A stretch of DNA of 64,000 bases, from contig NZ_JAMDLG010000001.1 in NCBI RefSeq assembly GCF_023721715.1, positions 685,889 through 749,888 on the forward strand, given 5' to 3'. Of the stretch, positions 1 to 64,000 are shown one piece after another. A program made the translations under genes and the position numbers. The notes under the pieces are model-generated. The model searched no databases. It was given only the letters and a program-made list of their open reading frames with translations, and had not been told where the DNA came from. Position 1 is the first letter of the stretch; each line of letters begins with the position of its first letter. The DNA is from Parasegetibacter sp. NRK P23 (lineage in GTDB: Bacteria > Bacteroidota > Bacteroidia > Chitinophagales > Chitinophagaceae).

Positions 1-59
1 CATTTATGGGTTAAAAGTAACACTAATTGCGCCTCAGCCCAACCGTTCCGCAGCAACCG

Positions 60-1238
60 TTAATCTTCATGGAGCGCCACAGCCGGTTGAATGCCAGCCG
101 CTACTTTTCCCGGGTAAACGGCGCACAACATGACCAGCAGCAGGATAAACGCCATGGCCAGGAAAATGGCCGTTACATAAACGCCTGATGGCAAATCGAA
201 CAGGTGCAGCAAAGGAAACTGTACCGCGAAGAATCCACCCAGTATCAGGGAAAGCGCGCTCAACACCAGTGTTTCCGTTACCACCTGCCGCGACACGTCC
301 CCTGAAGTGGCGCCGATGGCCCTGCGCAAACCAATTTCCTGCCGCCTCAGGCTGATGTTGTACCACAACACGCCAAACAATCCCAGCGCCACGTTCACGA
401 TCAGGAAACCTGCTACTACAAACCAGATGATCAGGGGCACCACGGTAATGCCGTTCTTTACGACACGTTTCTCCGAAAGGTGCTCAATCTCAATAGAAGC
501 GCCTTTAAAAAGCCCGCTCAGTGTTTTGTACAACCGGCTCTCAAATGCCGCGTCGGCGGAAGGCGAAACCCTGATCATGGCCACCGAAACCCAGTTGTAA
601 AAACCGCTGTCCGGTTTGGAATATACCGCCTTAAAAGGCGCATTATAATCCCCTTTATCCTTCAGGTCGCGGATCACACCAATCACTTCTTTTTCCGTTC
701 CGCTCACCGTTACCTTTTTTCCAACCGCGCCTCCTTCCGGAAACAACTTTTCTTTACTCGTCTCGTTCAGTACCACCGGCGGTAGTTTCCGGCCGTTGTC
801 CCTGCTGGAGAACCAGCTTCCTTCCAATACTTCAGGCTTCAACACTTTTGAATAGTACTCATCCATTGTATAATCATCCGCCATAATTTCTATCGTACCT
901 TTCTTCACATCCGTTCCATTCGTATTCATCGTAAAGGGTGCGTTCTCACTCGTATAAGTCATGGCTTCCACTTCCGGTAAGGCTTCTACCCTGTTACGGA
1001 TAGCCTCATACAACATTATCAGGGAATCCTTTTTTTCTGTGCCGGTTTGGTGATTCTTAAAGGTGATCGTCCATACATTGTTGTAATCGAAGCCCATCGG
1101 GCGTTTGTAATTGTTATAATAGTATACGATAGAGGAAAATACGCCGAATACCACCAGGAACGCCACGAGTATTTCAATAAAAAGCAGGAAGTTCTGCCTT
1201 TTCCTGTTCCATATCAGTTTAAAATAATGCGCTAACAT
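60..1238 (-). CDS. ABC transporter permease, MacB/FtsX type
   Basis: A 392-residue inner-membrane permease of the FtsX/MacB superfamily. One membrane helix lies near residues 17-41, followed by a large periplasmic MacB core domain and three C-terminal helices (about 268-298, 330-350 and 358-382). The cytoplasmic motif RRQEIGLRRAIGAT near residue 303 is the usual FtsX-domain coupling segment. It is the last gene of a five-gene minus-strand operon (adaptor, TolC, ATPase, two permeases) and starts 23 bases after the other permease. The two permeases differ in sequence and probably pair as a heterodimer with the shared ATPase. The substrate cannot be read from the sequence; such systems move antimicrobial peptides, lipids or small molecules. 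Confidence 0.9.
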   Translation of the reverse strand: MLAHYFKLIWNRKRQNFLLFIEILVAFLVVFGVFSSIVYYYNNYKRPMGFDYNNVWTITFKNHQTGTEKKDSLIMLYEAIRNRVEALPEVEAMTYTSENAPFTMNTNGTDVKKGTIEIMADDYTMDEYYSKVLKPEVLEGSWFSSRDNGRKLPPVVLNETSKEKLFPEGGAVGKKVTVSGTEKEVIGVIRDLKDKGDYNAPFKAVYSKPDSGFYNWVSVAMIRVSPSADAAFESRLYKTLSGLFKGASIEIEHLSEKRVVKNGITVVPLIIWFVVAGFLIVNVALGLFGVLWYNISLRRQEIGLRRAIGATSGDVSRQVVTETLVLSALSLILGGFFAVQFPLLHLFDLPSGVYVTAIFLAMAFILLLVMLCAVYPGKVAAGIQPAVALHED

Positions 1239-1261
1239 TTTGTAAGATTTAATTTTTACGA

Positions 1262-2503
1262 CTATTGCGCCATCTTCAGCGCGCGTACCACTTGCAGTTT
1301 AGACATGCGCCATGCGGGATACACCCCGGAGAGCAGGCCGAAAATCATACAGATCACGAAGCTCAATCCAAGCACTTTATAATTCATGGTAAGCACGCCA
1401 CCAGGAATAAGTTCAGTTGTATTGATAACCCAGATCACCAGCAGGGAAAATAGTAGTCCAAGTACACCACCAATGAATGTAAGAATGAGGTTCTCCACGA
1501 TGAATTGCACCGCCAGTATGCGGGAAGAAGCGCCAAAAGCCTTTCTCACGGCGATCTCTGAAGAACGCTCCATGATCCTGCTCACGTTGATGTTGACCAG
1601 GTTGATGGTGGGCAGCAGCAGGAACAGCAAGAAGAACGCCACAACAAACCCCGTCAGCTTGGTCATGCCATCACTGTGGTCACCGCCCAGGATGGGCCTT
1701 GCGAAACTTGCGAGAAAGGGATCGGCCTCGCTGGATATTTTTGTATACTCTTTATCCTGGGGCGGAATTCTTTTTACCATGGCCGCGTACTCTTCTTTTA
1801 CCGCGTCCACCTCATTTTCCGAACGGGCGAGTAGCGTTAGCAGGAAACTTCCGTTCAGGGTTGTGCCCTTGAAATCACCTTTCATCAGCGTATAGGGCAG
1901 GTACAGTTCGCCATAACTGGGAATATCGGTGATGGGACCGGCTTTCACCACACCCGCAACGGTATAGTCTTCATTGTCGGTGGTGATCGTTTTACCAACA
2001 ACACCTTGTGTGGTGCCGAAATAATCCATACTGGTTTTATCGGTAATCACGGCCAGCTTTTCGCTGCGCGCCAGTTGTTCCGCGGAGAAAGGTTTTCCTT
2101 CTATAAAACTGAACGTATATACGTTCCAGAAATCAGCATTCACATACTTTACATCAAGGGATAGCTTTCGGTTATTGATATACGTTACCGTTGGAGAGGG
2201 CATGGACTGAAACGAAACCAGCTCGGGTTTTTTGAGTGATCGGACATATTTATCATAGAAATGGAAACTCACGGGGCCGCTGCGTGACCAGCCTTTTTTA
2301 GGATCGCTCGATTCCATGCGCTGCACATACAATGACCTGTTGCGGTTGGCATCGGGATAGCCCGGATCCACCAGGTGATCGATGAAAGAAGTGATCACAA
2401 TGAGGATCGTGAGGGTGAAGCTGATACCGAACAGGCTGATAAAAGTGAAGAATTTCCGCCGCTTCAATACGGCGATGGCTATTTTAAAATAATTGGATAA
2501 CAT
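1262..2503 (-). CDS. ABC transporter permease, MacB/FtsX type
   Basis: A 413-residue FtsX/MacB-family permease. It has an N-terminal helix at about residues 19-42, a periplasmic MacB core domain, three C-terminal helices, and the coupling motif SSEIAVRKAFGAS near residue 316. The protein ends in the family-typical PAWRMSKLQVVRALK segment. It lies between the ATPase gene (23-base spacer) and the second permease. The tandem but divergent permeases suggest a heterodimeric exporter. ATG start at 2503. Confidence 0.9.
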   Translation of the reverse strand: MLSNYFKIAIAVLKRRKFFTFISLFGISFTLTILIVITSFIDHLVDPGYPDANRNRSLYVQRMESSDPKKGWSRSGPVSFHFYDKYVRSLKKPELVSFQSMPSPTVTYINNRKLSLDVKYVNADFWNVYTFSFIEGKPFSAEQLARSEKLAVITDKTSMDYFGTTQGVVGKTITTDNEDYTVAGVVKAGPITDIPSYGELYLPYTLMKGDFKGTTLNGSFLLTLLARSENEVDAVKEEYAAMVKRIPPQDKEYTKISSEADPFLASFARPILGGDHSDGMTKLTGFVVAFFLLFLLLPTINLVNINVSRIMERSSEIAVRKAFGASSRILAVQFIVENLILTFIGGVLGLLFSLLVIWVINTTELIPGGVLTMNYKVLGLSFVICMIFGLLSGVYPAWRMSKLQVVRALKMAQ

Positions 2504-2526
2504 GGCTTTGGATTGAATGGGATAAG

Positions 2527-3192
2527 TTATTGCACCTGTGCGCCGTCGAACAACCTTACGAGGCGGTGTGTTTTCCGGGCCATATTTTCGTCGTGGGTCA
2601 CCATCACAATGGTGGTACCTTCCTGTTTGTTCAGGTGCAGCAATATGTCCATCACTTCGTTGCCCATTACACTGTCGAGGTTACCGGTGGGCTCATCCGC
2701 GAGGATGATCTGCGGTTTGCCCACGATGGCGCGGGCGATGGCGACACGTTGCTTTTGTCCGCCGGAGAGCTGGGTCGGGAAATGTTTCATCCTGTTGCTC
2801 AGTCCCACTTTGGCGAGCGCTTCTTCAGCCAGAGATTTCCGTTCGGCGGCGGAGGTTTTGCGGTACAACAAGGGAAGTTCCACGTTATCGAGTACGCGCA
2901 GGTCGTTGATGAGGTGGTAACTCTGGAAGATGAAACCGATCTTCCGGTTCCTGAAATGCGCAAGTTGTTTGTCGGGCAACTGGTGCGCGGTTTCATTATC
3001 AATCACAATTTCGCCACCGGAAGGCTTGTCGAGCAGTCCCATGATATTGAGCAGCGTACTCTTTCCGCAACCGGATGGCCCCATAATGGAGAGAAACTCC
3101 CCTTTGCGCACTTCGAGGTGAATGTTACTGAGCGCCTGTGTTTCAACCGTATCGGTACGGTACACTTTTTCTATGTTGTTCAACCTGATCAT
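2527..3192 (-). CDS. ABC transporter ATP-binding protein, LolD/MacB class
   Basis: A 221-residue ATPase that should power the two neighbouring permeases. Walker A is GPSGCGKST at residues 38-46, the ABC signature is LSGGQKQR near 141, Walker B is IILADEPTGNLD near 160, and the switch histidine lies in the MVTHD segment. Its length is normal for stand-alone LolD/MacB-class ATPases. Its ATG overlaps the stop of the TolC gene by four bases (ATGA), which implies translational coupling. Confidence 0.95.
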   Translation of the reverse strand: MIRLNNIEKVYRTDTVETQALSNIHLEVRKGEFLSIMGPSGCGKSTLLNIMGLLDKPSGGEIVIDNETAHQLPDKQLAHFRNRKIGFIFQSYHLINDLRVLDNVELPLLYRKTSAAERKSLAEEALAKVGLSNRMKHFPTQLSGGQKQRVAIARAIVGKPQIILADEPTGNLDSVMGNEVMDILLHLNKQEGTTIVMVTHDENMARKTHRLVRLFDGAQVQ

Positions 3193-4664
3193 TGGTGTGT
3201 ATTTAATGATGGATAACTGATTTTTTCCTGTTTACTGAAATCGTACAGCGAGAGGAACCTGAGTTCGTAATACACGCCCCAGAAGTTGGCCATCGCTGTA
3301 ATATAATCTCTTTTTGCCTGGTCCTTTTCCTGGAAAGCAATGCTGAGGTCGGTGATGCTCATGTTACCGAGCGCGTACCTGTTGTTGGCGATGAGGTATT
3401 TTTCGGAGGCGATGCTGTCGGCCATCCCGCTGAGCACCACCTGTTCCTTCATCATTTCGAATAGGGTCACTTTCGTGGCGATGAGTTGGGAGAAATTTTG
3501 TTTGTCCTGCTCCACTTCGTACTGTGTCAGTTTCAAATTGGCAGCGGCCGTTTTCGCTCTTGACCTTGATCTTCCCCAGTCGAGGATAGGTACGGTAAAC
3601 TGCAGTTGCACGAGTTGCTGGTTCCGCGGCGCGTTGTACAATTTTGAAAAACTTGTGGCGCTGTTGGAGAAACCCAGGTTCGCCGTAAGGGAAGCGGTTA
3701 CGCCGTTGGCCCCTTTCGCCATGGCCACATCACGTTCGGCCTCCACTACTTTTCTTACAAAAGCAATGGCATCGGCATTGTTCTCCATGGCTTCGCTTAA
3801 AACTTTTTCGGTGGGTATCACCACATTTATTTCAGAAGGGGGAAGTTCCAGCACGATCTTACCTTTCTGCTGAAGACCTGTGTAGGAACGGAGGTTCAGC
3901 ATGGCCATTTCCATATCGCGTCTTGCGGAGCCGAGTGATTTTTCGGCCTTCAGTGCTTCCAGTTGCAGTTGAAGCATTTCATTGCGCGCGATCTTGCCCA
4001 GACTAAACTTTTCGTCGGCGATGGCCTGCATTCTTTTGGTGTTCTGCAAATTCGTTTCGGCCACCTGATAATTTACCTGCGCCAGCAGGAGGTCGAAATA
4101 ATAAGTGGTGGCGTTTACAGCAACGTATTCCATATCGGAGATGAACTGCTGTTCGCTTTCCCGGTATTTCAGCGGTTCTACTTTGTTGTCCCATTTCAGT
4201 TTGTTGAAACCGAAGATGGGCTGGTTGTAGCCGATGGTGTAGGGTACCGCGTTGTACAGGGTGGTGTTCCTGTCGAAATCATCGAAGCGTTGCAGTTCCG
4301 TGGCTCCGTAGATGGTTCCGCCGGTTGCCGTGATGCCCTGGCTGAAAGAAAGGTTCAGCATGGAATTGTTGTTATGCACGGGCTGGAACAACACTGTTCC
4401 GTTGGGCTGCAACACCTGGTAGAAGGTGCGTTGAAAACCGGGAAGTGTGCCCTGGAGTTGCAGTTGCGGCGCATAATTAGAACGGTAGGTGCGCCATTCC
4501 CAGTAACGCGTTTCTTTCAAAGTGGCGGCCTGCCTTGCGGCGATGGAACCCTGTTTGGCCATCTCCACCACTTCGTTCAGGGATAACCGTATGGTATCTT
4601 CCGTTTGTTGCGCCAGCGCCATTCTCCCGAAAAGCAACAGGCCCGTTATGATAGCTGTTCTCAT
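3189..4664 (-). CDS. TolC family outer membrane efflux protein
   Basis: A 491-residue TolC-type outer-membrane channel. It begins with a signal peptide (residues 1-18, ending in ALAQ), followed by two homologous halves of long amphipathic helices that would form the periplasmic tunnel. It would connect the ABC exporter and its HlyD-like adaptor to the outside. Both ends overlap neighbours by four bases (ATGA): its start with the adaptor stop and its stop with the ATPase start. The operon is therefore tightly coupled. Confidence 0.92.
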   Translation of the reverse strand: MRTAIITGLLLFGRMALAQQTEDTIRLSLNEVVEMAKQGSIAARQAATLKETRYWEWRTYRSNYAPQLQLQGTLPGFQRTFYQVLQPNGTVLFQPVHNNNSMLNLSFSQGITATGGTIYGATELQRFDDFDRNTTLYNAVPYTIGYNQPIFGFNKLKWDNKVEPLKYRESEQQFISDMEYVAVNATTYYFDLLLAQVNYQVAETNLQNTKRMQAIADEKFSLGKIARNEMLQLQLEALKAEKSLGSARRDMEMAMLNLRSYTGLQQKGKIVLELPPSEINVVIPTEKVLSEAMENNADAIAFVRKVVEAERDVAMAKGANGVTASLTANLGFSNSATSFSKLYNAPRNQQLVQLQFTVPILDWGRSRSRAKTAAANLKLTQYEVEQDKQNFSQLIATKVTLFEMMKEQVVLSGMADSIASEKYLIANNRYALGNMSITDLSIAFQEKDQAKRDYITAMANFWGVYYELRFLSLYDFSKQEKISYPSLNTHQ

Positions 4665-5908
4665 TTCGTGATGATGATTTCCCTGGCGTTTTTAAAACTG
4701 TTCATATCCGATGTAATGATCACTTCCCCGGCTCGGATATTCCCCGCCAGTTCCACGTAATCGAAGTTGCTCAATCCTTTCTGCACGGTCCTCCGTTCCG
4801 CTTTTTCTCCTTTCACCACGAATACATCCTGCGTACCCCCACTCCCGGTGAACGCTGGGCCATTCTGCACCCGAAGTACATTGGCATGCCTGTTGGTGAC
4901 CACATATACATCCACTTTCAGCGAAGGGCGCAACAACGAATCCTGTGTATCCAGCCGTACATCGAAGTTGACCAGGCCATTTTTTACGGAGGGATATACC
5001 GCCACAATTTCGCCGCGCTGTTTTTTGTTGTTGATGCCCACAATTACCGGCATCCCGTTGTGCAGTTCTTCCAGGTATGCATCGGAGATGCTGCCCGCTA
5101 TTTTAAAACTACTGAGGTCCGCTATCCGCACCAGTTCCGCGCCTTCGCCTATGGAAGCGCCCACATTCTTATTGATCCAGGTGATCACGCCTGGCCGCGT
5201 GGCAATGATGCCCGCCAGTTCCTTTTTCCGGGCCATCTCACTGAGTTCGTGCCGCTGGATCGTCACTTCAATTTCAGATTCCCTGATTTCCACCTTCATG
5301 GTCTGTTGCTTGCTCTGGATTTCATTCTCCAGTTGTATCTTTTCCAGCCGGGCCACTTTCAGGTTCATTTCGGCCTGCTCCACGCTTTCCCGCGTACCAC
5401 CGCCCGCTTTGAACAAACGACGCGCACTTTCCACTTCCGCCTCCAGGCTGCTGATGCGGAGTTGCTTGATGTCGTTGCCCGATTTCAGGTCGAAATAGCT
5501 CTTGTTCAACTCCAGCTTCAGTTTCCGAAGGTTGTTCTCTTTGGATTCGAGTAAGAATTTTGCTTTGTCGAAAGCGGATTCAATAGCGGCTTTATCCAGT
5601 TTCAGCAATGATTGTCCTTTCACCACTGAAGTGCCCGCATCCGCCAGTACTTCCAGGATCGCCGCCTGTACCGGACTGGTAATCACTTCTTCAAATTCCG
5701 GCAATACTTCTCCGGAAGCCGTGATGGTGTTTTCCACGTCGCCGGTCTCTACAACAGCCGTGGTGATGCTGTTGGCTGGCACGGTTGTACGGAAGGTGTT
5801 GCGCAGCAGCATGATCAATGTAAGGATCACGATGATGGAAGCCGCTACAACCAGCAGCAGCTTCCTTTTTTTCATGGCATATACTTCTTTGGGGAGGGCT
5901 CGGTCCAT
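4661..5908 (-). CDS. Periplasmic adaptor of ABC efflux system (HlyD/MacA-like)
   Basis: A 415-residue membrane-fusion protein. It has a single N-terminal helix at about residues 15-32, a biotinyl-lipoyl-like half near 70-100, a long coiled-coil hairpin at about 120-230, and a beta-barrel and membrane-proximal domain to the C-terminus. It should bridge the inner-membrane permeases and the TolC channel. It is the first gene of the operon. An internal ATG at 5875 (reading MKKRK) is an alternative start; the upstream ATG was kept because the MDRALP lead-in looks like other adaptors of this class. Confidence 0.9.
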   Translation of the reverse strand: MDRALPKEVYAMKKRKLLLVVAASIIVILTLIMLLRNTFRTTVPANSITTAVVETGDVENTITASGEVLPEFEEVITSPVQAAILEVLADAGTSVVKGQSLLKLDKAAIESAFDKAKFLLESKENNLRKLKLELNKSYFDLKSGNDIKQLRISSLEAEVESARRLFKAGGGTRESVEQAEMNLKVARLEKIQLENEIQSKQQTMKVEIRESEIEVTIQRHELSEMARKKELAGIIATRPGVITWINKNVGASIGEGAELVRIADLSSFKIAGSISDAYLEELHNGMPVIVGINNKKQRGEIVAVYPSVKNGLVNFDVRLDTQDSLLRPSLKVDVYVVTNRHANVLRVQNGPAFTGSGGTQDVFVVKGEKAERRTVQKGLSNFDYVELAGNIRAGEVIITSDMNSFKNAREIIITK

Positions 5909-5992
5909 TTACTCGTATTTTGGACAGAAGTGTTCCAAGCCGGATGCCAGAATTAATATATTGAAAATGAACAAATTGAAAAGGGAGGAAAT

Positions 5993-6018
5993 AAAAAAAC
6001 TGTCCGGAATCGGACAGT
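5993..6018 (-). terminator. Rho-independent terminator after the VOC gene
   Basis: Reading the minus strand, an 8-bp perfect stem (ACTGTCCG/CGGACAGT, loop of four) is followed by a run of seven T. It lies 32 bases downstream of the stop of the PhnB-like gene and separates it from the efflux operon. Confidence 0.75.
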
Positions 6019-6050
6019 CATGTTCGGAATTAAGTATTGATGTCGGGAGA

Positions 6051-6965
6051 TCACGCGTTTGTTCCTTCAAAAGCGGCCCGGATTTTTTCAATATCTATTT
6101 TTTTCATCTGCATCATGGCTTTGGTGGCGCGCTCCGCTTTTTCCTTGTCCGGATCTGTCATCATGCTGGTCAGCTCCACAGGCACGACCTGCCAGGAAAC
6201 ACCAAATTTGTCTTTTAACCATCCACATTGTGATTCCTCCCCTCCTTTTACCAACGCATCATAGAAATGATCGTTCTCGGCCTGGTTCTCGCAGTTGATG
6301 ATGAGTGAAACCCCTTCGCTGAAAGAAAATTCATGGGAAATACTGCTGTCCATCACCATAAACTCCTGCCCTTCCATATTGAACTGACCGTGCATGACCA
6401 TTCCTTCCTGCTGTGCCGCTCCTGGACCGTACTTCAGCAGATGCCGCAGTTGATGTCCTGAAAATACGGTAGCATAGAACTGCACTGCTTCTTCTGCCCT
6501 GCCAGCCCAATGTTTCGTGAACATCAGCGAGGGAATGATTTTATCGCCACCGGTATCTTCCAGTTTACCCCAGGATATCTGCCAGCTCACCCCGAACTTA
6601 TCCTGGAGGAAGCCGTATTTTTCGGCCCAGTCGTAACCCTGGTAAGGCATCATCACCATACCGCCTTCGGAGAGCCTGCGCCAGAGCAAATCTGATTCTT
6701 CTTCCGTTTCCGCCACCACAAAAAATGAGATGGAGGGATTAGGTTTGAACACGGGTCCGCCATTCAGCGCCACGAACTCCAGGTTGGCGATGCGGAACTC
6801 CGCGGTCATCACCAGTCCTTCCGGCTGGCCGGATCCTTCGGAACCTGCTTTCCCAAAACGGAGCACCCGCAGCATTTCAGCGTCGGAAAAAACGGAGGTG
6901 TAAAACTTAGCGGCGTCTTCGGCTTCAGTATTGAACCAGAGACAGGGAGATATCCGGTGTTGCAT
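6051..6965 (-). CDS. Tandem PhnB-like VOC superfamily protein
   Basis: A 304-residue cytoplasmic protein made of two similar PhnB/3-demethylubiquinone-methyltransferase-like VOC modules, at about residues 3-145 and 150-290. Each begins with a phrase such as ISPCLWFNTEAEDAAKFY or PSLMFTKHWAGRAEEAVQFY and contains a DKFGVSWQ segment. VOC folds often bind metals or small hydrophobic ligands, but members with this architecture rarely have a known reaction. ATG at 6965. It appears monocistronic with its own terminator. Confidence 0.85.
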   Translation of the reverse strand: MQHRISPCLWFNTEAEDAAKFYTSVFSDAEMLRVLRFGKAGSEGSGQPEGLVMTAEFRIANLEFVALNGGPVFKPNPSISFFVVAETEEESDLLWRRLSEGGMVMMPYQGYDWAEKYGFLQDKFGVSWQISWGKLEDTGGDKIIPSLMFTKHWAGRAEEAVQFYATVFSGHQLRHLLKYGPGAAQQEGMVMHGQFNMEGQEFMVMDSSISHEFSFSEGVSLIINCENQAENDHFYDALVKGGEESQCGWLKDKFGVSWQVVPVELTSMMTDPDKEKAERATKAMMQMKKIDIEKIRAAFEGTNA

Positions 6966-7057
6966 TGTAATAAATATTAGGCTACAAACCTAGCCCCGAT
7001 ACTGCGAAAACACATTGGGGGAATACGTCATTTTACGGGTGGAATGCGACGGCGAAA

Positions 7058-7092
7058 AACAACAAAAAGGCCCCGGTAAAAACCAGGGCCTT
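7058..7092 (-). terminator. Rho-independent terminator
   Basis: On the minus strand a 10-bp stem with one mismatch (AAGGCCCTGG/CCGGGGCCTT, loop TTTTTA) is followed by TTTTTGTTGTTTTT. It lies about 130 bases downstream of the small secreted-protein gene that ends at 7222. Confidence 0.65.
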
Positions 7093-7221
7093 ATACTCTG
7101 TTATATTTGCTTGCATCTGTAATTCAATAGTAGTGCTGCTTTGAAAGCATTGCAAAGATGCGGCAGTAATAAGTCGCAGCGAAAATAAAACCGCCTGTTA
7201 ACCAATCAATAACGAATGGCT

Positions 7222-7581
7222 TTAGTTAAACAGGCGCCAGATGGTACGGGTCTCCACCTGTTTGGTTTCGATGGCGAAGGCACGGATCACTTTTTCTTTA
7301 CCGCACTGCACCACGAAGGTGTATTCCCCGTCGGCGGCATTGTCGAACGTGTACCGGCAACGGTATTGCACATCGTTCACGGCGTTCTCCGAGAGAATAG
7401 TACCGTTGTGCTGACGCACCCAGATGTTCAGTTTTTTAGCGGTGGGATTTTCAATAGAAAGCACCAGTTTTCCTTCTTCCTCAGTGAACTTCACTTTAAA
7501 GGAATGCGTGGAATCGGTGTTGTTTTGCGCGAAAACAGTAGAAGAAACGAGCAGGATAAGCGCGCAGAAAAGGTGTTTCAT
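7222..7581 (-). CDS. Small secreted hypothetical protein
   Basis: A 119-residue protein with a clear Sec signal peptide (residues 1-19, ending TVFAQ). The mature part of about 100 residues is rich in alternating polar and hydrophobic residues and looks like a single beta-sandwich. It resembles the DUF3244-like small exported proteins common in Bacteroidota, but this is only an impression from the pattern. No catalytic motif is seen. It appears monocistronic. Confidence 0.7.
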   Translation of the reverse strand: MKHLFCALILLVSSTVFAQNNTDSTHSFKVKFTEEEGKLVLSIENPTAKKLNIWVRQHNGTILSENAVNDVQYRCRYTFDNAADGEYTFVVQCGKEKVIRAFAIETKQVETRTIWRLFN

Positions 7582-7713
7582 AATAGGTGAGCTTTTTGTT
7601 TCCGCAAAGATGGGAAGTGAATATGTCCGGGATATGAAGGGAATGAGAAGAAATAATGAACGCAGAGATGTAAACCATTTGTTAACACAATTTTTTCAAT
7701 TCCATAACTTCCT

Positions 7714-7721
7714 TATCTTTG
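7714..7721 (+). promoter_or_regulatory. Candidate -7 box (TATCTTTG)
   Basis: TATCTTTG matches the Bacteroidota -7 consensus TAnnTTTG, with a T-rich stretch about 20 bases upstream at the -33 position. It would start transcription near 7728 and give the secreted-protein gene at 7851 a leader of about 120 bases. Confidence 0.5.
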
Positions 7722-7734
7722 GGGTCATAGGATA

Positions 7735-7845
7735 AGGTTTAATGGTTTAAAACCATTGTACCCCGGTGTCTACCGGGGTACTTATTTTTTAACATATCCC
7801 AAGCAGGTGAATGGTTTATATTAGTGCATCAAACCATTTAAACCT
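7735..7845 (+). promoter_or_regulatory. Structured 5' leader with competing stems and an internal terminator
   Basis: Between the candidate promoter and the ATG at 7851 the leader can form a small hairpin (7741-7757), a strong terminator-like hairpin (9-bp stem, 7758-7766 with 7773-7781, then TTATTTTTT), and a third hairpin (7810-7817 with 7831-7838). The 5' arm AGGTTTAATGGTTT (7735-7748) can instead pair over 14 bp, with one bulged A, with 7831-7845. That destroys the first and third hairpins and ends five bases before the start codon. The layout looks like an attenuator or riboswitch-type control element. A miniature inverted-repeat element is the alternative. Confidence 0.45.
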
Positions 7846-7850
7846 GATTT

Positions 7851-8219
7851 ATGAAAAGAAGCCTTCTTATGCCGGCGCTCTTATTTCTTTCATGCGCGGC
7901 CTTCTCTCAGCAAAAACTTCCATCACTTCCTGCAGATTCTACAAAGTCCCTTTTCGATGAAACTGATGAATTCATTTCTGATTCACTCGAGATAGCGGGC
8001 AGCGATAAAATTATACTAAAAGGAGACATTACGCTGAAGGGCAAGGGATACCTTTTTGAAGGGGTACAAAAAGCGGAAGTATTCAGAAAGTCGGGAATCA
8101 TTCATATTTATGGCTGTAAAAAAATCGCCATAGAGAATGGATCCGCGCTGATTGATACGGGAAATAAACACAAATACATCGAATTCCACAAGGTTAACCG
8201 GAAGGTGATTTACCCTTAA
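7851..8219 (+). CDS. Small secreted hypothetical protein
   Basis: A 122-residue protein with a signal peptide (residues 1-19, ending AAFSQ). The mature part is about 100 residues, with predicted short beta strands (KIILKGDITLKGKGYLFEG, IIHIYGCKKIAIENG). No known family was recognised. It is one of the few plus-strand genes here, sits behind the structured leader, and ends seven bases before the convergent methyltransferase gene. Confidence 0.65.
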   Translation: MKRSLLMPALLFLSCAAFSQQKLPSLPADSTKSLFDETDEFISDSLEIAGSDKIILKGDITLKGKGYLFEGVQKAEVFRKSGIIHIYGCKKIAIENGSALIDTGNKHKYIEFHKVNRKVIYP

Positions 8220-8226
8220 CTATCCA

Positions 8227-8862
8227 TCATTGTTTCACCGCCATCACTACAAGATGCACTTCTTTTTCCCCATTCTTACGTTCAAAACTGATTCGCCGGG
8301 CTTTGAGTGGAGTGCATCCATGTTCATTGAATTGTTCCGCTAACCAGTGTTCTTCATAATAAAATATCCAGGCACCGGTTTTACCATCGCTGCTTTGCTG
8401 GAAACGGGAACTTCCCTGTGCGCCTTCTATCACGCTGGCATAAAAAACACCGCCCGATTTCAATAGCGTAAGGCAGTCTGAAATAAATTGCGCTGCTGCT
8501 TCGTGGGTAAGGTATGGCATACAGAAACCGCAGATGGTGCCGTCCAGGCCCGGGGGAATTCCTGTTAACGAGCGGGCATCCATCACGCGAAAATCCACGC
8601 CTGGCACATTTTTCCGGGCCAGCGTAATCATATTAGGCGCGGCATCTATCGCTATGATCTGGCACTCCGGCATACGGGCATGCAGGAAGCGGGTGATATT
8701 TCCCGGACCGCAACCAATTTCCAGTATCGATGCATTGTGCACCGGCAGCAACTGGCAGAAATCCTCGTAGGTTTCATCATACATAGTAAGATGCATGAAC
8801 TTTTCCTGGTAAAGTTCCGCCACCTGGTTGTAGGTGTTGATGGATTGTGTATTGGGATCCAT
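8227..8862 (-). CDS. Class I SAM-dependent methyltransferase
   Basis: A protein of about 211 residues with a Rossmann-type SAM fold. Motif I is ILEIGCGPGNITRFL and the acidic end of strand 2 is IIAIDAAPNMI. The substrate is unknown. The frame is open to a GTG at 8892 and an ATG at 8883, but a terminator-like hairpin ends just before 8883. The ATG at 8862 (reading MDPNTQSINTYNQ) is therefore preferred. Confidence 0.85.
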   Translation of the reverse strand: MDPNTQSINTYNQVAELYQEKFMHLTMYDETYEDFCQLLPVHNASILEIGCGPGNITRFLHARMPECQIIAIDAAPNMITLARKNVPGVDFRVMDARSLTGIPPGLDGTICGFCMPYLTHEAAAQFISDCLTLLKSGGVFYASVIEGAQGSSRFQQSSDGKTGAWIFYYEEHWLAEQFNEHGCTPLKARRISFERKNGEKEVHLVVMAVKQ

Positions 8863-8883
8863 GGGCGTTTGTTTTGCGGGCAT

Positions 8884-8914
8884 AAAAAACACCCGGGTTA
8901 ATCCGGATGTTTTC
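8884..8914 (-). terminator. Terminator after the T9SS FG-GAP gene
   Basis: On the minus strand, AAAACATCCGG and CCGGGTGTTTT form an 11-bp stem with one G-U pair, followed directly by TT. It lies 44 bases after the stop of the FG-GAP gene and abuts the upstream start options of the methyltransferase. Confidence 0.55.
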
Positions 8915-8957
8915 TAAAATACACTAATAAACGCAGATACCAGGTGTTGAAAGCGCG

Positions 8958-11084
8958 TTACTGTTTCATAAAACGCTTCGTGGTCACCATTTGTGTTCCA
9001 TCGTATACTGTTATGGAATAGATGCCCGGCACCCATGTTTTACAATCGATGAATGAAGTTCCCGTGCTGATCTTTTTCTGCAACAGTATTCTTCCCTGCG
9101 TATCATGAATGCGGAGGTCCATTGTACTGTTTCCTGCAACCGGGATGGTAATTCTAAGCTGGTTGGAAACGGGATTGGGAGAAAGTTCCAGTTGTATACC
9201 CGGCAACCTGTTTACGCGCACGATGGTACTGTAGGTGCTACCGCCATCGGCATCCACCTGTTTGATGCGGTACCATAAGGTTGTTTCAGGAGCGGTGGCA
9301 TCGAACCAATCGTACCGTTGTTGGCCGTTGCTGTTTAGTGCGCCGGTTATACGTCCCACCGGTTGGAAGCCCCGGGCCTGCTGTGTACTTCTTTCCACTT
9401 CAAAGTAAGCATTGTCTTTTTCTGAGGCGGTGGTCCAGTTCAGTTGCACGCCGTTGTTCCTGGAATGCGCGGTAAAGCCGAGCCAGTTCACGGGCAGCGT
9501 TGAACTGGTTTCGTTAGAGAAGAAATGTATCCCGTTGCTGTAAGTGGAAAGGCCCACCACATCGTTCTTTCCATCGCCATCTATATCCTGGATCGCGATT
9601 TCGGATGCGTACTGGCTCATTCCTCCGGAAGGGTTCAACGCTTCGTAAGGATCGAAGCTCAGACTGCCGGGCGTAGAAGTATTTTTTATAACATACATGA
9701 TGTAGCCGCCATCATTCAGCGCGATGTCTATTTTCCCGTCGCCATCCAGGTCGCCCATAGCGGCGTCCTGCACGTTTCCAGTGTGGGTGGTAATGGTATA
9801 ATAAGTCGCGAAAGCGACCGTGCCCGATGTGGAGGTATTGCGGAGGATAAATAGTTTTCCAGAGCTGCCGAATGCCAGCACATCTGTTTTACCATCACCG
9901 TCCAGGTCGCCGATATCAAAACTGGAAACACCGGATTCTACCGCAAAACTCTGGGCAGCCGAGAAACTGAATACGCCAGGGCCGGAAGAAGTGTTTCTCA
10001 ATACGCGCACCACATCGCCACCCCAACCGCGGGTTACGATATCGTTTTTCCCATCGCCATCCATGTCGGATATTTCGATAAAGCCTTCTCCCAAACCTAG
10101 TCCGGGTTCTACCGCAGCGGCAAAACTGGGGGTACCGGGCGTGGAGGTATTCCGGAATATCATACCACCGCCACCGCTGGTGCTTACGAGGATATCGATT
10201 TTGCCATCGTTGTCCAGGTCACCGAGGCGCACCATTCTCGCCCATCTTCCGCTGGTACCATACACAACGGGTGCGTCAAAGTTGCTCGCGTTCAACGATC
10301 CCGGTGTTGATGTAATGTTCCTGAAAACGGATATACGATCAGTATTGGAAGGACGGTAAACACTGGAAACAATATCTATTTTACCATCGCCATCCACATC
10401 TCCGTAATCAATTTCACCTTCCCGCGCGGCATTGGTGCCGTAGGTGGTCAGCTCAGACAAATACCCCTGAACACCTCCCCCGCCAAATCCGGCTTCAAAA
10501 CTGGCGCCTTCCACGGTGCTTCCATTTAAGGTGCCGCGTGAAATGGTTCCGGGTGTGGATGTATTGTGCTGCACGTAAGTCCCCATTCTCCCGCAGATAA
10601 GATCGGGTTTAGCATCTCCATCCAGGTCGGCGAATTTCAGGTTCGCGAGGGAGTGAAGGTCAAGACCGGTGTAACTTCCGTTCTTTACCACATAACTCTG
10701 CGAAGATGTTACGCTCCCGAAGTTAGCACCCGCCAATGGTTCCGTTCCCGGAAAAGTATATACAAAACGTACAAGGCTTTGCGTTGAAAGTCCGGATGTA
10801 TACACACGCACCACCGGCCCGGCCCCCGCAGGTACCGTTACCGTCAGGGAAGTAGCTGTAGCTGCTGTGATTGTAGCTTTCACTCCGCCAAACCAAACCA
10901 CATTGTCTGAAATCGTTGTACTGAAATCCGCACCATCAATGGTTACCGAACTACCGATAGATGCTGCTGAAGGCGTAATGGCTGTAATGGATGGAACTGT
11001 CTGGGCAAAAAGTCCGCCCGGGGAAAGAGAAAATAAACCTGCAAAGCATGCACTTACAAGCGGCGTAAAAATCCGGTTCTTCAT
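8958..11084 (-). CDS. Secreted IPT/TIG and FG-GAP repeat protein with T9SS C-terminal tail
   Basis: A 708-residue exported protein. Signal peptide at residues 1-27; an IPT/TIG immunoglobulin-like domain follows (PSITAITPSAASIGSSVTI). A series of FG-GAP/VCBS repeats at about 125-520 carries calcium-binding phrases such as DLDGDGKIDI and DVDGDGKIDIV, the layout of a beta-propeller. A fibronectin-like module starts at about 530 (LPVNWLGFTAHSRNNGVQLN). The last 80 residues match a type A sorting tail (LELSPNPVSNQLRITIP), which directs export and surface anchoring by the type IX system. Probably an adhesin or surface-binding protein; the ligand is unknown. Confidence 0.88.
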   Translation of the reverse strand: MKNRIFTPLVSACFAGLFSLSPGGLFAQTVPSITAITPSAASIGSSVTIDGADFSTTISDNVVWFGGVKATITAATATSLTVTVPAGAGPVVRVYTSGLSTQSLVRFVYTFPGTEPLAGANFGSVTSSQSYVVKNGSYTGLDLHSLANLKFADLDGDAKPDLICGRMGTYVQHNTSTPGTISRGTLNGSTVEGASFEAGFGGGGVQGYLSELTTYGTNAAREGEIDYGDVDGDGKIDIVSSVYRPSNTDRISVFRNITSTPGSLNASNFDAPVVYGTSGRWARMVRLGDLDNDGKIDILVSTSGGGGMIFRNTSTPGTPSFAAAVEPGLGLGEGFIEISDMDGDGKNDIVTRGWGGDVVRVLRNTSSGPGVFSFSAAQSFAVESGVSSFDIGDLDGDGKTDVLAFGSSGKLFILRNTSTSGTVAFATYYTITTHTGNVQDAAMGDLDGDGKIDIALNDGGYIMYVIKNTSTPGSLSFDPYEALNPSGGMSQYASEIAIQDIDGDGKNDVVGLSTYSNGIHFFSNETSSTLPVNWLGFTAHSRNNGVQLNWTTASEKDNAYFEVERSTQQARGFQPVGRITGALNSNGQQRYDWFDATAPETTLWYRIKQVDADGGSTYSTIVRVNRLPGIQLELSPNPVSNQLRITIPVAGNSTMDLRIHDTQGRILLQKKISTGTSFIDCKTWVPGIYSITVYDGTQMVTTKRFMKQ

Positions 11085-11227
11085 ATTGAGGTATTAGGGG
11101 TTTATACTTAGGACATGGAAACACTTTTACCGGTTAAGGGAAATCCTTTACGCCAGTGCGGTGATCCACTGAACGAATTAACGGATAATCATTTACAAAA
11201 AGTATTTATTGCAATGGGATACAAAAT

Positions 11228-11268
11228 AAAAAAGCCCCGTTCCGGTGGAAGGGGGGCTTTTATTTTTG
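11228..11268. terminator. Bidirectional terminator hairpin
   Basis: AAAGCCCC (11231-11238) pairs with GGGGCTTT (11253-11260), with an inner TTCC/GGAA stem. The hairpin is T-rich on the downstream side in both directions. It lies about 110 bases after the stop of the TlpA-type gene and would end the minus-strand sus-like locus. Confidence 0.7.
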
Positions 11269-11375
11269 TCCGGGATTGCTTTATACGCGAAAAGCAGTTT
11301 AGTACTTCTTCTAATTTCTGGTGCAATGCCTGTCCGCGGAGGCTCTTGTTGATGATACCTTCTTTAACCCTGCTC

Positions 11376-13649
11376 CTATTTAAAGACTTCAGCAAGTTTT
11401 TTATCCATGGCTCCATCGTCCTCTCCGCCACCGCCATAGCGGCCAACGATCTTGCCTTGCGGATCGATTAGTATTTTGGTGGGAAGGCTGTGGATACCAT
11501 AGGCTTCGGATTTATCTTCGGAACGATCGAAACCGCCATCGGGTGTTCTTTTCAGCCCACGGAGCACATGCTTCCAAACGCCTATGCCATCTTTTTCAAC
11601 AGCTTTCTTCCAGGCTTCATGGTTGCTGTCGTCATCTGAAACACCAATGATTTCGAAACCTTTCTTTTTGTATTTGCTGTACAACTGGAGCAGGTGCGGA
11701 TTGCCTTTGCGACAAGGAACACACCAACTTGCCCAGAAATCGACCAGCACATATTTACCACGGAAATCCGTTAAGCTAAGAGGCTTACCCGTAATGTCCA
11801 TTCCGGAGAAGTTCGTAGCCATACTCCCGGGAGAACCGGAACGCATGTTGGCGATTTCCTTCGCGATCTCTTTTCCCTGTGGAGAGGCTTTCATTTGCGG
11901 TGTCATCTTCGAGAAGATCGCTTCGGCTTCCTCCACACGCATGCTGCTGGTGTAAAAACGCAGTTGCGATAGCGTGATATAAGAATCAGGGTGCGATTTG
12001 AAATAGGCCAGGTTGGCCTCACGAGTCTTCTGGTTGTAAGGCTGCATGCTGTCGCGTATATGCTCCAGCTTCAATTTCAGTTCTTCCAATGTTTCTTCTG
12101 AGGCGCCTGCTTTTTTAGCATCGATGTATGCCAAATTCCCGGCATTGTACCGTTCATTCAATGGCGCAACACCTGCTTTGTAAGGCGCTGTCAGTTTTTC
12201 AAAAGCTTCCATTTCAGCCTGCACCGTACCACCTTTCAGAGACAGTGACTTCACGTCTCCGGTATTGCCTTTTAATTCAGAAACACCTGGCTCTACAAAT
12301 ACAGATTTGTAGGCGCTGAAATCTACCCGCTGCTCGTTTTCACCTTTAAAATAGATGTAAGCCTGTGTGGGCTGCTGTACCTTTCCGATATAAGCGAAAG
12401 CGCCGGAGAACAACTTCACACTGTCTCTTACGATTTTGCCATCCGGGCCATCATACGAAATATGAAACCAGGTAGTTCCTTTTGTTCCGGTCACATTTCC
12501 TTTGATGATGAAAGTATTCTTCGCAAGCGCAGGCTCCCCCAGCAGTTCGTGCAATTTTTTATCGAGCGCTTCACCCCGAAGGTTTTTTCCCACAATGATG
12601 CCGTTCGCATCAATGAGTACATTGGACGGAATGGATCTGATATCATACAACCTTCCAGCCGCATTATCCCAGTATTTCAGGTCGGAAACATGGTTCCAGT
12701 AGAGTTGGTCGTCGTGAATAGCCTGCACCCATTTATCGTGCTTACCAGGCATATCGAAAGAAACACCGAGCACGGTAAAGTTTTTATCCTTGTACTGCTG
12801 GAAGGCGCTTACCACATGCGGGTTCTCAATGCGGCAGGGCACGCACCAACTGGCCCAGAAATCCACCAGCACGTATTTCCCGCGGAAATCCTTCAGCGAC
12901 ACCAGCTTCCCGGCGGTATCCGTTTGAGCGAAATCCAGTGCAGTCCGGCCAATACCCGTGAGTTTATCCGTTTTAATGCTGTGTTCAATTTTTTTCACCA
13001 CCAGGTTATTCTTTGCCGAAGGCTTCGCCAGTTGAAAGAGGGAATCCATTGTATTCAAGGGAACCATACTTCTTAACGACTGGTATACAGGATACACGAT
13101 CGCCGTGGAACCGGCATTATTCGCGAACCACTTCATATCCATTTCACGCTGTTCCTGGTTCAGCTGGCGGTAACGGGCCATTCCCCTGTTCATGAAAGCG
13201 GTATCTCCTTTAGACTGGGCATCCATCAGTTCCTGCTGCAGTTCATTCAGCCCCCGAACCCGCTCTCTTTTCTGAAACGCGTTGTAATAAGCGGCATCCT
13301 TTCCGCCGGATAGCACCGCATCTTTAAAGGACGCGCTGCTACTTTTGATCTGCACTGTTCCTTTTTCGAGGAAAAGCATCATCAGCTTTCCTTCTCCGGA
13401 GCCAGCACGTAATTTTCCGATACTAATCATATAAAAATCACCTTCCCCTTCAGGAATATGCATGGCGATGTTGAAACCTTTGGCATCGGGCTGAACGGAG
13501 TCGCGCAGGTTTCCGTTCATGCCATTGTAATAAACCCACTCGCCAGCAGGGATACCCGGCATGGTGGCTTTTACGAAAACATTGTTTTTCTGTGCTGTGG
13601 CCGCAAGGGTTATACAGGCGGAGACCACGAGGCTGAATACTTTTTTCAT
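11376..13649 (-). CDS. Double TlpA/thioredoxin-domain protein with DUF4369-like N-terminus
   Basis: A 757-residue exported protein with a signal peptide (residues 1-19). A DUF4369-like beta domain follows, then a TlpA/AhpC-TSA thioredoxin module with WASWCVPCR near residue 266. A second cycle follows: DUF4369-like domain, helical segment and thioredoxin module with WASWCVPCR near 645. Both CxxC sites are intact, which suggests a periplasmic thiol-disulfide reductase or resilience factor. Typical TlpA proteins in this position have one module (about 370 residues), so this looks like an internal duplication. It is the last gene of the sigma/FecR/SusC/SusD locus, 183 bases after SusD and behind a hairpin, so it may be transcribed separately. 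Confidence 0.9.
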   Translation of the reverse strand: MKKVFSLVVSACITLAATAQKNNVFVKATMPGIPAGEWVYYNGMNGNLRDSVQPDAKGFNIAMHIPEGEGDFYMISIGKLRAGSGEGKLMMLFLEKGTVQIKSSSASFKDAVLSGGKDAAYYNAFQKRERVRGLNELQQELMDAQSKGDTAFMNRGMARYRQLNQEQREMDMKWFANNAGSTAIVYPVYQSLRSMVPLNTMDSLFQLAKPSAKNNLVVKKIEHSIKTDKLTGIGRTALDFAQTDTAGKLVSLKDFRGKYVLVDFWASWCVPCRIENPHVVSAFQQYKDKNFTVLGVSFDMPGKHDKWVQAIHDDQLYWNHVSDLKYWDNAAGRLYDIRSIPSNVLIDANGIIVGKNLRGEALDKKLHELLGEPALAKNTFIIKGNVTGTKGTTWFHISYDGPDGKIVRDSVKLFSGAFAYIGKVQQPTQAYIYFKGENEQRVDFSAYKSVFVEPGVSELKGNTGDVKSLSLKGGTVQAEMEAFEKLTAPYKAGVAPLNERYNAGNLAYIDAKKAGASEETLEELKLKLEHIRDSMQPYNQKTREANLAYFKSHPDSYITLSQLRFYTSSMRVEEAEAIFSKMTPQMKASPQGKEIAKEIANMRSGSPGSMATNFSGMDITGKPLSLTDFRGKYVLVDFWASWCVPCRKGNPHLLQLYSKYKKKGFEIIGVSDDDSNHEAWKKAVEKDGIGVWKHVLRGLKRTPDGGFDRSEDKSEAYGIHSLPTKILIDPQGKIVGRYGGGGEDDGAMDKKLAEVFK

Positions 13650-13680
13650 TTGAGGTATTTTTGATTCACGCGATTGCTTC

Positions 13681-13735
13681 CTGCTTCGTTCCTCGCAGTT
13701 CGCAACGCAAGGGGGCCTGCTTCGTTTCTCGCAGG
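13681..13735. repeat. Two tandem copies of the CTGCTTCGTT-CTCGCAG repeat
   Basis: CTGCTTCGTTCCTCGCAG (13681-13698) recurs with one change at 13717-13734. Each copy is followed by ACGCAAGG or a variant, giving a 36-base period. The same 18 bases recur exactly at 22734-22751, and a variant is at 48281-48301. All copies are intergenic. Confidence 0.6.
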
Positions 13736-13795
13736 ACGCAAGGACCGGTTCATTTGCAAGAGTTTTTTATACGTCATCATCCCTTTTGCTCAAAT

Positions 13796-13824
13796 ACGGG
13801 GCCGTTTTTGCGGTACGGCCCCGT
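13796..13824 (-). terminator. Hairpin downstream of susD-like gene
   Basis: A perfect 10-bp stem (ACGGGGCCGT/ACGGCCCCGT, 9-base loop) lies 9 bases after the SusD stop on the minus strand. The following ATTTGAG is only weakly U-rich, so it may attenuate or stabilise rather than fully terminate before the TlpA gene. Confidence 0.55.
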
Positions 13825-13832
13825 ATTTAATT

Positions 13833-15257
13833 CTATTGTTTGGGGTAACCGGGGTTCTGGTCACCGATATTGGGGTTCAGTTGGAACTCTGTGGCGGGGA
13901 TGGGCAGAATACGGCGTTCCCTGGTAAGGATCGTAGGCCTAATCTCTAGCACTTTTTCGAAGGGGAGGCGGAGCAGGGCGAACCATTCGATACCATCTTC
14001 CGCGGTCATGTTCCGGGAAAACTCTAGGTAGATCTGGTACAGCACTTCATCTTTCGTAACGGCGTTGTCCACAGCGGAAAAATCCGTTACGCCAGCGTGT
14101 CCCATGATTTCTTTCAGGATATTCTTCGCTTCGGTTAAACTTCCATTGGAGCGGACGATCGCCTCGGCTTTAAGAAGATAAGCTTCAGTAAGGCGGAACA
14201 CATATACGTCTTCGTATTTAGGGCCGGTGAACTTGTTCATGTAGGAAGAATCCTTAATCATGGTGCTCACGCCTGCCGGCGTAGTGCGCAGCATCCAGGT
14301 ACCACGGGGATCATTCGCCAGCAGATCTTTGAACGCCTTGGTGGCAATGTACACACTGGATTGCACGAATTCATAGGTTGCTTTCTTTCCGACCTGGCTG
14401 GTATAAGGGGTGACTCCGAATATCACTTCCTTACTCGTAAGCCCTTTGGTTAAGAAAAGGTCCTTCAGGTTGGTCTCCAGCGCGTAAGCTGGATTACCGA
14501 TCAGCGTATTGGCGATAGAGATGAGTTCGGTATAGTCAGCCTGTTGCCCGCGGCTGATCAACACGCGCAGTTTGAGCGCCTGGGCCGCGGCTTTATTGGC
14601 GTAGTAAACCGGCCTGTTCACCGGGCCGTTCGCTATGGCATAGTCAATATCCTCCAGGATAAAATCATAGCTTTCTTTCACGGTACTGCGGGTAGCATTG
14701 GAGCCGTTGTTGAAGGTAAGCGGCTCTTTCCGCATCATCACACCATGTTTGCTGTCTAAGGTGTACCATTCTCCAAAATAGGAGAGCAGGAAGAAATGGG
14801 CATAAGCACGCAGGAAACGGGCTTCTGCGAGCATCTCCTTCTTGCGGTCTCCGCTAAACGCGGATTCAGGGAGCGCTTCCACTCCGGCGATGGTGCCATT
14901 AACGGCATTCAATACGCCATACGCATAACCCCAGTCGCCGGTTGAAGCAGGCGTGTACGTATGCGTTTGGAAGTTTACCGGCCCGAAGCCGTACTGCATC
15001 CATCCGGCAAGCATCGCGGGCGTTACTTCGTGGGTATTCGACCACCTTGTACTTTGCGCGGACAGTGTTGTGCCCGCATTGGCCAATCTGTAATAGCCGC
15101 CGTTCAGTGCGATCTCGGCGCTTTTCTGGTCCACCACTACAGTAGCGTCTACTACGGCCTGGGAAGGCAAAGCGTTGAGTTGCTTTTTGCAGGAACTGAG
15201 TGCACCCAGCGCAAACGCCCCAACCATTAAATAAGATATGATGTATGTTGATTTCAT
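13833..15257 (-). CDS. SusD/RagB family nutrient-binding lipoprotein
   Basis: A 474-residue surface lipoprotein. Signal and lipobox at residues 1-22 (GALSSC). The SusD-like helical TPR part (FLRAYAHFFLLSYFGEW near 150) is followed by a C-terminal SusD domain that ends in the usual FQLNPNIGDQNPGYP type of tail. It should cap the SusC barrel and bind the imported nutrient, which cannot be identified. It begins 17 bases after the susC stop and is co-transcribed with it. Confidence 0.95.
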   Translation of the reverse strand: MKSTYIISYLMVGAFALGALSSCKKQLNALPSQAVVDATVVVDQKSAEIALNGGYYRLANAGTTLSAQSTRWSNTHEVTPAMLAGWMQYGFGPVNFQTHTYTPASTGDWGYAYGVLNAVNGTIAGVEALPESAFSGDRKKEMLAEARFLRAYAHFFLLSYFGEWYTLDSKHGVMMRKEPLTFNNGSNATRSTVKESYDFILEDIDYAIANGPVNRPVYYANKAAAQALKLRVLISRGQQADYTELISIANTLIGNPAYALETNLKDLFLTKGLTSKEVIFGVTPYTSQVGKKATYEFVQSSVYIATKAFKDLLANDPRGTWMLRTTPAGVSTMIKDSSYMNKFTGPKYEDVYVFRLTEAYLLKAEAIVRSNGSLTEAKNILKEIMGHAGVTDFSAVDNAVTKDEVLYQIYLEFSRNMTAEDGIEWFALLRLPFEKVLEIRPTILTRERRILPIPATEFQLNPNIGDQNPGYPKQ

Positions 15258-15274
15258 TGCAGTTTGTTTTTTGA

Positions 15275-18200
15275 TTAAAGACCAATTCTTACACCGAGTG
15301 TCAGTTCCCTGGTGGTGGGGTACATGCTGAGGTCTCGTCCGCCGCCGATGATGCTTCTGGGATCATCACTTACTTCAGGATCTAAACCGGGATAATTGGT
15401 GATCTGGAAGAGGTTGGTGGCGGAGAGATAGAAATTCGCGCTCCGTAATCCAACTGCATCCGCTGCTTTACGGGGCAGGTCATAACCAAAGGTGAGGGAT
15501 TTGAGTTTGATGAAAGAACCGTCATAAACACTATAGTTACTCATGAATTCACTCAATCCGTACATGAGCCTTCCGCGCGTATCACTTGGGTTATCAGCGG
15601 TCCACCGGTCAAGGATACGAACACCTCTGTTGTAGGCGTTGTTCATGCTTCTGTCGCGCACATCGGCCTGGAACAGGATATCGTTGCCGTAGGTGAAATT
15701 GAACAGCGTGGTGAGGTTGAAGTTTTTGTAAGAGAAAGTATTCGTGATACCGCCATAGAACTTGGGGTTCATGTTGCCGATCACATCCTGTTTGTATTGG
15801 AGGTAACGAACGCTTCCCACCTGTGTGAGGAGGGATGTGTCAAACTTCATGTCTCCGGCGTTGAAATAGGGATTGAACAACCCGGCGAAGTACACTGCGT
15901 TCATATAGTCCTGCGCATCTTTAAGGGTAGGCGCGATGCCGATGGCCACCCTGCCGTAGATGAGTCCAAGTGGATCGCCTTCCCGCACGATGCTGGTGCC
16001 GAGGTTAAGCGCGTTCCTGTCGTTGGGATTAGAGAAGGGACCACCACGAATCTCAGATACTTTGGACCTGTTGCCGGAGATGTTGAAGGCCATGTTCCAG
16101 TTGAAATCCTTCGACTTCACGATATCGCCCCTGAGTTCCAGTTCCAGCCCGCTGTTGCGGATTTTCGCGATGTTCATGATCACACTTCCGTAGGCGTAGC
16201 TGGGTGGCGTGGTCATGTTGAGCAGCAAGCCGTCTGTATTCTTTTCATAGTAACCGAAAGTGCCGCGGAGCCTGTTGTTGAACAATACGAAATCCAGTCC
16301 GAGGTCCTTTTGCAATGTTCTTTCCCACTCAATACCGTCGTTACCCAGTTGTGTGGGGATGAAAGCGCTGGTTCCCGCATAAGCGTTGGGGGTGTACAAC
16401 GACCTGTACAGGTAGTTGCCAATACTTTGTGATCCGGTAAACCCTATACTGGCTCTTATTTTCAGGTCATTCACCCACTTCACATCTTTCATGAAGTTTT
16501 CCTGGGAAATCCGCCAGGCCACGGCGCCGGAAGGGAAATAAGCGGCCTGTTTACCGGGTGCGAATTTGGAAGAGATATCGTTACGGCCGGTGAAAGTGAA
16601 AAGGTATTTTTCTTTCAATGCATAGTTGGCGCGCACATAAAAGGAAAGCAGGGAGTATTCGCCGGAAGGACTGCTCCCCTGCACACGTGTGGGGATAGCC
16701 GCGGAATTCAGGTTGTTCAGGAAATCATCATTGGGATAACCACGACCTTCAGCCGAGAAAAATTCAGTGGTGTATTTCTCCCAGGAAGTACCACCCAACA
16801 GGTTCAGGCGATGGTCGTTGTTGAATTGTTTGTCCCAGGTAAGTGTATTCTCAAAGAAAGAGTTGGCTGTAGTGCTGTTCGATTGCGAACCTACGCCGCC
16901 GCTGGATGATGTTCCACCCTGGCTGTTGGGGTTGGCGATCTCCAGGTAGCTGGGAATATAGTTGCGCTGGCGGTAATTGCTGTAGTTGATGGAAACCGTT
17001 GACTTGAATTTGAGTTCTTTCAGGATATCGTACTCTGCGGAAAGCGATCCCAGTACCGTGATGTTTTTTCCCTGGTTGATGGCCGTGGCCATGGCGATCG
17101 GGTTCTGAATACCGAAATCGGAGCCTGCGCCAACCGGTGTGAGCGTGGCGAAGCGCTGGTCGAAATTGGTGAAGGAGCCGTCGTCGTTGTAGGGCTTGAA
17201 GATGGGTGGCGCCATCATCGCGCTATTGTAAATACCGTTGGTGATATCAGTAGTAGAGAAAGCATAATCCATATTGGTGATCACCCGGAGTTTGCTGGTA
17301 ATTTCGTTATCCAGGCTCACCTTTCCTGCGATCCTGCTGAAATCCGTGCCCAGCAATACCCCTTTCTGATTAGAATAAGCGAGGGAAGTATAATACCTCG
17401 ATCCCGCACCGCCACCTCTTACCGAGAGGTTCGCGTTCTGCGTGATGCCCGTGCGAAGAATCATGCCCAGCCAGTCGGTATCCACGGAGCCATCGCCCAG
17501 CAACGCGGGGTTGTTCACCAATGCACTGGCGACACCATTCACGGGACGGTTCAAACGCTGGTCCTCCTGCACCCTGTTGGTGGCGGCTTCCAGCATCAGC
17601 ATTTTGTATTGCTCCGCGTTCAGCACTTTTTCGCGGCGCGCCTTACTGAAGCCGGCGTAATAATTCATTTCGAGCACGGGCTTCTGGTTCAGCTTCCCTT
17701 TTTTGGTGGTGATGATCACCACGCCGTTCGCAGCTTTGGCCCCGTAGATGGCGGTAGCCGAAGCATCTTTCAGGATATCGATGGTCTCGATATCTTCCAG
17801 GTTCAACCCAGCAAGGTTATTGAGTCCACGCGAGAAAGACCCGGAGATGCTGGAGTTACGGGCATTTTCACCGCCAAAGTTTTCGATGGGGTTGGTCATA
17901 TCCGTTACACCTACATATTTATTTTCCACGAGTACGGGAACGCCGTCGATAATGTACAATGGATCGTTGGCCCCGATCAGTGAGGACCCGCCCCTGATGC
18001 GGATGCGGACGGCACCGCCCGGGGAACCGTCGGCTTTTGTCACCTGCAGACCAGGCGCCTTGCCAACGAGTGCGGCATCCAGCGTCATAAAAGGCACATC
18101 ACGGATTTCATCGGGGTTTACGGAAGCAACGGAACCGGTAAGGTCTTTTCTTTTTACGGAGCCGTAACCAATTACAACGGAGCTGGCCAGTTCAGTGGCC

Positions 18201-18883
18201 TCAATTTCCATCTGGAGGTTAATCTTCCCGATGGCCCTCACGCGCTGCTCAACTTTTTTGTAGCCTACGAAAGTGAATTCCAACATATCGTTCACCTCTA
18301 CATCCATGGAGAAATCACCATTTACATCGGTCACTTTCACTTCTTTTGTACGCTGGTTCCGAACGGAAACACCTTGCAGCGGCCTGCCTTCTTCACCTGA
18401 AATGTGACCCGCCACTACCACGTAGGGAGAGCGCTCTTCTCCTTCGGTGGGCACTACTTCCACTTTAGGCTGGAGTACGATGATTTTGTCGTCGATGGAA
18501 TAATAAGTGACGGGCTGATCCCTGAAGATGGCTTTCAGAAAATCATCCAGTTGCATGTCTTTCACATGAACGGAAACATTTTTTGTTCTGCGGAGCATGT
18601 CGCTGGTGTACACGAAATTGTACCCCGTTTGCTTCCGGATGTCGCGGAAGATTTTTTCGAGCGGGCTTTTTTCCCTGGAAAGCGTGATCGTTTGGGCATT
18701 TCCCGAAGCGCTCAGTTCCAGGCACGCGAACAAAATGAGGGCGGTGGTCAGTTTCATCGCGATAACAGTTGTTTTGCTGATGGTGCGATGGGATCTTACG
18801 AAGTTCAATCTCAAAATCAGCAGTGTTTGGTTGAGGAGGCGATATTTGCGGCGCAAAAAGCCCCCTTGCAAAGTCAATTTCAT
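15275..18883 (-). CDS. SusC/RagA TonB-dependent receptor with STN signalling domain
   Basis: About 1202 residues. Signal peptide after a long basic lead (MKLTTALILFACLELSASG). An STN (secretin/TonB N-terminal) domain follows, then a carboxypeptidase-like DUF4480 beta domain, a TonB-box region and plug (VVIGYGSVKRKDLTGSVASV) and a 22-strand barrel. The STN domain implies that it passes a signal to the FecR anti-sigma encoded just upstream. The frame is open to an ATG at 18973, but that extension is encoded by a perfect hairpin; the ATG at 18883 (MKLTLQGGF) is preferred. The pair exports no product: it imports an oligosaccharide, peptide or similar nutrient using TonB energy. Confidence 0.95.
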   Translation of the reverse strand: MKLTLQGGFLRRKYRLLNQTLLILRLNFVRSHRTISKTTVIAMKLTTALILFACLELSASGNAQTITLSREKSPLEKIFRDIRKQTGYNFVYTSDMLRRTKNVSVHVKDMQLDDFLKAIFRDQPVTYYSIDDKIIVLQPKVEVVPTEGEERSPYVVVAGHISGEEGRPLQGVSVRNQRTKEVKVTDVNGDFSMDVEVNDMLEFTFVGYKKVEQRVRAIGKINLQMEIEATELASSVVIGYGSVKRKDLTGSVASVNPDEIRDVPFMTLDAALVGKAPGLQVTKADGSPGGAVRIRIRGGSSLIGANDPLYIIDGVPVLVENKYVGVTDMTNPIENFGGENARNSSISGSFSRGLNNLAGLNLEDIETIDILKDASATAIYGAKAANGVVIITTKKGKLNQKPVLEMNYYAGFSKARREKVLNAEQYKMLMLEAATNRVQEDQRLNRPVNGVASALVNNPALLGDGSVDTDWLGMILRTGITQNANLSVRGGGAGSRYYTSLAYSNQKGVLLGTDFSRIAGKVSLDNEITSKLRVITNMDYAFSTTDITNGIYNSAMMAPPIFKPYNDDGSFTNFDQRFATLTPVGAGSDFGIQNPIAMATAINQGKNITVLGSLSAEYDILKELKFKSTVSINYSNYRQRNYIPSYLEIANPNSQGGTSSSGGVGSQSNSTTANSFFENTLTWDKQFNNDHRLNLLGGTSWEKYTTEFFSAEGRGYPNDDFLNNLNSAAIPTRVQGSSPSGEYSLLSFYVRANYALKEKYLFTFTGRNDISSKFAPGKQAAYFPSGAVAWRISQENFMKDVKWVNDLKIRASIGFTGSQSIGNYLYRSLYTPNAYAGTSAFIPTQLGNDGIEWERTLQKDLGLDFVLFNNRLRGTFGYYEKNTDGLLLNMTTPPSYAYGSVIMNIAKIRNSGLELELRGDIVKSKDFNWNMAFNISGNRSKVSEIRGGPFSNPNDRNALNLGTSIVREGDPLGLIYGRVAIGIAPTLKDAQDYMNAVYFAGLFNPYFNAGDMKFDTSLLTQVGSVRYLQYKQDVIGNMNPKFYGGITNTFSYKNFNLTTLFNFTYGNDILFQADVRDRSMNNAYNRGVRILDRWTADNPSDTRGRLMYGLSEFMSNYSVYDGSFIKLKSLTFGYDLPRKAADAVGLRSANFYLSATNLFQITNYPGLDPEVSDDPRSIIGGGRDLSMYPTTRELTLGVRIGL

Positions 18884-18945
18884 ACTTTTGCAGTGTTTGG
18901 GTTTTAGTTGATATGTATCGAACGCATCAAACCGGCTCAAACGCC

Positions 18946-18971
18946 GCCGGAAGTGTTCCACCACTTCCGGC
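18946..18971. other. Perfect 10-bp inverted repeat between fecR-like and susC-like genes
   Basis: GCCGGAAGTG and CACTTCCGGC flank a six-base loop, 29 bases after the FecR stop and 63 bases before the chosen SusC start. There is no T-run on the minus strand, so termination is unlikely. An mRNA-stability or processing hairpin that sets the sigma/anti-sigma to receptor ratio is an inference. Confidence 0.6.
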
Positions 18972-18999
18972 ATTTTTACCGGTCCGGCATTGCAGAGAC

Positions 19000-20169
19000 T
19001 CAGTTGCTCATCACGGTCACTTTTCTTCCTTCCACCAGAAATTTCACGCCTTTCGTCAGCTCCAGCACTTTCAGTACGGTAGAGATGTTCACGTTCATGG
19101 GAATGGTTCCCGTAAAGTGTTTTTCCACCTTTTCTTCGTACACCACTTCAATATTGTACCAGCGCTCCAATTGGCGCATCACCTGCCTGATGTTTGCATC
19201 GTTGAAAGCGAACAGGTCGTTGGTCCAGGCAAGGGTTCCTTCAATATCGGCATCTTGCACATTCACCTTTTCGTTTTCGAGCACCATTTCGCTTCCGGGA
19301 ACCAGTTGGGTTACGATAAGATTATTCCCCTCCCGTGCTTCCACTTGTACCGAGCCTTCCACCAATGTTGCTTTTACTGATCCGCCATCGTTATAATTCA
19401 TCATATTGAAACGCGTGCCCAATACTTCTACTTTCATACCATCCATGTGCGCGAAAAATGGTTTCCCTGTTTTGGTTACTTCGAAATATGCTTCTCCCGA
19501 AATACTGACCTCCCTTGATTTTCCCACAAACGCCGTTGGGAAAGTAATCGAAGATTCAGCGTTCAGCCACACCACGGTACCATCGGCCAATACCAGCCGG
19601 AACTTTCTTCCTTTGGGCGTGGAAAGGGTGTGCTGCACAATTTCGCCCACCACCGCTTCATAAGTCAGTTGCCCGCCATCTTTCCGGATTCCTGCTTCCG
19701 ACTGGCCTTTCAATAAACCATTTCCCATGCTGTCCAATAATACTTTTGCTCCATTCGCCAGCGTGAGGTAGGCACCTTCTTTTCCCGGCGGCACATCGTT
19801 GCGGAACCTTTGCTCCTGCGCCAGTTCATGTTTCTCAACAGGACGCGTGAACCACCAGATACCGGCTCCAATGCTGATGAAAAGAACTACTGCTGCGGCC
19901 ACAGCCCCAAACCTTCTCCTGAAGGGAACCACTTTCGCGGAAGTGCCCCGCTCCAATGCACGCAACCTTTCCCAGGCGGCAGCCTCTCCGGAGGCATTCA
20001 TTTTTTCCAAAGCATCCGCCAGCCATTCTTTGCTGGTAAGGCGCGCAAAGGTTTCCCCGTTCTTCGGAGACGCATCTCTCCAACGAAAAAGATATTCCTC
20101 CTCCGGTTCAGTAAGGGTTCCCGATAAATATTTCAGGATCAAACGATCCAATTCCATCAATTCTGGCAT
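19000..20169 (-). CDS. FecR-type anti-sigma factor
   Basis: A 389-residue inner-membrane regulator. The cytoplasmic N-terminus (about 1-85) would hold the sigma factor. A single helix follows at about 87-107 (FGAVAAAVVLFISIGAGIWWF). The periplasmic FecR domain (LADGTVVWLNAESSITFP near 195) and the C-terminal DUF4974 domain (GTIPMNVNISTVLKVLELTKGV) would contact the STN domain of SusC. The gene lies between the sigma and susC genes, the standard order. An internal ATG at 20157 is an alternative start. Confidence 0.95.
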   Translation of the reverse strand: MPELMELDRLILKYLSGTLTEPEEEYLFRWRDASPKNGETFARLTSKEWLADALEKMNASGEAAAWERLRALERGTSAKVVPFRRRFGAVAAAVVLFISIGAGIWWFTRPVEKHELAQEQRFRNDVPPGKEGAYLTLANGAKVLLDSMGNGLLKGQSEAGIRKDGGQLTYEAVVGEIVQHTLSTPKGRKFRLVLADGTVVWLNAESSITFPTAFVGKSREVSISGEAYFEVTKTGKPFFAHMDGMKVEVLGTRFNMMNYNDGGSVKATLVEGSVQVEAREGNNLIVTQLVPGSEMVLENEKVNVQDADIEGTLAWTNDLFAFNDANIRQVMRQLERWYNIEVVYEEKVEKHFTGTIPMNVNISTVLKVLELTKGVKFLVEGRKVTVMSN

Positions 20170-20537
20170 AACAAACTTGTATTACAGGCAAGGATTATGG
20201 TTAGAACGGGGCAGCTAAAGGTTTAACCATTGGTAAGAGAAAGTTTTTTTTTCAGCATTTATTGCCGGAGAAGCCCCACCCCCATCCCCTCTCCGGGGAG
20301 AGGCGCGTTTGTTTGCGTGTGGTATTAGGAAAGATAGACGATGCTACGTTGATCAGTTTTTTCTTCATTTCGCAGATAAGAAATACCAGTTTGCGTGCAA
20401 GTATTTTAACGGAGGAGCGAAGGGGAAAACAACGTCGGTGGCACCGGTTTTCCAATCACGATAAGTTTATCGCTTCCGAAACAATTATTCCCCGGGAACT
20501 TATTATCGGTGTAAACACTGGGCATCTCAAAAGATTT
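20170..20537. other. Intergenic region with GC-rich palindromic repeat
   Basis: 368 bases between the sigma and FecR genes without a convincing gene. It holds a C/G-rich element (CCCCTCTCCGGGGAGAGG, about 20285-20303) related to one at 23380-23411. Short frames across it only translate the repeat (for example SPERGWGWGF) and are not real genes. The length of the gap suggests that FecR-SusC-SusD may have their own promoter. Confidence 0.5.
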
Positions 20538-21143
20538 TCACCCACCCCGCGCAACTAACGATACGATAAATCCGTAGGCTACCGCAGGAATAACACCCTG
20601 TTTCCTGATAAAGGAGCGCAGGTGCGCAATGGCTTTTGATTTTTGGTTGAGCACCGTCTGCGGACTAAGCCCCATTGCTAAAGCGATGGAAGCAGTGTCT
20701 TTTCCTTCAAAAAAATACGCCTTGAAAATGATGGAACATTGCGTGGGAAGGCGTTCCACCTCTTCATAGATCAGTTGAAGCACCTTTGCTTCCAACATTT
20801 TTTCATCTTCTATTTCTTCTGAAACCGTGACAAGGTAACCGATCTCTTCCGCTTTTTTCAACCGGGTGTGCTCTTTACGGAGGAAGTCGATGGCGGCATT
20901 TTTGACCGAAGTATACAGGAAAGAACGAATGGCGGGAATGGATGAAAAGCCGGACTTTTTTTCGATGAACTTCTGGAAAACCCTGATCGCGATATCCTCC
21001 GCTTCCTGGGTATGGACCACGATGCCCGTAGCGAAATACCTGAGGGAAGGATAATACAAGTGAAAAAGATGGCGCACGGCCTGTTCCTCCCCCTTATTCA
21101 AAGCGTCCAAAAGAATACTATCGTCGTGGTATTTCTGCATCAT
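20538..21143 (-). CDS. ECF (sigma-70 family) RNA polymerase sigma factor
   Basis: A 201-residue ECF sigma factor. Region 2 (about 25-95) contains HLFHLYYPSLRYFATGIV and IRSFLYTSVKNAAIDFLRK. Region 4 (about 130-185) contains EEVERLPTQCSIIFKAYFFEGK and a helix-turn-helix. Its partner should be the FecR anti-sigma directly downstream. Activation by substrate-loaded SusC would then raise transcription of the susCD-like genes. Two adjacent ATG codons (21143 and 21140) can serve as the start. Confidence 0.95.
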   Translation of the reverse strand: MMQKYHDDSILLDALNKGEEQAVRHLFHLYYPSLRYFATGIVVHTQEAEDIAIRVFQKFIEKKSGFSSIPAIRSFLYTSVKNAAIDFLRKEHTRLKKAEEIGYLVTVSEEIEDEKMLEAKVLQLIYEEVERLPTQCSIIFKAYFFEGKDTASIALAMGLSPQTVLNQKSKAIAHLRSFIRKQGVIPAVAYGFIVSLVARGG

Positions 21144-21181
21144 TTATAGCCTTACCAAAGCCTATCCGTTCGTAGATGCTC

Positions 21182-21189
21182 CAAAAATA
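21182..21189 (-). promoter_or_regulatory. Candidate -7 box (TATTTTTG) of the sigma gene
   Basis: TATTTTTG fits the Bacteroidota -7 consensus TAnnTTTG. It lies 39 bases upstream of the sigma ATG, so the transcript would start near 21175. The -33 position falls inside the 44-bp palindrome at 21200-21243. Confidence 0.5.
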
Positions 21190-21199
21190 CCGTTTTTTA

Positions 21200-21243
21200 A
21201 CGGTACCCGGTGGCACCGCTATAGCTGTGCCACCGGGTACCGT
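21200..21243. repeat. 44-bp intergenic palindrome, copy 1
   Basis: 17-bp perfect arms, ACGGTACCCGGTGGCAC and its complement, flank a 10-base loop (CGCTATAGCT). The element differs by only one loop base from the copy at 48379-48422. It lies 8 bases after the porin stop and just upstream of the sigma-gene promoter. There is no T-run, so a simple terminator is unlikely. Confidence 0.8.
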
Positions 21244-21251
21244 GTAAACAC

Positions 21252-22502
21252 CTAGAAATTTACCTGGGCTTGCAAACGGAGGAGGTTGCCCACCTGGTGG
21301 TTCTCGGGAAGTGCCGCATCTTCATAGCGCCTGTTTGAGATCACGTACATGGCCACCAGTTCAAAATATTTTACAGGCTGCCACTCGATGCCGATCTCCA
21401 GATCGCGGACGGTATAACTTCTGGCGTCGCGCTCGTGCTTTTTACCGCCATCGTAGTATTGGTAGCGCACAAAGGGAAATGCGATGTGCTTCTTTCCACG
21501 GATCTGGTACATCAGTTGAATGTATCCACCCTGCAATGACTGTGTTTCGATGCTGTCGGTTACTTTATTGTATTCAGGACCCCGGCCAAAAGTGTATTCC
21601 GTCTGTATCCCGAACGGTTTGGGGTACATAACGAAAGTACCCGCCACCCGCTCGTCTTTGAAACGCAGTTCTGAAGGAGCTTTGGCCTCCGCACTTACAT
21701 TGGAGCGCGGCATGGTGTAGTTACCGGTGTACGCCTGTATGCCGGGTTCAATGATTTGTCTGCCTACTTTCATCGGGTAAGAGAAACGCGTTACGATGTG
21801 CGGGGAATTGTTCATTTCCGGACTATTCGCCGTTTGTCCGTTGTACGCGCCGAAAGCGAATACGCCGTAATCGCCTGAACCTTTGAGGCCGGAACTGACG
21901 AGGTCACTGAAAAGTTCCCTTTTCTCTTTTGGCGCCCAGTAGAAAAAGAGTCCGAGATCGCGTTCGTTGGCCACGGCACTGTTAAGAGCATCGTGGCGGT
22001 CGAGGGGAAGGCGGTTCTGGCTGGATTGCATATTTTCGAAACCATAAGGCACTTTGCTTTGCCCGATACGAAGCCTGAATTCGTTGAGGGAATCGAGACC
22101 GATATCGAAATAAGCATCGCGTATCTGGCCGAAATGCAGTTTATCTGAGGCGGCGCTGCTGGCAAAATCCGGCTGGATGTAAAAGGAGATGTTCTTCGTG
22201 ATCTGGCCGGAGAAGATGAGGCGTATCCGGCGGATAAAAAAGCCACCGTTTTCTCCCCAGGATTTGTCGCACTGTTCACAACCCAGCTTGCTGTTGGTTT
22301 CCAGCAAACGGTTGTAACGAACCTGGGCGTAGCCCCGCAGGTTAATGCGTTCGTACCATTTCTTTTCAGGTTCGGAAGTCGGGGCTGGTTGTAGCCAACG
22401 GTCGGGCAACTGGAGCGTGTCCGGGAATATTGCAGCCGCTTTCAAGGGGCTAACAGCCGTGATCATTACGATCAGCAGCCATAAGGTCCTGATAGTCAAA
22501 GT
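21252..22502 (-). CDS. Outer-membrane porin of the OprO/OprP (phosphate-selective) type
   Basis: A protein of about 416 residues. A signal peptide is followed by an N-terminal segment and a 16-strand barrel pattern of alternating residues (GYAQVRYNRL, NGGFFIRRIRLIFSGQI, FYIQPDF), ending in an aromatic-terminated strand (LRLQAQVNF). It fits the OprO/OprP family, but many Bacteroidota members do not carry phosphate, so the substrate is open. The frame extends to a TTG at 22547, which lies inside a -7-like box (GAATTTTG). TTG at 22502 gives a clean signal peptide (MTIRTLWLLIVMITAV); ATG at 22466 is the other option. Confidence 0.8.
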   Translation of the reverse strand, partial: TLTIRTLWLLIVMITAVSPLKAAAIFPDTLQLPDRWLQPAPTSEPEKKWYERINLRGYAQVRYNRLLETNSKLGCEQCDKSWGENGGFFIRRIRLIFSGQITKNISFYIQPDFASSAASDKLHFGQIRDAYFDIGLDSLNEFRLRIGQSKVPYGFENMQSSQNRLPLDRHDALNSAVANERDLGLFFYWAPKEKRELFSDLVSSGLKGSGDYGVFAFGAYNGQTANSPEMNNSPHIVTRFSYPMKVGRQIIEPGIQAYTGNYTMPRSNVSAEAKAPSELRFKDERVAGTFVMYPKPFGIQTEYTFGRGPEYNKVTDSIETQSLQGGYIQLMYQIRGKKHIAFPFVRYQYYDGGKKHERDARSYTVRDLEIGIEWQPVKYFELVAMYVISNRRYEDAALPENHQVGNLLRLQAQVNF

Positions 22503-22696
22503 AAAGAGTTTTAAAGTACTAAAATTTGTTCGTTCGTAGCGGGGCAAAATTCAGGACTTAACATTAAAGTAATGATTTGGTCACACTGAATTAAACGAAT
22601 GGTAACATTTAGTTAATGAAAACTTAACATGGGAGCTACTGCGGTAGTGGGCGGAGCGCTTTAAGGATTGGTTTTAGGATAGTTTTTCACGCAAAC

Positions 22697-22760
22697 TGCT
22701 TTGTGCTGTGCACGTCGCAGACGCAATGGAGCACTGCTTCGTTCCTCGCAGACGCAAAGA
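22697..22760. repeat. Tandem copies of the CTGCTT...CTCGCAGACGCAA repeat
   Basis: A diverged copy (22697-22725) is followed by CTGCTTCGTTCCTCGCAG at 22734-22751, identical over 18 bases to 13681-13698. The spacing of 37 bases matches the 36-base period seen there. Confidence 0.6.
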
Positions 22761-22829
22761 GTGGTTGGGTGTGCAGTTAGCTGGGGGAATATTTTCTCAC
22801 CATTACTTCGCAACTCGCAACGCCTACGA

Positions 22830-23250
22830 CGCCACGCGTTGATTAGTGGGGAGTCGGTTTTGGGGCAGAACTTTTAGGGGAAGATGGTTTTTTGCGATGA
22901 TTTTTGATGGAAGATACTGGGAACGCCACGCGTTGATTAGAGCATAGGTTTATGCGCAAAACTTTTTTGGGGAGCGTTTTTTTGTGAAAGCTTAGAGAAT
23001 TGTAAGGAGAGGTATTGGAGATCCCACGCATGGATTGGTAAGGAGTAGATTTATAGGAAGAGTTTATTAACGAAGATGATTTTATTGGATAGCTATAGAG
23101 GATTTTTAAAGAAAGATATTTTATACGCCATGCGTTTATTGGTGGGGAGTGGATTTAAGGGAAGAACTTTTACCGGAACGGCTGTTTTGGAAGAGATAAT
23201 TCAGGACGTTACATTGGAGGATAATTCTCTTGCGGAGACGCAAAGGCGCG
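22830..23250. repeat. Degenerate tandem repeat, units of about 94-104 bases
   Basis: Unit starts are recognisable at 22830 and 22924 (both CGCCACGCGTTGATTAG), 23023 (CCCACGCATGGATTGG) and 23126 (CGCCATGCGTTTATTGGTG). A fifth trace (GCATTGATGAGTGG) lies near 23252. Each head is followed by GGGGAG and, further on, AAAACTTTT-like and GAAGATG-like words, with growing divergence. The repeat sits between the porin and a PhnB-like gene. Confidence 0.55.
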
Positions 23251-23415
23251 AAGCATTGATGAGTGGCGAAAGCAAGAAATTCGTAAGGCTTAATTGAAGT
23301 ATCCAAGATAAACACCGCATTACAAAAACACCCAAAGAAAAGCTCCCTACTACCACCAATCATTTCGGTTACGATAAACATTGCCCCTCTCCCCAGGGGA
23401 GAGGGGCGGGTGAGG

Positions 23416-23835
23416 TTACTTCGGATTCGTAAAATTGATCATCCAGCATACGCCGAACTTATCCTGGAAGGAGCCGAAATAATCGCCCCAGAACATATCT
23501 GCCATGGGCATTTCAACTTTTCCACCGGCTGAAAGTCCGTTGAAAAGGCGGTCGGCTTCTTCCCTGCTGTCGGGTGCAACGGAGATGTAGTTGTTGTTGC
23601 CTACGGTAAGTACGTGTCCTGCGGAGGGTAAGCAATCGGAGGCCATGAGGTACTGTCCGTTACCAACCGGCAGCGATACGTGCATCGCGCGGTTCTTTTC
23701 TGCTTCGGAAAGTCCTTCGATACCGGGAGCGGCGCTCATTTTCTGCACAAAAAGTTCGCCGCCGAAAACGGATTGGTAAAAGCGGAAAGCTTCTTCCGCG
23801 TTGCCATCGAAATTCAGATAAGGGTTGATAATCAT
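23416..23835 (-). CDS. PhnB-like VOC superfamily protein
   Basis: A 139-residue single-domain VOC protein (MIINPYLNFDGNAEEAFRFY at the start; DKFGVCWMINF at the end), close to the PhnB/YjdN family. No reaction is established for most members. The frame is open to a TTG at 23865, but the ATG at 23835 matches the usual start of the family. It is related to each half of the tandem VOC protein at 6051-6965. Confidence 0.85.
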   Translation of the reverse strand: MIINPYLNFDGNAEEAFRFYQSVFGGELFVQKMSAAPGIEGLSEAEKNRAMHVSLPVGNGQYLMASDCLPSAGHVLTVGNNNYISVAPDSREEADRLFNGLSAGGKVEMPMADMFWGDYFGSFQDKFGVCWMINFTNPK

Positions 23836-24027
23836 GTTGAATGTTTTATTGGGTGAAGGATACAAATGTAGGGAGAACGGCAGGTAAAATATGGACGGAA
23901 TAAAGACAAATTCCGGGGCGATTGCGACAGGAATAAACTGAACTTTTCATGTGATAAAAAAGTCCGGCAGTTGGAAGGCCTAAGCCCTTTTCGCCACACG
24001 CAGAAAAAAACGGGGCAGCGCATACCA

Positions 24028-25350
24028 CTATTGCTGAAGCATGTTCTTATACATCCTTCCATCTTTTACAATCACAAGGAAGTTCTTCGCCGGATCGGCG
24101 ATAAGTTCAATCTCCTCTAATGGATTCCCATTCACCAGCAACAGATCGGCCAGGGCGCCTTCTTCCACCACGCCCAGTTTACCGGCATACGGACTTCTTA
24201 GCCCGGACAGCGCCAGCAGTTGCGCGTTATCGTGCGTCACCATTTTCAGTATTTCCGCGGTGGTGAACCATTTCTTCAACCGAAGGATGAATTCGTTCTG
24301 CCTTTCATTCAGCTCGGGTTCGAAGAGAAAATCGGTACCCCAGGCGAGTTTTACTTTCAGCTTTTTCGCCAGCGGCCAAATCTTTTCCTGGCCCTCAATC
24401 ACCGGTTTGCGTTTCTCCCTGCGTTGCGGATCCATATCGGGCGTATCTTCCACAAGGTTTTGTAGACTGAGCCATACGCCTTTCTTCGCCATGAGTCTTA
24501 AAGTGTATTCATCCAGCAACTGACCGTGCTCTATACATTTCACACCGGCTTCCACGGCCCGTTGTACCGCCTTTGGCGTGTAGGCATGAACGGTAACATA
24601 GGTACCCCAGTCGCCGGCGGCCTCCACAGCGGCTTTCATCTCATCTAAAGTGTATTGGGTAACATCCACGGGATCATAAGCGGATGACGTGCCGCCTCCG
24701 GCCATCACTTTGATCTGGCTGGCGCCGAAACGCAGGTTCTCCCGGACGGCCGTAAGTACTTCATCCCGCCCATCGGCGATAAAGGTAGCGTTGTACTTTT
24801 CCGCCATGGAAGCTTCCCCGAAGAAGCGGCGGGAACGCTCATCGGGTGTTCGGAAATCCCCATGGCCTGCAGTCTGGCTAACGGTCGCGCCCGAGGGCCA
24901 TATTCTCGGCCCGTTAATTTTTCCCTGATCTATAGCGGCTTTCAGGGGGAAAATCGGACCGCCTACATCACGCACACTGGTAAAACCACGCAACAATGTT
25001 TTTTCAGCGGATATCCCTACCCGTTGCATCAACATGGCTTCCGTGGTTTCAGGTGAAAGCATGTCCTTTTTGGACAGCGCGCCGAATGTGAGGTGCACGT
25101 GCACATCTATGAGCCCCGGCATCAACACTTTTCCTTCTCCGTTTATCTTCACCGCATCAGTGGCCACATCGATAGGAACGGCGCTGATTTTCTGAATAGT
25201 ATTTCCGTTGACCAGCACATACATGGGTTCGGAAACAACAGCGGAACGGCCATTGAAGACACGCACCTTTTCAAAAAGAATAGATTTCGTTTCCTGTGAG
25301 GAAGCGGACATGGTAATGACAAGAAGCAGCAAGCAAAATAGTGTACGCAT
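24028..25350 (-). CDS. Secreted amidohydrolase (imidazolonepropionase/prolidase-like)
   Basis: About 440 residues. Signal peptide at 1-20 (ending SASSQ). The metal-binding HxH of the amidohydrolase fold is in MPGLIDVHVHL near residue 76. The likely carboxylated lysine is in ASQIKVMAGGG, the later histidines are in VTVHAYT and CIEHGQ, and the catalytic aspartate is in AWGTDF. This resembles the periplasmic Xaa-Pro-dipeptidase/imidazolonepropionase-like group. The frame is open to 25389, but the ATG at 25350 gives a proper signal peptide. Probably hydrolyses a cyclic amide or a dipeptide; the exact substrate is unknown. Confidence 0.9.
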   Translation of the reverse strand: MRTLFCLLLLVITMSASSQETKSILFEKVRVFNGRSAVVSEPMYVLVNGNTIQKISAVPIDVATDAVKINGEGKVLMPGLIDVHVHLTFGALSKKDMLSPETTEAMLMQRVGISAEKTLLRGFTSVRDVGGPIFPLKAAIDQGKINGPRIWPSGATVSQTAGHGDFRTPDERSRRFFGEASMAEKYNATFIADGRDEVLTAVRENLRFGASQIKVMAGGGTSSAYDPVDVTQYTLDEMKAAVEAAGDWGTYVTVHAYTPKAVQRAVEAGVKCIEHGQLLDEYTLRLMAKKGVWLSLQNLVEDTPDMDPQRREKRKPVIEGQEKIWPLAKKLKVKLAWGTDFLFEPELNERQNEFILRLKKWFTTAEILKMVTHDNAQLLALSGLRSPYAGKLGVVEEGALADLLLVNGNPLEEIELIADPAKNFLVIVKDGRMYKNMLQQ

Positions 25351-25531
25351 ACCTGTTTGGTTTAGATGATGGTTTGCGCTACAAATCAATTTTTAAGCCT
25401 AACGACAACTAATGAATTTCAGTAAAAAGCGATCTGCTTAAAGTTAAGTTATTCAGGCTGGAAAACCATTTTGTTCAGGATATCCCAACCATCCACTGAA
25501 AATGCCTGTCCAGTACTTCGATTGTTTTTTG

Positions 25532-26398
25532 CTACTTCTTTACGGCTGAAAAGAGTTTCTTACCGGCAGTTGCCAGCAATACCGCAATAAGCCCGGCAAT
25601 CAATCCGGACATGATCTCTTTGATCATGGAAGGTACGCCTGGAAGTACATGGTGGAGGTAATCGATATTGTGTACGAAGATGCCGCCGGAAACCAGGACC
25701 AGCGCGAGGGTGCCTATTACGGCCAGCGAACGGATGATCACGGGAAGGGCGCGCACCAGCAGGTTCCCCATTTTAGCGAGGAAGCCTTTGTCGCCCGAAC
25801 GTTTGATCAGTTTATGCCCGGCATCGTCCATGCGTACAATAAGCGCCACGATACCGTACACGCCAACAGTAGCGATAAACGCGACAACGGAGACGGTCAA
25901 AATTTGTGTGGTGAGCGGTTTATCCAATACCGTTCCCAACGCGATGATCACGATTTCCACGGAAAGGATGAAATCCGTTGAGATGGCGGACCTTACTTTT
26001 TTCTTTTCAGCTTCCAACCCTTCTTCCGCCACTTCTTCTGCGGCAGGTTTGTCCTGGTGTTTTTTGTGAAAAAGGAATTCGACGATCTTTTCCACCCCTT
26101 CATAAGCGAGGTATATCCCTCCGATTACCAATACTACTTTAATGGCGACGGGGAAGAAAAAACTCAATAAAAAAGCGACCGGTACAATGATGAGCTTGTT
26201 CACCAAAGAACCTTTGGTAATGGCCCATAGCACCGGGAGTTCACGGGAAGCAAGGAATCCTGTAGCTTTCTCCGCGTTTACCGCGAGGTCATCGCCCAGG
26301 ATTCCTGCCGTTTTTTTTGTTGCCAGTTTACTTGCCACAGCCACATCGTCCATCAATGCGGCGATATCGTCGAGAACAGCGAAAATTCCGGATGCCAT
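25532..26398 (-). CDS. DUF808 (YedI-like) integral membrane protein
   Basis: A 288-residue protein starting MASGIFAVLDDIAALMDDVAV, the hallmark of the DUF808/YedI family. Several hydrophobic segments follow (about 68-105, 148-195 and 215-245), plus a glycine-rich C-terminal helix (IMSGLIAGLIAVLLATAG). The function is not known in any organism that I can name with confidence. ATG at 26398. It is separated from both neighbours by 90-180 bases. Confidence 0.88.
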   Translation of the reverse strand: MASGIFAVLDDIAALMDDVAVASKLATKKTAGILGDDLAVNAEKATGFLASRELPVLWAITKGSLVNKLIIVPVAFLLSFFFPVAIKVVLVIGGIYLAYEGVEKIVEFLFHKKHQDKPAAEEVAEEGLEAEKKKVRSAISTDFILSVEIVIIALGTVLDKPLTTQILTVSVVAFIATVGVYGIVALIVRMDDAGHKLIKRSGDKGFLAKMGNLLVRALPVIIRSLAVIGTLALVLVSGGIFVHNIDYLHHVLPGVPSMIKEIMSGLIAGLIAVLLATAGKKLFSAVKK

Positions 26399-26487
26399 TT
26401 ATGAAAATGAATTTGCTAAAGGTTACAATTGAAGCGGGAAGTTAAGCACAATATCAGCATCCTTCAAAATTTCCGGTATACAGTTGT

Positions 26488-27717
26488 TTAATCGTTGCTG
26501 ATGCGGTACAACCTGCCCTGGTCGGTAACTGCATACAATGCGCCATCCGGTCCCTGCGTGATATCGCGGAAGCGCTGCCTTTCGCTTACGAGTAATCTTT
26601 CTTCACCAATTACTTTGTTGCCGTCAAATGCGAGGCGTACGATGTGCATACCGCTCAGCGCGCCAATGAAAAGGTTGTTGCGCCATTCGGGGATTTTGTT
26701 GCCGCTGTAGAAAGTCATGCCGCTTGGAGAAACCACGGGATCCCAATAGTACACCGGTTGTTCCATCCCTTCTTTCTGCTGAATACCGTCCCCAATTACA
26801 GCACCGCTGTATTCAATACCATACGTGATAACGGGCCAGCCATAGTTTTTACCGGCTTCAATCCGGTTGATTTCATCACCGCCACGGGGACCGTGTTCTC
26901 CTGACCAAATATCACCTGTAACGGGGTGAATGGCCAATCCCTGTGGATTGCGGTGCCCGTAAGTATAAAGTTCAGGACGCGCTTCAGCTTGCGCTGTGAA
27001 TGGGTTTCCAGGAGCGGAGTTGCCATCTTTGGTAAGGCGGATGATTTTACCGAGCGCTGAATTCAAATCCTGCGCCTGCGGCCTTGTGATGAGATCGGAG
27101 CGTTCTCCCGTACTCAGGATCAGGTGTCCGCTTCTATCGAACAGCACCCTTCCGCCATAATGCAGTGCACCTACATAACCCGGCGTTGCGCGGTAGATGA
27201 CCGTGGCATTTTCAATCCTGGAATCATCGGAAGACAATCTTCCTTTGGCCAGCGCGGTCACATTTCCTCCGGCACTGAGTTCAGAGAATACCCAATACAC
27301 CATACGGTTGCTGGAAAAATCGGGATCTAGACAAAGTCCGAGCAATCCACCCTGCCCGGCTGGGTTCACCTGGGGAATTCCTGTTACAGGTGCGCTTACC
27401 TGGCCCGCCTGCGTAACAATGCGCATGGTGCCGGCTTTTTCGGTGATCAGCAGTCTTCCATCGGGAAGCGCAGCTACGCCCCAGGGCGCATCGAGGGAAC
27501 TGGTGATGATCCGTGGATTATAGGTGGTGGTGGTTTTGAGTCCGTTTGCCCTTGTTTGTCCTTCAAATGCAGGCTGGTAGCTTGTATTGGGGTCGTTGGT
27601 TTCAACGGGATCGGTGATCACGCCGGGGTTTTCGTTTTCGTCTTTGCAGGAGGTGAGGAAAAGAGATATTCCTGCGAAAGCGGCTAAGAAGGTGTGTTTG
27701 TGGTTTTTAGTTAGCAT
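26488..27717 (-). CDS. PQQ-dependent sugar dehydrogenase-like lipoprotein
   Basis: About 409 residues. The N-terminus is a lipoprotein signal with lipobox LFLTSC near residue 23. A six-bladed propeller of the soluble glucose/aldose dehydrogenase (YliI-like) family follows, with LDAPWGVAALPDGRLLITE, YGHRNPQGLAIHP and EHGPRGGDEIN. It would oxidise aldoses in the periplasm with PQQ as cofactor. No PQQ synthesis genes are in the window. The frame is open to 27750; the ATG at 27717 gives the clean lipoprotein signal. Confidence 0.9.
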   Translation of the reverse strand: MLTKNHKHTFLAAFAGISLFLTSCKDENENPGVITDPVETNDPNTSYQPAFEGQTRANGLKTTTTYNPRIITSSLDAPWGVAALPDGRLLITEKAGTMRIVTQAGQVSAPVTGIPQVNPAGQGGLLGLCLDPDFSSNRMVYWVFSELSAGGNVTALAKGRLSSDDSRIENATVIYRATPGYVGALHYGGRVLFDRSGHLILSTGERSDLITRPQAQDLNSALGKIIRLTKDGNSAPGNPFTAQAEARPELYTYGHRNPQGLAIHPVTGDIWSGEHGPRGGDEINRIEAGKNYGWPVITYGIEYSGAVIGDGIQQKEGMEQPVYYWDPVVSPSGMTFYSGNKIPEWRNNLFIGALSGMHIVRLAFDGNKVIGEERLLVSERQRFRDITQGPDGALYAVTDQGRLYRISND

Positions 27718-27918
27718 AACACGTTTTTTGAGGTAAGGAAATATGACCAATTCTTCCTAAGACTAAAAAAAACGTGCCGGGAAAAGATCAGATCCAATTA
27801 CCCGCCTGCCGATGACATCGGCATAAGCCAAAGTTCGGAACTACTAAAGAATTTTAGAAGGTGAGGTATTTAGGAGAGACTTGGGGGGTGAGCTATTAAG
27901 TGTTCTAACAAGAAGGCT

Positions 27919-28330
27919 TTATTCTTCTTCCACTGGCTTTATATTAAATAGCGAATTTGGGTAGCTGTGAACGTGCTTATAAGGATCATGGCTTGAAAGC
28001 TCTTTTTCGATAATGAATAGACGAGGTTCGGCCTCGAAAAAAATCAATCAAGTAGCCGTCTGGGATGGTGATAATACTATCACCGATTCGTTTCTTAATG
28101 TCTATGTAAATACTATTGCTATATGATTGGCTTGCTGAACAATCAGTTGTTCAAACTCCTGTTCTTTAGCGTATTCGTAATAGCCGTAAGTTTTATCTCC
28201 CTGAGCTAGTCTTTCCATATATAAACAACTCGTATATTGCTGAATTAAACTTATGAACACACCCAATTTCAATGCATCAAAAACTTCTTCTTTTTTAAGT
28301 GCTGCATGTACTTTTATTTGCGCTGTTATT
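27919..28330 (-). pseudogene. Frameshifted remnant behind hsdM, possible nuclease-like domain
   Basis: Three minus-strand reading frames join into one protein-like series. From about 28330 to 28110 it reads ITAQIKVHAALKKEEVFDAL through MERLAQGDKTYGYYEYAKEQ. After one shift near 28120 it reads YIDIKKRIGDSIITIPDGYL. After a second shift in a run of seven A (28037-28043) it reads EAEPRLFIIEKELSSHDPYK and ends PVEEE at 27919. The PD...EKEL spacing recalls PD-(D/E)xK nucleases, but no family was recognised firmly. There is an ATG at 28218. The segment follows hsdM directly, so it may be a lost accessory gene of the R-M island. Confidence 0.5.
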
Positions 28331-30314
28331 GGGTTCGACTGGGCATATTAAGTACACCATTTTTTGTTTGCTGTTTTATTGCTTCTTTTTCTGATTTATC
28401 AAGCATCTTCTTCAAATTACTCATTGCATCTTCAATAATTTTTGCCTGTGCTTCAATATTCTCAATTACTTCAATAGTAGTTCTCGTATCTGTTTTAACA
28501 ACTGCATTGGGATTTACAGCTTTCAGATCAAACACTTTTGCATCAATATCTGAAATGATCGCTTCCTGCTCCTTTATGACTTTTTCAATACTTGTAATTT
28601 GTAGCTCTAACGCTTTAATTTCTTCTTTATCTTTTTTCTCTTTTTTGAAAACTTTTAGCTGCTCTTTCAGCGGAATAATTTCTTCTCTTAATTTTGCAGC
28701 ATTGTCTTTGTAAGGCTGCATTTTTTCAAGCGCTTCGGCTCTACGTGCTGCAAAATCAATGGTCCAGGAATAGCGGCTTTCACTTTTACTGGCAAGCATC
28801 TTTGCATAAGTCGGGAATGCCTCATCTTTTACTTCTTCATCTTCCAGCCAATCGCTGGTAAGCGTAGCTGGCAGTTTACTATCTTCAATAACATTACCGC
28901 TTTTATCAAATCCGAAATGGGCTAAAGTCATTGGTGTTTTTTTGCCCACTTTTACATGCGACAAATCGTAGTACCAAATCTTATCGGTCTGTTTACCCTT
29001 AGTGAAGAACAACAGGTTTGTTTTTACACCGGCACCGGCTGTTGAAAATACACCACCGGGCATACTAATGATTGCCCAGACATTACATTCATCTACCAGC
29101 TTACGTTTGGTTTCAACAAAGGCACTTTCATTCGTTCTGAATAAAAGCCCTTCATCTAACACAATAGCACAAGTTCCTTCATGCGATAAGTGAGCAATAA
29201 TATCCTGCACAAAAAGCACCTGTGTTGAACTGGTGGAATAGGAATACCTGTCCTGAGCATCCTTTCCTTCCTTGCCACCAAAAGGCGGATTGGTGAATAT
29301 GTAATCAAAAGTAGACGGTGCATTTTCAAACAATGCTCCGTAAGTAGGGCGGTTGGTTAAGGTATTTCCGTGCCAGATGTTGGGTTGATCTATGCCATGC
29401 AAGACCAGATTAGCCAATGCGATAGGAAAGACCAGGTTTTCTTTTTCCTTACCAAAAAATGTATTGTGTTTTAAAACATCAATATCGGTACTCGCTATAT
29501 CCTTTCCTAATTTTTGATTTAAGTATTCGTACACTACCGCCAAGAAACCACCGGTACCGCAGCAAGGATCAAAAATGGTTTTACCTGTTTCAGGGTTCAT
29601 GGTAAGCACCATCGCCCTTATCACTTCACGAGGGGTAAAGAACTGTCCGCCATCACTGTTTTTTTCACCCATTTTCAGCAACAGATCTTCATATACCTGC
29701 GACAAGGTGAAAAAGTGTGTATCGTCCACATTATCGGTGTGCAATTGATGCACTTTATCCAGAATGTCCCGCAAATTGGTTTCACTATCTACACGAACTC
29801 TTTCTACAGCCGTCATAATACGACCAATGATGCGTTGCTTACGTGTGGCATTGGGGTTTGGCTGCCCGGTTGCCTTATCGATATCCAATCCATGCAGGTG
29901 CGGCAATAATTCATTATTGATAAAATCGAACAGTTTTTTATCGCCTTTTGCAAAAAGCTCCTGCCGTTTCCAGCCCTGCGGTTTGCCATCTGCCGTTTTG
30001 GGATGGCCCGGCTTATCGCTGTATGGTGCTGCCCAATCCTGCCAGCGGAAAGGGCTTACTAACGCAGGCATATAAATATTGCCCAACACTTCTGCCTCTT
30101 CTCTTTCTTTTTGCTCCTGTGCATCTAAAATACGAAGGAATAAAATCCATGTAAGTTCCGGCACATATTGCAACGCACTGGCACAATTGGAGCGACGCAT
30201 AATATCGCAAATAGACTTTACATAAGAAGATAACGATTGCGTAGAACCAATAGCTTTAGATTGTTTGCCGTTGCTCTTTTTTACCGCCTTTACTTTATCT
30301 TTCGTTTTACTCAT
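28326..30314 (-). CDS. hsdM: Type I restriction-modification DNA methyltransferase subunit HsdM
   Basis: About 662 residues. An N-terminal HsdM helical domain is followed by the N6-adenine methylase domain. Motif I is FDPCCGTGGFL near residue 247 and motif IV is TNPPFGGKEG near 340. The C-terminus is a long coiled coil (about 545-640) rich in Lys and Glu, which should contact HsdS. The M2S complex methylates adenine in the recognition site and protects the host. The ATG at 30314 overlaps the hsdS stop by eight bases, so translation is coupled. The frame is open to 30362, but this would overlap hsdS much further. Confidence 0.95.
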   Translation of the reverse strand: MSKTKDKVKAVKKSNGKQSKAIGSTQSLSSYVKSICDIMRRSNCASALQYVPELTWILFLRILDAQEQKEREEAEVLGNIYMPALVSPFRWQDWAAPYSDKPGHPKTADGKPQGWKRQELFAKGDKKLFDFINNELLPHLHGLDIDKATGQPNPNATRKQRIIGRIMTAVERVRVDSETNLRDILDKVHQLHTDNVDDTHFFTLSQVYEDLLLKMGEKNSDGGQFFTPREVIRAMVLTMNPETGKTIFDPCCGTGGFLAVVYEYLNQKLGKDIASTDIDVLKHNTFFGKEKENLVFPIALANLVLHGIDQPNIWHGNTLTNRPTYGALFENAPSTFDYIFTNPPFGGKEGKDAQDRYSYSTSSTQVLFVQDIIAHLSHEGTCAIVLDEGLLFRTNESAFVETKRKLVDECNVWAIISMPGGVFSTAGAGVKTNLLFFTKGKQTDKIWYYDLSHVKVGKKTPMTLAHFGFDKSGNVIEDSKLPATLTSDWLEDEEVKDEAFPTYAKMLASKSESRYSWTIDFAARRAEALEKMQPYKDNAAKLREEIIPLKEQLKVFKKEKKDKEEIKALELQITSIEKVIKEQEAIISDIDAKVFDLKAVNPNAVVKTDTRTTIEVIENIEAQAKIIEDAMSNLKKMLDKSEKEAIKQQTKNGVLNMPSRTQ

Positions 30315-31518
30315 TTTCAAATTCATTAAAAACTTGGTCAAGGATTTTATTGGGTAGCACATCCAAATCTTCCAACATCAGCTTCAGTGCTTCATCTACC
30401 TTTTTCACTTCTGCTCTGTTGCTCTGCATCAGTTCAATTATTTCCTTTTGCAATGTTTCATCTGCCTGTGGTATAGGAATGGTGCAGATTGATTTTTGCG
30501 AAATATTCCGCATAGAATTACTTGAACCTGTTGCATTATCTTCTATATGTTTCCTTGCCTCCGGCAACTTTAAAATGTATAAAAGATATTGAGGAATTAT
30601 TTCATCTGGCTTCAGTTTTAATCTGAGTGTTTTATCAGATAAAAGCCTGTTTCGGTAATCTTGTTCTACCAAAACAACAGCTCCAACCAATTCCAAAGTG
30701 TTCGCTCTTGTAATAATTAAGTCCCCCTTTTTTACCTGATGCTTTATAGGTGGATTGTAATTTCCAATGACAGCTTTTGCCTCATCTGGCTGAAACTTAT
30801 CCCAACTAACTGCACTAACTTTCAATACACCAACTTCATCTTTCTTCGCAAGCAATTCGGTTGTTTGAATGCTCTTTCCAGCTTCAATTCCTTCCAAGTA
30901 ATAATCAAGCGGAACACGAGGCAAATCTTCTAAAATATCTAACACTGTTTGTTGCTGTTTAGTCGAAATAGCTTTTAACTCATGCTGTTTCATCTCCGCA
31001 GCCTTTCTTGCTTTCTCAATTTCTGATAATTGAGTTTTAAGATTTGTAGCGATTTGTTTTTGGTGAGTAATTTTCTCCGGAAAGGAAATTGTAAAATCCT
31101 CCAGCATTGATTTGGACACTTCGGCAAAGGTAGAACCGCTACCAAGCGATTGAATCTTCTTTACTTGTTGCTTTAAAGTATAATACAAGAAAAGAGCATC
31201 CACCTTAGAACTACACACAAAACTTTTGCACCCTTGATTGGTATAAATATCGGTTGTTGTAATACCTAAATGCCCAATTGGTGCCCGTGAAGACATTACT
31301 ACCGAGTTTTTGGGTATAAGGGTAAGACTTGCATTTTTCAGACCCGCACCAGTCAGCTTTCTTTCGCTTGATGTTATATACAACCCTTCAAGCTTGCCCA
31401 AATCAGTCGGGGTTATCCAAACGTGTTCACCGCCCCAATAGGCTTTTACTTCTGAACTCGGTGTAGAGCCACTGATAATATCGGTCAGGTTACCTAGCTT
31501 ATCGGAAATCCACTTCAT
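30307..31518 (-). CDS. hsdS: Type I restriction-modification specificity subunit HsdS
   Basis: A 403-residue specificity subunit with two target recognition domains (about 1-150 and 200-350). Each is followed by a conserved helical spacer (HQKQIATNLKTQLSEIEKAR near 155 and the EVKKVDEALKLMLEDLD region near 375). Each domain reads one half of a bipartite asymmetric DNA site; the sequence of the site cannot be predicted here. The start overlaps the hsdR stop by four bases (ATGA) and the stop overlaps the hsdM start. Confidence 0.95.
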   Translation of the reverse strand: MKWISDKLGNLTDIISGSTPSSEVKAYWGGEHVWITPTDLGKLEGLYITSSERKLTGAGLKNASLTLIPKNSVVMSSRAPIGHLGITTTDIYTNQGCKSFVCSSKVDALFLYYTLKQQVKKIQSLGSGSTFAEVSKSMLEDFTISFPEKITHQKQIATNLKTQLSEIEKARKAAEMKQHELKAISTKQQQTVLDILEDLPRVPLDYYLEGIEAGKSIQTTELLAKKDEVGVLKVSAVSWDKFQPDEAKAVIGNYNPPIKHQVKKGDLIITRANTLELVGAVVLVEQDYRNRLLSDKTLRLKLKPDEIIPQYLLYILKLPEARKHIEDNATGSSNSMRNISQKSICTIPIPQADETLQKEIIELMQSNRAEVKKVDEALKLMLEDLDVLPNKILDQVFNEFENE

Positions 31519-33929
31519 ATCCTAAACAACCTCCCTTTTGCATCTTTCATTACATCAATAGGGTTTCCTAATTTTCTTAATGCATCCAAACCTTTCGCTT
31601 GTTTTATTTCCGGCACATCCCATAGCGATTGTGTTTCCAAAGCATCTGTGCCGCCTAAGGTAAACTGATGTCCCAGGGCTTTTAAAACTGTGGCTGCGTT
31701 TTTATCTATGCCATCAAACCAGGTTTTGTTTTCATCTACATACAGCAATCCTCTTTCAGTACGTTTTAAGGCTTTCGCTTTATAGCCTGCGTGGCTAAAG
31801 AAATCAAAGAGATCGTAGTCGTTCATTTTATCTATTTCCTGTATTACTTCCGGCGAAAAGTTGGCTTCCAGAATATGGTTAATCAACGAACGCCTTTTTT
31901 GCGTTTCAATCCATAGTTGTTTAAAATCCGCAAGGTTATGAGCTTCACTTAATACCCGTTGCATTATCTCTGCCCGGTATACATCCACCGGAATGGCAAC
32001 TTCCTTTCCATCCCTGCTGCCCAATATGTATCGACCTTCGGGGGTAATTTTCACCGCATGTCCACGTACTTCACCTACGGCAGGTGATATATCACCACCA
32101 CCGCCGTCATCATCATCGTCATCTGTTCCGCTACCAGATTTGCCTTCTTTGGGTTTTCGGTATTTAGAAATAAACTCAGTTCCAAACAAATCAGTAACGC
32201 CGGTATAATCGTACAACCAAAACTTATACTTCTCCGTTTCTTCGTGTATCCTTGTGCCGCGCCCAACCATCTGGTAAAACTTGATTGCCGATTTCAGGTA
32301 GCGAAAAAAAACAACGGCATTTAAGCGTTCTATGTCTACACCGGCTTCCAGCAAATCAACCGTACAGGCAATAAAAGCCCGATGACCGGAGCCGCGCATG
32401 GGCTCTATTTTATCTGCCCCACCATTGGGACCACCCATACATTTAAAAGCATAATCATCTTTTATGGGCTGGTTGTTTTCCTTGCACCATTTGGTATAGA
32501 GGTTACTCATGTACATCACTACTCTATCGGCATGTATTTCCCTGTTGCAAAAGATGATTACTTTTTGTTCTGGCCCACCATTTTCAATGAGCTGTTGAAA
32601 TAAATCATCGCACATCGCAGGTGTACGCCATTCAAAGAAAAGTTCATCATCAAAATCCTTACCCGTGTATTCGTTTTGTTTTAAATCAGCTTCAGTTAAA
32701 GGTTGCCCAGTTTTAATATTGGCAACTTTTGCATCCAGTATTTCCTGCTTAGTGAAAACTCTTTTGTCAATGTCAGCTTTGCGTTTTACAATTTCGCAGG
32801 CAGCCAGATAACCATCTTCCTGTGCCTGGGCTAATGTGTATTCATATACCGGTTCGCCAAAATAATTGAAATTATTGGCGGTGATTGCTATTTCTTCCGG
32901 CGGCAATTCTTTGCTTGTAATGAGTTTGCGTGGCGTAGCTGTAAGACCTAAGTGAATGGCTTTTGAATTACGTTTCAACACCTCAGACCACTTACCCCAT
33001 GCAGAGCGGTGGCACTCGTCTATAATGATAACGCTGAAAGCATTTTCAGGATAGTTTTCTGTAAGGAAGCTTGCCACTTTATCATCGGGTGTTTCATCAT
33101 CCAAACCCAGGGTTTGATAAGTTGCGATATGTATACGTGCATTCTTTGCAGCGTTTTCGCCTTTATCCGTTTTTACAATCCTAACATTATCGCCAAAAGC
33201 AGCACTTAGTTTTTCATACGCCTGTGTACGCAATTCGTCTCTGTCGCAAATGAACAAAGCAGGCTTTGGTAATTGCCCTGCTTCATTTAAACGCCATAAA
33301 ATATTTGTAGCAATAATGGTTTTGCCTGCACCAGTTGCAAGCGATAATAAAACTCTTGGATCTTCGCCTTTTTGAATTTGCAAAATGATTTTCTCAAAGG
33401 CTGCCCGTATTGCCGCATCCTGATAATACCTGTATTTATTCCAGGGTGGACTATCGGGCATGAACAGCATTTTTGCTTCGGGAGAACTTAAATCAATGCC
33501 TGTATCTTTTGCATATCGTTTGGTCAGATCATCATGTGTAATAAAATCATCTAGCGGAAAAGGACCAGCCTGCAATCTTGTGAAGTGGTCAAACTCGCCA
33601 TATAAATGCCCATTGCTGGCAAATACATATTTCACTTCAAACCTTTCACACTCGGCATATTTTTTTGCCTGATCCATTCCCTTCAATGCATCTTCATTCT
33701 CTTTTTTTGCCTCCAATACAGCAACAGGCAAAGGCTTGGGCATTGAACCTGCCTTTACACAAAGCAAATAATCCGTGCGACCAGCACCTTTTTTCCTACG
33801 CCCCTTTGGTCCGGTAGGCTCTACTGGTGCAGGAGTTTCACATCTGAGCTTAGTTATATCGTCATAACCCTTGGTTCTTAAAACCGGATCAATTAAGTGG
33901 TAACGGGTTTCCTGTTCATTCATTGGCAT
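31515..33929 (-). CDS. hsdR: Type I restriction endonuclease subunit HsdR
   Basis: An 804-residue motor/nuclease subunit of the EcoAI/EcoEI-like class. The N-terminal nuclease has GAGRTDYLL near residue 48 and VAVLEAKKE near 69 (a D...ExK active site). Helicase motif I is ATGAGKT near 198, motif II is DECH near 303, motif III is GLTATPRK, and motif VI is QMVGRGTR. A short acidic and glycine linker (SGTDDDDDDGGGG) precedes the EcoEI-type C-terminal domain that docks on M2S. ATG at 33929 or 33923. It begins 40 bases after the stop of the Fic gene and may share its transcript. Confidence 0.95.
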   Translation of the reverse strand: MPMNEQETRYHLIDPVLRTKGYDDITKLRCETPAPVEPTGPKGRRKKGAGRTDYLLCVKAGSMPKPLPVAVLEAKKENEDALKGMDQAKKYAECERFEVKYVFASNGHLYGEFDHFTRLQAGPFPLDDFITHDDLTKRYAKDTGIDLSSPEAKMLFMPDSPPWNKYRYYQDAAIRAAFEKIILQIQKGEDPRVLLSLATGAGKTIIATNILWRLNEAGQLPKPALFICDRDELRTQAYEKLSAAFGDNVRIVKTDKGENAAKNARIHIATYQTLGLDDETPDDKVASFLTENYPENAFSVIIIDECHRSAWGKWSEVLKRNSKAIHLGLTATPRKLITSKELPPEEIAITANNFNYFGEPVYEYTLAQAQEDGYLAACEIVKRKADIDKRVFTKQEILDAKVANIKTGQPLTEADLKQNEYTGKDFDDELFFEWRTPAMCDDLFQQLIENGGPEQKVIIFCNREIHADRVVMYMSNLYTKWCKENNQPIKDDYAFKCMGGPNGGADKIEPMRGSGHRAFIACTVDLLEAGVDIERLNAVVFFRYLKSAIKFYQMVGRGTRIHEETEKYKFWLYDYTGVTDLFGTEFISKYRKPKEGKSGSGTDDDDDDGGGGDISPAVGEVRGHAVKITPEGRYILGSRDGKEVAIPVDVYRAEIMQRVLSEAHNLADFKQLWIETQKRRSLINHILEANFSPEVIQEIDKMNDYDLFDFFSHAGYKAKALKRTERGLLYVDENKTWFDGIDKNAATVLKALGHQFTLGGTDALETQSLWDVPEIKQAKGLDALRKLGNPIDVMKDAKGRLFRI

Positions 33930-33969
33930 ACGCTATAAATTTTCAGTCTTTGCTTATTATGTTTTCCGT

Positions 33970-34566
33970 TCATGATCTAGCAAATTTCACTAACGGTTCC
34001 ATATCCCCATTATCTGCCGCCTTCAATGCTTTTAAATACTCCTTTCTCTGGTCGCCCAGTTTTACCAGGTTTGCAGCACCCCATGTAAACACCGGCAAAC
34101 CAAAAATCTTTTCAATTATTATATCTGCCATTAACCGGCTATGTCTTCCATTGCCATTGGGAAAACAATGAATGCTAACAATACGGTGTTTAAACCGTAT
34201 AGCAATTTCATCCGGCGAAAATGTATTGTTTTCCATCCAGTATTTTGCATCGCCTAACAAATGGTGCAGGTCTGTGGGTATCTGCCATTTGTCAACACCA
34301 ATGTTTTTGTTGGTTTTTCTGAAATCTCCCGCCCATGCCCAGGTATCTCCGTACATCCTTTTGTGTACATGTCGCACAAGCTTTTCAGTAAAGACAGCCT
34401 CGGGTTTAAACTTTCGTTTCAAGGTCCAGAGGATAGCCTGTTCAATATTCTGCTGTTCAAATTCATCCAGTTCGCCGCGGGTGGCAATAGTGGCAATTTT
34501 AAGCCCTTCTTTCTCATCTTCATCCAGCGGCGTTTGTCCGTCCAGGTATTCCAGGTCTAATCCCAT
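33970..34566 (-). CDS. Mobile mystery protein B, Fic/Doc-fold protein
   Basis: A 198-residue Fic-domain protein of the mobile mystery protein B family, always found with protein A. The Fic motif is HCFPNGNGRHSR (about 132-143). The Mg-binding acidic residue of the classical HPFx(D/E)GNGR motif is Asn here. Fic proteins usually transfer AMP to a target side chain. No canonical (S/T)xxxE(G/N) inhibitory motif was found in this protein or in its partner; TPLDED at residues 11-16 is the nearest. The start overlaps the stop of protein A by ten bases. With the HTH partner this looks like an addiction or regulatory module attached to the R-M genes. Confidence 0.88.
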   Translation of the reverse strand: MGLDLEYLDGQTPLDEDEKEGLKIATIATRGELDEFEQQNIEQAILWTLKRKFKPEAVFTEKLVRHVHKRMYGDTWAWAGDFRKTNKNIGVDKWQIPTDLHHLLGDAKYWMENNTFSPDEIAIRFKHRIVSIHCFPNGNGRHSRLMADIIIEKIFGLPVFTWGAANLVKLGDQRKEYLKALKAADNGDMEPLVKFARS

Positions 34567-35015
34567 AGAGTTTTAGGCATTTCGTTTTTTATTTCTGTTG
34601 CTCTTTCCTCTATAGCCCTTTCAATTCTTGCTATTGAATTTTCCTGGTCTTCCAGCTTCATCGTGTTGGATGTGCGAAGCACAATTTGCTTTGCCAGTTC
34701 TTTTGCCTTTCTATCAATCAATGCGTCCAGCGAACCATCTTTGGGTACAAATCCATATACCAATTGCATATCTAAAGCGGCAGCAGTTTCCCGTAGGGAT
34801 TTTATGGTAAGGGAACCATCTTTTTCGCGTTGCTCCATCTCCTGTACGCTTTGCCGGGTAATAGAAAGGCGGCTGCTTAACTGTTGCAGACTCATGCCAA
34901 TGGCGGTACGCACCGCTTTTATCCAGCCTGTAGGCGGCGGCGCAATCTTCTGCAAACTATTATAAATCAGCATTTTATCGTTCAACTGCTGTAGCTGTAA
35001 TGATTTCTTAGCCAT
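34557..35015 (-). CDS. Mobile mystery protein A, XRE-type helix-turn-helix regulator
   Basis: A 152-residue DNA-binding protein. An XRE helix-turn-helix occupies about residues 34-95 (IGMSLQQLSSRLSITRQSVQ); a charged helical C-terminal tail may bind the Fic partner. The family is described as one member of a two-gene mobile module with a Fic protein. Three operator-like 18-bp repeats start five bases upstream of its ATG, which suggests that it represses its own operon. ATG at 35015. Confidence 0.9.
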   Translation of the reverse strand: MAKKSLQLQQLNDKMLIYNSLQKIAPPPTGWIKAVRTAIGMSLQQLSSRLSITRQSVQEMEQREKDGSLTIKSLRETAAALDMQLVYGFVPKDGSLDALIDRKAKELAKQIVLRTSNTMKLEDQENSIARIERAIEERATEIKNEMPKTLWD

Positions 35016-35019
35016 ATTT

Positions 35020-35102
35020 GTAAGGTTACGCCCTGACTAAATAAAGATAAATGTAAGGAAATAGCCTGACAAAAAAAAGAAAAAGGAAGGTTTTAACCTG
35101 AC
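35020..35102. promoter_or_regulatory. Three spaced operator-like repeats upstream of mobile mystery A
   Basis: GTAAGG-N6-CCTGAC occurs at 35020-35037 and 35053-35070. A variant, GGAAGG-N6-CCTGAC, is at 35085-35102. Starts are 33 and 32 bases apart, close to three helical turns. Each is nearly palindromic, since GTAAGG is the complement of CCTTAC. The array covers the likely promoter and the 5' leader of the mobile mystery A gene, a natural site for binding by its own HTH product. Confidence 0.7.
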
Positions 35103-35261
35103 AAACTCTACTGACTTAAGCTTGTAGGATTTCCTGAGATGCGAATGCTGAGAAATGAGGATTGGGAAAAGAGAGCTCATCCTCCATCCTCTCCAAAGGA
35201 GAGAAGACTCTTTATATACATTGCCAGGTTTAAGCATAAATTTTCCGCCAAGTTTTTTCCC

Positions 35262-35292
35262 ATGAGCGATAGAAATTTACTCAATCGCTCAT
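35262..35292. promoter_or_regulatory. 9-bp inverted repeat upstream of the Fic remnant
   Basis: ATGAGCGAT (35262-35270) and ATCGCTCAT (35284-35292) are perfect arms around 13 bases. The element is 35 bases upstream of the ATG of a truncated Fic-like frame and may be its former operator or promoter. Confidence 0.4.
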
Positions 35293-35327
35293 TTAATTAG
35301 TATTAATGAGTTGTAGAAGTAATATTT

Positions 35328-35507
35328 ATGGCTCATGAAATGGATTTGGAGAGATCTGATTGGCCAAACTTCAACTTTGATGCAGCGGCATTTATACATT
35401 TAGAACGCGTATTCCGATGGAATTCGCGTTTGATTTTAGGTTCGCTTAATTCGGTATCGTCCGACAATGTGGATGAATTACAGGTGACCTTACTCCCGCA
35501 ACCGTGA
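35328..35507 (+). pseudogene. Truncated Fic-family (DUF4172-like) N-terminal remnant
   Basis: A 59-codon plus-strand frame. It contains SDWPNFNFDAAAFIHLERVF and then RLILGSLNSVSSDNVDELQV, which resembles the N-terminal DUF4172 domain of larger Fic proteins (pattern xDWPNFxxD...GxLLG). The frame then stops, and no Fic catalytic motif follows before the HigA gene. It is therefore a short remnant of a second Fic gene. The assignment rests on the short WPNF pattern only. Confidence 0.45.
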
Positions 35508-35529
35508 CCAGATATCTTGCGGAAATGGT

Positions 35530-36624
35530 TTATTCAAATATTACCGCCTCAAAATATTCACGGCCCAGTGAGTAAGGTATTAACTTCTTATGCTGCAACC
35601 TGCCAATAATGATGGCAGGATGGGTATTGAACTGTTTGGCAAAAGCCCTGATGTCGTCTTTGCTGAGTGGGGCCGCATCTAATATTTCTGCTTCTTCGTC
35701 TTCGGTTAATGTCCACTTACAGGCAAATTCATCTGCTTCCAGTTCTTTTTCCAGGTCTTTATCGGAATACTCCACCTTCTCTAAGAAAATGTCTTTTTTA
35801 CCATGTAAGAGAATATGTCCGGCTTCGTGAAAGAAGGTGAACCAGAAACTATCGTTGCGGTTGTAGCGGCCCGTTAGCTGTATAAAAGGAGTATCATTTA
35901 ACCAACGGGTAGAACCGCTGATAGGTGCTTTATTGATGCAGGGGGTATGTACCACTTTAACCCCTGCTTCGAGGCAGATGTTTTGTAACTGGTTAAAGAA
36001 ACCTTCGGGATGTGCTGCCATGATAGATTTTATCTGCGGCAGCGCTTCTTTGAACTTCTTTTCTGAATAGTCGTTTGCTTCCAGTTCGGCTGCCTGCAAT
36101 TCACCTTTGCGAAGCCATGCGGATATGGCATAAGGCTCGTTGGTTTGAGCCAGCGAAATGCGGAAAGCCACTTTCAACTGCTGTTTGAAATAATAATCTT
36201 CCCAGGCGGTATGATTACTGAAACCAAAGAATGCCAGCATCTCCATTGTTTTTTCTTGAATAGTGGTAACGGGTGGCAACCAGGCTTTTTTTATCATATC
36301 TGACAGCGGAAATTGCTTTGCCCATACCACGGCTTCATCAATGGCTGTTTTGCGTTTCTCTCTTGCTATAAACTCATCGTAGCCCCGCTGGTGGTTCATC
36401 CAAAAATGGGCTGGAATTTTGGTTACATTTTCAAACTGCACCGCCATATCGGGTGTAATGGAGCTTTCGCCTTTCATTACAGCAATAATGGTTTTTTCCG
36501 GCTTGCCAGTTCGGAGAGCAAATTCTTTAGGCCCCATTTCCATTTCTTCCAGCTTTTCGGCTAAGGTTTCACCAGGATGCGGAACTGATTGTGGGAAATA
36601 TTGATTCTGCTTAGCCATGATCAT
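35530..36624 (-). CDS. HigA-like antitoxin fused to an ImmA/IrrE metallopeptidase domain
   Basis: A 364-residue protein. An XRE helix-turn-helix of HigA type lies at about 15-75 (PHPGETLAEKLEEMEMGPKE). A linker follows, then an ImmA/IrrE (COG2856) zinc-peptidase domain with HEAGH at about 266-270 and a downstream glutamate in EKELEADEFA. It should neutralise the RelE-like toxin encoded just upstream. The peptidase part could allow regulated self-processing, but this is an inference. The start overlaps the toxin stop by four bases (ATGA). A second ATG lies two codons further in. Confidence 0.88.
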   Translation of the reverse strand: MIMAKQNQYFPQSVPHPGETLAEKLEEMEMGPKEFALRTGKPEKTIIAVMKGESSITPDMAVQFENVTKIPAHFWMNHQRGYDEFIAREKRKTAIDEAVVWAKQFPLSDMIKKAWLPPVTTIQEKTMEMLAFFGFSNHTAWEDYYFKQQLKVAFRISLAQTNEPYAISAWLRKGELQAAELEANDYSEKKFKEALPQIKSIMAAHPEGFFNQLQNICLEAGVKVVHTPCINKAPISGSTRWLNDTPFIQLTGRYNRNDSFWFTFFHEAGHILLHGKKDIFLEKVEYSDKDLEKELEADEFACKWTLTEDEEAEILDAAPLSKDDIRAFAKQFNTHPAIIIGRLQHKKLIPYSLGREYFEAVIFE

Positions 36625-36962
36625 TTCTCTTTATGGTAATTTATAATTTCAATTACTTCTACGCCTGCGATCTCTAACCAGATGTATTGCCCGTCTTCAT
36701 TGGTGGGGATAGGATTTTCGTGGGGAGTGAAAACCAACCGGTATGGCTGGTCTAAGTCGCAAGCCCATTTCCCTTTGCGGTTACTGGTGAGTTCGTGGTA
36801 ATTGCCGGGCAAGTATCTTACGTCTTCAAGGGTGGTGGCAAATCGCAGCTGTGCCAGCCTCGCCTTAATCTTCTCAGCCCGGAGCTTACCAAGCTCCCTT
36901 AGCATCTTCCGGTCATCATTAACCAGTTTTTCCAATTTCTTATCTGCAAAAGTAATTTTCAC
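36621..36962 (-). CDS. HigB-like RelE/ParE-superfamily toxin
   Basis: A 113-residue basic protein with the RelE/HigB fold pattern: MKITFADKKLEKLV, helical segment, LPGNYHELTSNRKGKWACDL, PYRLVFTPH and IEIINYHKEK. It is expected to be a ribosome-dependent mRNA interferase held in check by the HigA-like protein downstream. The start codon is GTG at 36962, three bases after a good -7 box, so the mRNA may be leaderless. The toxin-first order is typical of higBA. Confidence 0.88.
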   Translation of the reverse strand: MKITFADKKLEKLVNDDRKMLRELGKLRAEKIKARLAQLRFATTLEDVRYLPGNYHELTSNRKGKWACDLDQPYRLVFTPHENPIPTNEDGQYIWLEIAGVEVIEIINYHKEK

Positions 36963-36964
36963 CG

Positions 36965-36972
36965 CAAAGATA
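36965..36972 (-). promoter_or_regulatory. Candidate -7 box (TATCTTTG) of the higBA-like operon
   Basis: TATCTTTG fits TAnnTTTG exactly. Transcription would start at about the GTG start codon. Upstream, TTAAC (36985-36989 on the plus strand) and GTTAA (37001-37005) form a short inverted repeat that could be the antitoxin operator. Confidence 0.55.
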
Positions 36973-37065
36973 ATAATTTTTCAGTTAACAGTAAATGTAA
37001 GTTAAAATATTCACTTTTATACTGGCCGTATGATTGTTAATGGCTTGTTTGCCAAAGTGTTAGTG

Positions 37066-37281
37066 CTATGCTTCAATTAGCTTGAATAATTCATTGTGCT
37101 CCCCGGGAAATGCAGATACTTCTGCCCAGTTTGCCTGCTTTGAGCTCTCTTTATCAAAGAGCCTGTATATGATCCATGGGCCGACAATTATTAACTGGCA
37201 GGTTTCCACAACGGAAAGAATATCCTTTTGAGCTATGACAGGGCTATAAAGGACTTTATAGCTTTCTCCCTTGATGACCAC
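37066..37281 (-). CDS. Small hypothetical protein
   Basis: A 71-residue frame with a GTG start. It reads VVIKGESYKVLYSPVIAQKD, has a hydrophobic stretch (CQLIIVGPWIIYRLF) and ends in NELFKLIEA. No family was recognised. A -7-like box TACTTTTG lies 48 bases upstream (37329-37336), in the spacer behind mnmE. It fills the gap between the toxin operon and mnmE and could equally be a fragment of a longer lost gene. Confidence 0.35.
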   Translation of the reverse strand: MVIKGESYKVLYSPVIAQKDILSVVETCQLIIVGPWIIYRLFDKESSKQANWAEVSAFPGEHNELFKLIEA

Positions 37282-37341
37282 ATCAATCTTCTCATTCCTT
37301 TTTCTCTGCTTGCATGCTCTCTTAGAAACAAAAGTAAGATA

Positions 37342-38718
37342 TTACTTTCCGATACAAAACTTACTAAATATATAATCCAGCTTATCCTCCGTATTAATCT
37401 CCCCGGTAATCTCTCCTATAAAATGCAAACACCTGCGTATATCCAGCGCCAGCAAATCCCCGGGCAACCCGTTATCCATCCCATTCTTCGTATCGCTCAA
37501 TGCCGCGGCCACCTGTTGCAAAGCCTGGTAATGCCGGGCATTGGTCACAATCGTATCTTCAGAACCGAGATCACCGGAAATAACGGCGTCGACTAACCGC
37601 TTTTTAAGGGATTCGATATTCAACACGTGTTTTGCAGATAGAAAAAGCACCTTGAGGGAAGAAAATTTTTCTTTCAGCGTTGCTTCCGGAAGCGTATCGG
37701 CCTTATTGCCCAACAGCACATAAGGTGTTCCGGTTGCTTCGATCTCTTTCACTGCTGAAGCCACTTCTTGCACGGTATCATTTACATCGAATAAATACAA
37801 TACCAGATCGGCGGAGCGCATTTTCTCCCGGCTCTTTTCCACGCCGATCATTTCAATTGCATCGGCGGTATGGTCGCGGATACCGGCGGTGTCAATGAGG
37901 CGGAAAAGCACACCTTCAATATTCAGTACTTCTTCAATCGTATCTCTTGTGGTACCGGCGATATCGCTTACAATGGCACGGTTCTCGTTCAGCAGTGCAT
38001 TCAGTAATGTTGATTTCCCGGCGTTCGGTTTCCCGATGATGGCCACCTGGATACCATTCTTGATCACATTGCCCAGCCTGAAAGACTGGATGAGTTGACC
38101 CGTAACGGATTGCGCGTGTGTAATCAGCTCATACAACCTGGTTCTGTCGGCGAACTCCACATCTTCCTGGGAGAAATCAAGTTCCAGTTCGATGAGTGCA
38201 GAGAACTGGATGAGTTCATCGCGCAGGTCTTTCAGCACGGCGGAGAAGCCGCCCCTGATGTTGTGCAGGGCGGTATGGTGCGCGGCGGCGGAGTTGCTGG
38301 CGATGAGGTCGGCTACGGCTTCGGCCTGTGTGAGGTCCAGTTTTCCGTTCAGGAAGGCACGTTGGGTGAACTCTCCGGGTTTGGCCATCCTGGCCCCTTC
38401 AGTTACGCAGGCGTTGATGACCTGCTCCAGGATATAGGGCGAGCCATGGCAGGACAGCTCCACCACATCTTCCCCGGTATAGGAGCGCGGGCCTTTGAAT
38501 AAAGCCACCACGGCTTCGTCCAGCACCTGGTCGTTGTGTTTCAGGAACCCGACATGAAGGGTGTGCGTTGGCTGCCGAAGGATATCTTTGGAAGGGAACA
38601 GGCGGTTTACGATTTGCCAGGCCTCCGTTCCGCTTAACCGGATCACGCCGATGGCCCCGATGCCCTGGGGGGTGGATAATGCTACGATGGTGTCGTTCCA
38701 GCCGGAAAGTTTGTTCAT
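37342..38718 (-). CDS. mnmE: tRNA uridine-5-carboxymethylaminomethyl modification GTPase MnmE
   Basis: A 458-residue cytoplasmic GTPase. The N-terminal tetrahydrofolate-binding domain is at about 1-120, followed by the helical domain. The inserted G domain has GKPNAGKST near residue 228, DIAGTTRDT, DTAG and NKAD. The C-terminus is the invariant FCIGK, whose Cys is essential in the family. With MnmG it modifies the wobble uridine of several tRNAs. In other bacteria the 3' end of this gene is a known island integration site; here an accessory island begins just after its stop codon. Confidence 0.97.
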   Translation of the reverse strand: MNKLSGWNDTIVALSTPQGIGAIGVIRLSGTEAWQIVNRLFPSKDILRQPTHTLHVGFLKHNDQVLDEAVVALFKGPRSYTGEDVVELSCHGSPYILEQVINACVTEGARMAKPGEFTQRAFLNGKLDLTQAEAVADLIASNSAAAHHTALHNIRGGFSAVLKDLRDELIQFSALIELELDFSQEDVEFADRTRLYELITHAQSVTGQLIQSFRLGNVIKNGIQVAIIGKPNAGKSTLLNALLNENRAIVSDIAGTTRDTIEEVLNIEGVLFRLIDTAGIRDHTADAIEMIGVEKSREKMRSADLVLYLFDVNDTVQEVASAVKEIEATGTPYVLLGNKADTLPEATLKEKFSSLKVLFLSAKHVLNIESLKKRLVDAVISGDLGSEDTIVTNARHYQALQQVAAALSDTKNGMDNGLPGDLLALDIRRCLHFIGEITGEINTEDKLDYIFSKFCIGK

Positions 38719-38757
38719 GGGACAAAGATAAGCGGGGAATCGGTGGCGCCGAAGGGC

Positions 38758-38788
38758 AAAAAAAATCCCCCGTTAAAAAACGGGGGAT
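38758..38788 (-). terminator. Strong terminator of the exbB-exbD-tonB operon
   Basis: On the minus strand ATCCCCCGTT pairs with AACGGGGGAT around four bases and is followed by a run of seven or more T. It lies 24 bases after the tonB stop and upstream of mnmE. Confidence 0.85.
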
Positions 38789-38811
38789 CAATATAGGCAG
38801 CTTCCTTACTA

Positions 38812-39648
38812 CTATCCTTCTTCCAAACGGAAAGTGATCGGTTGCTTTTTGTAGGATTTTACCTGGCGGCCATTCTGGATGGCAGGTTCCCATTTACCGC
38901 TCCTTTTGATGATGCGGATGGCTTCCTCGGCCAGTCCACCCCCTGGGTCGTTGAGGGCGGTTACTTCACTCACGTTCCCTTCGCGGTCCACGATGAACTG
39001 GATCACCACGGTACCCTGAATACCGTCTTCAACGGCGCGGTCGGGATAACGGAGGTTCCTGTTCAGGTAACGTGCCCATGCGCTGGGACCACCGGGGTAT
39101 TTGGATTCGATCTCCACCTTCTGGAAAACCTTGTCGAGGTCGTCTTCCACTTTGGCGGGGGCCACCACCACACCTTTACCGCCGTCGCCGGCAGGGGGTG
39201 CAACGATGCCTTCATCCTTAATACCTTCCTGATTGATGGTACTGATCTTTGTATCGGTCAGTTCTTCCACTTTCGGAGGTTTTTCGTCTTCACGCACCTC
39301 TTCGTCCTTTACTACCACGGGCGGAGTGAACTGCTTCATTTCCACTTTGGGTGGTTCAGCCTGTGGTGGTGGTGGCGGAGGCGGCGGTGGCGGTTCTTCC
39401 TTGGGTTGCTCCTTCACCTCGGTCAGTTCCACTTCATCGATCTTCACTTCTTCCACCTTCTCATCTTTGTTGAGGGAGGAAATGATCGTAAGCAGGAGGA
39501 TCAGGGCCGCCAGGGAAGCGGTGATAATAAGGGCGATGGTAAGCCGCTTATTATACTTCTTCCGCAATTCGTAAGCGCCGTAGTTTTTATTCCTGCCATC
39601 GAAAACGATGTCAAGAATATCGGCACTTAGTATCTTATTTGCTTCCAT
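38812..39648 (-). CDS. TonB family energy transducer
   Basis: A 278-residue TonB-like protein. It has a short cytoplasmic N-terminus (about 1-36) and one helix at about 37-58 (IALIITASLAALILLLTIIS). A periplasmic linker rich in Pro, Glu and Lys follows (nine consecutive prolines near residue 95). The C-terminal TonB domain is at about 190-278 (YPDRAVEDGIQGTVVIQFIV). With ExbB and ExbD it would drive SusC-type receptors with the proton gradient. It is the last gene of the operon. Confidence 0.93.
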   Translation of the reverse strand: MEANKILSADILDIVFDGRNKNYGAYELRKKYNKRLTIALIITASLAALILLLTIISSLNKDEKVEEVKIDEVELTEVKEQPKEEPPPPPPPPPPQAEPPKVEMKQFTPPVVVKDEEVREDEKPPKVEELTDTKISTINQEGIKDEGIVAPPAGDGGKGVVVAPAKVEDDLDKVFQKVEIESKYPGGPSAWARYLNRNLRYPDRAVEDGIQGTVVIQFIVDREGNVSEVTALNDPGGGLAEEAIRIIKRSGKWEPAIQNGRQVKSYKKQPITFRLEEG

Positions 39649-39668
39649 GCGTATTGATTTAATAAGTT

Positions 39669-40202
39669 TTACTGAATACCATTCGCGGCTTCGGTGAGTT
39701 TCACAAAATTGAGCTCATCGGGCCTGATATCAACCAGTGCGTATCTCTCAACGACGTTGATGGTCATTTCATCCAGGATATCTACGGTATTCTTGTACGT
39801 AGCGTCTTCCGTGGGTTTGATCACCACCATGAAATCGTCGGGATTCGTGGTCTTTTTCTTTTTGATGATGATATCACGCACATCCTTGTAGCTGGTGGGC
39901 ATCAGTGTGGAAGGATCTTCTCCTTCGTAGTAATAAATTACATCCTGTTTGCCGAGCATGAGGGTGAGCGCTCCGGAAGCCTTGATCTTCTGTTGCTTTT
40001 CTTTATCCGGCGTATCCTTTGGCATCAGCAGGTCCATTGCGGTAGGCTGCGCCATGGTAGTGGTAAAGATAAAGAACGTGATCAGCAGGAATCCGAGATC
40101 CACCATCGCGGTAAGATCCACTCTCGCATTCTTCTTTTTGGACTTCTTGACCCCGGGGCCTTTCTTATGGCCACCCTTGTCCGACACATCCATATCTGCC
40201 AT
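39669..40202 (-). CDS. exbD: ExbD/TolR family biopolymer transport protein
   Basis: A 177-residue protein with one N-terminal helix (about 28-50). The helix is preceded by RVDLTAMVDLGFLLITFFIF; its aspartate (VDLG) is in the position of the proton-carrying residue of ExbD. A periplasmic domain follows. It starts 28 bases after the stop of a second, longer ExbD gene, so the operon encodes two ExbD paralogues as is common in this phylum. Confidence 0.93.
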   Translation of the reverse strand: MADMDVSDKGGHKKGPGVKKSKKKNARVDLTAMVDLGFLLITFFIFTTTMAQPTAMDLLMPKDTPDKEKQQKIKASGALTLMLGKQDVIYYYEGEDPSTLMPTSYKDVRDIIIKKKKTTNPDDFMVVIKPTEDATYKNTVDILDEMTINVVERYALVDIRPDELNFVKLTEAANGIQ

Positions 40203-40230
40203 GATCGTACTTTTTTAAGTGAGGAATGTG

Positions 40231-40881
40231 TTATTTCTTCTTGGCTTCCTGGGCACGTTTTCTTTCAAGATCGGAACCTGTTGGCGCGTCTTCTCCTGAA
40301 GTAATGAGCAGAAACTTGTTCTGGTCATTGATCTTCAGTGCGTTCACCACTCCTTTGAAAGAAGGGTACTTGGTAGAGTTATCGGCTTTGATCAGGAAGT
40401 TCAGGGTACGTCCCGCGTAAACGGAAATCGCGTCCCTGATCCAGAAAGCCAGTTCCCCACCTGTACTGTCCACGGGAATACCGGGTTGTTTCGCTTTGAT
40501 CTGTTGTTCCGGCGTAAGGCTCAACAATTGCGGCAACTGGCTGAACGGTACACCAACGCTGGGGGCGTTCTTATACGAAGCGATGTGCTTCGGTGTAAGG
40601 CCCAGGTTACGTGTATTGTTCAGGTTGGTGATGATCTGTTCGCGCATATCGGGGTTATCCACCGCGAAGAACACGCGACCATCCTTATCGATCGAGATCA
40701 GCATCGCATCCTTTTCAGGAAGCTGCTTGGCGGAAACGGAGCTTGGTGTGGTGATCTCTACTGGTTCTTCAGGCTTGAACTTGGTAGCCAGCATGAAGAA
40801 CGAGAGGATCAGAAATGCCACATCCACGAAGGCCGTCATATCCACCCAGGTGCTTTTTCTCGCTGCTTTGATCTTTGGCAT
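40231..40881 (-). CDS. exbD: ExbD/TolR family biopolymer transport protein (longer paralogue)
   Basis: A 216-residue ExbD-like protein. One helix at about 15-35 carries the proton-path aspartate in FVDVAFLILSFFML. A larger periplasmic domain than in the neighbour follows, and the C-terminus is basic (RKRAQEAKKK). It lies between exbB (70-base gap) and the shorter exbD and forms part of the TonB motor. Confidence 0.92.
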   Translation of the reverse strand: MPKIKAARKSTWVDMTAFVDVAFLILSFFMLATKFKPEEPVEITTPSSVSAKQLPEKDAMLISIDKDGRVFFAVDNPDMREQIITNLNNTRNLGLTPKHIASYKNAPSVGVPFSQLPQLLSLTPEQQIKAKQPGIPVDSTGGELAFWIRDAISVYAGRTLNFLIKADNSTKYPSFKGVVNALKINDQNKFLLITSGEDAPTGSDLERKRAQEAKKK

Positions 40882-40951
40882 CTTTGAGTTTTTGCTTGTT
40901 CTTGAAAATTAAGATTCAAATGGAAACGGATTCCATACGCCTTGCACAAAA

Positions 40952-41812
40952 TTATTTGTACAGGGAAGCAAAGCTCTGTGTCAGGGTGAAGCCAGACTCG
41001 TCGATACCGTAAGTGATACCGTCGATACGGGTAGTAAAGATGTTGTACATGATCATGGAAACGGCGGAAGTACCGATACCGAGGGCCGTGTTGTACAGGG
41101 CTTCGGAGATACCTACGGCCAGTTCAGATGCTGCACCTGCGCCACCGTCACCGAGAGAGGCGAAGGATTTGATCATCCCCATTACCGTACCGAGCAGGGC
41201 GATCAGGGTAGCCACGGAAGTGATGGTGGAGAGGAACACCAGGTTCTTTTCCAGCATGGGCAGTTCCAGGGCAGTGGCTTCTTCCACTTCTTTCTGAATC
41301 GCCATAACTTTCTGGTCGGTAGCCAGTTCAGTGTCAGAGATCATTTCTTTGTAACGCTTCAGGCCGGCCTTCATTACGTTGGCAACGGAACCTTGTTGTT
41401 TATCGCACTCAGCCAGTGCCGCGTCAACATTTTTGTTGGCGAGGTGGTACTGTACTTTGCGGATGAAATCAGAAACAGATCCTTTACCGGTAGCTTTACC
41501 GATTGTAAGACCTCTTTCGATAGAGAAGGTGATTACCATCAGGAACAATCCAATCAGCAGGGGAACGATGATACCACCTTCGTACATGCGGTGCAACGCG
41601 TCTAACGGGCCTTTGTGAGAGGGCCAGAATCCACCGGCGGCATCAGGCACTTTAAAGTAAGCCGGATCGCCCAGAATGAAACGCCAGATCAGGTAACCAG
41701 CGATGATACAAATTACCGGCGCAAGAAAGGAGATCGCGTTGCCGGACTTCTTTGGTTGAACTGACGTTGCACTTTTCACTGTTGCAGTCGCAGTCGGTTT
41801 TGTTTCAGCCAT
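40952..41812 (-). CDS. exbB: MotA/TolQ/ExbB proton channel family protein
   Basis: A 286-residue inner-membrane protein. A first helix lies at about 27-45 (ISFLAPVICIIAGYLIWRF), a second at about 80-97, and the paired C-terminal channel helices at about 190-255 (LVFLSTITSVATLIALLGTV). It should form the proton channel with ExbD and pass energy to TonB. It is the first gene of the exbB-exbD-exbD-tonB operon and is divergent from the metalloprotease gene. Confidence 0.94.
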   Translation of the reverse strand: MAETKPTATATVKSATSVQPKKSGNAISFLAPVICIIAGYLIWRFILGDPAYFKVPDAAGGFWPSHKGPLDALHRMYEGGIIVPLLIGLFLMVITFSIERGLTIGKATGKGSVSDFIRKVQYHLANKNVDAALAECDKQQGSVANVMKAGLKRYKEMISDTELATDQKVMAIQKEVEEATALELPMLEKNLVFLSTITSVATLIALLGTVMGMIKSFASLGDGGAGAASELAVGISEALYNTALGIGTSAVSMIMYNIFTTRIDGITYGIDESGFTLTQSFASLYK

Positions 41813-42159
41813 GTTCTTTTGTTTTAGTGTTTTTTTTAATTTTTTACAATCTAAAGAAGTAAGAACTTTCGTCTTTTTGAGTGCACAATTCTAAGGAAAA
41901 ATCTTATTCTATCGGCAACACGATGGAATAAAAAATTTTCCGGGATGCACAAGTTACTGATTTTTCCACATGCGTACATAAGCGTTTTTTTGCTGATATA
42001 TTTCCTATTTTTCGCCTAAAACCCGCTTCATTCCTGCATTTCCCCTTATCACTCCGCCAATTAACCCTTCATTTTCCCACTCATAAATAAGATGTTGCAA
42101 CATTTATCAACCTGATTACCTTTTCGTTAAATTGCCGCCTTAAAAATCAGTTTCAACCA
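41813..42159. other. Divergent intergenic region (exbB and metalloprotease promoters)
   Basis: 347 AT-rich bases between divergent start codons. TAGATTG-like (about 41858) and TAAATTGC (about 42128) sequences loosely resemble -7 boxes on the minus and plus strands, but neither is a full TAnnTTTG match. No gene or repeat was seen. Confidence 0.35.
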
Positions 42160-44730
42160 ATGACAAACACCTTCGGCCTTAAAAAATGGCTTTACACCGG
42201 CGTGCTGCTTGCCTCCGGAACAGCCGTTCTGGCACAACAACGCCCTACCGGCAACCGCCCCCTTACCGGCACCGCGCCTACCGGTGGGAACCCCACCCCT
42301 ACCGCCGCGGCCCCCAAACCCGGCCCCAAAGGCTACAAAGACGTGATCACTTCAAAAGCACAAACCACCGACGGGCTTTTCAAAGTGCACAAAGTGGAAG
42401 ACCGCTATTTTTTCGAAATCGCTGATTCCATTTTTGGAAGAGATATTCTCGTGATGACACGCGTTTCCCGCTCCGGCGCTGACCTGAGAAGCCCCCAAAG
42501 CATGTCGGGTTACGCGGGTGATGATGTGAACTCCAATGTGATCTCCTTCGAAAGAGGTCCCAACAACAAAATTTTCCTCATCAACCGTTCTTTCTCCGAA
42601 GTATCCAAAGATTCCACCCAGCCCATGTACCAGGCGGTGATGCGCTCCAATATGCAGCCCATCGCAGCTTCTTTCGACGTAAAAGTGGACAGGTCCGATT
42701 CCAACAATGTGGTGATCGATATGACCGACTACATCAGCGGCGACAACGACATCCTCCATTTCGACAGCAGGTCGAAACAAGGCTGGAGAATAGGTGGTTT
42801 CCAGGGTGATAAATCTTATATCACCGGCATCAAATCGTTCCCGATCAATACTGAGATCAGAGCCGTTAAGACTTACAGCCGTTCCGGCGGAAGCGCTCAG
42901 GGCGGTATGATGATGGGCGGCGCTCCTTCAGGTGGTACCACCACCCTGGAACTGAACACTTCCATGGTGATCCTTCCAAAAGTCCCCATGAAGCCCCGCT
43001 ACTTCGATCCCCGCGTTGGTTACTTCGCGGTTGGCTACACCGATTTCGACGCGAACCCACAGGGTGTGAAGCAACTCATTCTCACCAAACGCTGGAGGCT
43101 TGAACCGAAGCCCGAAGATGTGGAGAAATACAAAAAAGGCGAACTGGTTGAACCCCAGAAACCCATCGTATTCTACATAGATCCCGCAACGCCCGCGAAA
43201 TGGGTGCCTTACCTGATTCAGGGTGTGAACGACTGGCAGAAAGCTTTTGAAAAAGCCGGCTTTAAAAATGCCGTAATGGCAAAAGTGGCGCCCAAACCTA
43301 CTGAAGACGACCAGTGGAGCCTGGACGACGCACGCCACTCCGCTATCGTGTACAAGCCTTCTTCCGTTCCCAACGCCAGCGGTCCAAGCACCGCGGATCC
43401 CCGTTCCGGAGAAATCCTGGAGAGCCACGTAAACTGGTACCACAACGTAATGCAACTGCTGCGCAACTGGTACCTGGTGCAGGCCGCAGCCGTTGACCCA
43501 CGCGCCCGCATGATGAAATTCGATGATGAACTGATGGGACAACTCATCCGTTTCGTATCCTCTCACGAGGTGGGACATACGCTGGGACTTCGCCACAACT
43601 TCGGTTCCAGCTCTACTGTTCCTGTTGAAAAACTCCGCGACAAAAAATTCGTGGAAGAGAACGGCCACACGCCTTCCATCATGGACTACGCCCGCTTCAA
43701 CTACGTGGCGCAGCCTGAAGATAAAATCGGCGACGCGGGCATGTTCCCACGCATCGGCGACTACGACATCTGGGCCATCGAATGGGGCTACAAATGGACC
43801 GATAAATCCCTGGATGACGAGACCAAAATGCTGAGCAAACTGACCGCCGAAAAAATGAAGAACAAGCGGCTCTGGTTCGGTACTGAAACCAATGGCGATG
43901 ACCCCCGCTCACAGAATGAGGACCTGGGCGACAACGCGATGAAAGCCAGCGCCTACGGCATCAAGAACCTGCAACGCATTCTGCCTAACCTCCCCAAATG
44001 GACCTTTGAAGAGAACGAAGGTTATGTGAACCTGAGAAGCATGTACAATGAGGTGGTAGGCCAATATGGCCGTTACATGGGCCACGTTGCCAAAAACATC
44101 GGCGGCATCATGGAAACACCTAAGATGGCTGAACAAGGAGGCGTGATCTATGAATACGTTCCCAAGGCAACACAGAAAGAAGCCATGGACTTCCTGAAAA
44201 AGCAACTGTTCGCCACGCCTACGTGGCTGATTAACCAGGACATCTTCGCCAAAACCGGCGACAATGCCCTGAACATCATCAACGCACGCCAGGACGCGGT
44301 ATTGACCCGTTTGCTCAGTCTCTTCACCATGAACAAGTTGATTGCCGCGGAAGCAGCCATCGGCACAAATGCTTATACCGTTACCGAAATGCTGGCCGAC
44401 CTGAAATCGGGCATCTGGGGCGAACTGACTACCCGTCAACCCATCGATGCTTACCGCAGGATGCTGCAGAAAACTTATATTGCTAAGATGAAGGGCATGA
44501 TCGCTCCTCCCGCACCTGCGGCCAACGCCGGTAACCCGATGATGGGTGGCATGGCCGGCGGCGGTAACTCCGCTGGAGAAAGAAGCGATGCGGTTTCAGT
44601 AGCGAAAGGCTCGCTGAAAGTGCTGCGCGCCGAAGTGAAAGCCGCTATCCCCGTCACCACCGACAGGATGAGCCGCTACCACCTCGAAGATGTAGTAGAC
44701 AGGATCAACGAAATACTCGATCCTAAATAA
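42160..44730 (+). CDS. Secreted zinc-dependent metalloprotease (DUF5117/DUF5118/DUF4953 type)
   Basis: An 856-residue exported enzyme. Signal peptide at 1-25 (ending TAVLAQ), a Pro/Thr/Gly-rich linker to about 60, a DUF5118-like segment and a DUF5117-like beta domain. The metzincin-type catalytic site HEVGHTLGLRHN starts near residue 469, and SIMDYARFNY is the likely Met-turn. A Gly/Met-rich loop (GGMMMGGAPSGG near 250) and another near 790 are low-complexity insertions. It is probably a periplasmic or outer-surface peptidase. It is monocistronic, with a strong terminator 20 bases downstream. Confidence 0.9.
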   Translation: MTNTFGLKKWLYTGVLLASGTAVLAQQRPTGNRPLTGTAPTGGNPTPTAAAPKPGPKGYKDVITSKAQTTDGLFKVHKVEDRYFFEIADSIFGRDILVMTRVSRSGADLRSPQSMSGYAGDDVNSNVISFERGPNNKIFLINRSFSEVSKDSTQPMYQAVMRSNMQPIAASFDVKVDRSDSNNVVIDMTDYISGDNDILHFDSRSKQGWRIGGFQGDKSYITGIKSFPINTEIRAVKTYSRSGGSAQGGMMMGGAPSGGTTTLELNTSMVILPKVPMKPRYFDPRVGYFAVGYTDFDANPQGVKQLILTKRWRLEPKPEDVEKYKKGELVEPQKPIVFYIDPATPAKWVPYLIQGVNDWQKAFEKAGFKNAVMAKVAPKPTEDDQWSLDDARHSAIVYKPSSVPNASGPSTADPRSGEILESHVNWYHNVMQLLRNWYLVQAAAVDPRARMMKFDDELMGQLIRFVSSHEVGHTLGLRHNFGSSSTVPVEKLRDKKFVEENGHTPSIMDYARFNYVAQPEDKIGDAGMFPRIGDYDIWAIEWGYKWTDKSLDDETKMLSKLTAEKMKNKRLWFGTETNGDDPRSQNEDLGDNAMKASAYGIKNLQRILPNLPKWTFEENEGYVNLRSMYNEVVGQYGRYMGHVAKNIGGIMETPKMAEQGGVIYEYVPKATQKEAMDFLKKQLFATPTWLINQDIFAKTGDNALNIINARQDAVLTRLLSLFTMNKLIAAEAAIGTNAYTVTEMLADLKSGIWGELTTRQPIDAYRRMLQKTYIAKMKGMIAPPAPAANAGNPMMGGMAGGGNSAGERSDAVSVAKGSLKVLRAEVKAAIPVTTDRMSRYHLEDVVDRINEILDPK

Positions 44731-44749
44731 GGAGAGTTATTGATACAAT

Positions 44750-44783
44750 AAAAAATGCCCTTCATTGCGAAGGGCATTTTTTA
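44750..44783. terminator. Strong bidirectional terminator
   Basis: AAAAATGCCCTTC and GAAGGGCATTTTTT form a perfect stem of 13 bp around ATTGC, with an A-run before and a T-run after. It lies 20 bases after the metalloprotease stop. Confidence 0.92.
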
Positions 44784-44854
44784 TTGTTAAAACACGTAAT
44801 TCAGAATGTCTACAAAATTCAGCGGGAACTTCACGTGGCACTTAAATAAGTCTT

Positions 44855-46837
44855 ATGAAGCTCTCCCCAAAACCAGCCGTCGCAACCCGCAAACCACTAG
44901 CGGGACGGTACACCTTGTTGATTGCCCTATTAATCCTATACGTGAGTCTTTCAACGGTAACCAGGGTTATCCTCTTTATCTGGTCCGAAAAAAACGTATC
45001 CGGTGGTATTCTCCCTGTGTTCAGGGCATTCATTACAGGATTTGGATTCGACCTGGCCACTGGCCTCTCCCTGTTGCTGCCATATGGTATTTATTTGTTG
45101 GTTTTCCCCAAAAAATGGATCGGATTACTGGCCGATAAAATTTTTACTTACTGCTGCATTACAATCATACTGCTGCTCATCTTTTTCAGCCTGATGGCAG
45201 AATTCCCTTTCTGGAATGAGTTCGGTGTACGTTTCAATTTTATTGCGGTAGACTACCTGATCTACACTTATGAAGTTGTTTCCAACATCAATCAATCCTA
45301 TCCCATACCGCTTATAGTAGCCGCTCTGGCTGGTCTTGTATTCGTTTCTTTCAGGATATTAGGCTCCAGGGGGATGCTGTACGCTGCATTCTCCTCCAAA
45401 ACCGGGCTAATAAAAAGAGGCTGCTTTTTTCTGCCAATAGCGCTGGCAACATTACTATTGCTGGGCTTCCTGAATAATAAACAAGCGGAATCCGGCAGCA
45501 ACCTGGTAGTGAATGAGCTGGGAAAGAATGGTGTTTTCTCTTTCTTTGCGGCCCTGCGTTCGAACGAACTCGACTATACCACTTTTTATCCCCGGATAGC
45601 CGACACAACAGCCTATGATACACTTAAAAAGAACCTCCTGCAAAACAACCAATATTACCTGCGGGGCAGACGGAACGATATCATACGAAATACCATAGCC
45701 ACAAATGAACAGCACCCCAACATCGTACTGATTGCAATTGAAAGTTTCAGTGCCGATTTCGTCACAGCCTTTGGCAACGAGGAACATCTTACGCCCAATT
45801 TCGACAGTCTCGCAAAAGAAAGCATCTTCTTCACCAACCTCTACGCCACTGGCACCAGGACAGTAAGAGGAATGGAAGCCCTTACCCTTTGCGTACCGCC
45901 AACACCTGGCAACAGTATCGTGAGAAGACCGGGGAATGAACACCTGTTTTCCTCCGCAACTATACTGCATCAGAAAGGTTATCAGCCTTACTTCATTTAT
46001 GGCGGGGACGGCTATTTTGACAACATGAATAATTTTTTCGGCGGCCAGGGCTTTGATATAGTAGACAGGGACCGTGGCAACCCTTTGTCTGATAACATTA
46101 CCACGCACCGGTATACTATTCCCGACGAAGAAGTACATTTCGAAAATGCCTGGGGAATATGCGATGAAGACCTGTACAGTCAGGCGATGACCTATGCAGA
46201 CAAAAGCAGCAATGCCCAAATTCCCTTCTTTGAATTCGTAATGACCACGTCCAACCATAAGCCATTCACTTTTCCGGAAGGAAAGATCAATCTGCCAAAA
46301 GGCAGTAGGAACGCAGCCGTAAAATATACCGATTTTGCCCTGGGGAAATTTATAAGGGATGCCCGTACTAAACCATGGTTCCGCAATACCGTATTCCTGG
46401 TGGTGGCCGATCACTGCGCCAGCAGCGCAGGCAGGTGGGAGATCAACATCAACCAGCACCATATCCCCGCTATCATTTTCAATCTTCCACAAGCCCCGCA
46501 AAAGATAGACAGGCTGGTATCACAAATAGACCTGATGCCCACATTATTTGGTTACCTGAACTGGAACTACAGATCGGCTTTCTATGGAAAAGATATTAAT
46601 GCAACCATGCCGGGAGATGAAAGGGCTTTCATCGGCAACTACAGAACACTTGGCCTGCTCAAAAACAATCTGTTTACCCAGATCGACGACCACAAAAGAA
46701 TTAAGCAATTTCAGGTGAACGACAAAGGGCAGTCGTTGTCTGATAAAAACGGCATAAACAATACCCTAGTAACCGAGACCATTTCTTACTATCAAACAGC
46801 GAGTGAACGGTTTAAGACAGGAAAAATGAGGGAGTAA
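44855..46837 (+). CDS. LTA synthase family sulfatase-fold membrane protein
   Basis: A 660-residue protein with five N-terminal membrane helices (about 18-40, 53-78, 88-115, 150-170 and 190-210). A periplasmic sulfatase-type domain starts near 285 (PNIVLIAIESFSADFV). The likely nucleophilic Thr is in LYATGTRTVRGMEA near 330, and metal ligands are in GGDGYFDN and VADHCASS. Relatives transfer glycerol-phosphate or phosphoethanolamine to glycans or lipids. In this Gram-negative setting the substrate is unknown. The ATG at 44855 is preferred because it precedes the first helix closely. Confidence 0.88.
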   Translation: MKLSPKPAVATRKPLAGRYTLLIALLILYVSLSTVTRVILFIWSEKNVSGGILPVFRAFITGFGFDLATGLSLLLPYGIYLLVFPKKWIGLLADKIFTYCCITIILLLIFFSLMAEFPFWNEFGVRFNFIAVDYLIYTYEVVSNINQSYPIPLIVAALAGLVFVSFRILGSRGMLYAAFSSKTGLIKRGCFFLPIALATLLLLGFLNNKQAESGSNLVVNELGKNGVFSFFAALRSNELDYTTFYPRIADTTAYDTLKKNLLQNNQYYLRGRRNDIIRNTIATNEQHPNIVLIAIESFSADFVTAFGNEEHLTPNFDSLAKESIFFTNLYATGTRTVRGMEALTLCVPPTPGNSIVRRPGNEHLFSSATILHQKGYQPYFIYGGDGYFDNMNNFFGGQGFDIVDRDRGNPLSDNITTHRYTIPDEEVHFENAWGICDEDLYSQAMTYADKSSNAQIPFFEFVMTTSNHKPFTFPEGKINLPKGSRNAAVKYTDFALGKFIRDARTKPWFRNTVFLVVADHCASSAGRWEININQHHIPAIIFNLPQAPQKIDRLVSQIDLMPTLFGYLNWNYRSAFYGKDINATMPGDERAFIGNYRTLGLLKNNLFTQIDDHKRIKQFQVNDKGQSLSDKNGINNTLVTETISYYQTASERFKTGKMRE

Positions 46838-46892
46838 TGTTGAAAACACAGATGAATAAAAAACGGACCAGCGCTCAGCAACAACGGAATAC

Positions 46893-48167
46893 TTATTCAT
46901 ACCGCAGCGCCTCAATAGGATTCAGTCTTCCCGCCTTCATCGCGGGATACAACCCAGCCACCAACCCAACAACAGAGCAGATCAACACGCCATAAAATAC
47001 CCACATCCAGGGCACCACGAACCCCGTACCCAATACCATGGAAAACAGGTTGCCTACCAGTATTCCAAGGATGATACCGAATGCCGCGCCCAGCAGGCTG
47101 ATGATAATCGCTTCCAGCAGGAACTGTTTGCGCACCGTACTCTGGTTGCCGCCGATGGCCTTGATCAGGCCCACTTCTTTTGTTCTTTCAGACACGGATA
47201 CCAGCATGATGTTCATCAGTCCGATAGCGGCGCCAATCAATGTAATCAATCCAATTACTGTGGCCGCCAGCGTGAGCATGCTCGTACTTTGAATGGCCAT
47301 CTGTGCAAAGCTGTCGCTTTTATCCAGGTAGAAATTATCGCCTTCCGTGGTAGAGAGTTTGCGGATGGGACGTAAGGCGGCCTGGGCCTCGCCCATGGCT
47401 TCATCGACCAGACTCACCTCCGGCACTTTTACCCCAATAAGATAAGAACGCCCGGAGCTGAAGAAACGGCGGATATTGTTGTAAGAAGTAATCACGATAT
47501 TGTCGCGGCTGAAGCCGAAAGTGGATCCTTTGGCATCCAGCACACCGATGATGCGGTAAGGAATATTGTTGACGCGCACTGTTTTTTCGAGCGCGGAGCC
47601 GGTATTCTTACCGAAGAGTTTGGTCACCACATCCATGCCCACCACACATACGTTACGCCCGCTTTCCACATCCAGTTCGTTGAGGCCACGCCCGGTACTT
47701 ACGGTATAACCATTAAGATCGAGGTAGTTCTCGTCTCCGCCATACAGCCTTACCGTGGGATTGGTCTTTTTCCCGTTCGCGCTCACGATGGCGTCGTTTC
47801 CTCCTGATATGGAGATGCCCACGGTAGCGGGGAACTTGTATCTTTTCTTGAATTCCACGGCCTGGTCGTGGGTGATGATCTTTCCTTCGTTTGATTTTTT
47901 CACCTTCTTAGCGCCTTTCTCGGATTTGGTCACTTCACGGTTTCCTCCACCCATATTCCTGTTCACTTCCCGGAAACGTACGGTAAAGCCGTTCGCACCC
48001 ATGGCGGAGAAGCTTTCTGTAAACTTCTGTTCCATAGCTGTAATAGCCGTGATGATCCCCACCAGCGCCATGATCCCGAATGCGATGATGGCCACTGTAA
48101 TGCCCGTCCGCAGGCGGTTCCCGCGGATGGTTCTGTATGAAAGAGAAAAGATGTCCCTGAATTGCAT
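46893..48167 (-). CDS. ABC transporter permease, MacB/FtsX type
   Basis: A 424-residue permease. A first helix lies at about 20-42 ([20 protein letters not shown]), followed by a periplasmic MacB core domain at about 55-290. Three C-terminal helices follow, with the coupling motif [16 protein letters not shown] near 323. It lacks an adjacent ATPase in this window and is the only gene of its unit, so it must use an ATPase encoded elsewhere. Convergent with the LTA-synthase-like gene. Confidence 0.9.
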
Positions 48168-48444
48168 GAACGTGTGTTTCTATTTTAAAGATAGGACAAA
48201 AAACGGGAGAGCAAACCGTTGGAAGGAAGAGTGGTTGAGTGGGAGGATGCGGGGAATATGCACACGCAACGGCGCACAACTTGCTCCTTCGTACCTCGCA
48301 GCTTTGCAGATGCGGCGGAATGGAGCATAAGGCGCATTAGTTCAGGCGATGCAGGTTAACGCGCTAAACGGTGTTTTAACGGTACCCGGTGGCACCGCTA
48401 TAGCCGTGCCACCGGGTACCGTGTTTTCACGGTGTTGCCGGTAT
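48168..48444. other. Intergenic region with palindrome and dispersed repeat
   Basis: The gap between the permease start and the nuo terminator has no supported gene. It holds a TTGCTCCTTCGTACCTCGCAG variant of the dispersed repeat (48281-48301) and copy 2 of the 44-bp palindrome (48379-48422). Confidence 0.5.
48379..48422. repeat. 44-bp intergenic palindrome, copy 2
   Basis: 17-bp perfect arms, ACGGTACCCGGTGGCAC and its complement, around the loop CGCTATAGCC. It matches the copy at 21200-21243 except for one loop base. It is flanked by AACGGTGTTTT and GTTTTCACGGTG, a further imperfect inverted pair. It lies downstream of the nuo terminator. Confidence 0.8.
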
Positions 48445-48485
48445 CTAAAAAATGTCTCGCAACGACGCTACGTTTGCGAGACATT
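48445..48485 (-). terminator. Terminator of the nuo operon
   Basis: On the minus strand AATGTCTCGCAA pairs with TTGCGAGACATT over 12 perfect base pairs, then TTTT follows. It lies 30 bases after the nuoN stop and is the only strong terminator found between nuoA and this point. Confidence 0.88.
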
Positions 48486-48514
48486 AATAAATTCAAAAAG
48501 AAAATACTTCTCTC

Positions 48515-49894
48515 CTAGAAATAAAGATAATTCAGCAGCAACTGCGGCCATACGCCTATCAGCACAATGATGCCGGCAACCACTAGCAGCAAGGCTTTGA
48601 AGCCACCTGAAACCGGTCCTACTTCCGCGTCGCCCTCCCTGAAATACATGGCCTGGATCACTCTGAAATAGTAGTAGACAGATATCGCGGCGCACACAAT
48701 CGCCACAATCACCAACCAGAAATAAGTACCTGATTTAATAGCGGCCGTAAGCATATAGTATTTCGCGAAGAAGCCCGCGGTTAAAGGAATGCCTGCCAGC
48801 GACAGCAGGAATATGGTAATAACGGCTGCCAGCAGGGGATTGCTTTTGGCCAGTCCGTTAAACCCTTCGAAAGTATAATCTTTCATGCGGATGAGTACCG
48901 CGAAAATACCTATCGTGGCCAGGCTATATGCCGCGGCATACAGGATGATGCCCTCTTTTGCGAAATCGTTCAGGGTAAAGATGGCGAACATCATAAAACC
49001 GGCTTGCGCGATACTCGAATAGGCCAGCATTCTTTTGACACTCTGCTGGAAAACAGCCGTAACGTTTCCAATGATTAGCGTGGCTGCGGTAATAATCGCC
49101 ACCAGCAGTTGCCATTCTTCTTTGGCTGCACCGAAGGAGCGCTCAAACAGGCGCACGAAACCGATAAAGGCTGCGGCTTTCACGATCGTGGCCATGAAGG
49201 AAGTAAATACTGTTGGTGAACCATCGTATACGTCCGGGGTCCAGAAGTGGAAAGGCGCGGCGGAGACTTTGAATGCCATGGAGATGAGCAGCAGTATCAG
49301 GCCGGAAGCCATGAGCGGCGTTAATTTGCCCGCGCCAATCGCGATGGTATCAATAAAGAAAGTCCCTTTCGCACCGTAGATCAGGGCGATCCCCATCAGC
49401 ATGATGCCCGTGGAGAAAGCGCCCATCAGGAAATATTTCAGCGAAGCTTCATTGCTTTTCAGGTTCTTTTTATCGCTTCCCGCCAACACATACAAGGGGA
49501 TGGAAATGATTTCAATGCCCAGGAACAGCATCAGCAGTGACCCGAAGGAGGAAACGATGCCCACACCGGCGAGTATAAAGAAGATCAGCGCGAAATAATC
49601 GGCGGCATTGCTTTTGTTGCCAACTTTGGTGATGTCGTTGCCGGAAAGCAGCACGTACACCAGGGTAGCAGCGAAAGCGATGGTGTTGAAGAACAGGCCG
49701 AACCTGCCGAAATCAAGCATCCCGTGCGTATCAATCTTAAGGAAAGCGCTGTGGTAAGTTTCCCAAACGTTGGCTCCGAGCAAAACCAGCAGACCGGCGA
49801 TGGCAAGTGAGCGGATGGCAGATGACTGTTTCAGGAACAAGCCCCCGAACATCATGATCACACCCCAGATAGCAGAAATAATAATTGCGTTCAT
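48515..49894 (-). CDS. nuoN: NADH-quinone oxidoreductase subunit N
   Basis: A 459-residue integral membrane protein of complex I with about 14 hydrophobic helices. It has the proton-translocating domain (FFLMGAFSTGIMLMGIAL-like region, then KVSAAPFHFWTPDVYDGSP) and lysines in membrane helices. It is an antiporter-like proton-pump subunit and the last gene of the operon. It begins 16 bases after the nuoM stop. Confidence 0.95.
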   Translation of the reverse strand: MNAIIISAIWGVIMMFGGLFLKQSSAIRSLAIAGLLVLLGANVWETYHSAFLKIDTHGMLDFGRFGLFFNTIAFAATLVYVLLSGNDITKVGNKSNAADYFALIFFILAGVGIVSSFGSLLMLFLGIEIISIPLYVLAGSDKKNLKSNEASLKYFLMGAFSTGIMLMGIALIYGAKGTFFIDTIAIGAGKLTPLMASGLILLLISMAFKVSAAPFHFWTPDVYDGSPTVFTSFMATIVKAAAFIGFVRLFERSFGAAKEEWQLLVAIITAATLIIGNVTAVFQQSVKRMLAYSSIAQAGFMMFAIFTLNDFAKEGIILYAAAYSLATIGIFAVLIRMKDYTFEGFNGLAKSNPLLAAVITIFLLSLAGIPLTAGFFAKYYMLTAAIKSGTYFWLVIVAIVCAAISVYYYFRVIQAMYFREGDAEVGPVSGGFKALLLVVAGIIVLIGVWPQLLLNYLYF

Positions 49895-49910
49895 AATCTA
49901 TTTTCGCTGA

Positions 49911-51374
49911 CTACAAATTGATTTTGATTCGTTCCATGATATTGGTCACCGTATCCTGACTCAGATCGAACAACGGTTGCGGGTAAACGCCAAAGTACAG
50001 TATCACAATCACCAGTACGCCCAGCGCGAGTTTTTCGTTTCCGCCCAATGTATACCCGGTGGATGTAAGTGTATTGGTGTTCCCGTAAAATACTTTCTGC
50101 ACCATATTCAAAGTATAGATCGCGGCCAGGATAATACTCAATCCGGCCACTACCGTAAATACCACGTTATATTTCGTGATGGTGGAAGAGAATATACCAT
50201 TGAACATCAGGAATTCGCCCACGAACGCGTTGGTAAGGGGCAGCGCGATGTTGGCGAAGGCCAGCACCACGAGGAAGATGGCCAGCACCGGAGAGTTTTG
50301 TGCCAATCCGCCCAGTTCACTCATTTTGCGGGTACCATATTGTCTTTCGATCAGTTCCACCACGATCCAGAGTCCGATGATGTTGATGCCGTGGTTGAAC
50401 ATCTGGAGGATGGCGCCTTTCATGCCGACTTCCGTATAAGCGAAGATGGCCACGCACATCAACCCGATGTGGGCGATGGAAGAATAAGCCACCAGTCGTT
50501 TGATGTCATCCTGTTTAATGGCGATCAGCGAAGCGTAGATCATTCCGATCACGGCCATGGAAGTGGCGGTATCGCCCCACATGTATGTACCGTAAGGCAA
50601 TACGGGCAGCAACCAGCGGATCAGCGCGAAAACACCCATCTTCACCATTACGCCGCTCAGTACCATGGTAACCGCCGTGGGCGATTGCTCATAGGTATCG
50701 GGCTGCCAGGTATGGAAGGGGAATATCGGCATTTTAATGGCGAACGCCACGAAGAACAGCCAGAACAACCAGCTCTGTTCTTTCACAGATAATTTAAGTT
50801 CGTAGAAAGCATTGATGGCGAAAGTCTGATCCGGTGTCTGGAAATACAGGTAGATCAACCCAATCAGCATCAGCAGGGAACCCGCGAAGGTGTACACGAA
50901 GAACTTGAAAGTGGCCTGGATGCGTTTCTCCCCACCCCATTTGGAGCAGAGGAAGTAAGCGGGTATCAGCGCGATTTCCCAGCCAAAGTAGAACAGGAGC
51001 GCGTCCATGGCCATGAACACCAGTAAAAGTCCGGCCTGCGACAGCAGCATCAATCCGAAGAACTGGTTCGCATCCTTATACCTGCTTTTCCAGGTGGAAA
51101 CAAAGATCAGCGGGAAAGCGATGGCCGTGAGCAATGCCAGGAGTTTTCCCATGCCATCCAGCACAAGGGTGAAACGGCTTCCAAGCATGGGTAACCAGGC
51201 GCAATCTGAAGACAGGTATTGGTATTTGTTGAACACGGTGATCCCCAACAGCGTCACCACCAGCGTGGCTATGGAGGAAAACAATGCCCATGATCGCGCG
51301 CCGTTCTCATGCTTGATGAAGAAGGCCGTCAACCCAGTGATCAATGGAATTAAAAGAAGTAGAACCGGTATCAT
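49911..51374 (-). CDS. nuoM: NADH-quinone oxidoreductase subunit M
   Basis: A 487-residue antiporter-like subunit of complex I with about 14 helices. It has the conserved Glu in YFGWEIALIPAYFL near residue 130 and PIFPFHTWQPDTYEQSPTAV in the core. It would contribute a proton channel. The gap to nuoL (82 bases) carries an imperfect inverted repeat. Confidence 0.95.
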   Translation of the reverse strand: MIPVLLLLIPLITGLTAFFIKHENGARSWALFSSIATLVVTLLGITVFNKYQYLSSDCAWLPMLGSRFTLVLDGMGKLLALLTAIAFPLIFVSTWKSRYKDANQFFGLMLLSQAGLLLVFMAMDALLFYFGWEIALIPAYFLCSKWGGEKRIQATFKFFVYTFAGSLLMLIGLIYLYFQTPDQTFAINAFYELKLSVKEQSWLFWLFFVAFAIKMPIFPFHTWQPDTYEQSPTAVTMVLSGVMVKMGVFALIRWLLPVLPYGTYMWGDTATSMAVIGMIYASLIAIKQDDIKRLVAYSSIAHIGLMCVAIFAYTEVGMKGAILQMFNHGINIIGLWIVVELIERQYGTRKMSELGGLAQNSPVLAIFLVVLAFANIALPLTNAFVGEFLMFNGIFSSTITKYNVVFTVVAGLSIILAAIYTLNMVQKVFYGNTNTLTSTGYTLGGNEKLALGVLVIVILYFGVYPQPLFDLSQDTVTNIMERIKINL

Positions 51375-51381
51375 TTGGTTG

Positions 51382-51450
51382 TGTTCAATTTTGGATTCTG
51401 AATGCTGGATTGTGAATTTGATCTTTCATTCAAAATTCAACATCCAAAAT
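51382..51450. repeat. TTTTGGATT repeat in the nuoL-nuoM gap
   Basis: ATTTTGGATTCTGAATGCTG is mirrored by AAAATTCAACATCCAAAATG, giving an imperfect hairpin of about 60 bases. Related words occur in the nuoK-nuoL and nuoI-nuoJ gaps. Confidence 0.5.
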
Positions 51451-51456
51451 GTATAG

Positions 51457-53352
51457 TTATTTCTTTAAAAACAGTTGTATCGCGAAGAACACCAGGATGC
51501 TCAGCACCATCAGCAGGATATAACCGCCTACCTGGCCACTCTGCACCAGGCGCAACTGGCGGCCACCATACTGCACGGCTTTGCCCACACCGTTCACGAT
51601 GCCATCCACAATGTATCTTTCAAAAATATTGTTCAGGAATTTAGCCAGCGCCATCAAAGGTTTCACGATGATGGTGTTGTACAGTTCATCCACATACCAC
51701 TTATTCTCCAGCAGTTTACCCAAGCCGGTTTCTTCTTTCTCTGTTTTCTGGTATTTAGAGAATTTGCTGATCGCAAAGAAGATGATCAGCGCGATCACCG
51801 CAGTGCTGATGCCCATCATCACGATCTCTGTAGTATGATCGATGTGTGCGTGTTCCCCCACGATATTATTGGAAGCGGCGAAGATGGGTTCCAGGAAATG
51901 CTCCAGGCGGTGCGCACCATGCGCGAATACTTCAGGAATGCCAATGAATCCTGCTGTTACAGAAAGAACGGCCAGGATCACCAGGGGGATGGTCATGGCG
52001 GCGGGACTTTCATGCAGGTGATGCTCCTGTTCGTGTGTGCCGCGGAATTTACCGAGGAAGGTCATGGCATAGAGACGGAACATATAGAACGCAGTCATCA
52101 AAGCACCGGCCATTCCAATGTAGTACAGCACCGGGTTGTGCGCGAATGCTCCCATCAGTATCTCATCTTTGGAGAAGAACCCGGAGAACGGAGGAATACC
52201 AGCTATCGCCAGACAAGCAAGCAGGAAAGTAATGTGCGTGATGGGCAGTTTCTTTTTCAGTCCGCCCATATTGCGGATATCCTGTTCATGGTGCATGGCG
52301 TGAATCACGGAACCCGCACCCAGGAACAAAAGGGCTTTAAAGAAAGCGTGTGTCATTACGTGGAAAACGGCTCCGGTATAAGCGCCTACGCCCAAACCGA
52401 GGAACATATAACCCAACTGGCTCACGGTAGAATAAGCCAGTACTTTTTTAATATCGTTCTGCTTCAATGCGATGGTGGCCGCGAAAATGGCGGTGGCCAG
52501 TCCGATGATGGCGATTACATGTTGTGTAACGGGCGCCATGGTGTACAGCACGTTGCTTCTTGCGATCATGTAGATACCCGCGGTCACCATCGTTGCCGCG
52601 TGGATTAACGCGGAAACAGGCGTTGGACCGGCCATGGCGTCGGGAAGCCAGGTATATAAAGGTATCTGTGCACTTTTACCGGTGGCGCCTACAAACAGGA
52701 GCAGGGTAATAATAGTAATATCAGTTGCAGAAAGCTTGTTCACATTGGCGAATACTTCACCGTAAGAAACAGTGCCCAATTTCAGCAGCAACCAGAACAC
52801 GGCCAGCAGGAACCCGAGGTCGCCGATGCGGTTCATGATGAATGCCTTCTTCGCCGCGTTGTTGTAATCGTTGTTCTTGAACCAGAAACCAATGAGCAGG
52901 TAGGAACACAGTCCAACCCCTTCCCAACCAATGAACATGATTACGAAGTTGCCACCCATCACCAACAGCAGCATGGAGAACACGAACAGGTTCAGGTAAG
53001 CGAAATACCGCGCGAAGTGTTCACTCTTCTCCTCGTGCATATACGCCGTGGAGTACAGGTGAATCAGGAACCCAACCCCGGTGATCACCAGCAGGAAGAT
53101 CGAAGAAAGCTGATCGACCTGGAAGGAAAACGGAATTTTAAACTGTTCAATGTTGATGAACTGGAACAGGGTGGCCACGGTGTTATGCCCCGATTTCACT
53201 TCGAAGAAAAGCACCAGGCTCACAATGAACGACGCGAGGATGGATCCGCTTCCAATGATGCCCACGGCTGATTTCGACAACTGGTTGCGCAGCAATCCGT
53301 TGAGCAGGAACCCAACCAGGGGGAAAAGCGGTACTAAGTAAACTAGGTTCAT
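51457..53352 (-). CDS. nuoL: NADH-quinone oxidoreductase subunit L
   Basis: A 631-residue subunit, the largest antiporter-like protein of complex I. It has about 16 helices including the long lateral helix at the C-terminus. Core motifs include FIGWEGVGLCSYLLIGFWF near 143 and LPDAMAGPTPVSALIHAATM near 235, with the usual lysines. The C-terminal part from about 480 has the charged hinge typical of NuoL. It begins 62 bases after the nuoK stop. Confidence 0.95.
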   Translation of the reverse strand: MNLVYLVPLFPLVGFLLNGLLRNQLSKSAVGIIGSGSILASFIVSLVLFFEVKSGHNTVATLFQFINIEQFKIPFSFQVDQLSSIFLLVITGVGFLIHLYSTAYMHEEKSEHFARYFAYLNLFVFSMLLLVMGGNFVIMFIGWEGVGLCSYLLIGFWFKNNDYNNAAKKAFIMNRIGDLGFLLAVFWLLLKLGTVSYGEVFANVNKLSATDITIITLLLFVGATGKSAQIPLYTWLPDAMAGPTPVSALIHAATMVTAGIYMIARSNVLYTMAPVTQHVIAIIGLATAIFAATIALKQNDIKKVLAYSTVSQLGYMFLGLGVGAYTGAVFHVMTHAFFKALLFLGAGSVIHAMHHEQDIRNMGGLKKKLPITHITFLLACLAIAGIPPFSGFFSKDEILMGAFAHNPVLYYIGMAGALMTAFYMFRLYAMTFLGKFRGTHEQEHHLHESPAAMTIPLVILAVLSVTAGFIGIPEVFAHGAHRLEHFLEPIFAASNNIVGEHAHIDHTTEIVMMGISTAVIALIIFFAISKFSKYQKTEKEETGLGKLLENKWYVDELYNTIIVKPLMALAKFLNNIFERYIVDGIVNGVGKAVQYGGRQLRLVQSGQVGGYILLMVLSILVFFAIQLFLKK

Positions 53353-53359
53353 AATATTT

Positions 53360-53414
53360 CAGCAAGTCAAAAATTCAAAACACCCGAATGTTATTCTGAA
53401 TTTTGGATTTTGAA
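53360..53414. repeat. Short inverted repeat in the nuoK-nuoL gap
   Basis: AAAAATTCAAAACACCCGAA is followed by TTCTGAATTTTGGATTTTGA. It is an imperfect inverted repeat of the same TTTTGGATT family as the other two nuo gaps. Confidence 0.4.
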
Positions 53415-53771
53415 TTAGTTTTTCAGTCGGTTCAAAAAGTTCACATCCACGGAGTGCGTATTCCTGAACATCATAACGATGATGGCGAGTCCTACGGCCA
53501 CTTCAGCGGCGGCCACCACCATGATGAAGAATACGAACAACTGGCCCTCAATTCCCGCATTGGCGGCATTCACCACGTTCGCCGCGGCATCCCCGCCTTT
53601 CAGCGCCAGTTGGTGGTGCATTTTAGAGAAGGCGATCAGCAACAGGTTCACGGCATTCAGCATCAGTTCCACACACATAAAGATGATGATCGCGTTGCGA
53701 CGCGTAAGCACACCAATCACACCTATGCAGAACAGGGCGATGGCTACGAATATGTAATAATTGATCGGCAT
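53415..53771 (-). CDS. nuoK: NADH-quinone oxidoreductase subunit K
   Basis: A 118-residue small membrane subunit with three helices. The conserved glutamates are in [13 protein letters not shown] near residue 34 and [13 protein letters not shown] near 90. Compared with a common NuoK of about 100 residues it has an extra Ala/Asn-rich stretch, [20 protein letters not shown], between helices 2 and 3. The frame is open to a start at 53816, but this would overlap nuoJ; the ATG at 53771 is the family start (MPINYYIF). Confidence 0.92.
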
Positions 53772-53787
53772 AATTCGGTTGTTGGGT

Positions 53788-54288
53788 TTAATCTTTTTTA
53801 CCAATGACAACTGCACCCACCATAGCGCTCAGGAACAGGATGCTGCTTATTTCAAAAGGAACTACATAATCGGTGAAAAGGGTCTTGCCCAGTTGCTGGA
53901 TCAGCCCGATGTTCCCGCCATTCAACTGGGTGATGTTCTTCTGCACTTCCGATTCGCGGAGCGCCGCCACCAGGATCAGCATCAGGCTCGATCCGGCAAT
54001 GCCGCCGGCCAGTTTCAGCCATTTGTTCTTCTGCGGCTCCGTATCGGCGTTCAGGTTCATCAACATGATCACGAACAGGAAAAGCACCATGATGGCACCG
54101 GCGTAAACAATCAGGTTCACGATGGCCAGGAACTGCGCGTTCAGCAAAATGTAATGCCCGGAAATAGCGAAGAAAGTTATGATAAGCAACAGTACACTGT
54201 GTACCGGGTTCTTACTGAGTACCACGCCAATGGCGCTCCCCAAAGCAAGTACCGTTAGAAACCAGAATAGAATTTGTGTGATGCTCAT
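53788..54288 (-). CDS. nuoJ: NADH-quinone oxidoreductase subunit J
   Basis: A 166-residue membrane subunit of complex I with five helices. Conserved phrases are [20 protein letters not shown] and [19 protein letters not shown]. It forms part of the proximal proton path near the quinone chamber. It lies 170 bases from nuoI; the gap has a TTTTGGATT repeat. Confidence 0.95.
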
Positions 54289-54458
54289 TGGGTTTTAAGT
54301 TTTGGATTTTGAATGCTGGATGCTGATTTGAATGTTCGTTATCATTCAACATCGCCCTCCAACAACAAAAACCTATATTCCTTTTATTTTAAATTTTCTC
54401 TTTAATAAAAAATCCTCCACGCCGCTCAACCACCCTTATCCAACATTCAACACTACTC
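54289..54458. repeat. TTTTGGATTTTGAATGCTGGAT repeat in the nuoI-nuoJ gap
   Basis: A 170-base spacer. AGTTTTGGATTTTGAATGCT (54298-54317) resembles the repeat at 51382-51450, and ATTCAACAT words recur at 54343-54351 and at 54443-54451. No gene was seen; the region could form hairpins inside the operon mRNA. Confidence 0.45.
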
Positions 54459-54986
54459 CTACTCTCCCTTCGCCTTCGCGTATCCTTCAGGATCAGTTTT
54501 AGGATTGGGGATCAGCAGTTCATCTTTGCCATATACAAATCCTTTCCGCTGGTAATTCGCCGGGGCGAAGGTTTCGGAAAGATAGATCGCATCTTTCGGA
54601 CAGGCTTCTTCACACAATCCGCAGAAGATGCAGCGCAGCATATTGATCTCGTATTTGGCCGCATACTTTTCTTCCCGGTAAAGGTTCTCCTCCCCTTTCT
54701 GCCTTTCCGCCGCTTCCATGGTGATGGCTTCTGCAGGACAGGCAACCGCACACAGTCCACAGGCGGTGCATTTCTCACGACCTTCCTCATCACGGTTCAG
54801 CACGTGCAGTCCGCGGAACACTGGGCTGAACGGACGTTTCTCTTCGGGATAGCTGATGGTAGGCTTCTTTCTGAAGAAGTGCTTCAGCGTTACCGCCATT
54901 CCTTTCAGGATCGAGGGCATATAGATCTTCTCCGAAAATGTCATCGGGCGACGATCTACAGACTGGGATCTATTGGTCAGTTGCAT
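54459..54986 (-). CDS. nuoI: NADH-quinone oxidoreductase subunit I
   Basis: A 175-residue peripheral-arm subunit. It carries two 4Fe-4S ferredoxin motifs, CTACGLCAVACPAEAI near residue 77 and CIFCGLCEEACPKDAI near 117, for clusters N6a and N6b. An amphipathic N-terminal segment contacts the membrane arm. It starts 18 bases after the nuoH stop. Confidence 0.96.
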   Translation of the reverse strand: MQLTNRSQSVDRRPMTFSEKIYMPSILKGMAVTLKHFFRKKPTISYPEEKRPFSPVFRGLHVLNRDEEGREKCTACGLCAVACPAEAITMEAAERQKGEENLYREEKYAAKYEINMLRCIFCGLCEEACPKDAIYLSETFAPANYQRKGFVYGKDELLIPNPKTDPEGYAKAKGE

Positions 54987-55004
54987 AATTTCTGTTTTAA
55001 AGTG

Positions 55005-56078
55005 CTATTTCTTCAGCCACAATACTACGGCTCCGGTGATGATCATATTTACGAGTGCCAGTGGTATCAATCCTTTCCAGCCCAGGTTCATCAGTTGATC
55101 GTAACGGAACCGCGGTATAGTCCAGCGTACCCACATGAAGAAGAATATGAACATGCAGGTCTTCAACAATAAACTAAGTACCTGGAGGAGTGCGAGCCAG
55201 TTCCCTCCTATTGCTTCACCGAGTGCGATGTCTTTCACAAATGGAATATCGTAACCGCCCCAGAACAGGGTTGCCATGATCACACTGCTGATGAACATGT
55301 TGATATATTCCGCGAACAAGTAGAAACCAAGTTTCATGGAAGAATATTCCTGGTGGTAACCGAAGTTCAGTTCACTTTCCGCTTCGGGAAGGTCGAAAGG
55401 TGTACGGTTACATTCCGCGAATGCGCAAACCAGGAAGATGAAGAAACCGAGAGGTTGGTACAATACATTGTACCAGGTATCGATCTGCTGGCCCACGATC
55501 GTTTTCATGCTGAGTGATCCGGTGAGCATCAGCAGGGCGATGAGCGAAAGACCCATGGGCAGTTCGTAGGAGATTACCTGCGAAGCGCCACGGAGCGCGG
55601 CCATCAGGGAGAATTTGTTGTTGGAGGCCCAGCCACCGATCATGATGCCATACACCCCCATACTCACCACGCCGAATACGAACAGTATCCCGATGTTGAT
55701 ATCGGCCACCTGTAAGGGAATGGTGCGTTCTACGCCGTTGAACGTAAAACTAAGGTCGCTGCCCCAGGGAATCACGGCGCTGGTCATCATCGCGGTGAGC
55801 ATTGCCAGTCCGGGCCCGATAACGAACAGGAACTTATTAGAAGTATTGGGAACGATCTCTTCCTTCATGAACAACTTCAGTCCATCGGCGAGGGGCTGCA
55901 ATATCCCGAAAGGACCCGCGCGGTTGGGACCGAGACGATCCTGAATAAAACCGGCCACTTTCCTTTCAGCATAGGTTTCGTACATAGCGATCACCAGGCT
56001 CACCCCGATGATCACGGAGATAAGCGCTGCTTTTTCGATGATGAAAGCCCAATCGATGGCCAATAACGTAAGGTGCAT
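55005..56078 (-). CDS. nuoH: NADH-quinone oxidoreductase subunit H
   Basis: A 357-residue membrane subunit with eight helices that forms the quinone entry site. Conserved phrases include YAERKVAGFIQDRLGPNRAG near 32 and the acidic loop NRTPFDLPEAESELNFGYHQ near 221. It lies 36 bases after the nuoG stop. Confidence 0.96.
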   Translation of the reverse strand: MHLTLLAIDWAFIIEKAALISVIIGVSLVIAMYETYAERKVAGFIQDRLGPNRAGPFGILQPLADGLKLFMKEEIVPNTSNKFLFVIGPGLAMLTAMMTSAVIPWGSDLSFTFNGVERTIPLQVADINIGILFVFGVVSMGVYGIMIGGWASNNKFSLMAALRGASQVISYELPMGLSLIALLMLTGSLSMKTIVGQQIDTWYNVLYQPLGFFIFLVCAFAECNRTPFDLPEAESELNFGYHQEYSSMKLGFYLFAEYINMFISSVIMATLFWGGYDIPFVKDIALGEAIGGNWLALLQVLSLLLKTCMFIFFFMWVRWTIPRFRYDQLMNLGWKGLIPLALVNMIITGAVVLWLKK

Positions 56079-56114
56079 TCTATTGAATTGTTTCTGTTCT
56101 AATTTGAATTCTGC

Positions 56115-57215
56115 TTACTGCTCTTTGAATACGCCGGAACTGGCTGGTCCGGGTAATTCAGAGAGTTTCACTTCCGGTTTGTTTACTTCGCTCACACTGT
56201 GGATTTCCATCAGCAATCGCGGTTCTTTACCCATCACTTTTTGGATCGTTTCCTCCGGTTTTTTCATGCCTACGTAATGGTTGGCGCTGATCACGGAGTG
56301 GCGGTCTATCTGGCGTGGTCCTTCAATGGTCCAGTCGGAAGTATGTTTTTTCTCGAAGCGGCATTCGTTGCAGATCCATCCTGGTTTTCCGTCGGCGGTA
56401 TCTTCTACTTCACCCCACTGGTCTTTGCGGGCGGTTACGCGGAACACTTCGTCGCCACGGTACCAGAGCGTTGTTTGTCCGCAACACTTCTCACAATCCC
56501 TGTGTGCGTTCACTGGTTTCAGGAACCAAACGCGGTTCTTGAAACGGAAAGTTTTATCGGTCAGTGCGCCTACGGGGCAAACATCAATCACGTTTCCACT
56601 GAAATCGTTGGTGATGGCTTTGCCGAGCAGGGTGGATATTTCAGACTTCTCGCCTCTTTCCAGCACACCGTGGATCCTGGCATCGGTCAGTTGCTCCGCG
56701 GTGAATACGCAACGGTAGCAGAGGATGCAGCGGGTCATGTGCAATTGGATATTCGGGCCGATGTCTTCTTTTTCGAAGGTTCTTCTATCGAATTCGTAGC
56801 GGGTGCTTTCGGCGCCGTGCTCATAGCTGAGGTCCTGGAGATGGCATTCCCCTGCCTGGTCGCAGATGGGGCAATCCAGGGGGTGGTTGAGGAGCAGGAA
56901 TTCCACCACGCCTTTACGGGCATCGATCACGCGTTCGCTGGTAATGCTTTTCACGATCATGCCATCCATCACGGTGGTGCGGCAACTGGCTACCAGTTTG
57001 GGCATGGGTCGTGGGTCGGCAGTGGAGCCGGCGGCTACTTCTACCAGACAGGTACGGCATTTCCCGCCGCTTCCCTTCAGTTTGCTGTAGTAGCACATAG
57101 CGGGCGGGGTAACATCGCCTCCGATCTGACGCGCGGCCTGGAGGATCGTGGTTCCGGGGGGAACTTCGATGGTGATGTTGTCTACCGTTACTTTAAATAG
57201 TTGTTGTTCACTCAT
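56115..57215 (-). CDS. nuoG: NADH-quinone oxidoreductase subunit G (short form)
   Basis: A 366-residue iron-sulfur subunit. A 2Fe-2S ferredoxin domain holds N1b (MCYYSKLKGSGGKCRTC, then CRTT). The HPLDCPICDQAGECHLQD region holds N5, and RCILCYRC plus DVCPVGAL hold N4. A CEKCCGQ...WICNECRF segment follows. The molybdopterin-oxidoreductase domains of the longer (about 700-900 residue) NuoG proteins are absent. Short NuoG proteins occur in related bacteria, so this is probably normal and not a truncation. The GxxExxY cassette lies just upstream. Confidence 0.93.
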   Translation of the reverse strand: MSEQQLFKVTVDNITIEVPPGTTILQAARQIGGDVTPPAMCYYSKLKGSGGKCRTCLVEVAAGSTADPRPMPKLVASCRTTVMDGMIVKSITSERVIDARKGVVEFLLLNHPLDCPICDQAGECHLQDLSYEHGAESTRYEFDRRTFEKEDIGPNIQLHMTRCILCYRCVFTAEQLTDARIHGVLERGEKSEISTLLGKAITNDFSGNVIDVCPVGALTDKTFRFKNRVWFLKPVNAHRDCEKCCGQTTLWYRGDEVFRVTARKDQWGEVEDTADGKPGWICNECRFEKKHTSDWTIEGPRQIDRHSVISANHYVGMKKPEETIQKVMGKEPRLLMEIHSVSEVNKPEVKLSELPGPASSGVFKEQ

Positions 57216-57225
57216 CCTCGTATGT

Positions 57226-57265
57226 TTTTTTCACGCAAAGACGCAAGGGAGCAGAGACGCAAGGA
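57226..57265. repeat. Left 40-bp terminal inverted repeat of the GxxExxY cassette
   Basis: A 40-base sequence built of TTTTTTCACGCAAAGACGCA followed by AGGGAGCAGAGACGCAAGGA. It is the reverse complement of 57728-57767 with one mismatch. It lies 11 bases upstream of nuoG. Confidence 0.85.
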
Positions 57266-57313
57266 TGCGATAGCGTTACTGATTGTTAATATTTTTCGAT
57301 CTGCTACTTTCAT

Positions 57314-57691
57314 TTAAAGCCCGTTTGCTATTCTGTGAAATCCATCTTTTAAAAGATCAACGTTAAAATTGATCAGTAATCCCAGTTTTATATCCGTCAA
57401 CTTCAAATAGGTAATAATCTGTTTGAAGTGAATCTTTTCCAATTGTTCCACTGATTTAACTTCTACTATCACACATTCTTCTATCACCAAATCTGCACGA
57501 AAACCACGCTTCATTTCCAACCCCTCATGCACAACTTTCACAATCTTCTGCCTTTCCACCTCCCAACCCCGTTTCGTTAATTCATAACAGAGCAATTCTT
57601 CGTATACGCTCTCAAACAACCCCGGCCCAAATTTCCTATGCAAATCCAAAGAAGCCTCAAACACACCCCTTGCAATCTCATTCTCTATCAT
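57314..57691 (-). CDS. GxxExxY family protein
   Basis: A 125-residue protein. The name-giving motif is GLFESVY (residues 24-30), in RKFGPGLFESVYEELLCYEL. The core ends with FRADLVIEECVIVEVKSVEQ, a D-x(n)-E-x-K arrangement that recalls PD-(D/E)xK nucleases and is typical of the family. The C-terminus reads INFNVDLLKDGFHRIANGL. The molecular function is not established. The frame is open to a GTG at 57727, next to the right inverted repeat. The ATG at 57691 (MIENEIARGVFEASLDLHRK) matches the usual family start. Confidence 0.88.
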   Translation of the reverse strand: MIENEIARGVFEASLDLHRKFGPGLFESVYEELLCYELTKRGWEVERQKIVKVVHEGLEMKRGFRADLVIEECVIVEVKSVEQLEKIHFKQIITYLKLTDIKLGLLINFNVDLLKDGFHRIANGL

Positions 57692-57727
57692 CTCCAAGTA
57701 TTTTACACCTGCAAAATACTCAACCAC

Positions 57728-57767
57728 TCCTTGCGTCTCCGCTCCCTTGCGTCTTTGCGTGAAAAAA
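57728..57767. repeat. Right 40-bp terminal inverted repeat of the GxxExxY cassette
   Basis: Reverse complement of 57226-57265 except for one base (GCGGAG for GCAGAG). It lies 24 bases after the nuoF stop. Confidence 0.85.
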
Positions 57768-57791
57768 CACCCAACACCCCCGTGAAATCAC

Positions 57792-59147
57792 CTACGCCTC
57801 CGCCGGAACATAAATAGGATCCGCATAATGCCTCAACCCATAATTCCCCTTCACCGCCTCATCCGGATGCAGCACATGCCACTCAAATTCATCCCTGAAA
57901 TGCCTGATGGCAGCAGCTACGGGCCAGGCCGCAGCATCTCCCAGCGGGCAGATCGTATTGCCTTCGATCCTGCGCTGGATATCCCACAGCAGGTCGATAT
58001 CACTCATTTTGCCTTTTCCTTTCTCGATGTTCTTCAGGATTTTATACATCCAGCCCGTACCTTCCCGGCAGGGAGAGCACTGACCGCAACTCTCGTGGTT
58101 GTAGAAATGCGCCAGGGTCATGGTATGTTTTACCACGCACTGGTCTTCATCGAGTACGATGAAACCGCCGGAACCCATCATGGAGCCGGTGGCGAAGCCG
58201 CCATCACTCAGACTTTCATAGTTCATGTAGCGGGTTTCACCTTTCGCTGTTTTCAGCAAAAGGTTAGCGGGCAGGATGGGCACGGAAGAACCGCCCGGGA
58301 TACATGCCTTCAGCTTTTTACCATTGCGGATACCGCCACAATATTCATCGGAATAAATAAATTCTTCTACTGAGATGGTCATGTCAATCTCGTACACGCC
58401 ACCTTTGTTGATGTTGCCGCAGGCGGAGATCAGTTTGGTACCGGTGGAACGGCCTACGCCGATTTTAGCGTATTCCTCCGCGCCGATGTTCATGATGGGC
58501 ACGATGGCGGCGAGTGTTTCCACATTGTTCACCACAGTCGGACAATCGTACAATCCTTTTACGGCGGGGAACGGAGGTTTGATTCGCGGGTTACCACGCT
58601 TGCCTTCGAGGGATTCGATCAACGCGGTTTCTTCTCCGCAGATGTAAGCGCCGGCACCACGTTGCACGTAGATTTCCAGGTCGAAACCGGTACCTAAAAT
58701 GTTTTTTCCGAGCCAGCCGTTCTGTTTCGCTTCGGCGATGGCTTGTTCAAGAATATCTGGGATCCAGGCGTATTCACCACGGATATAAATGTAAGTGCTG
58801 TTGGAACCCAGTGCATAAGAAGAAACGATCAGTCCTTCGATGAGCAGATGGGGCAGGAATTCCATGAGGTAGCGGTCCTTGAAGGTTCCGGGCTCACTTT
58901 CGTCGGCATTGCACACCAGGTAGCGGGGCACGCCTTCGGGTTTGGCCAGGAAGCTCCATTTCATACCGGTGGGGAATCCGGCGCCACCCCTTCCGCGGAG
59001 ACCACTTTTCTTCACTTCTTCCACAATATCGTTGGGCGCCATTTTCAGCGCTTTCTCCACAGAGCGGTACCCACCGTTTTTACGGTATACATCGTAATAA
59101 CGGATGCCTTCAATATGTGCGTTCTCGAGTAACAGTTTAACTCCCAT
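57792..59147 (-). CDS. nuoF: NADH-quinone oxidoreductase subunit F
   Basis: A 451-residue peripheral-arm subunit that binds NADH and FMN. The glycine-rich NADH/FMN region is GLRGRGGAGFPTGMKW near residue 50. The 4Fe-4S N3 ligands are in ESCGQCSPCREGTGW near 353 and a later Cys in NTICPLGDAAAWP. It starts 20 bases after the nuoE stop. The GxxExxY cassette lies immediately downstream. Confidence 0.96.
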   Translation of the reverse strand: MGVKLLLENAHIEGIRYYDVYRKNGGYRSVEKALKMAPNDIVEEVKKSGLRGRGGAGFPTGMKWSFLAKPEGVPRYLVCNADESEPGTFKDRYLMEFLPHLLIEGLIVSSYALGSNSTYIYIRGEYAWIPDILEQAIAEAKQNGWLGKNILGTGFDLEIYVQRGAGAYICGEETALIESLEGKRGNPRIKPPFPAVKGLYDCPTVVNNVETLAAIVPIMNIGAEEYAKIGVGRSTGTKLISACGNINKGGVYEIDMTISVEEFIYSDEYCGGIRNGKKLKACIPGGSSVPILPANLLLKTAKGETRYMNYESLSDGGFATGSMMGSGGFIVLDEDQCVVKHTMTLAHFYNHESCGQCSPCREGTGWMYKILKNIEKGKGKMSDIDLLWDIQRRIEGNTICPLGDAAAWPVAAAIRHFRDEFEWHVLHPDEAVKGNYGLRHYADPIYVPAEA

Positions 59148-59167
59148 GCTGCGGTAGTTTTATACTT

Positions 59168-59653
59168 TTAAGCCTTCTGCCTGCATTCTTCAATGATCTG
59201 GTCCACTCTTTCCCTGGTAAGGTGCTCGCGGTAATGTTTGCCCAGCTGCATCATGGGGGCGTACCCGCAAGCGCCGAGGCATTCCGCCGGTTTCAGGGTG
59301 AATAGACCGTCTGCCGTGGTTTCACCGGGACCAATACCCAGTTTCTCCTTGATATAAGCAATGATATCATCGCTGCCACTGATCATACAGGGACCGGTGA
59401 TACATACTTCCAATACGTTTTTCCCTACGGGTTTCAGGTTGAACATGGTGTAAAAGGTAGCCACCTCGTACACTTCAATCGGCGTGATGCCCAGTAACTC
59501 AGCTACGTAATCCATTACAGGCGCATCCAGCCAGCCGCCGGCTTCCTCCTGTGCAAGATGCAACAGCGGTATCAACGCGCTCTTCTGCTTTCCCTCCGGA
59601 TACCGGTTGATGATCTCCTGAACCTTTTCCAACTTTTCGGGTGAAAATTTCAT
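59168..59653 (-). CDS. nuoE: NADH-quinone oxidoreductase subunit E
   Basis: A 161-residue thioredoxin-fold subunit with the 2Fe-2S cluster N1a. The ligands are in CITGPC near residue 85 and in CLGACGYAPMM near 125. It forms the NADH dehydrogenase module with NuoF and NuoG. It begins 36 bases after the nuoD stop. Confidence 0.96.
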   Translation of the reverse strand: MKFSPEKLEKVQEIINRYPEGKQKSALIPLLHLAQEEAGGWLDAPVMDYVAELLGITPIEVYEVATFYTMFNLKPVGKNVLEVCITGPCMISGSDDIIAYIKEKLGIGPGETTADGLFTLKPAECLGACGYAPMMQLGKHYREHLTRERVDQIIEECRQKA

Positions 59654-59689
59654 CCGTTGTTATTTTAAATCTGTTATTGCTCTTCTAAG

Positions 59690-60913
59690 TTATGCGTCCA
59701 ATTCCCCGGCGATCAGGTTCAGACTACTCATCGTCATTACCGCGTCGGCCAGTTGTCCACCCTTAATCAGTTCGGGATAGGCCTGGTAGTAAATGAAGCA
59801 GGGCCTTCTGAAATGCAGTCTGAACGGCGCTCTTCCCCCATCGCTGATGAGGTAGAACCCGAGTTCTCCGTTTCCGCCTTCCACAGAATGGTACACTTCC
59901 CCTTTCGGCATATCGATCTCTCCCATGATGATTTTGAAGTGCCAGATCAGTGCTTCCATCTTCGTATAAACATCCTTTTTCTCCGGGAGATAGTATTCAG
60001 GCACATCAGCGTGATATACTTCCGCCTCAGCACCTTTGAACTCCTGCACTTTCTGGTAGGCCTGTTTGATGATCTCCAGGCTTTGCCACATTTCCTGGCT
60101 GCGCACCAGCCAGCGGTCGTAGTTATCACCAGTGGTTCCAACAGGTATCTTGAAATCGAAGTCTTCGTAAGAGGAATAAGGTTTGGCCACGCGCACATCG
60201 TAATCCACGCCTGCGGCACGCAGGTTCGGGCCCGTGAAACCGTAGTTGAGGGCGCGTTCGGCACTGATGGCGCCGGTGCCCATCAACCTTTCCATAAAGA
60301 TCCTGTTGCGGAGGAAGAGTCCTTCGAACTCCTTCAGTACAACGGGATATTCTTTCAGGAATTTTTCAATTTTTTCGAAGGCGGTATTGGTGAAGTTCCT
60401 TTCAAAACCACCGATGCGACCAATATTGGTAGTGAGACGGGAGCCGCACACTTCTTCGTAAATTTCATATACCAGTTCACGGTACTGCATTACGTAGAGG
60501 AACCCGGTAAACGCACCGGAGTCCACGCCCACAATGGAGTTGCAGATCAGGTGATCGGTAATACGCGAGAGTTCCATCAGGATCACGCGGAGGTAATCCA
60601 CGCGCTTGGGTGTTTTCACGCCCAGCAATTTCTCACAGGTGGTGTGCCAGCCCATGTTGTTGATGGGGGCGGAACAATAGTTGAGGCGATCGGTAAGCGG
60701 GGTGATCTGGTACAGGGGGCGGCGCTCGGCGATCTTTTCGAAGGCGCGGTGGATGTACCCGATGGTTTGTTCGGTAGAAACAACCCTTTCACCATCCAGT
60801 TCAAGGATATTCTGCATAACCCCGTGCGTGGCCGGGTGCGTGGGCCCCAGGTTCAGCGTGGTGGTCTGCTTTTCGATCGAGCCTTCCGGCAGTTTTATAT
60901 GTTGTTCAGACAT
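59690..60913 (-). CDS. nuoD: NADH-quinone oxidoreductase subunit D
   Basis: A 407-residue 49-kDa-type subunit that helps form the quinone site. Conserved phrases include LNLGPTHPATHGVMQNILEL near residue 19 and a C-terminus ending ADAVMTMSSLNLIAGELDA. It is separate from nuoC (in some bacteria they are fused). It begins 27 bases after the nuoC stop. Confidence 0.96.
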   Translation of the reverse strand: MSEQHIKLPEGSIEKQTTTLNLGPTHPATHGVMQNILELDGERVVSTEQTIGYIHRAFEKIAERRPLYQITPLTDRLNYCSAPINNMGWHTTCEKLLGVKTPKRVDYLRVILMELSRITDHLICNSIVGVDSGAFTGFLYVMQYRELVYEIYEEVCGSRLTTNIGRIGGFERNFTNTAFEKIEKFLKEYPVVLKEFEGLFLRNRIFMERLMGTGAISAERALNYGFTGPNLRAAGVDYDVRVAKPYSSYEDFDFKIPVGTTGDNYDRWLVRSQEMWQSLEIIKQAYQKVQEFKGAEAEVYHADVPEYYLPEKKDVYTKMEALIWHFKIIMGEIDMPKGEVYHSVEGGNGELGFYLISDGGRAPFRLHFRRPCFIYYQAYPELIKGGQLADAVMTMSSLNLIAGELDA

Positions 60914-60940
60914 TACTGTCTATTGTTTTTTTATTGAATA

Positions 60941-61459
60941 CTATTGAAATATTTCTCCCCTTCCGAACATTTCATCATCCTTATCGATCCTGGACTGGTC
61001 TTCCAGCGGAAACTCTTTCCGCAACGGGAAATAGTCCATTTCATCCACATTCAGGATACGGATCAGGTTGGGATGACCAATAAAGTTGATCCCGTAGAAA
61101 TCGTATGTTTCCCGCTCCATCCAGTTGGCCGTGGAGAACAAGGCCGTCGCGCTGAAAACATCGGGCTGCGCCACGGATGTAAATACTTTAAAACGAAGGC
61201 GCACGTTGGCTTCCAGGTTGTGCAGGTGGTAAACCACCGCCAGTTCCCTCCCTTCATTATCGGGATAGTGCACCCCGCAGAGATCGGTCATGAACCTGAA
61301 CTTCAGCGTTTCATCATCGTAAAGAAACTGGAGCACTTTCAGGTTCAGGTCTTTCGGCGACTCAAAACTGAGCATATCGAAGGATTCTTCGAAGCCTGTT
61401 ACCTGCTCTCCGAACTTCTCGACAAGTCTTTCCCGGATGTATTCGTTTGTGATTTCCAT
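60941..61459 (-). CDS. nuoC: NADH-quinone oxidoreductase subunit C
   Basis: A 172-residue 30-kDa-type subunit. The family signature is NWMERETYDFYGINFIGHPN near residue 105, and the protein ends in PLEDQSRIDKDDEMF. The frame is open to a TTG at 61477, but the ATG at 61459 (MEITNEYI) avoids the overlap with nuoB and is preferred. Confidence 0.94.
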   Translation of the reverse strand: MEITNEYIRERLVEKFGEQVTGFEESFDMLSFESPKDLNLKVLQFLYDDETLKFRFMTDLCGVHYPDNEGRELAVVYHLHNLEANVRLRFKVFTSVAQPDVFSATALFSTANWMERETYDFYGINFIGHPNLIRILNVDEMDYFPLRKEFPLEDQSRIDKDDEMFGRGEIFQ

Positions 61460-61469
61460 TTCAAAAGCG

Positions 61470-62042
61470 TTATTCAATTCCGTAACTGTTCATCAAAGCC
61501 TTGTACCTGTCGCTGTTCCTTCTTCTCAGGCTCTCGTTCCCCACCAGGTCCTGGATTTTCATAAAACCATCCAGAATTGCTTCGGGGCGCGGAGGACAAC
61601 CGGGCACATACACATCCACGGGAACCACCTGGTCGATGCCCTGCAATACGGAGTAGGTATCAAATATTCCTCCGGAAGAGGCGCAGGCTCCAACGGCGAT
61701 CACCCAACGCGGCTCAGCCATTTGCAGGTAAACCTGTTTCACCACGGGACCCATCTTTTTAGCGATGGTGCCCATCACCATTAAGAGATCGCACTGACGC
61801 GGAGAGAACCCCACCCTTTCCGCTCCGAAACGCGCGAGATCGTAGTGCGAGGCCATGGTGGCCATGAACTCAATACCGCAGCAGGAAGTTGCGAAAGGCA
61901 GGGGCCAGATGGAATTTTTCCGGGCCAGGCCCACCACTTTATCCAGGTTGGTCGCAAAGAATCCTTCGCCCATAAGGCCTTCTGGACCTTCCTTCACCAA
62001 CTTTACATCACCATTGATATTAAATCGAACCGGACGTGCCAT
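61470..62042 (-). CDS. nuoB: NADH-quinone oxidoreductase subunit B
   Basis: A 190-residue subunit that holds the last cluster, N2. The tandem cysteines are in FATSCCGIEFMATMASHYDL near residue 50, and the other ligands are in GACASSGGIF and PGCPPRPEAIL. The frame extends to a TTG at 62048; the ATG at 62042 (MARPVRFN) is preferred. Confidence 0.96.
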   Translation of the reverse strand: MARPVRFNINGDVKLVKEGPEGLMGEGFFATNLDKVVGLARKNSIWPLPFATSCCGIEFMATMASHYDLARFGAERVGFSPRQCDLLMVMGTIAKKMGPVVKQVYLQMAEPRWVIAVGACASSGGIFDTYSVLQGIDQVVPVDVYVPGCPPRPEAILDGFMKIQDLVGNESLRRRNSDRYKALMNSYGIE

Positions 62043-62104
62043 AATCAATATGTTTTATCTACCTGGTAAAACCCCTGAAATGCAATAGTGTTCAGCCTTC
62101 TCTG

Positions 62105-62518
62105 TTAATCCTCCCACTGAAGGGCGCCTTTCTTCACGATATAGAAGAACCCGGCCAGAAAGAATCCCACGAACATCAGTACGGCGGCGAAGCCATGCCA
62201 ACCCAACTCCCTGAAATTCACAGCGTAAGGATAAAAGAAAATCACTTCAACATCGAACAATACAAAAAGGATCGCTACCAGGAAATATTTGATGGCCATG
62301 GGCTGTCTTGCGTTGCCCTGGCTCTCGATGCCACTCTCGAAGTTGCTGAGCTTATCGGATGTTTTGCGTTTTGGACCTAAAAGATGGGTGGCTCCAAGCG
62401 TTATTGCCACAAAAAGAATAGCAAAAAGGAATTGGATACCGATTGGGAAATAGTTCACTGCATTGTTTACATCCGCTGCAGCCCCTACGGTTTGGGCCTG
62501 CAAAAATATTGGGTCCAT
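62105..62518 (-). CDS. nuoA: NADH-quinone oxidoreductase subunit A
   Basis: A 137-residue membrane subunit with three helices. Conserved phrases are NFESGIESQGNARQPMAIKY and FVLFDVEVIFFYPYAV. It is the first gene of the operon. The frame is open to 62701, but a -7 box lies at 62542-62549 and the ATG at 62518 is the first good start below it. Confidence 0.93.
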   Translation of the reverse strand: MDPIFLQAQTVGAAADVNNAVNYFPIGIQFLFAILFVAITLGATHLLGPKRKTSDKLSNFESGIESQGNARQPMAIKYFLVAILFVLFDVEVIFFYPYAVNFRELGWHGFAAVLMFVGFFLAGFFYIVKKGALQWED

Positions 62519-62541
62519 GGTACTTTGAATTGCTCCAACGG

Positions 62542-62549
62542 CAAAAATA
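62542..62549 (-). promoter_or_regulatory. Candidate -7 box (TATTTTTG) of the nuo operon
   Basis: TATTTTTG fits TAnnTTTG. Transcription would start near 62535 and give a leader of about 17 bases before the nuoA ATG at 62518. A T-rich stretch lies at the -33 position. Confidence 0.55.
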
Positions 62550-62716
62550 GTATACGAATCATTAAAAACCATGTGAATAAGAAAATAATAAGCCGGTAAA
62601 CAGATTGTGGAAGAAAAGTTTCCCGGTCCATTGTGCAACATTAAACATATTCGCTTTTTATTAATGCAAAATAAGCAGAACAACAACGGGATGAACATCA
62701 AAACTAAATCAGGACC

Positions 62717-62733
62717 ATATCGGTTCCCGATAT
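62717..62733. promoter_or_regulatory. Short palindrome upstream of the nuo promoter
   Basis: ATATCGG-TTC-CCGATAT has perfect 7-bp arms. It sits about 170 bases upstream of the nuo -7 box, between the TPR-gene terminator and nuoA. It could be a regulator binding site; no direct evidence. Confidence 0.3.
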
Positions 62734-62750
62734 TAGAAAAAGATTAGACT

Positions 62751-62788
62751 TAAAAAGAAAGGGGTGCATCCTGATGACACACCCCTTT
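62751..62788 (-). terminator. Terminator of the TPR protein gene
   Basis: On the minus strand AAAGGGGTG pairs with CACCCCTTT (9 bp, loop of 13) and CTTTTTAAG follows. It lies 21 bases after the stop of the TPR gene and insulates the nuo operon from it. Confidence 0.75.
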
Positions 62789-62809
62789 GTAAAAGAATAT
62801 TGTTACCGG

Positions 62810-64000
62810 CTATTTCCCGGCGGCGGGTTTCGTTTGCGTTTTTGGCGCGGAAAGTTGCTTTTGAAGCACTTCTTTCAATCGTTTTGCATCCGCGTTATTG
62901 GGGTCCACACCCAGGATTTTGTCGAAATACCCGATTGCGGCCTCTTTATCTTTCAAAACGTTAGCGTTGTAAGCAGCCATATAACCGTATGCGGTAATCA
63001 ATGTATTCTTGTTGTTGGCCACATCTTTTTCGGCTACCTCAATAAATTTCGTGAAATGCGGAAGTGGCTTTCCGTTCTCTCCTGTTGTATCCTGAATCAG
63101 CTCTATCCTGCCGAGCCAGTAGTGGCCGTAAGTTTCCTCCGGATACTGGGTAGCGTAAGAACCGAACATAACGCGGGCGGAATCATACTCCTGTGCTTTT
63201 ACGAAAGCATACCCTGTATAGAAGAGGTCCTGTTTTGTGGGATTTCTGTTGAAGCGGTAGGCCTTACCTTTCCAGGCGGCGGCTTCTTTCAGCATGCCTT
63301 TTTTATCCAGCAGGGTAGCCAGTTTATCGGCGGTTTCCTGTTTGGTGGCGAAACTGGTATCCATTTCAACGGCTTTATCCAGACTGGCCATAGCTTCCGT
63401 GATACGATCCGGGAACCTCAGCAGCAGGTTACCCTGCAGTTCGTAATCACCGGGCAATACCATATCAGCGGGCGCCACTTTCAGGAATTCCTGGATTTTT
63501 GCCAGCGCCTGAACTGAGTCGCCAAGGGCATCATAGCTGTACGCGATGAGGCGGTGGTATTTGGGGTTGGCGGCGGCACCTTGTGCGGCCAGTGTAGCTT
63601 TAGCCTTATCGATCGCCTCCTGGTATTTGCGGGCGGCGAAGAACACTGAAGTACGCTCATATTCAAGTTCAGGAGTCTGATCTGTATTGGCAGCGTATTT
63701 ATCCAGGTATTCGATGGCCTTGTTCACATCCCTGTTGTAGTAATCGAAGTAGAGTTCACGGTATCCGGGTGCGAAAGCCGGGTCTACCTGAATGGATTCT
63801 TCAAATGCGGGCAGGTATATCTCTCTGTTCTTCTGGCTTTGGTATACTTTTCCGGTGTAATATTTGGCGGCCGCGTACTTTGGGTCCGTTGTAAAGGCCC
63901 TGGAATAAGCGGTTACCGCTCCGCCGCCATCGGCGATTTTACGGTGGGCATTGCCCAGGTTAATAAACACTTCCGGATCTTTAAATCCTTTCACGGTGGT
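62810..64000 (-). CDS. TPR-repeat protein (partial, 5' end outside the window)
   Basis: 396 codons of a tetratricopeptide protein are visible, and the frame stays open to the right edge, so the true start is outside. Helical repeat phrases include VFINLGNAHRKIADGGGAVT, AAKYYTGKVYQSQKNREIYL and FDKILGVDPNNADAKRLKEV. The C-terminus is a Lys/Pro/Thr tail. Such proteins are usually scaffolds and are often periplasmic in this phylum. No catalytic motif was seen. Confidence 0.85.
   Translation of the reverse strand, partial: TTVKGFKDPEVFINLGNAHRKIADGGGAVTAYSRAFTTDPKYAAAKYYTGKVYQSQKNREIYLPAFEESIQVDPAFAPGYRELYFDYYNRDVNKAIEYLDKYAANTDQTPELEYERTSVFFAARKYQEAIDKAKATLAAQGAAANPKYHRLIAYSYDALGDSVQALAKIQEFLKVAPADMVLPGDYELQGNLLLRFPDRITEAMASLDKAVEMDTSFATKQETADKLATLLDKKGMLKEAAAWKGKAYRFNRNPTKQDLFYTGYAFVKAQEYDSARVMFGSYATQYPEETYGHYWLGRIELIQDTTGENGKPLPHFTKFIEVAEKDVANNKNTLITAYGYMAAYNANVLKDKEAAIGYFDKILGVDPNNADAKRLKEVLQKQLSAPKTQTKPAAGK

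Follow-up and report, generated by a model that had tools for sequence, protein, structure and literature searches.

The window analysed here is a stretch of 64,000 nucleotides of the genome of Parasegetibacter sp. NRK P23, in which a small cassette lies between the genes nuoF and nuoG. Its parts are listed in Table 1. On re-alignment, it was found that the two arms of the cassette are reverse complements of each other at 39 of 40 nucleotides, with one mismatch, which is far beyond chance. The open reading frame (ORF) that they enclose matched Pfam PF13366, the only Pfam family that it matched (E 2.6e-37), and TIGR04256, GxxExxY (E 2.8e-39). An earlier reading of this DNA made from the letters alone (the sequence-only reading) had described both the 40-base inverted repeat around one GxxExxY gene and its place between nuoF and nuoG; both descriptions hold, the latter by the minus-strand gene order nuoF, GxxExxY, nuoG. 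The units of the home arm are, in order, ACGCAAAG, ACGCAAGG, GAGCRGAG and ACGCAAGG. Judging from its sequence, the true start of the gene is probably an ATG inside the ORF, at 57691, since relatives start with M-x-E-N-E. The subterminal stretch is probably non-coding, and several dispersed repeat copies carry a similar one (AGYGGTTGAGGTGCTGCAGG).

Table 1. Features of the nuoF-nuoG cassette and of solo repeat copies in the window.
Feature	Position	Strand	Remark
nuoG	56115..57215	-	Host operon gene downstream of cassette
Arm 3' of gene	57226..57265	+	Reverse complement of 5' arm (39/40)
GxxExxY / PDDEXK_3 nuclease ORF	57314..57727	-	137 aa from GTG; sole ORF between arms
Subterminal stretch	57707..57727	-	GTGGTTGAGTATTTTGCAGG; adjoins 5' arm
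Arm 5' of gene	57728..57767	-	TTTTTTCACGCAAAGACGCAAGGGAGCGGAGACGCAAGGA on gene strand, four 8-bp units
nuoF	57792..59147	-	Host operon gene upstream of cassette
Degenerate solo repeat copy	13660..13750	+	Two inserts of ~18-24 nt
Degenerate solo repeat copy	22683..22767	+	Two inserts of ~18-24 nt

To our knowledge, no function has been assigned to the widespread GxxExxY family. In the alignment of the family, a D, an E-x-K and a Q are invariant and the motif Q-x-x-x-Y is nearly so, and there is no invariant cysteine for an iron-sulphur cluster. The structure model of the window protein (pLDDT 91) is a minimal PD-(D/E)XK domain carrying the D, the ExK and the QxxxY. The folds nearest to the model, with weak E-values, are those of the Cas4-family protein SSO0001 (4ic1) and lambda exonuclease, while a search by sequence found no relative of GxxExxY in the PDB. 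As predicted by the model, therefore, the fold is a RecB/Cas4-like PD-(D/E)XK fold.

The GxxExxY gene is single-copy in the home genome, while the home arm occurs 103 times at three mismatches or fewer, against 5 occurrences of the reversed pattern. Of the pairs of arm copies within 600 bp of each other, 17 are convergent and 4 tandem, with no divergent pair; chance would give about one pair. Among 48 copies examined, 45 are outside ORFs, where ORFs make up 75% of the loci. The interiors of the pairs are mostly unrelated to each other, and several copies run on into a subterminal stretch similar to the one beside the gene. Rfam holds no family for the repeats. The sequence-only reading had noticed that words of the repeat recur in the window; two of its places are the degenerate copies of Table 1, and the third, at 23230-23250, is weak. 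As a side observation, inserts of 18-24 nt close to CTGCTTCGTTCCTCGCAG often break repeat copies, both of these degenerate ones and many elsewhere in the home genome. The insert has CTGC/GCAG ends of its own and looks like a secondary repeat that targets the units.

The link between gene and repeat was then evaluated on 149 genomes of the home family, Chitinophagaceae, and 80 named loci of many phyla, which gave 146 GxxExxY genes with usable flanks; 448 mechanically chosen ORFs in the same loci served as controls. Flanking inverted repeats (score of at least 12) were present at 108 of the 146 genes (74%) but at only 18 of the 448 control ORFs (4.0%; p 1e-65), and at a higher score cut the figures are 54% and 1.3%. 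The share is 75% in the home family, 71% in other Bacteroidota and 78% in other phyla (23 genes), so that the terminal repeats which the sequence-only reading had linked with GxxExxY, and had proposed to look for in Chitinophagaceae, reach far beyond that family. About 26% of the genes have no clear arms. We found no description of this link in the open-access library searched, an absence that is not proof of novelty; the papers there that name GxxExxY deal with other matters, and typical repeat strings led to unrelated work only.

The arms lie at a median distance of 25-38 bp from the gene. Their sequences vary by lineage (CGCAAAG, CACAGAG, CACGGATAA, AACGCAGATT, TGTCTGAACC..GGATTT), but the build is common to all: 7-mer units spaced 8-10 bp, with internal periods of 8, 9 and 10. 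In a symmetric test, mismatches between arms amount to 9.3% in the units compared with 16.3% in the linkers. By kind, 80 are G-U-compatible and 91 are A-C changes; there is no G-U excess, and therefore pairing in the transcript is not visibly maintained. Better-kept units together with the missing RNA-pairing bias fit recognition of the units by a protein better than an RNA stem.

The genes occupy many unrelated sites. Other housekeeping operons have also been entered in the operon direction, for example between fabD and fabG on a Sphingomonas megaplasmid (L304) and after radA in a Bacteroides record (L303). One locus is conserved across Flavobacterium species (L132, L135, L140, L143, L146, L147, L165, L170, L171, L175, L187), including records titled Sphingobacterium (L140) and Rhizobium (L171), the latter probably mis-binned. 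A search of 50,697 phage records gave no GxxExxY match, and among plasmid records just 8 contain the gene, some of them in a housekeeping gene context. A defence role was considered and dropped, the sole indication being a marginal PADLOC match to RT-associated PDDEXK (E 0.001).

The repeat type was found to follow the clade of the nuclease. Within one host family, TGTCTGAACC..GGATTT arms accompany the GNGFQE clade in 9 of 11 cases (L077 included) and occur in none of about 86 GPGLLE genes with scorable arms; the GPGLLE clade has mostly CRCNRAG units (80), and the GYGFLE clade has GAACGCAGATT arms. Protein similarity and arm similarity are correlated overall (Mantel rho 0.46) and within the GPGLLE clade at protein similarity below 0.6 (rho 0.22), in both cases with 0 of 1000-2000 permutations as high, and the one predicts the other also between the two samples. 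Repeat type and gene clade co-occur by genome as well: a GxxExxY gene is present in 38 of 40 genomes with the CGCAAAG repeat versus 58 of 109 without it (p 5.6e-7), and the GNGFQE clade in 22 of 33 genomes with the TGTCTGAACC repeat versus 25 of 116 without it (p 2.8e-6), with the reservations that the genomes lack independence and that we set the 120-bit clade cut ourselves.

When eight arms were searched against eight genomes (Hymenobacter, Flavobacterium, Nostoc, Geobacter, two planctomycetes and two of Chitinophagaceae type), the matrix was a near-pure diagonal, with about 8 of the roughly 155 matches listed lying off it as counted by eye; Geobacter has few copies. Most genomes tested hold scattered gene-less copies of the arms of their own gene. 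The corresponding matrix within the family is diagonal in some genomes but not in others that have several GxxExxY genes; in G055 and G101, which each have several, arms of another type outnumber the nuo-site type. One genome (G004) has 28 CGCAAAG repeats (L327-L354) and no GxxExxY gene. Several of them form tight palindromes in divergent orientation, whereas the home genome has convergent pairs. Taken together, these sequence comparisons show gene, arms and scattered copies to be a cognate set.

The clearest example was found in Hymenobacter daecheongensis. Here a gene element of 495 bp, with arms identical over 48 nt (L196, L358), is accompanied by six gene-less elements of 95-103 bp with similar arms (L355-L357, L359-L361). 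Two of the latter fold as single-stranded DNA into strong hairpins (z -15 and -6). Arm pairing beyond chance in Hymenobacter is weak (251/5040). Flavobacterium and planctomycetes also hold compact hairpins of the local arm type; the folding z is -9 for a Flavobacterium example and -8 for a Phycisphaerales example.

We compared the nuoF-nuoG junction itself in about 95 genomes of the family and 20 more. GxxExxY is present at 22 junctions, always in operon direction: 16 of these genes form one clade (SH-aLRT 96) from 16 genera, and the other 6 fall in a different clade, whose arms are of a different type. Some fifty junctions are short, at 4-165 bp. Between these states there are frameshifted genes (G042, G073), a 72-bp remnant of arms only (G030) and single arms (G026, G023). 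The cassette may also be swapped, since one genome (G010) has the GxxExxY cassette where its congener (G110) has a four-helix-bundle cassette with an inverted repeat of its own; TIGR02436 was confirmed by profile on two four-helix cassettes other than that of G110. In G141 (L309), whose congener G056 has GxxExxY, the nuo-site arms surround a gene named, from its sequence alone, as an OLD-like ATPase, and therefore the cargo is replaceable between the arms. Taken over the whole nuo clade, the arms are significantly concerted (0/20000 permutations); a locus matches its own arms best in just 7 of 15 cases, and so we do not claim strict homogenisation. As a separate observation, at the nuoF-nuoG junctions of the relatives L208, L207, L244, L270, L296 and L298, four-helix-bundle genes of TIGR02436 type lie within a different inverted repeat, with AAAAGTCAAAATTC units, as if a second gene family had the cassette lifestyle.

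Thus the arms have dispersed and the cassettes form a decay series. Because about fifty junctions are short and others hold decayed or swapped cassettes, the nuo-site cassette is, as far as sequence can tell, an insertion that became resident, old in most lineages, despite the clade that spans 16 genera. The sequence-only reading had regarded one gene conserved at this site across genera as the sign of a fixed operon member, and such conservation is there in part, as that one clade. It had also looked to relatives for empty sites and target duplications: short or empty versions are found, but inspection by eye showed no target duplication at the nuo site or at dispersed sites, with one genome per species and no exact empty sites. 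Its picture of a non-autonomous element mobilised in trans is not borne out in that form: the gene unit is an old resident and not a recent arrival. The non-autonomous members are better read as the gene-less hairpins, and the gene copy as the partner that serves them.

In view of the conserved units and the missing RNA-pairing bias, we propose a RAYT-like role for the nuclease. The window cassette would be the gene-bearing form within a family of genomic elements of very small size. Its single-domain nuclease would recognise the 7-mer units, spaced 8-10 bp, of the arms of its own element, and would cut or process DNA there, probably with the arms in a folded or exposed hairpin state. In this way the element would persist and its arms, alone or together with the gene, would spread to intergenic places, with one resident enzyme gene between its repeats serving a population of gene-less inverted doublets. 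That the nuclease acts on the repeat DNA had been suggested from the sequence at the outset and is probably right, in that repeat type tracks protein clade; binding, cutting and mobilisation of the repeats are what we infer from this pattern. We consider the proposal as a whole fairly probable. Against it stands that neither target duplication nor dated or direct transposition was seen among the genomes compared. Also against it are the mostly unrelated interiors of the home-genome pairs, which set them apart from a classical MITE, the 28 repeats of G004 in a genome that lacks GxxExxY (though several of these form divergent palindromes), the roughly 26% of genes that lack clear arms, and the surplus of other-type arms in G055 and G101.

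Several other explanations were weighed. The nuclease may be selfish in a homing-like manner, cutting cassette-less chromosomes at the site so that repair copies the cassette in, with the arms as remnants of the recognition site. This agrees with one clade at the same site in 16 genera, with the short junctions of other genomes and with the swaps between congeners. It leaves unexplained, however, the genes at many unrelated sites and, elsewhere in the genome, some 100 arm copies and hairpins that lack the gene, and we think it unlikely. Closest to the sequence-only reading is the view that an unrelated transposase mobilises the arms in trans and GxxExxY is cargo. The arms around the OLD-like ATPase gene in G141 and the dispersed pairs with unrelated interiors would suit it; an arm type that tracks the GxxExxY clade across and within genomes is unexpected for cargo, which makes this view improbable. 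The cassette might instead work at the RNA level, its arms forming a long stem in the operon transcript whose excision by RNase III, as happens with 23S rRNA intervening sequences, makes the insertion harmless. It is true that between tandem host genes 93 GxxExxY genes are co-directional and 13 opposed, and that TIGR02436 four-helix genes, kin of the protein of intervening sequences, lie in inverted repeats of their own at the same junction. Since the arm mismatches have no G-U excess over A-C and the gene-less copies scattered outside operons are unaccounted for, we regard this as quite doubtful. Finally, the gene could be a plain, fixed member of the operon whose flanking repeats are accidental or regulatory. 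Its conservation in 16 genera could be cited in favour, but this view is hardly credible, as most related junctions lack the gene, and at other sites, other phyla included, the majority of GxxExxY genes have arms too.

If the RAYT-like proposal is true, there are tiny mobile elements, hitherto overlooked, that are run by a type of enzyme not known for such a role, and GxxExxY gains a concrete and testable substrate in its own arms. Each clade has its own arm type, and therefore an exchange of enzymes and arms offers a test of specificity; a small nuclease that reads repeats could also serve as a tool. It is a serious, if tentative, possibility that GxxExxY proteins are the founders of a further route by which short DNA spreads, in which a stand-alone Cas4/RecB-like nuclease moves or copies hairpins via 7-mer arrays in many phyla, and that they are behind a large share of the CGCAAAG-, CACAGAG- and GATTT-type repeats of environmental genomes. 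The RAYT-like role would also be one way to account for several common families of short repeats, and would give RAYT/REPIN a counterpart outside the HUH enzymes.

Among known systems, the window protein belongs to PF13366 (PDDEXK_3), with a whole-domain profile match above the cut-off and the catalytic D and ExK present. It shares the fold and the D..ExK..QxxxY motifs with Cas4/RecB-type nucleases (SSO0001, 4ic1; lambda exonuclease), but unlike Cas4, GxxExxY is a stand-alone domain of about 125 aa without invariant iron-sulphur cysteines. Terminal inverted repeats and gene-less derivatives recall the MITEs of DDE insertion sequences; on the other hand, the unit has no DDE transposase, no target duplication was found and the interiors are mostly unshared. 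The 23S rRNA intervening sequences with an S23/four-helix protein (PMC4990558) resemble the cassette in that a transcribed operon contains a small ORF enclosed by an inverted repeat. Their protein is different, however, and the GxxExxY repeats are scattered genome-wide with no maintained RNA pairing seen. The nuo junction is also occupied by related four-helix cassettes, and therefore the parallel is worth testing. In the REPIN/RAYT system, REP doublets occur with TnpA-REP (PMC3116915, PMC8266576). As there, a resident enzyme gene is flanked by the repeats that, for GxxExxY, it would serve, gene-less inverted doublets lie in intergenic DNA, the enzyme clade matches the repeat type and residence at a site is long. 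The differences are a PD-(D/E)XK enzyme instead of HUH/Y1, arms built from 7-mer units in tandem at a spacing of 8-10 bp, spacers that vary widely, and no GTAG/CGTC foot as a general mark. The enzyme is unrelated to RAYT and therefore the cassette is not a member of REPIN/RAYT, which by analogy nevertheless appears to be its nearest working model (PMC3116915).
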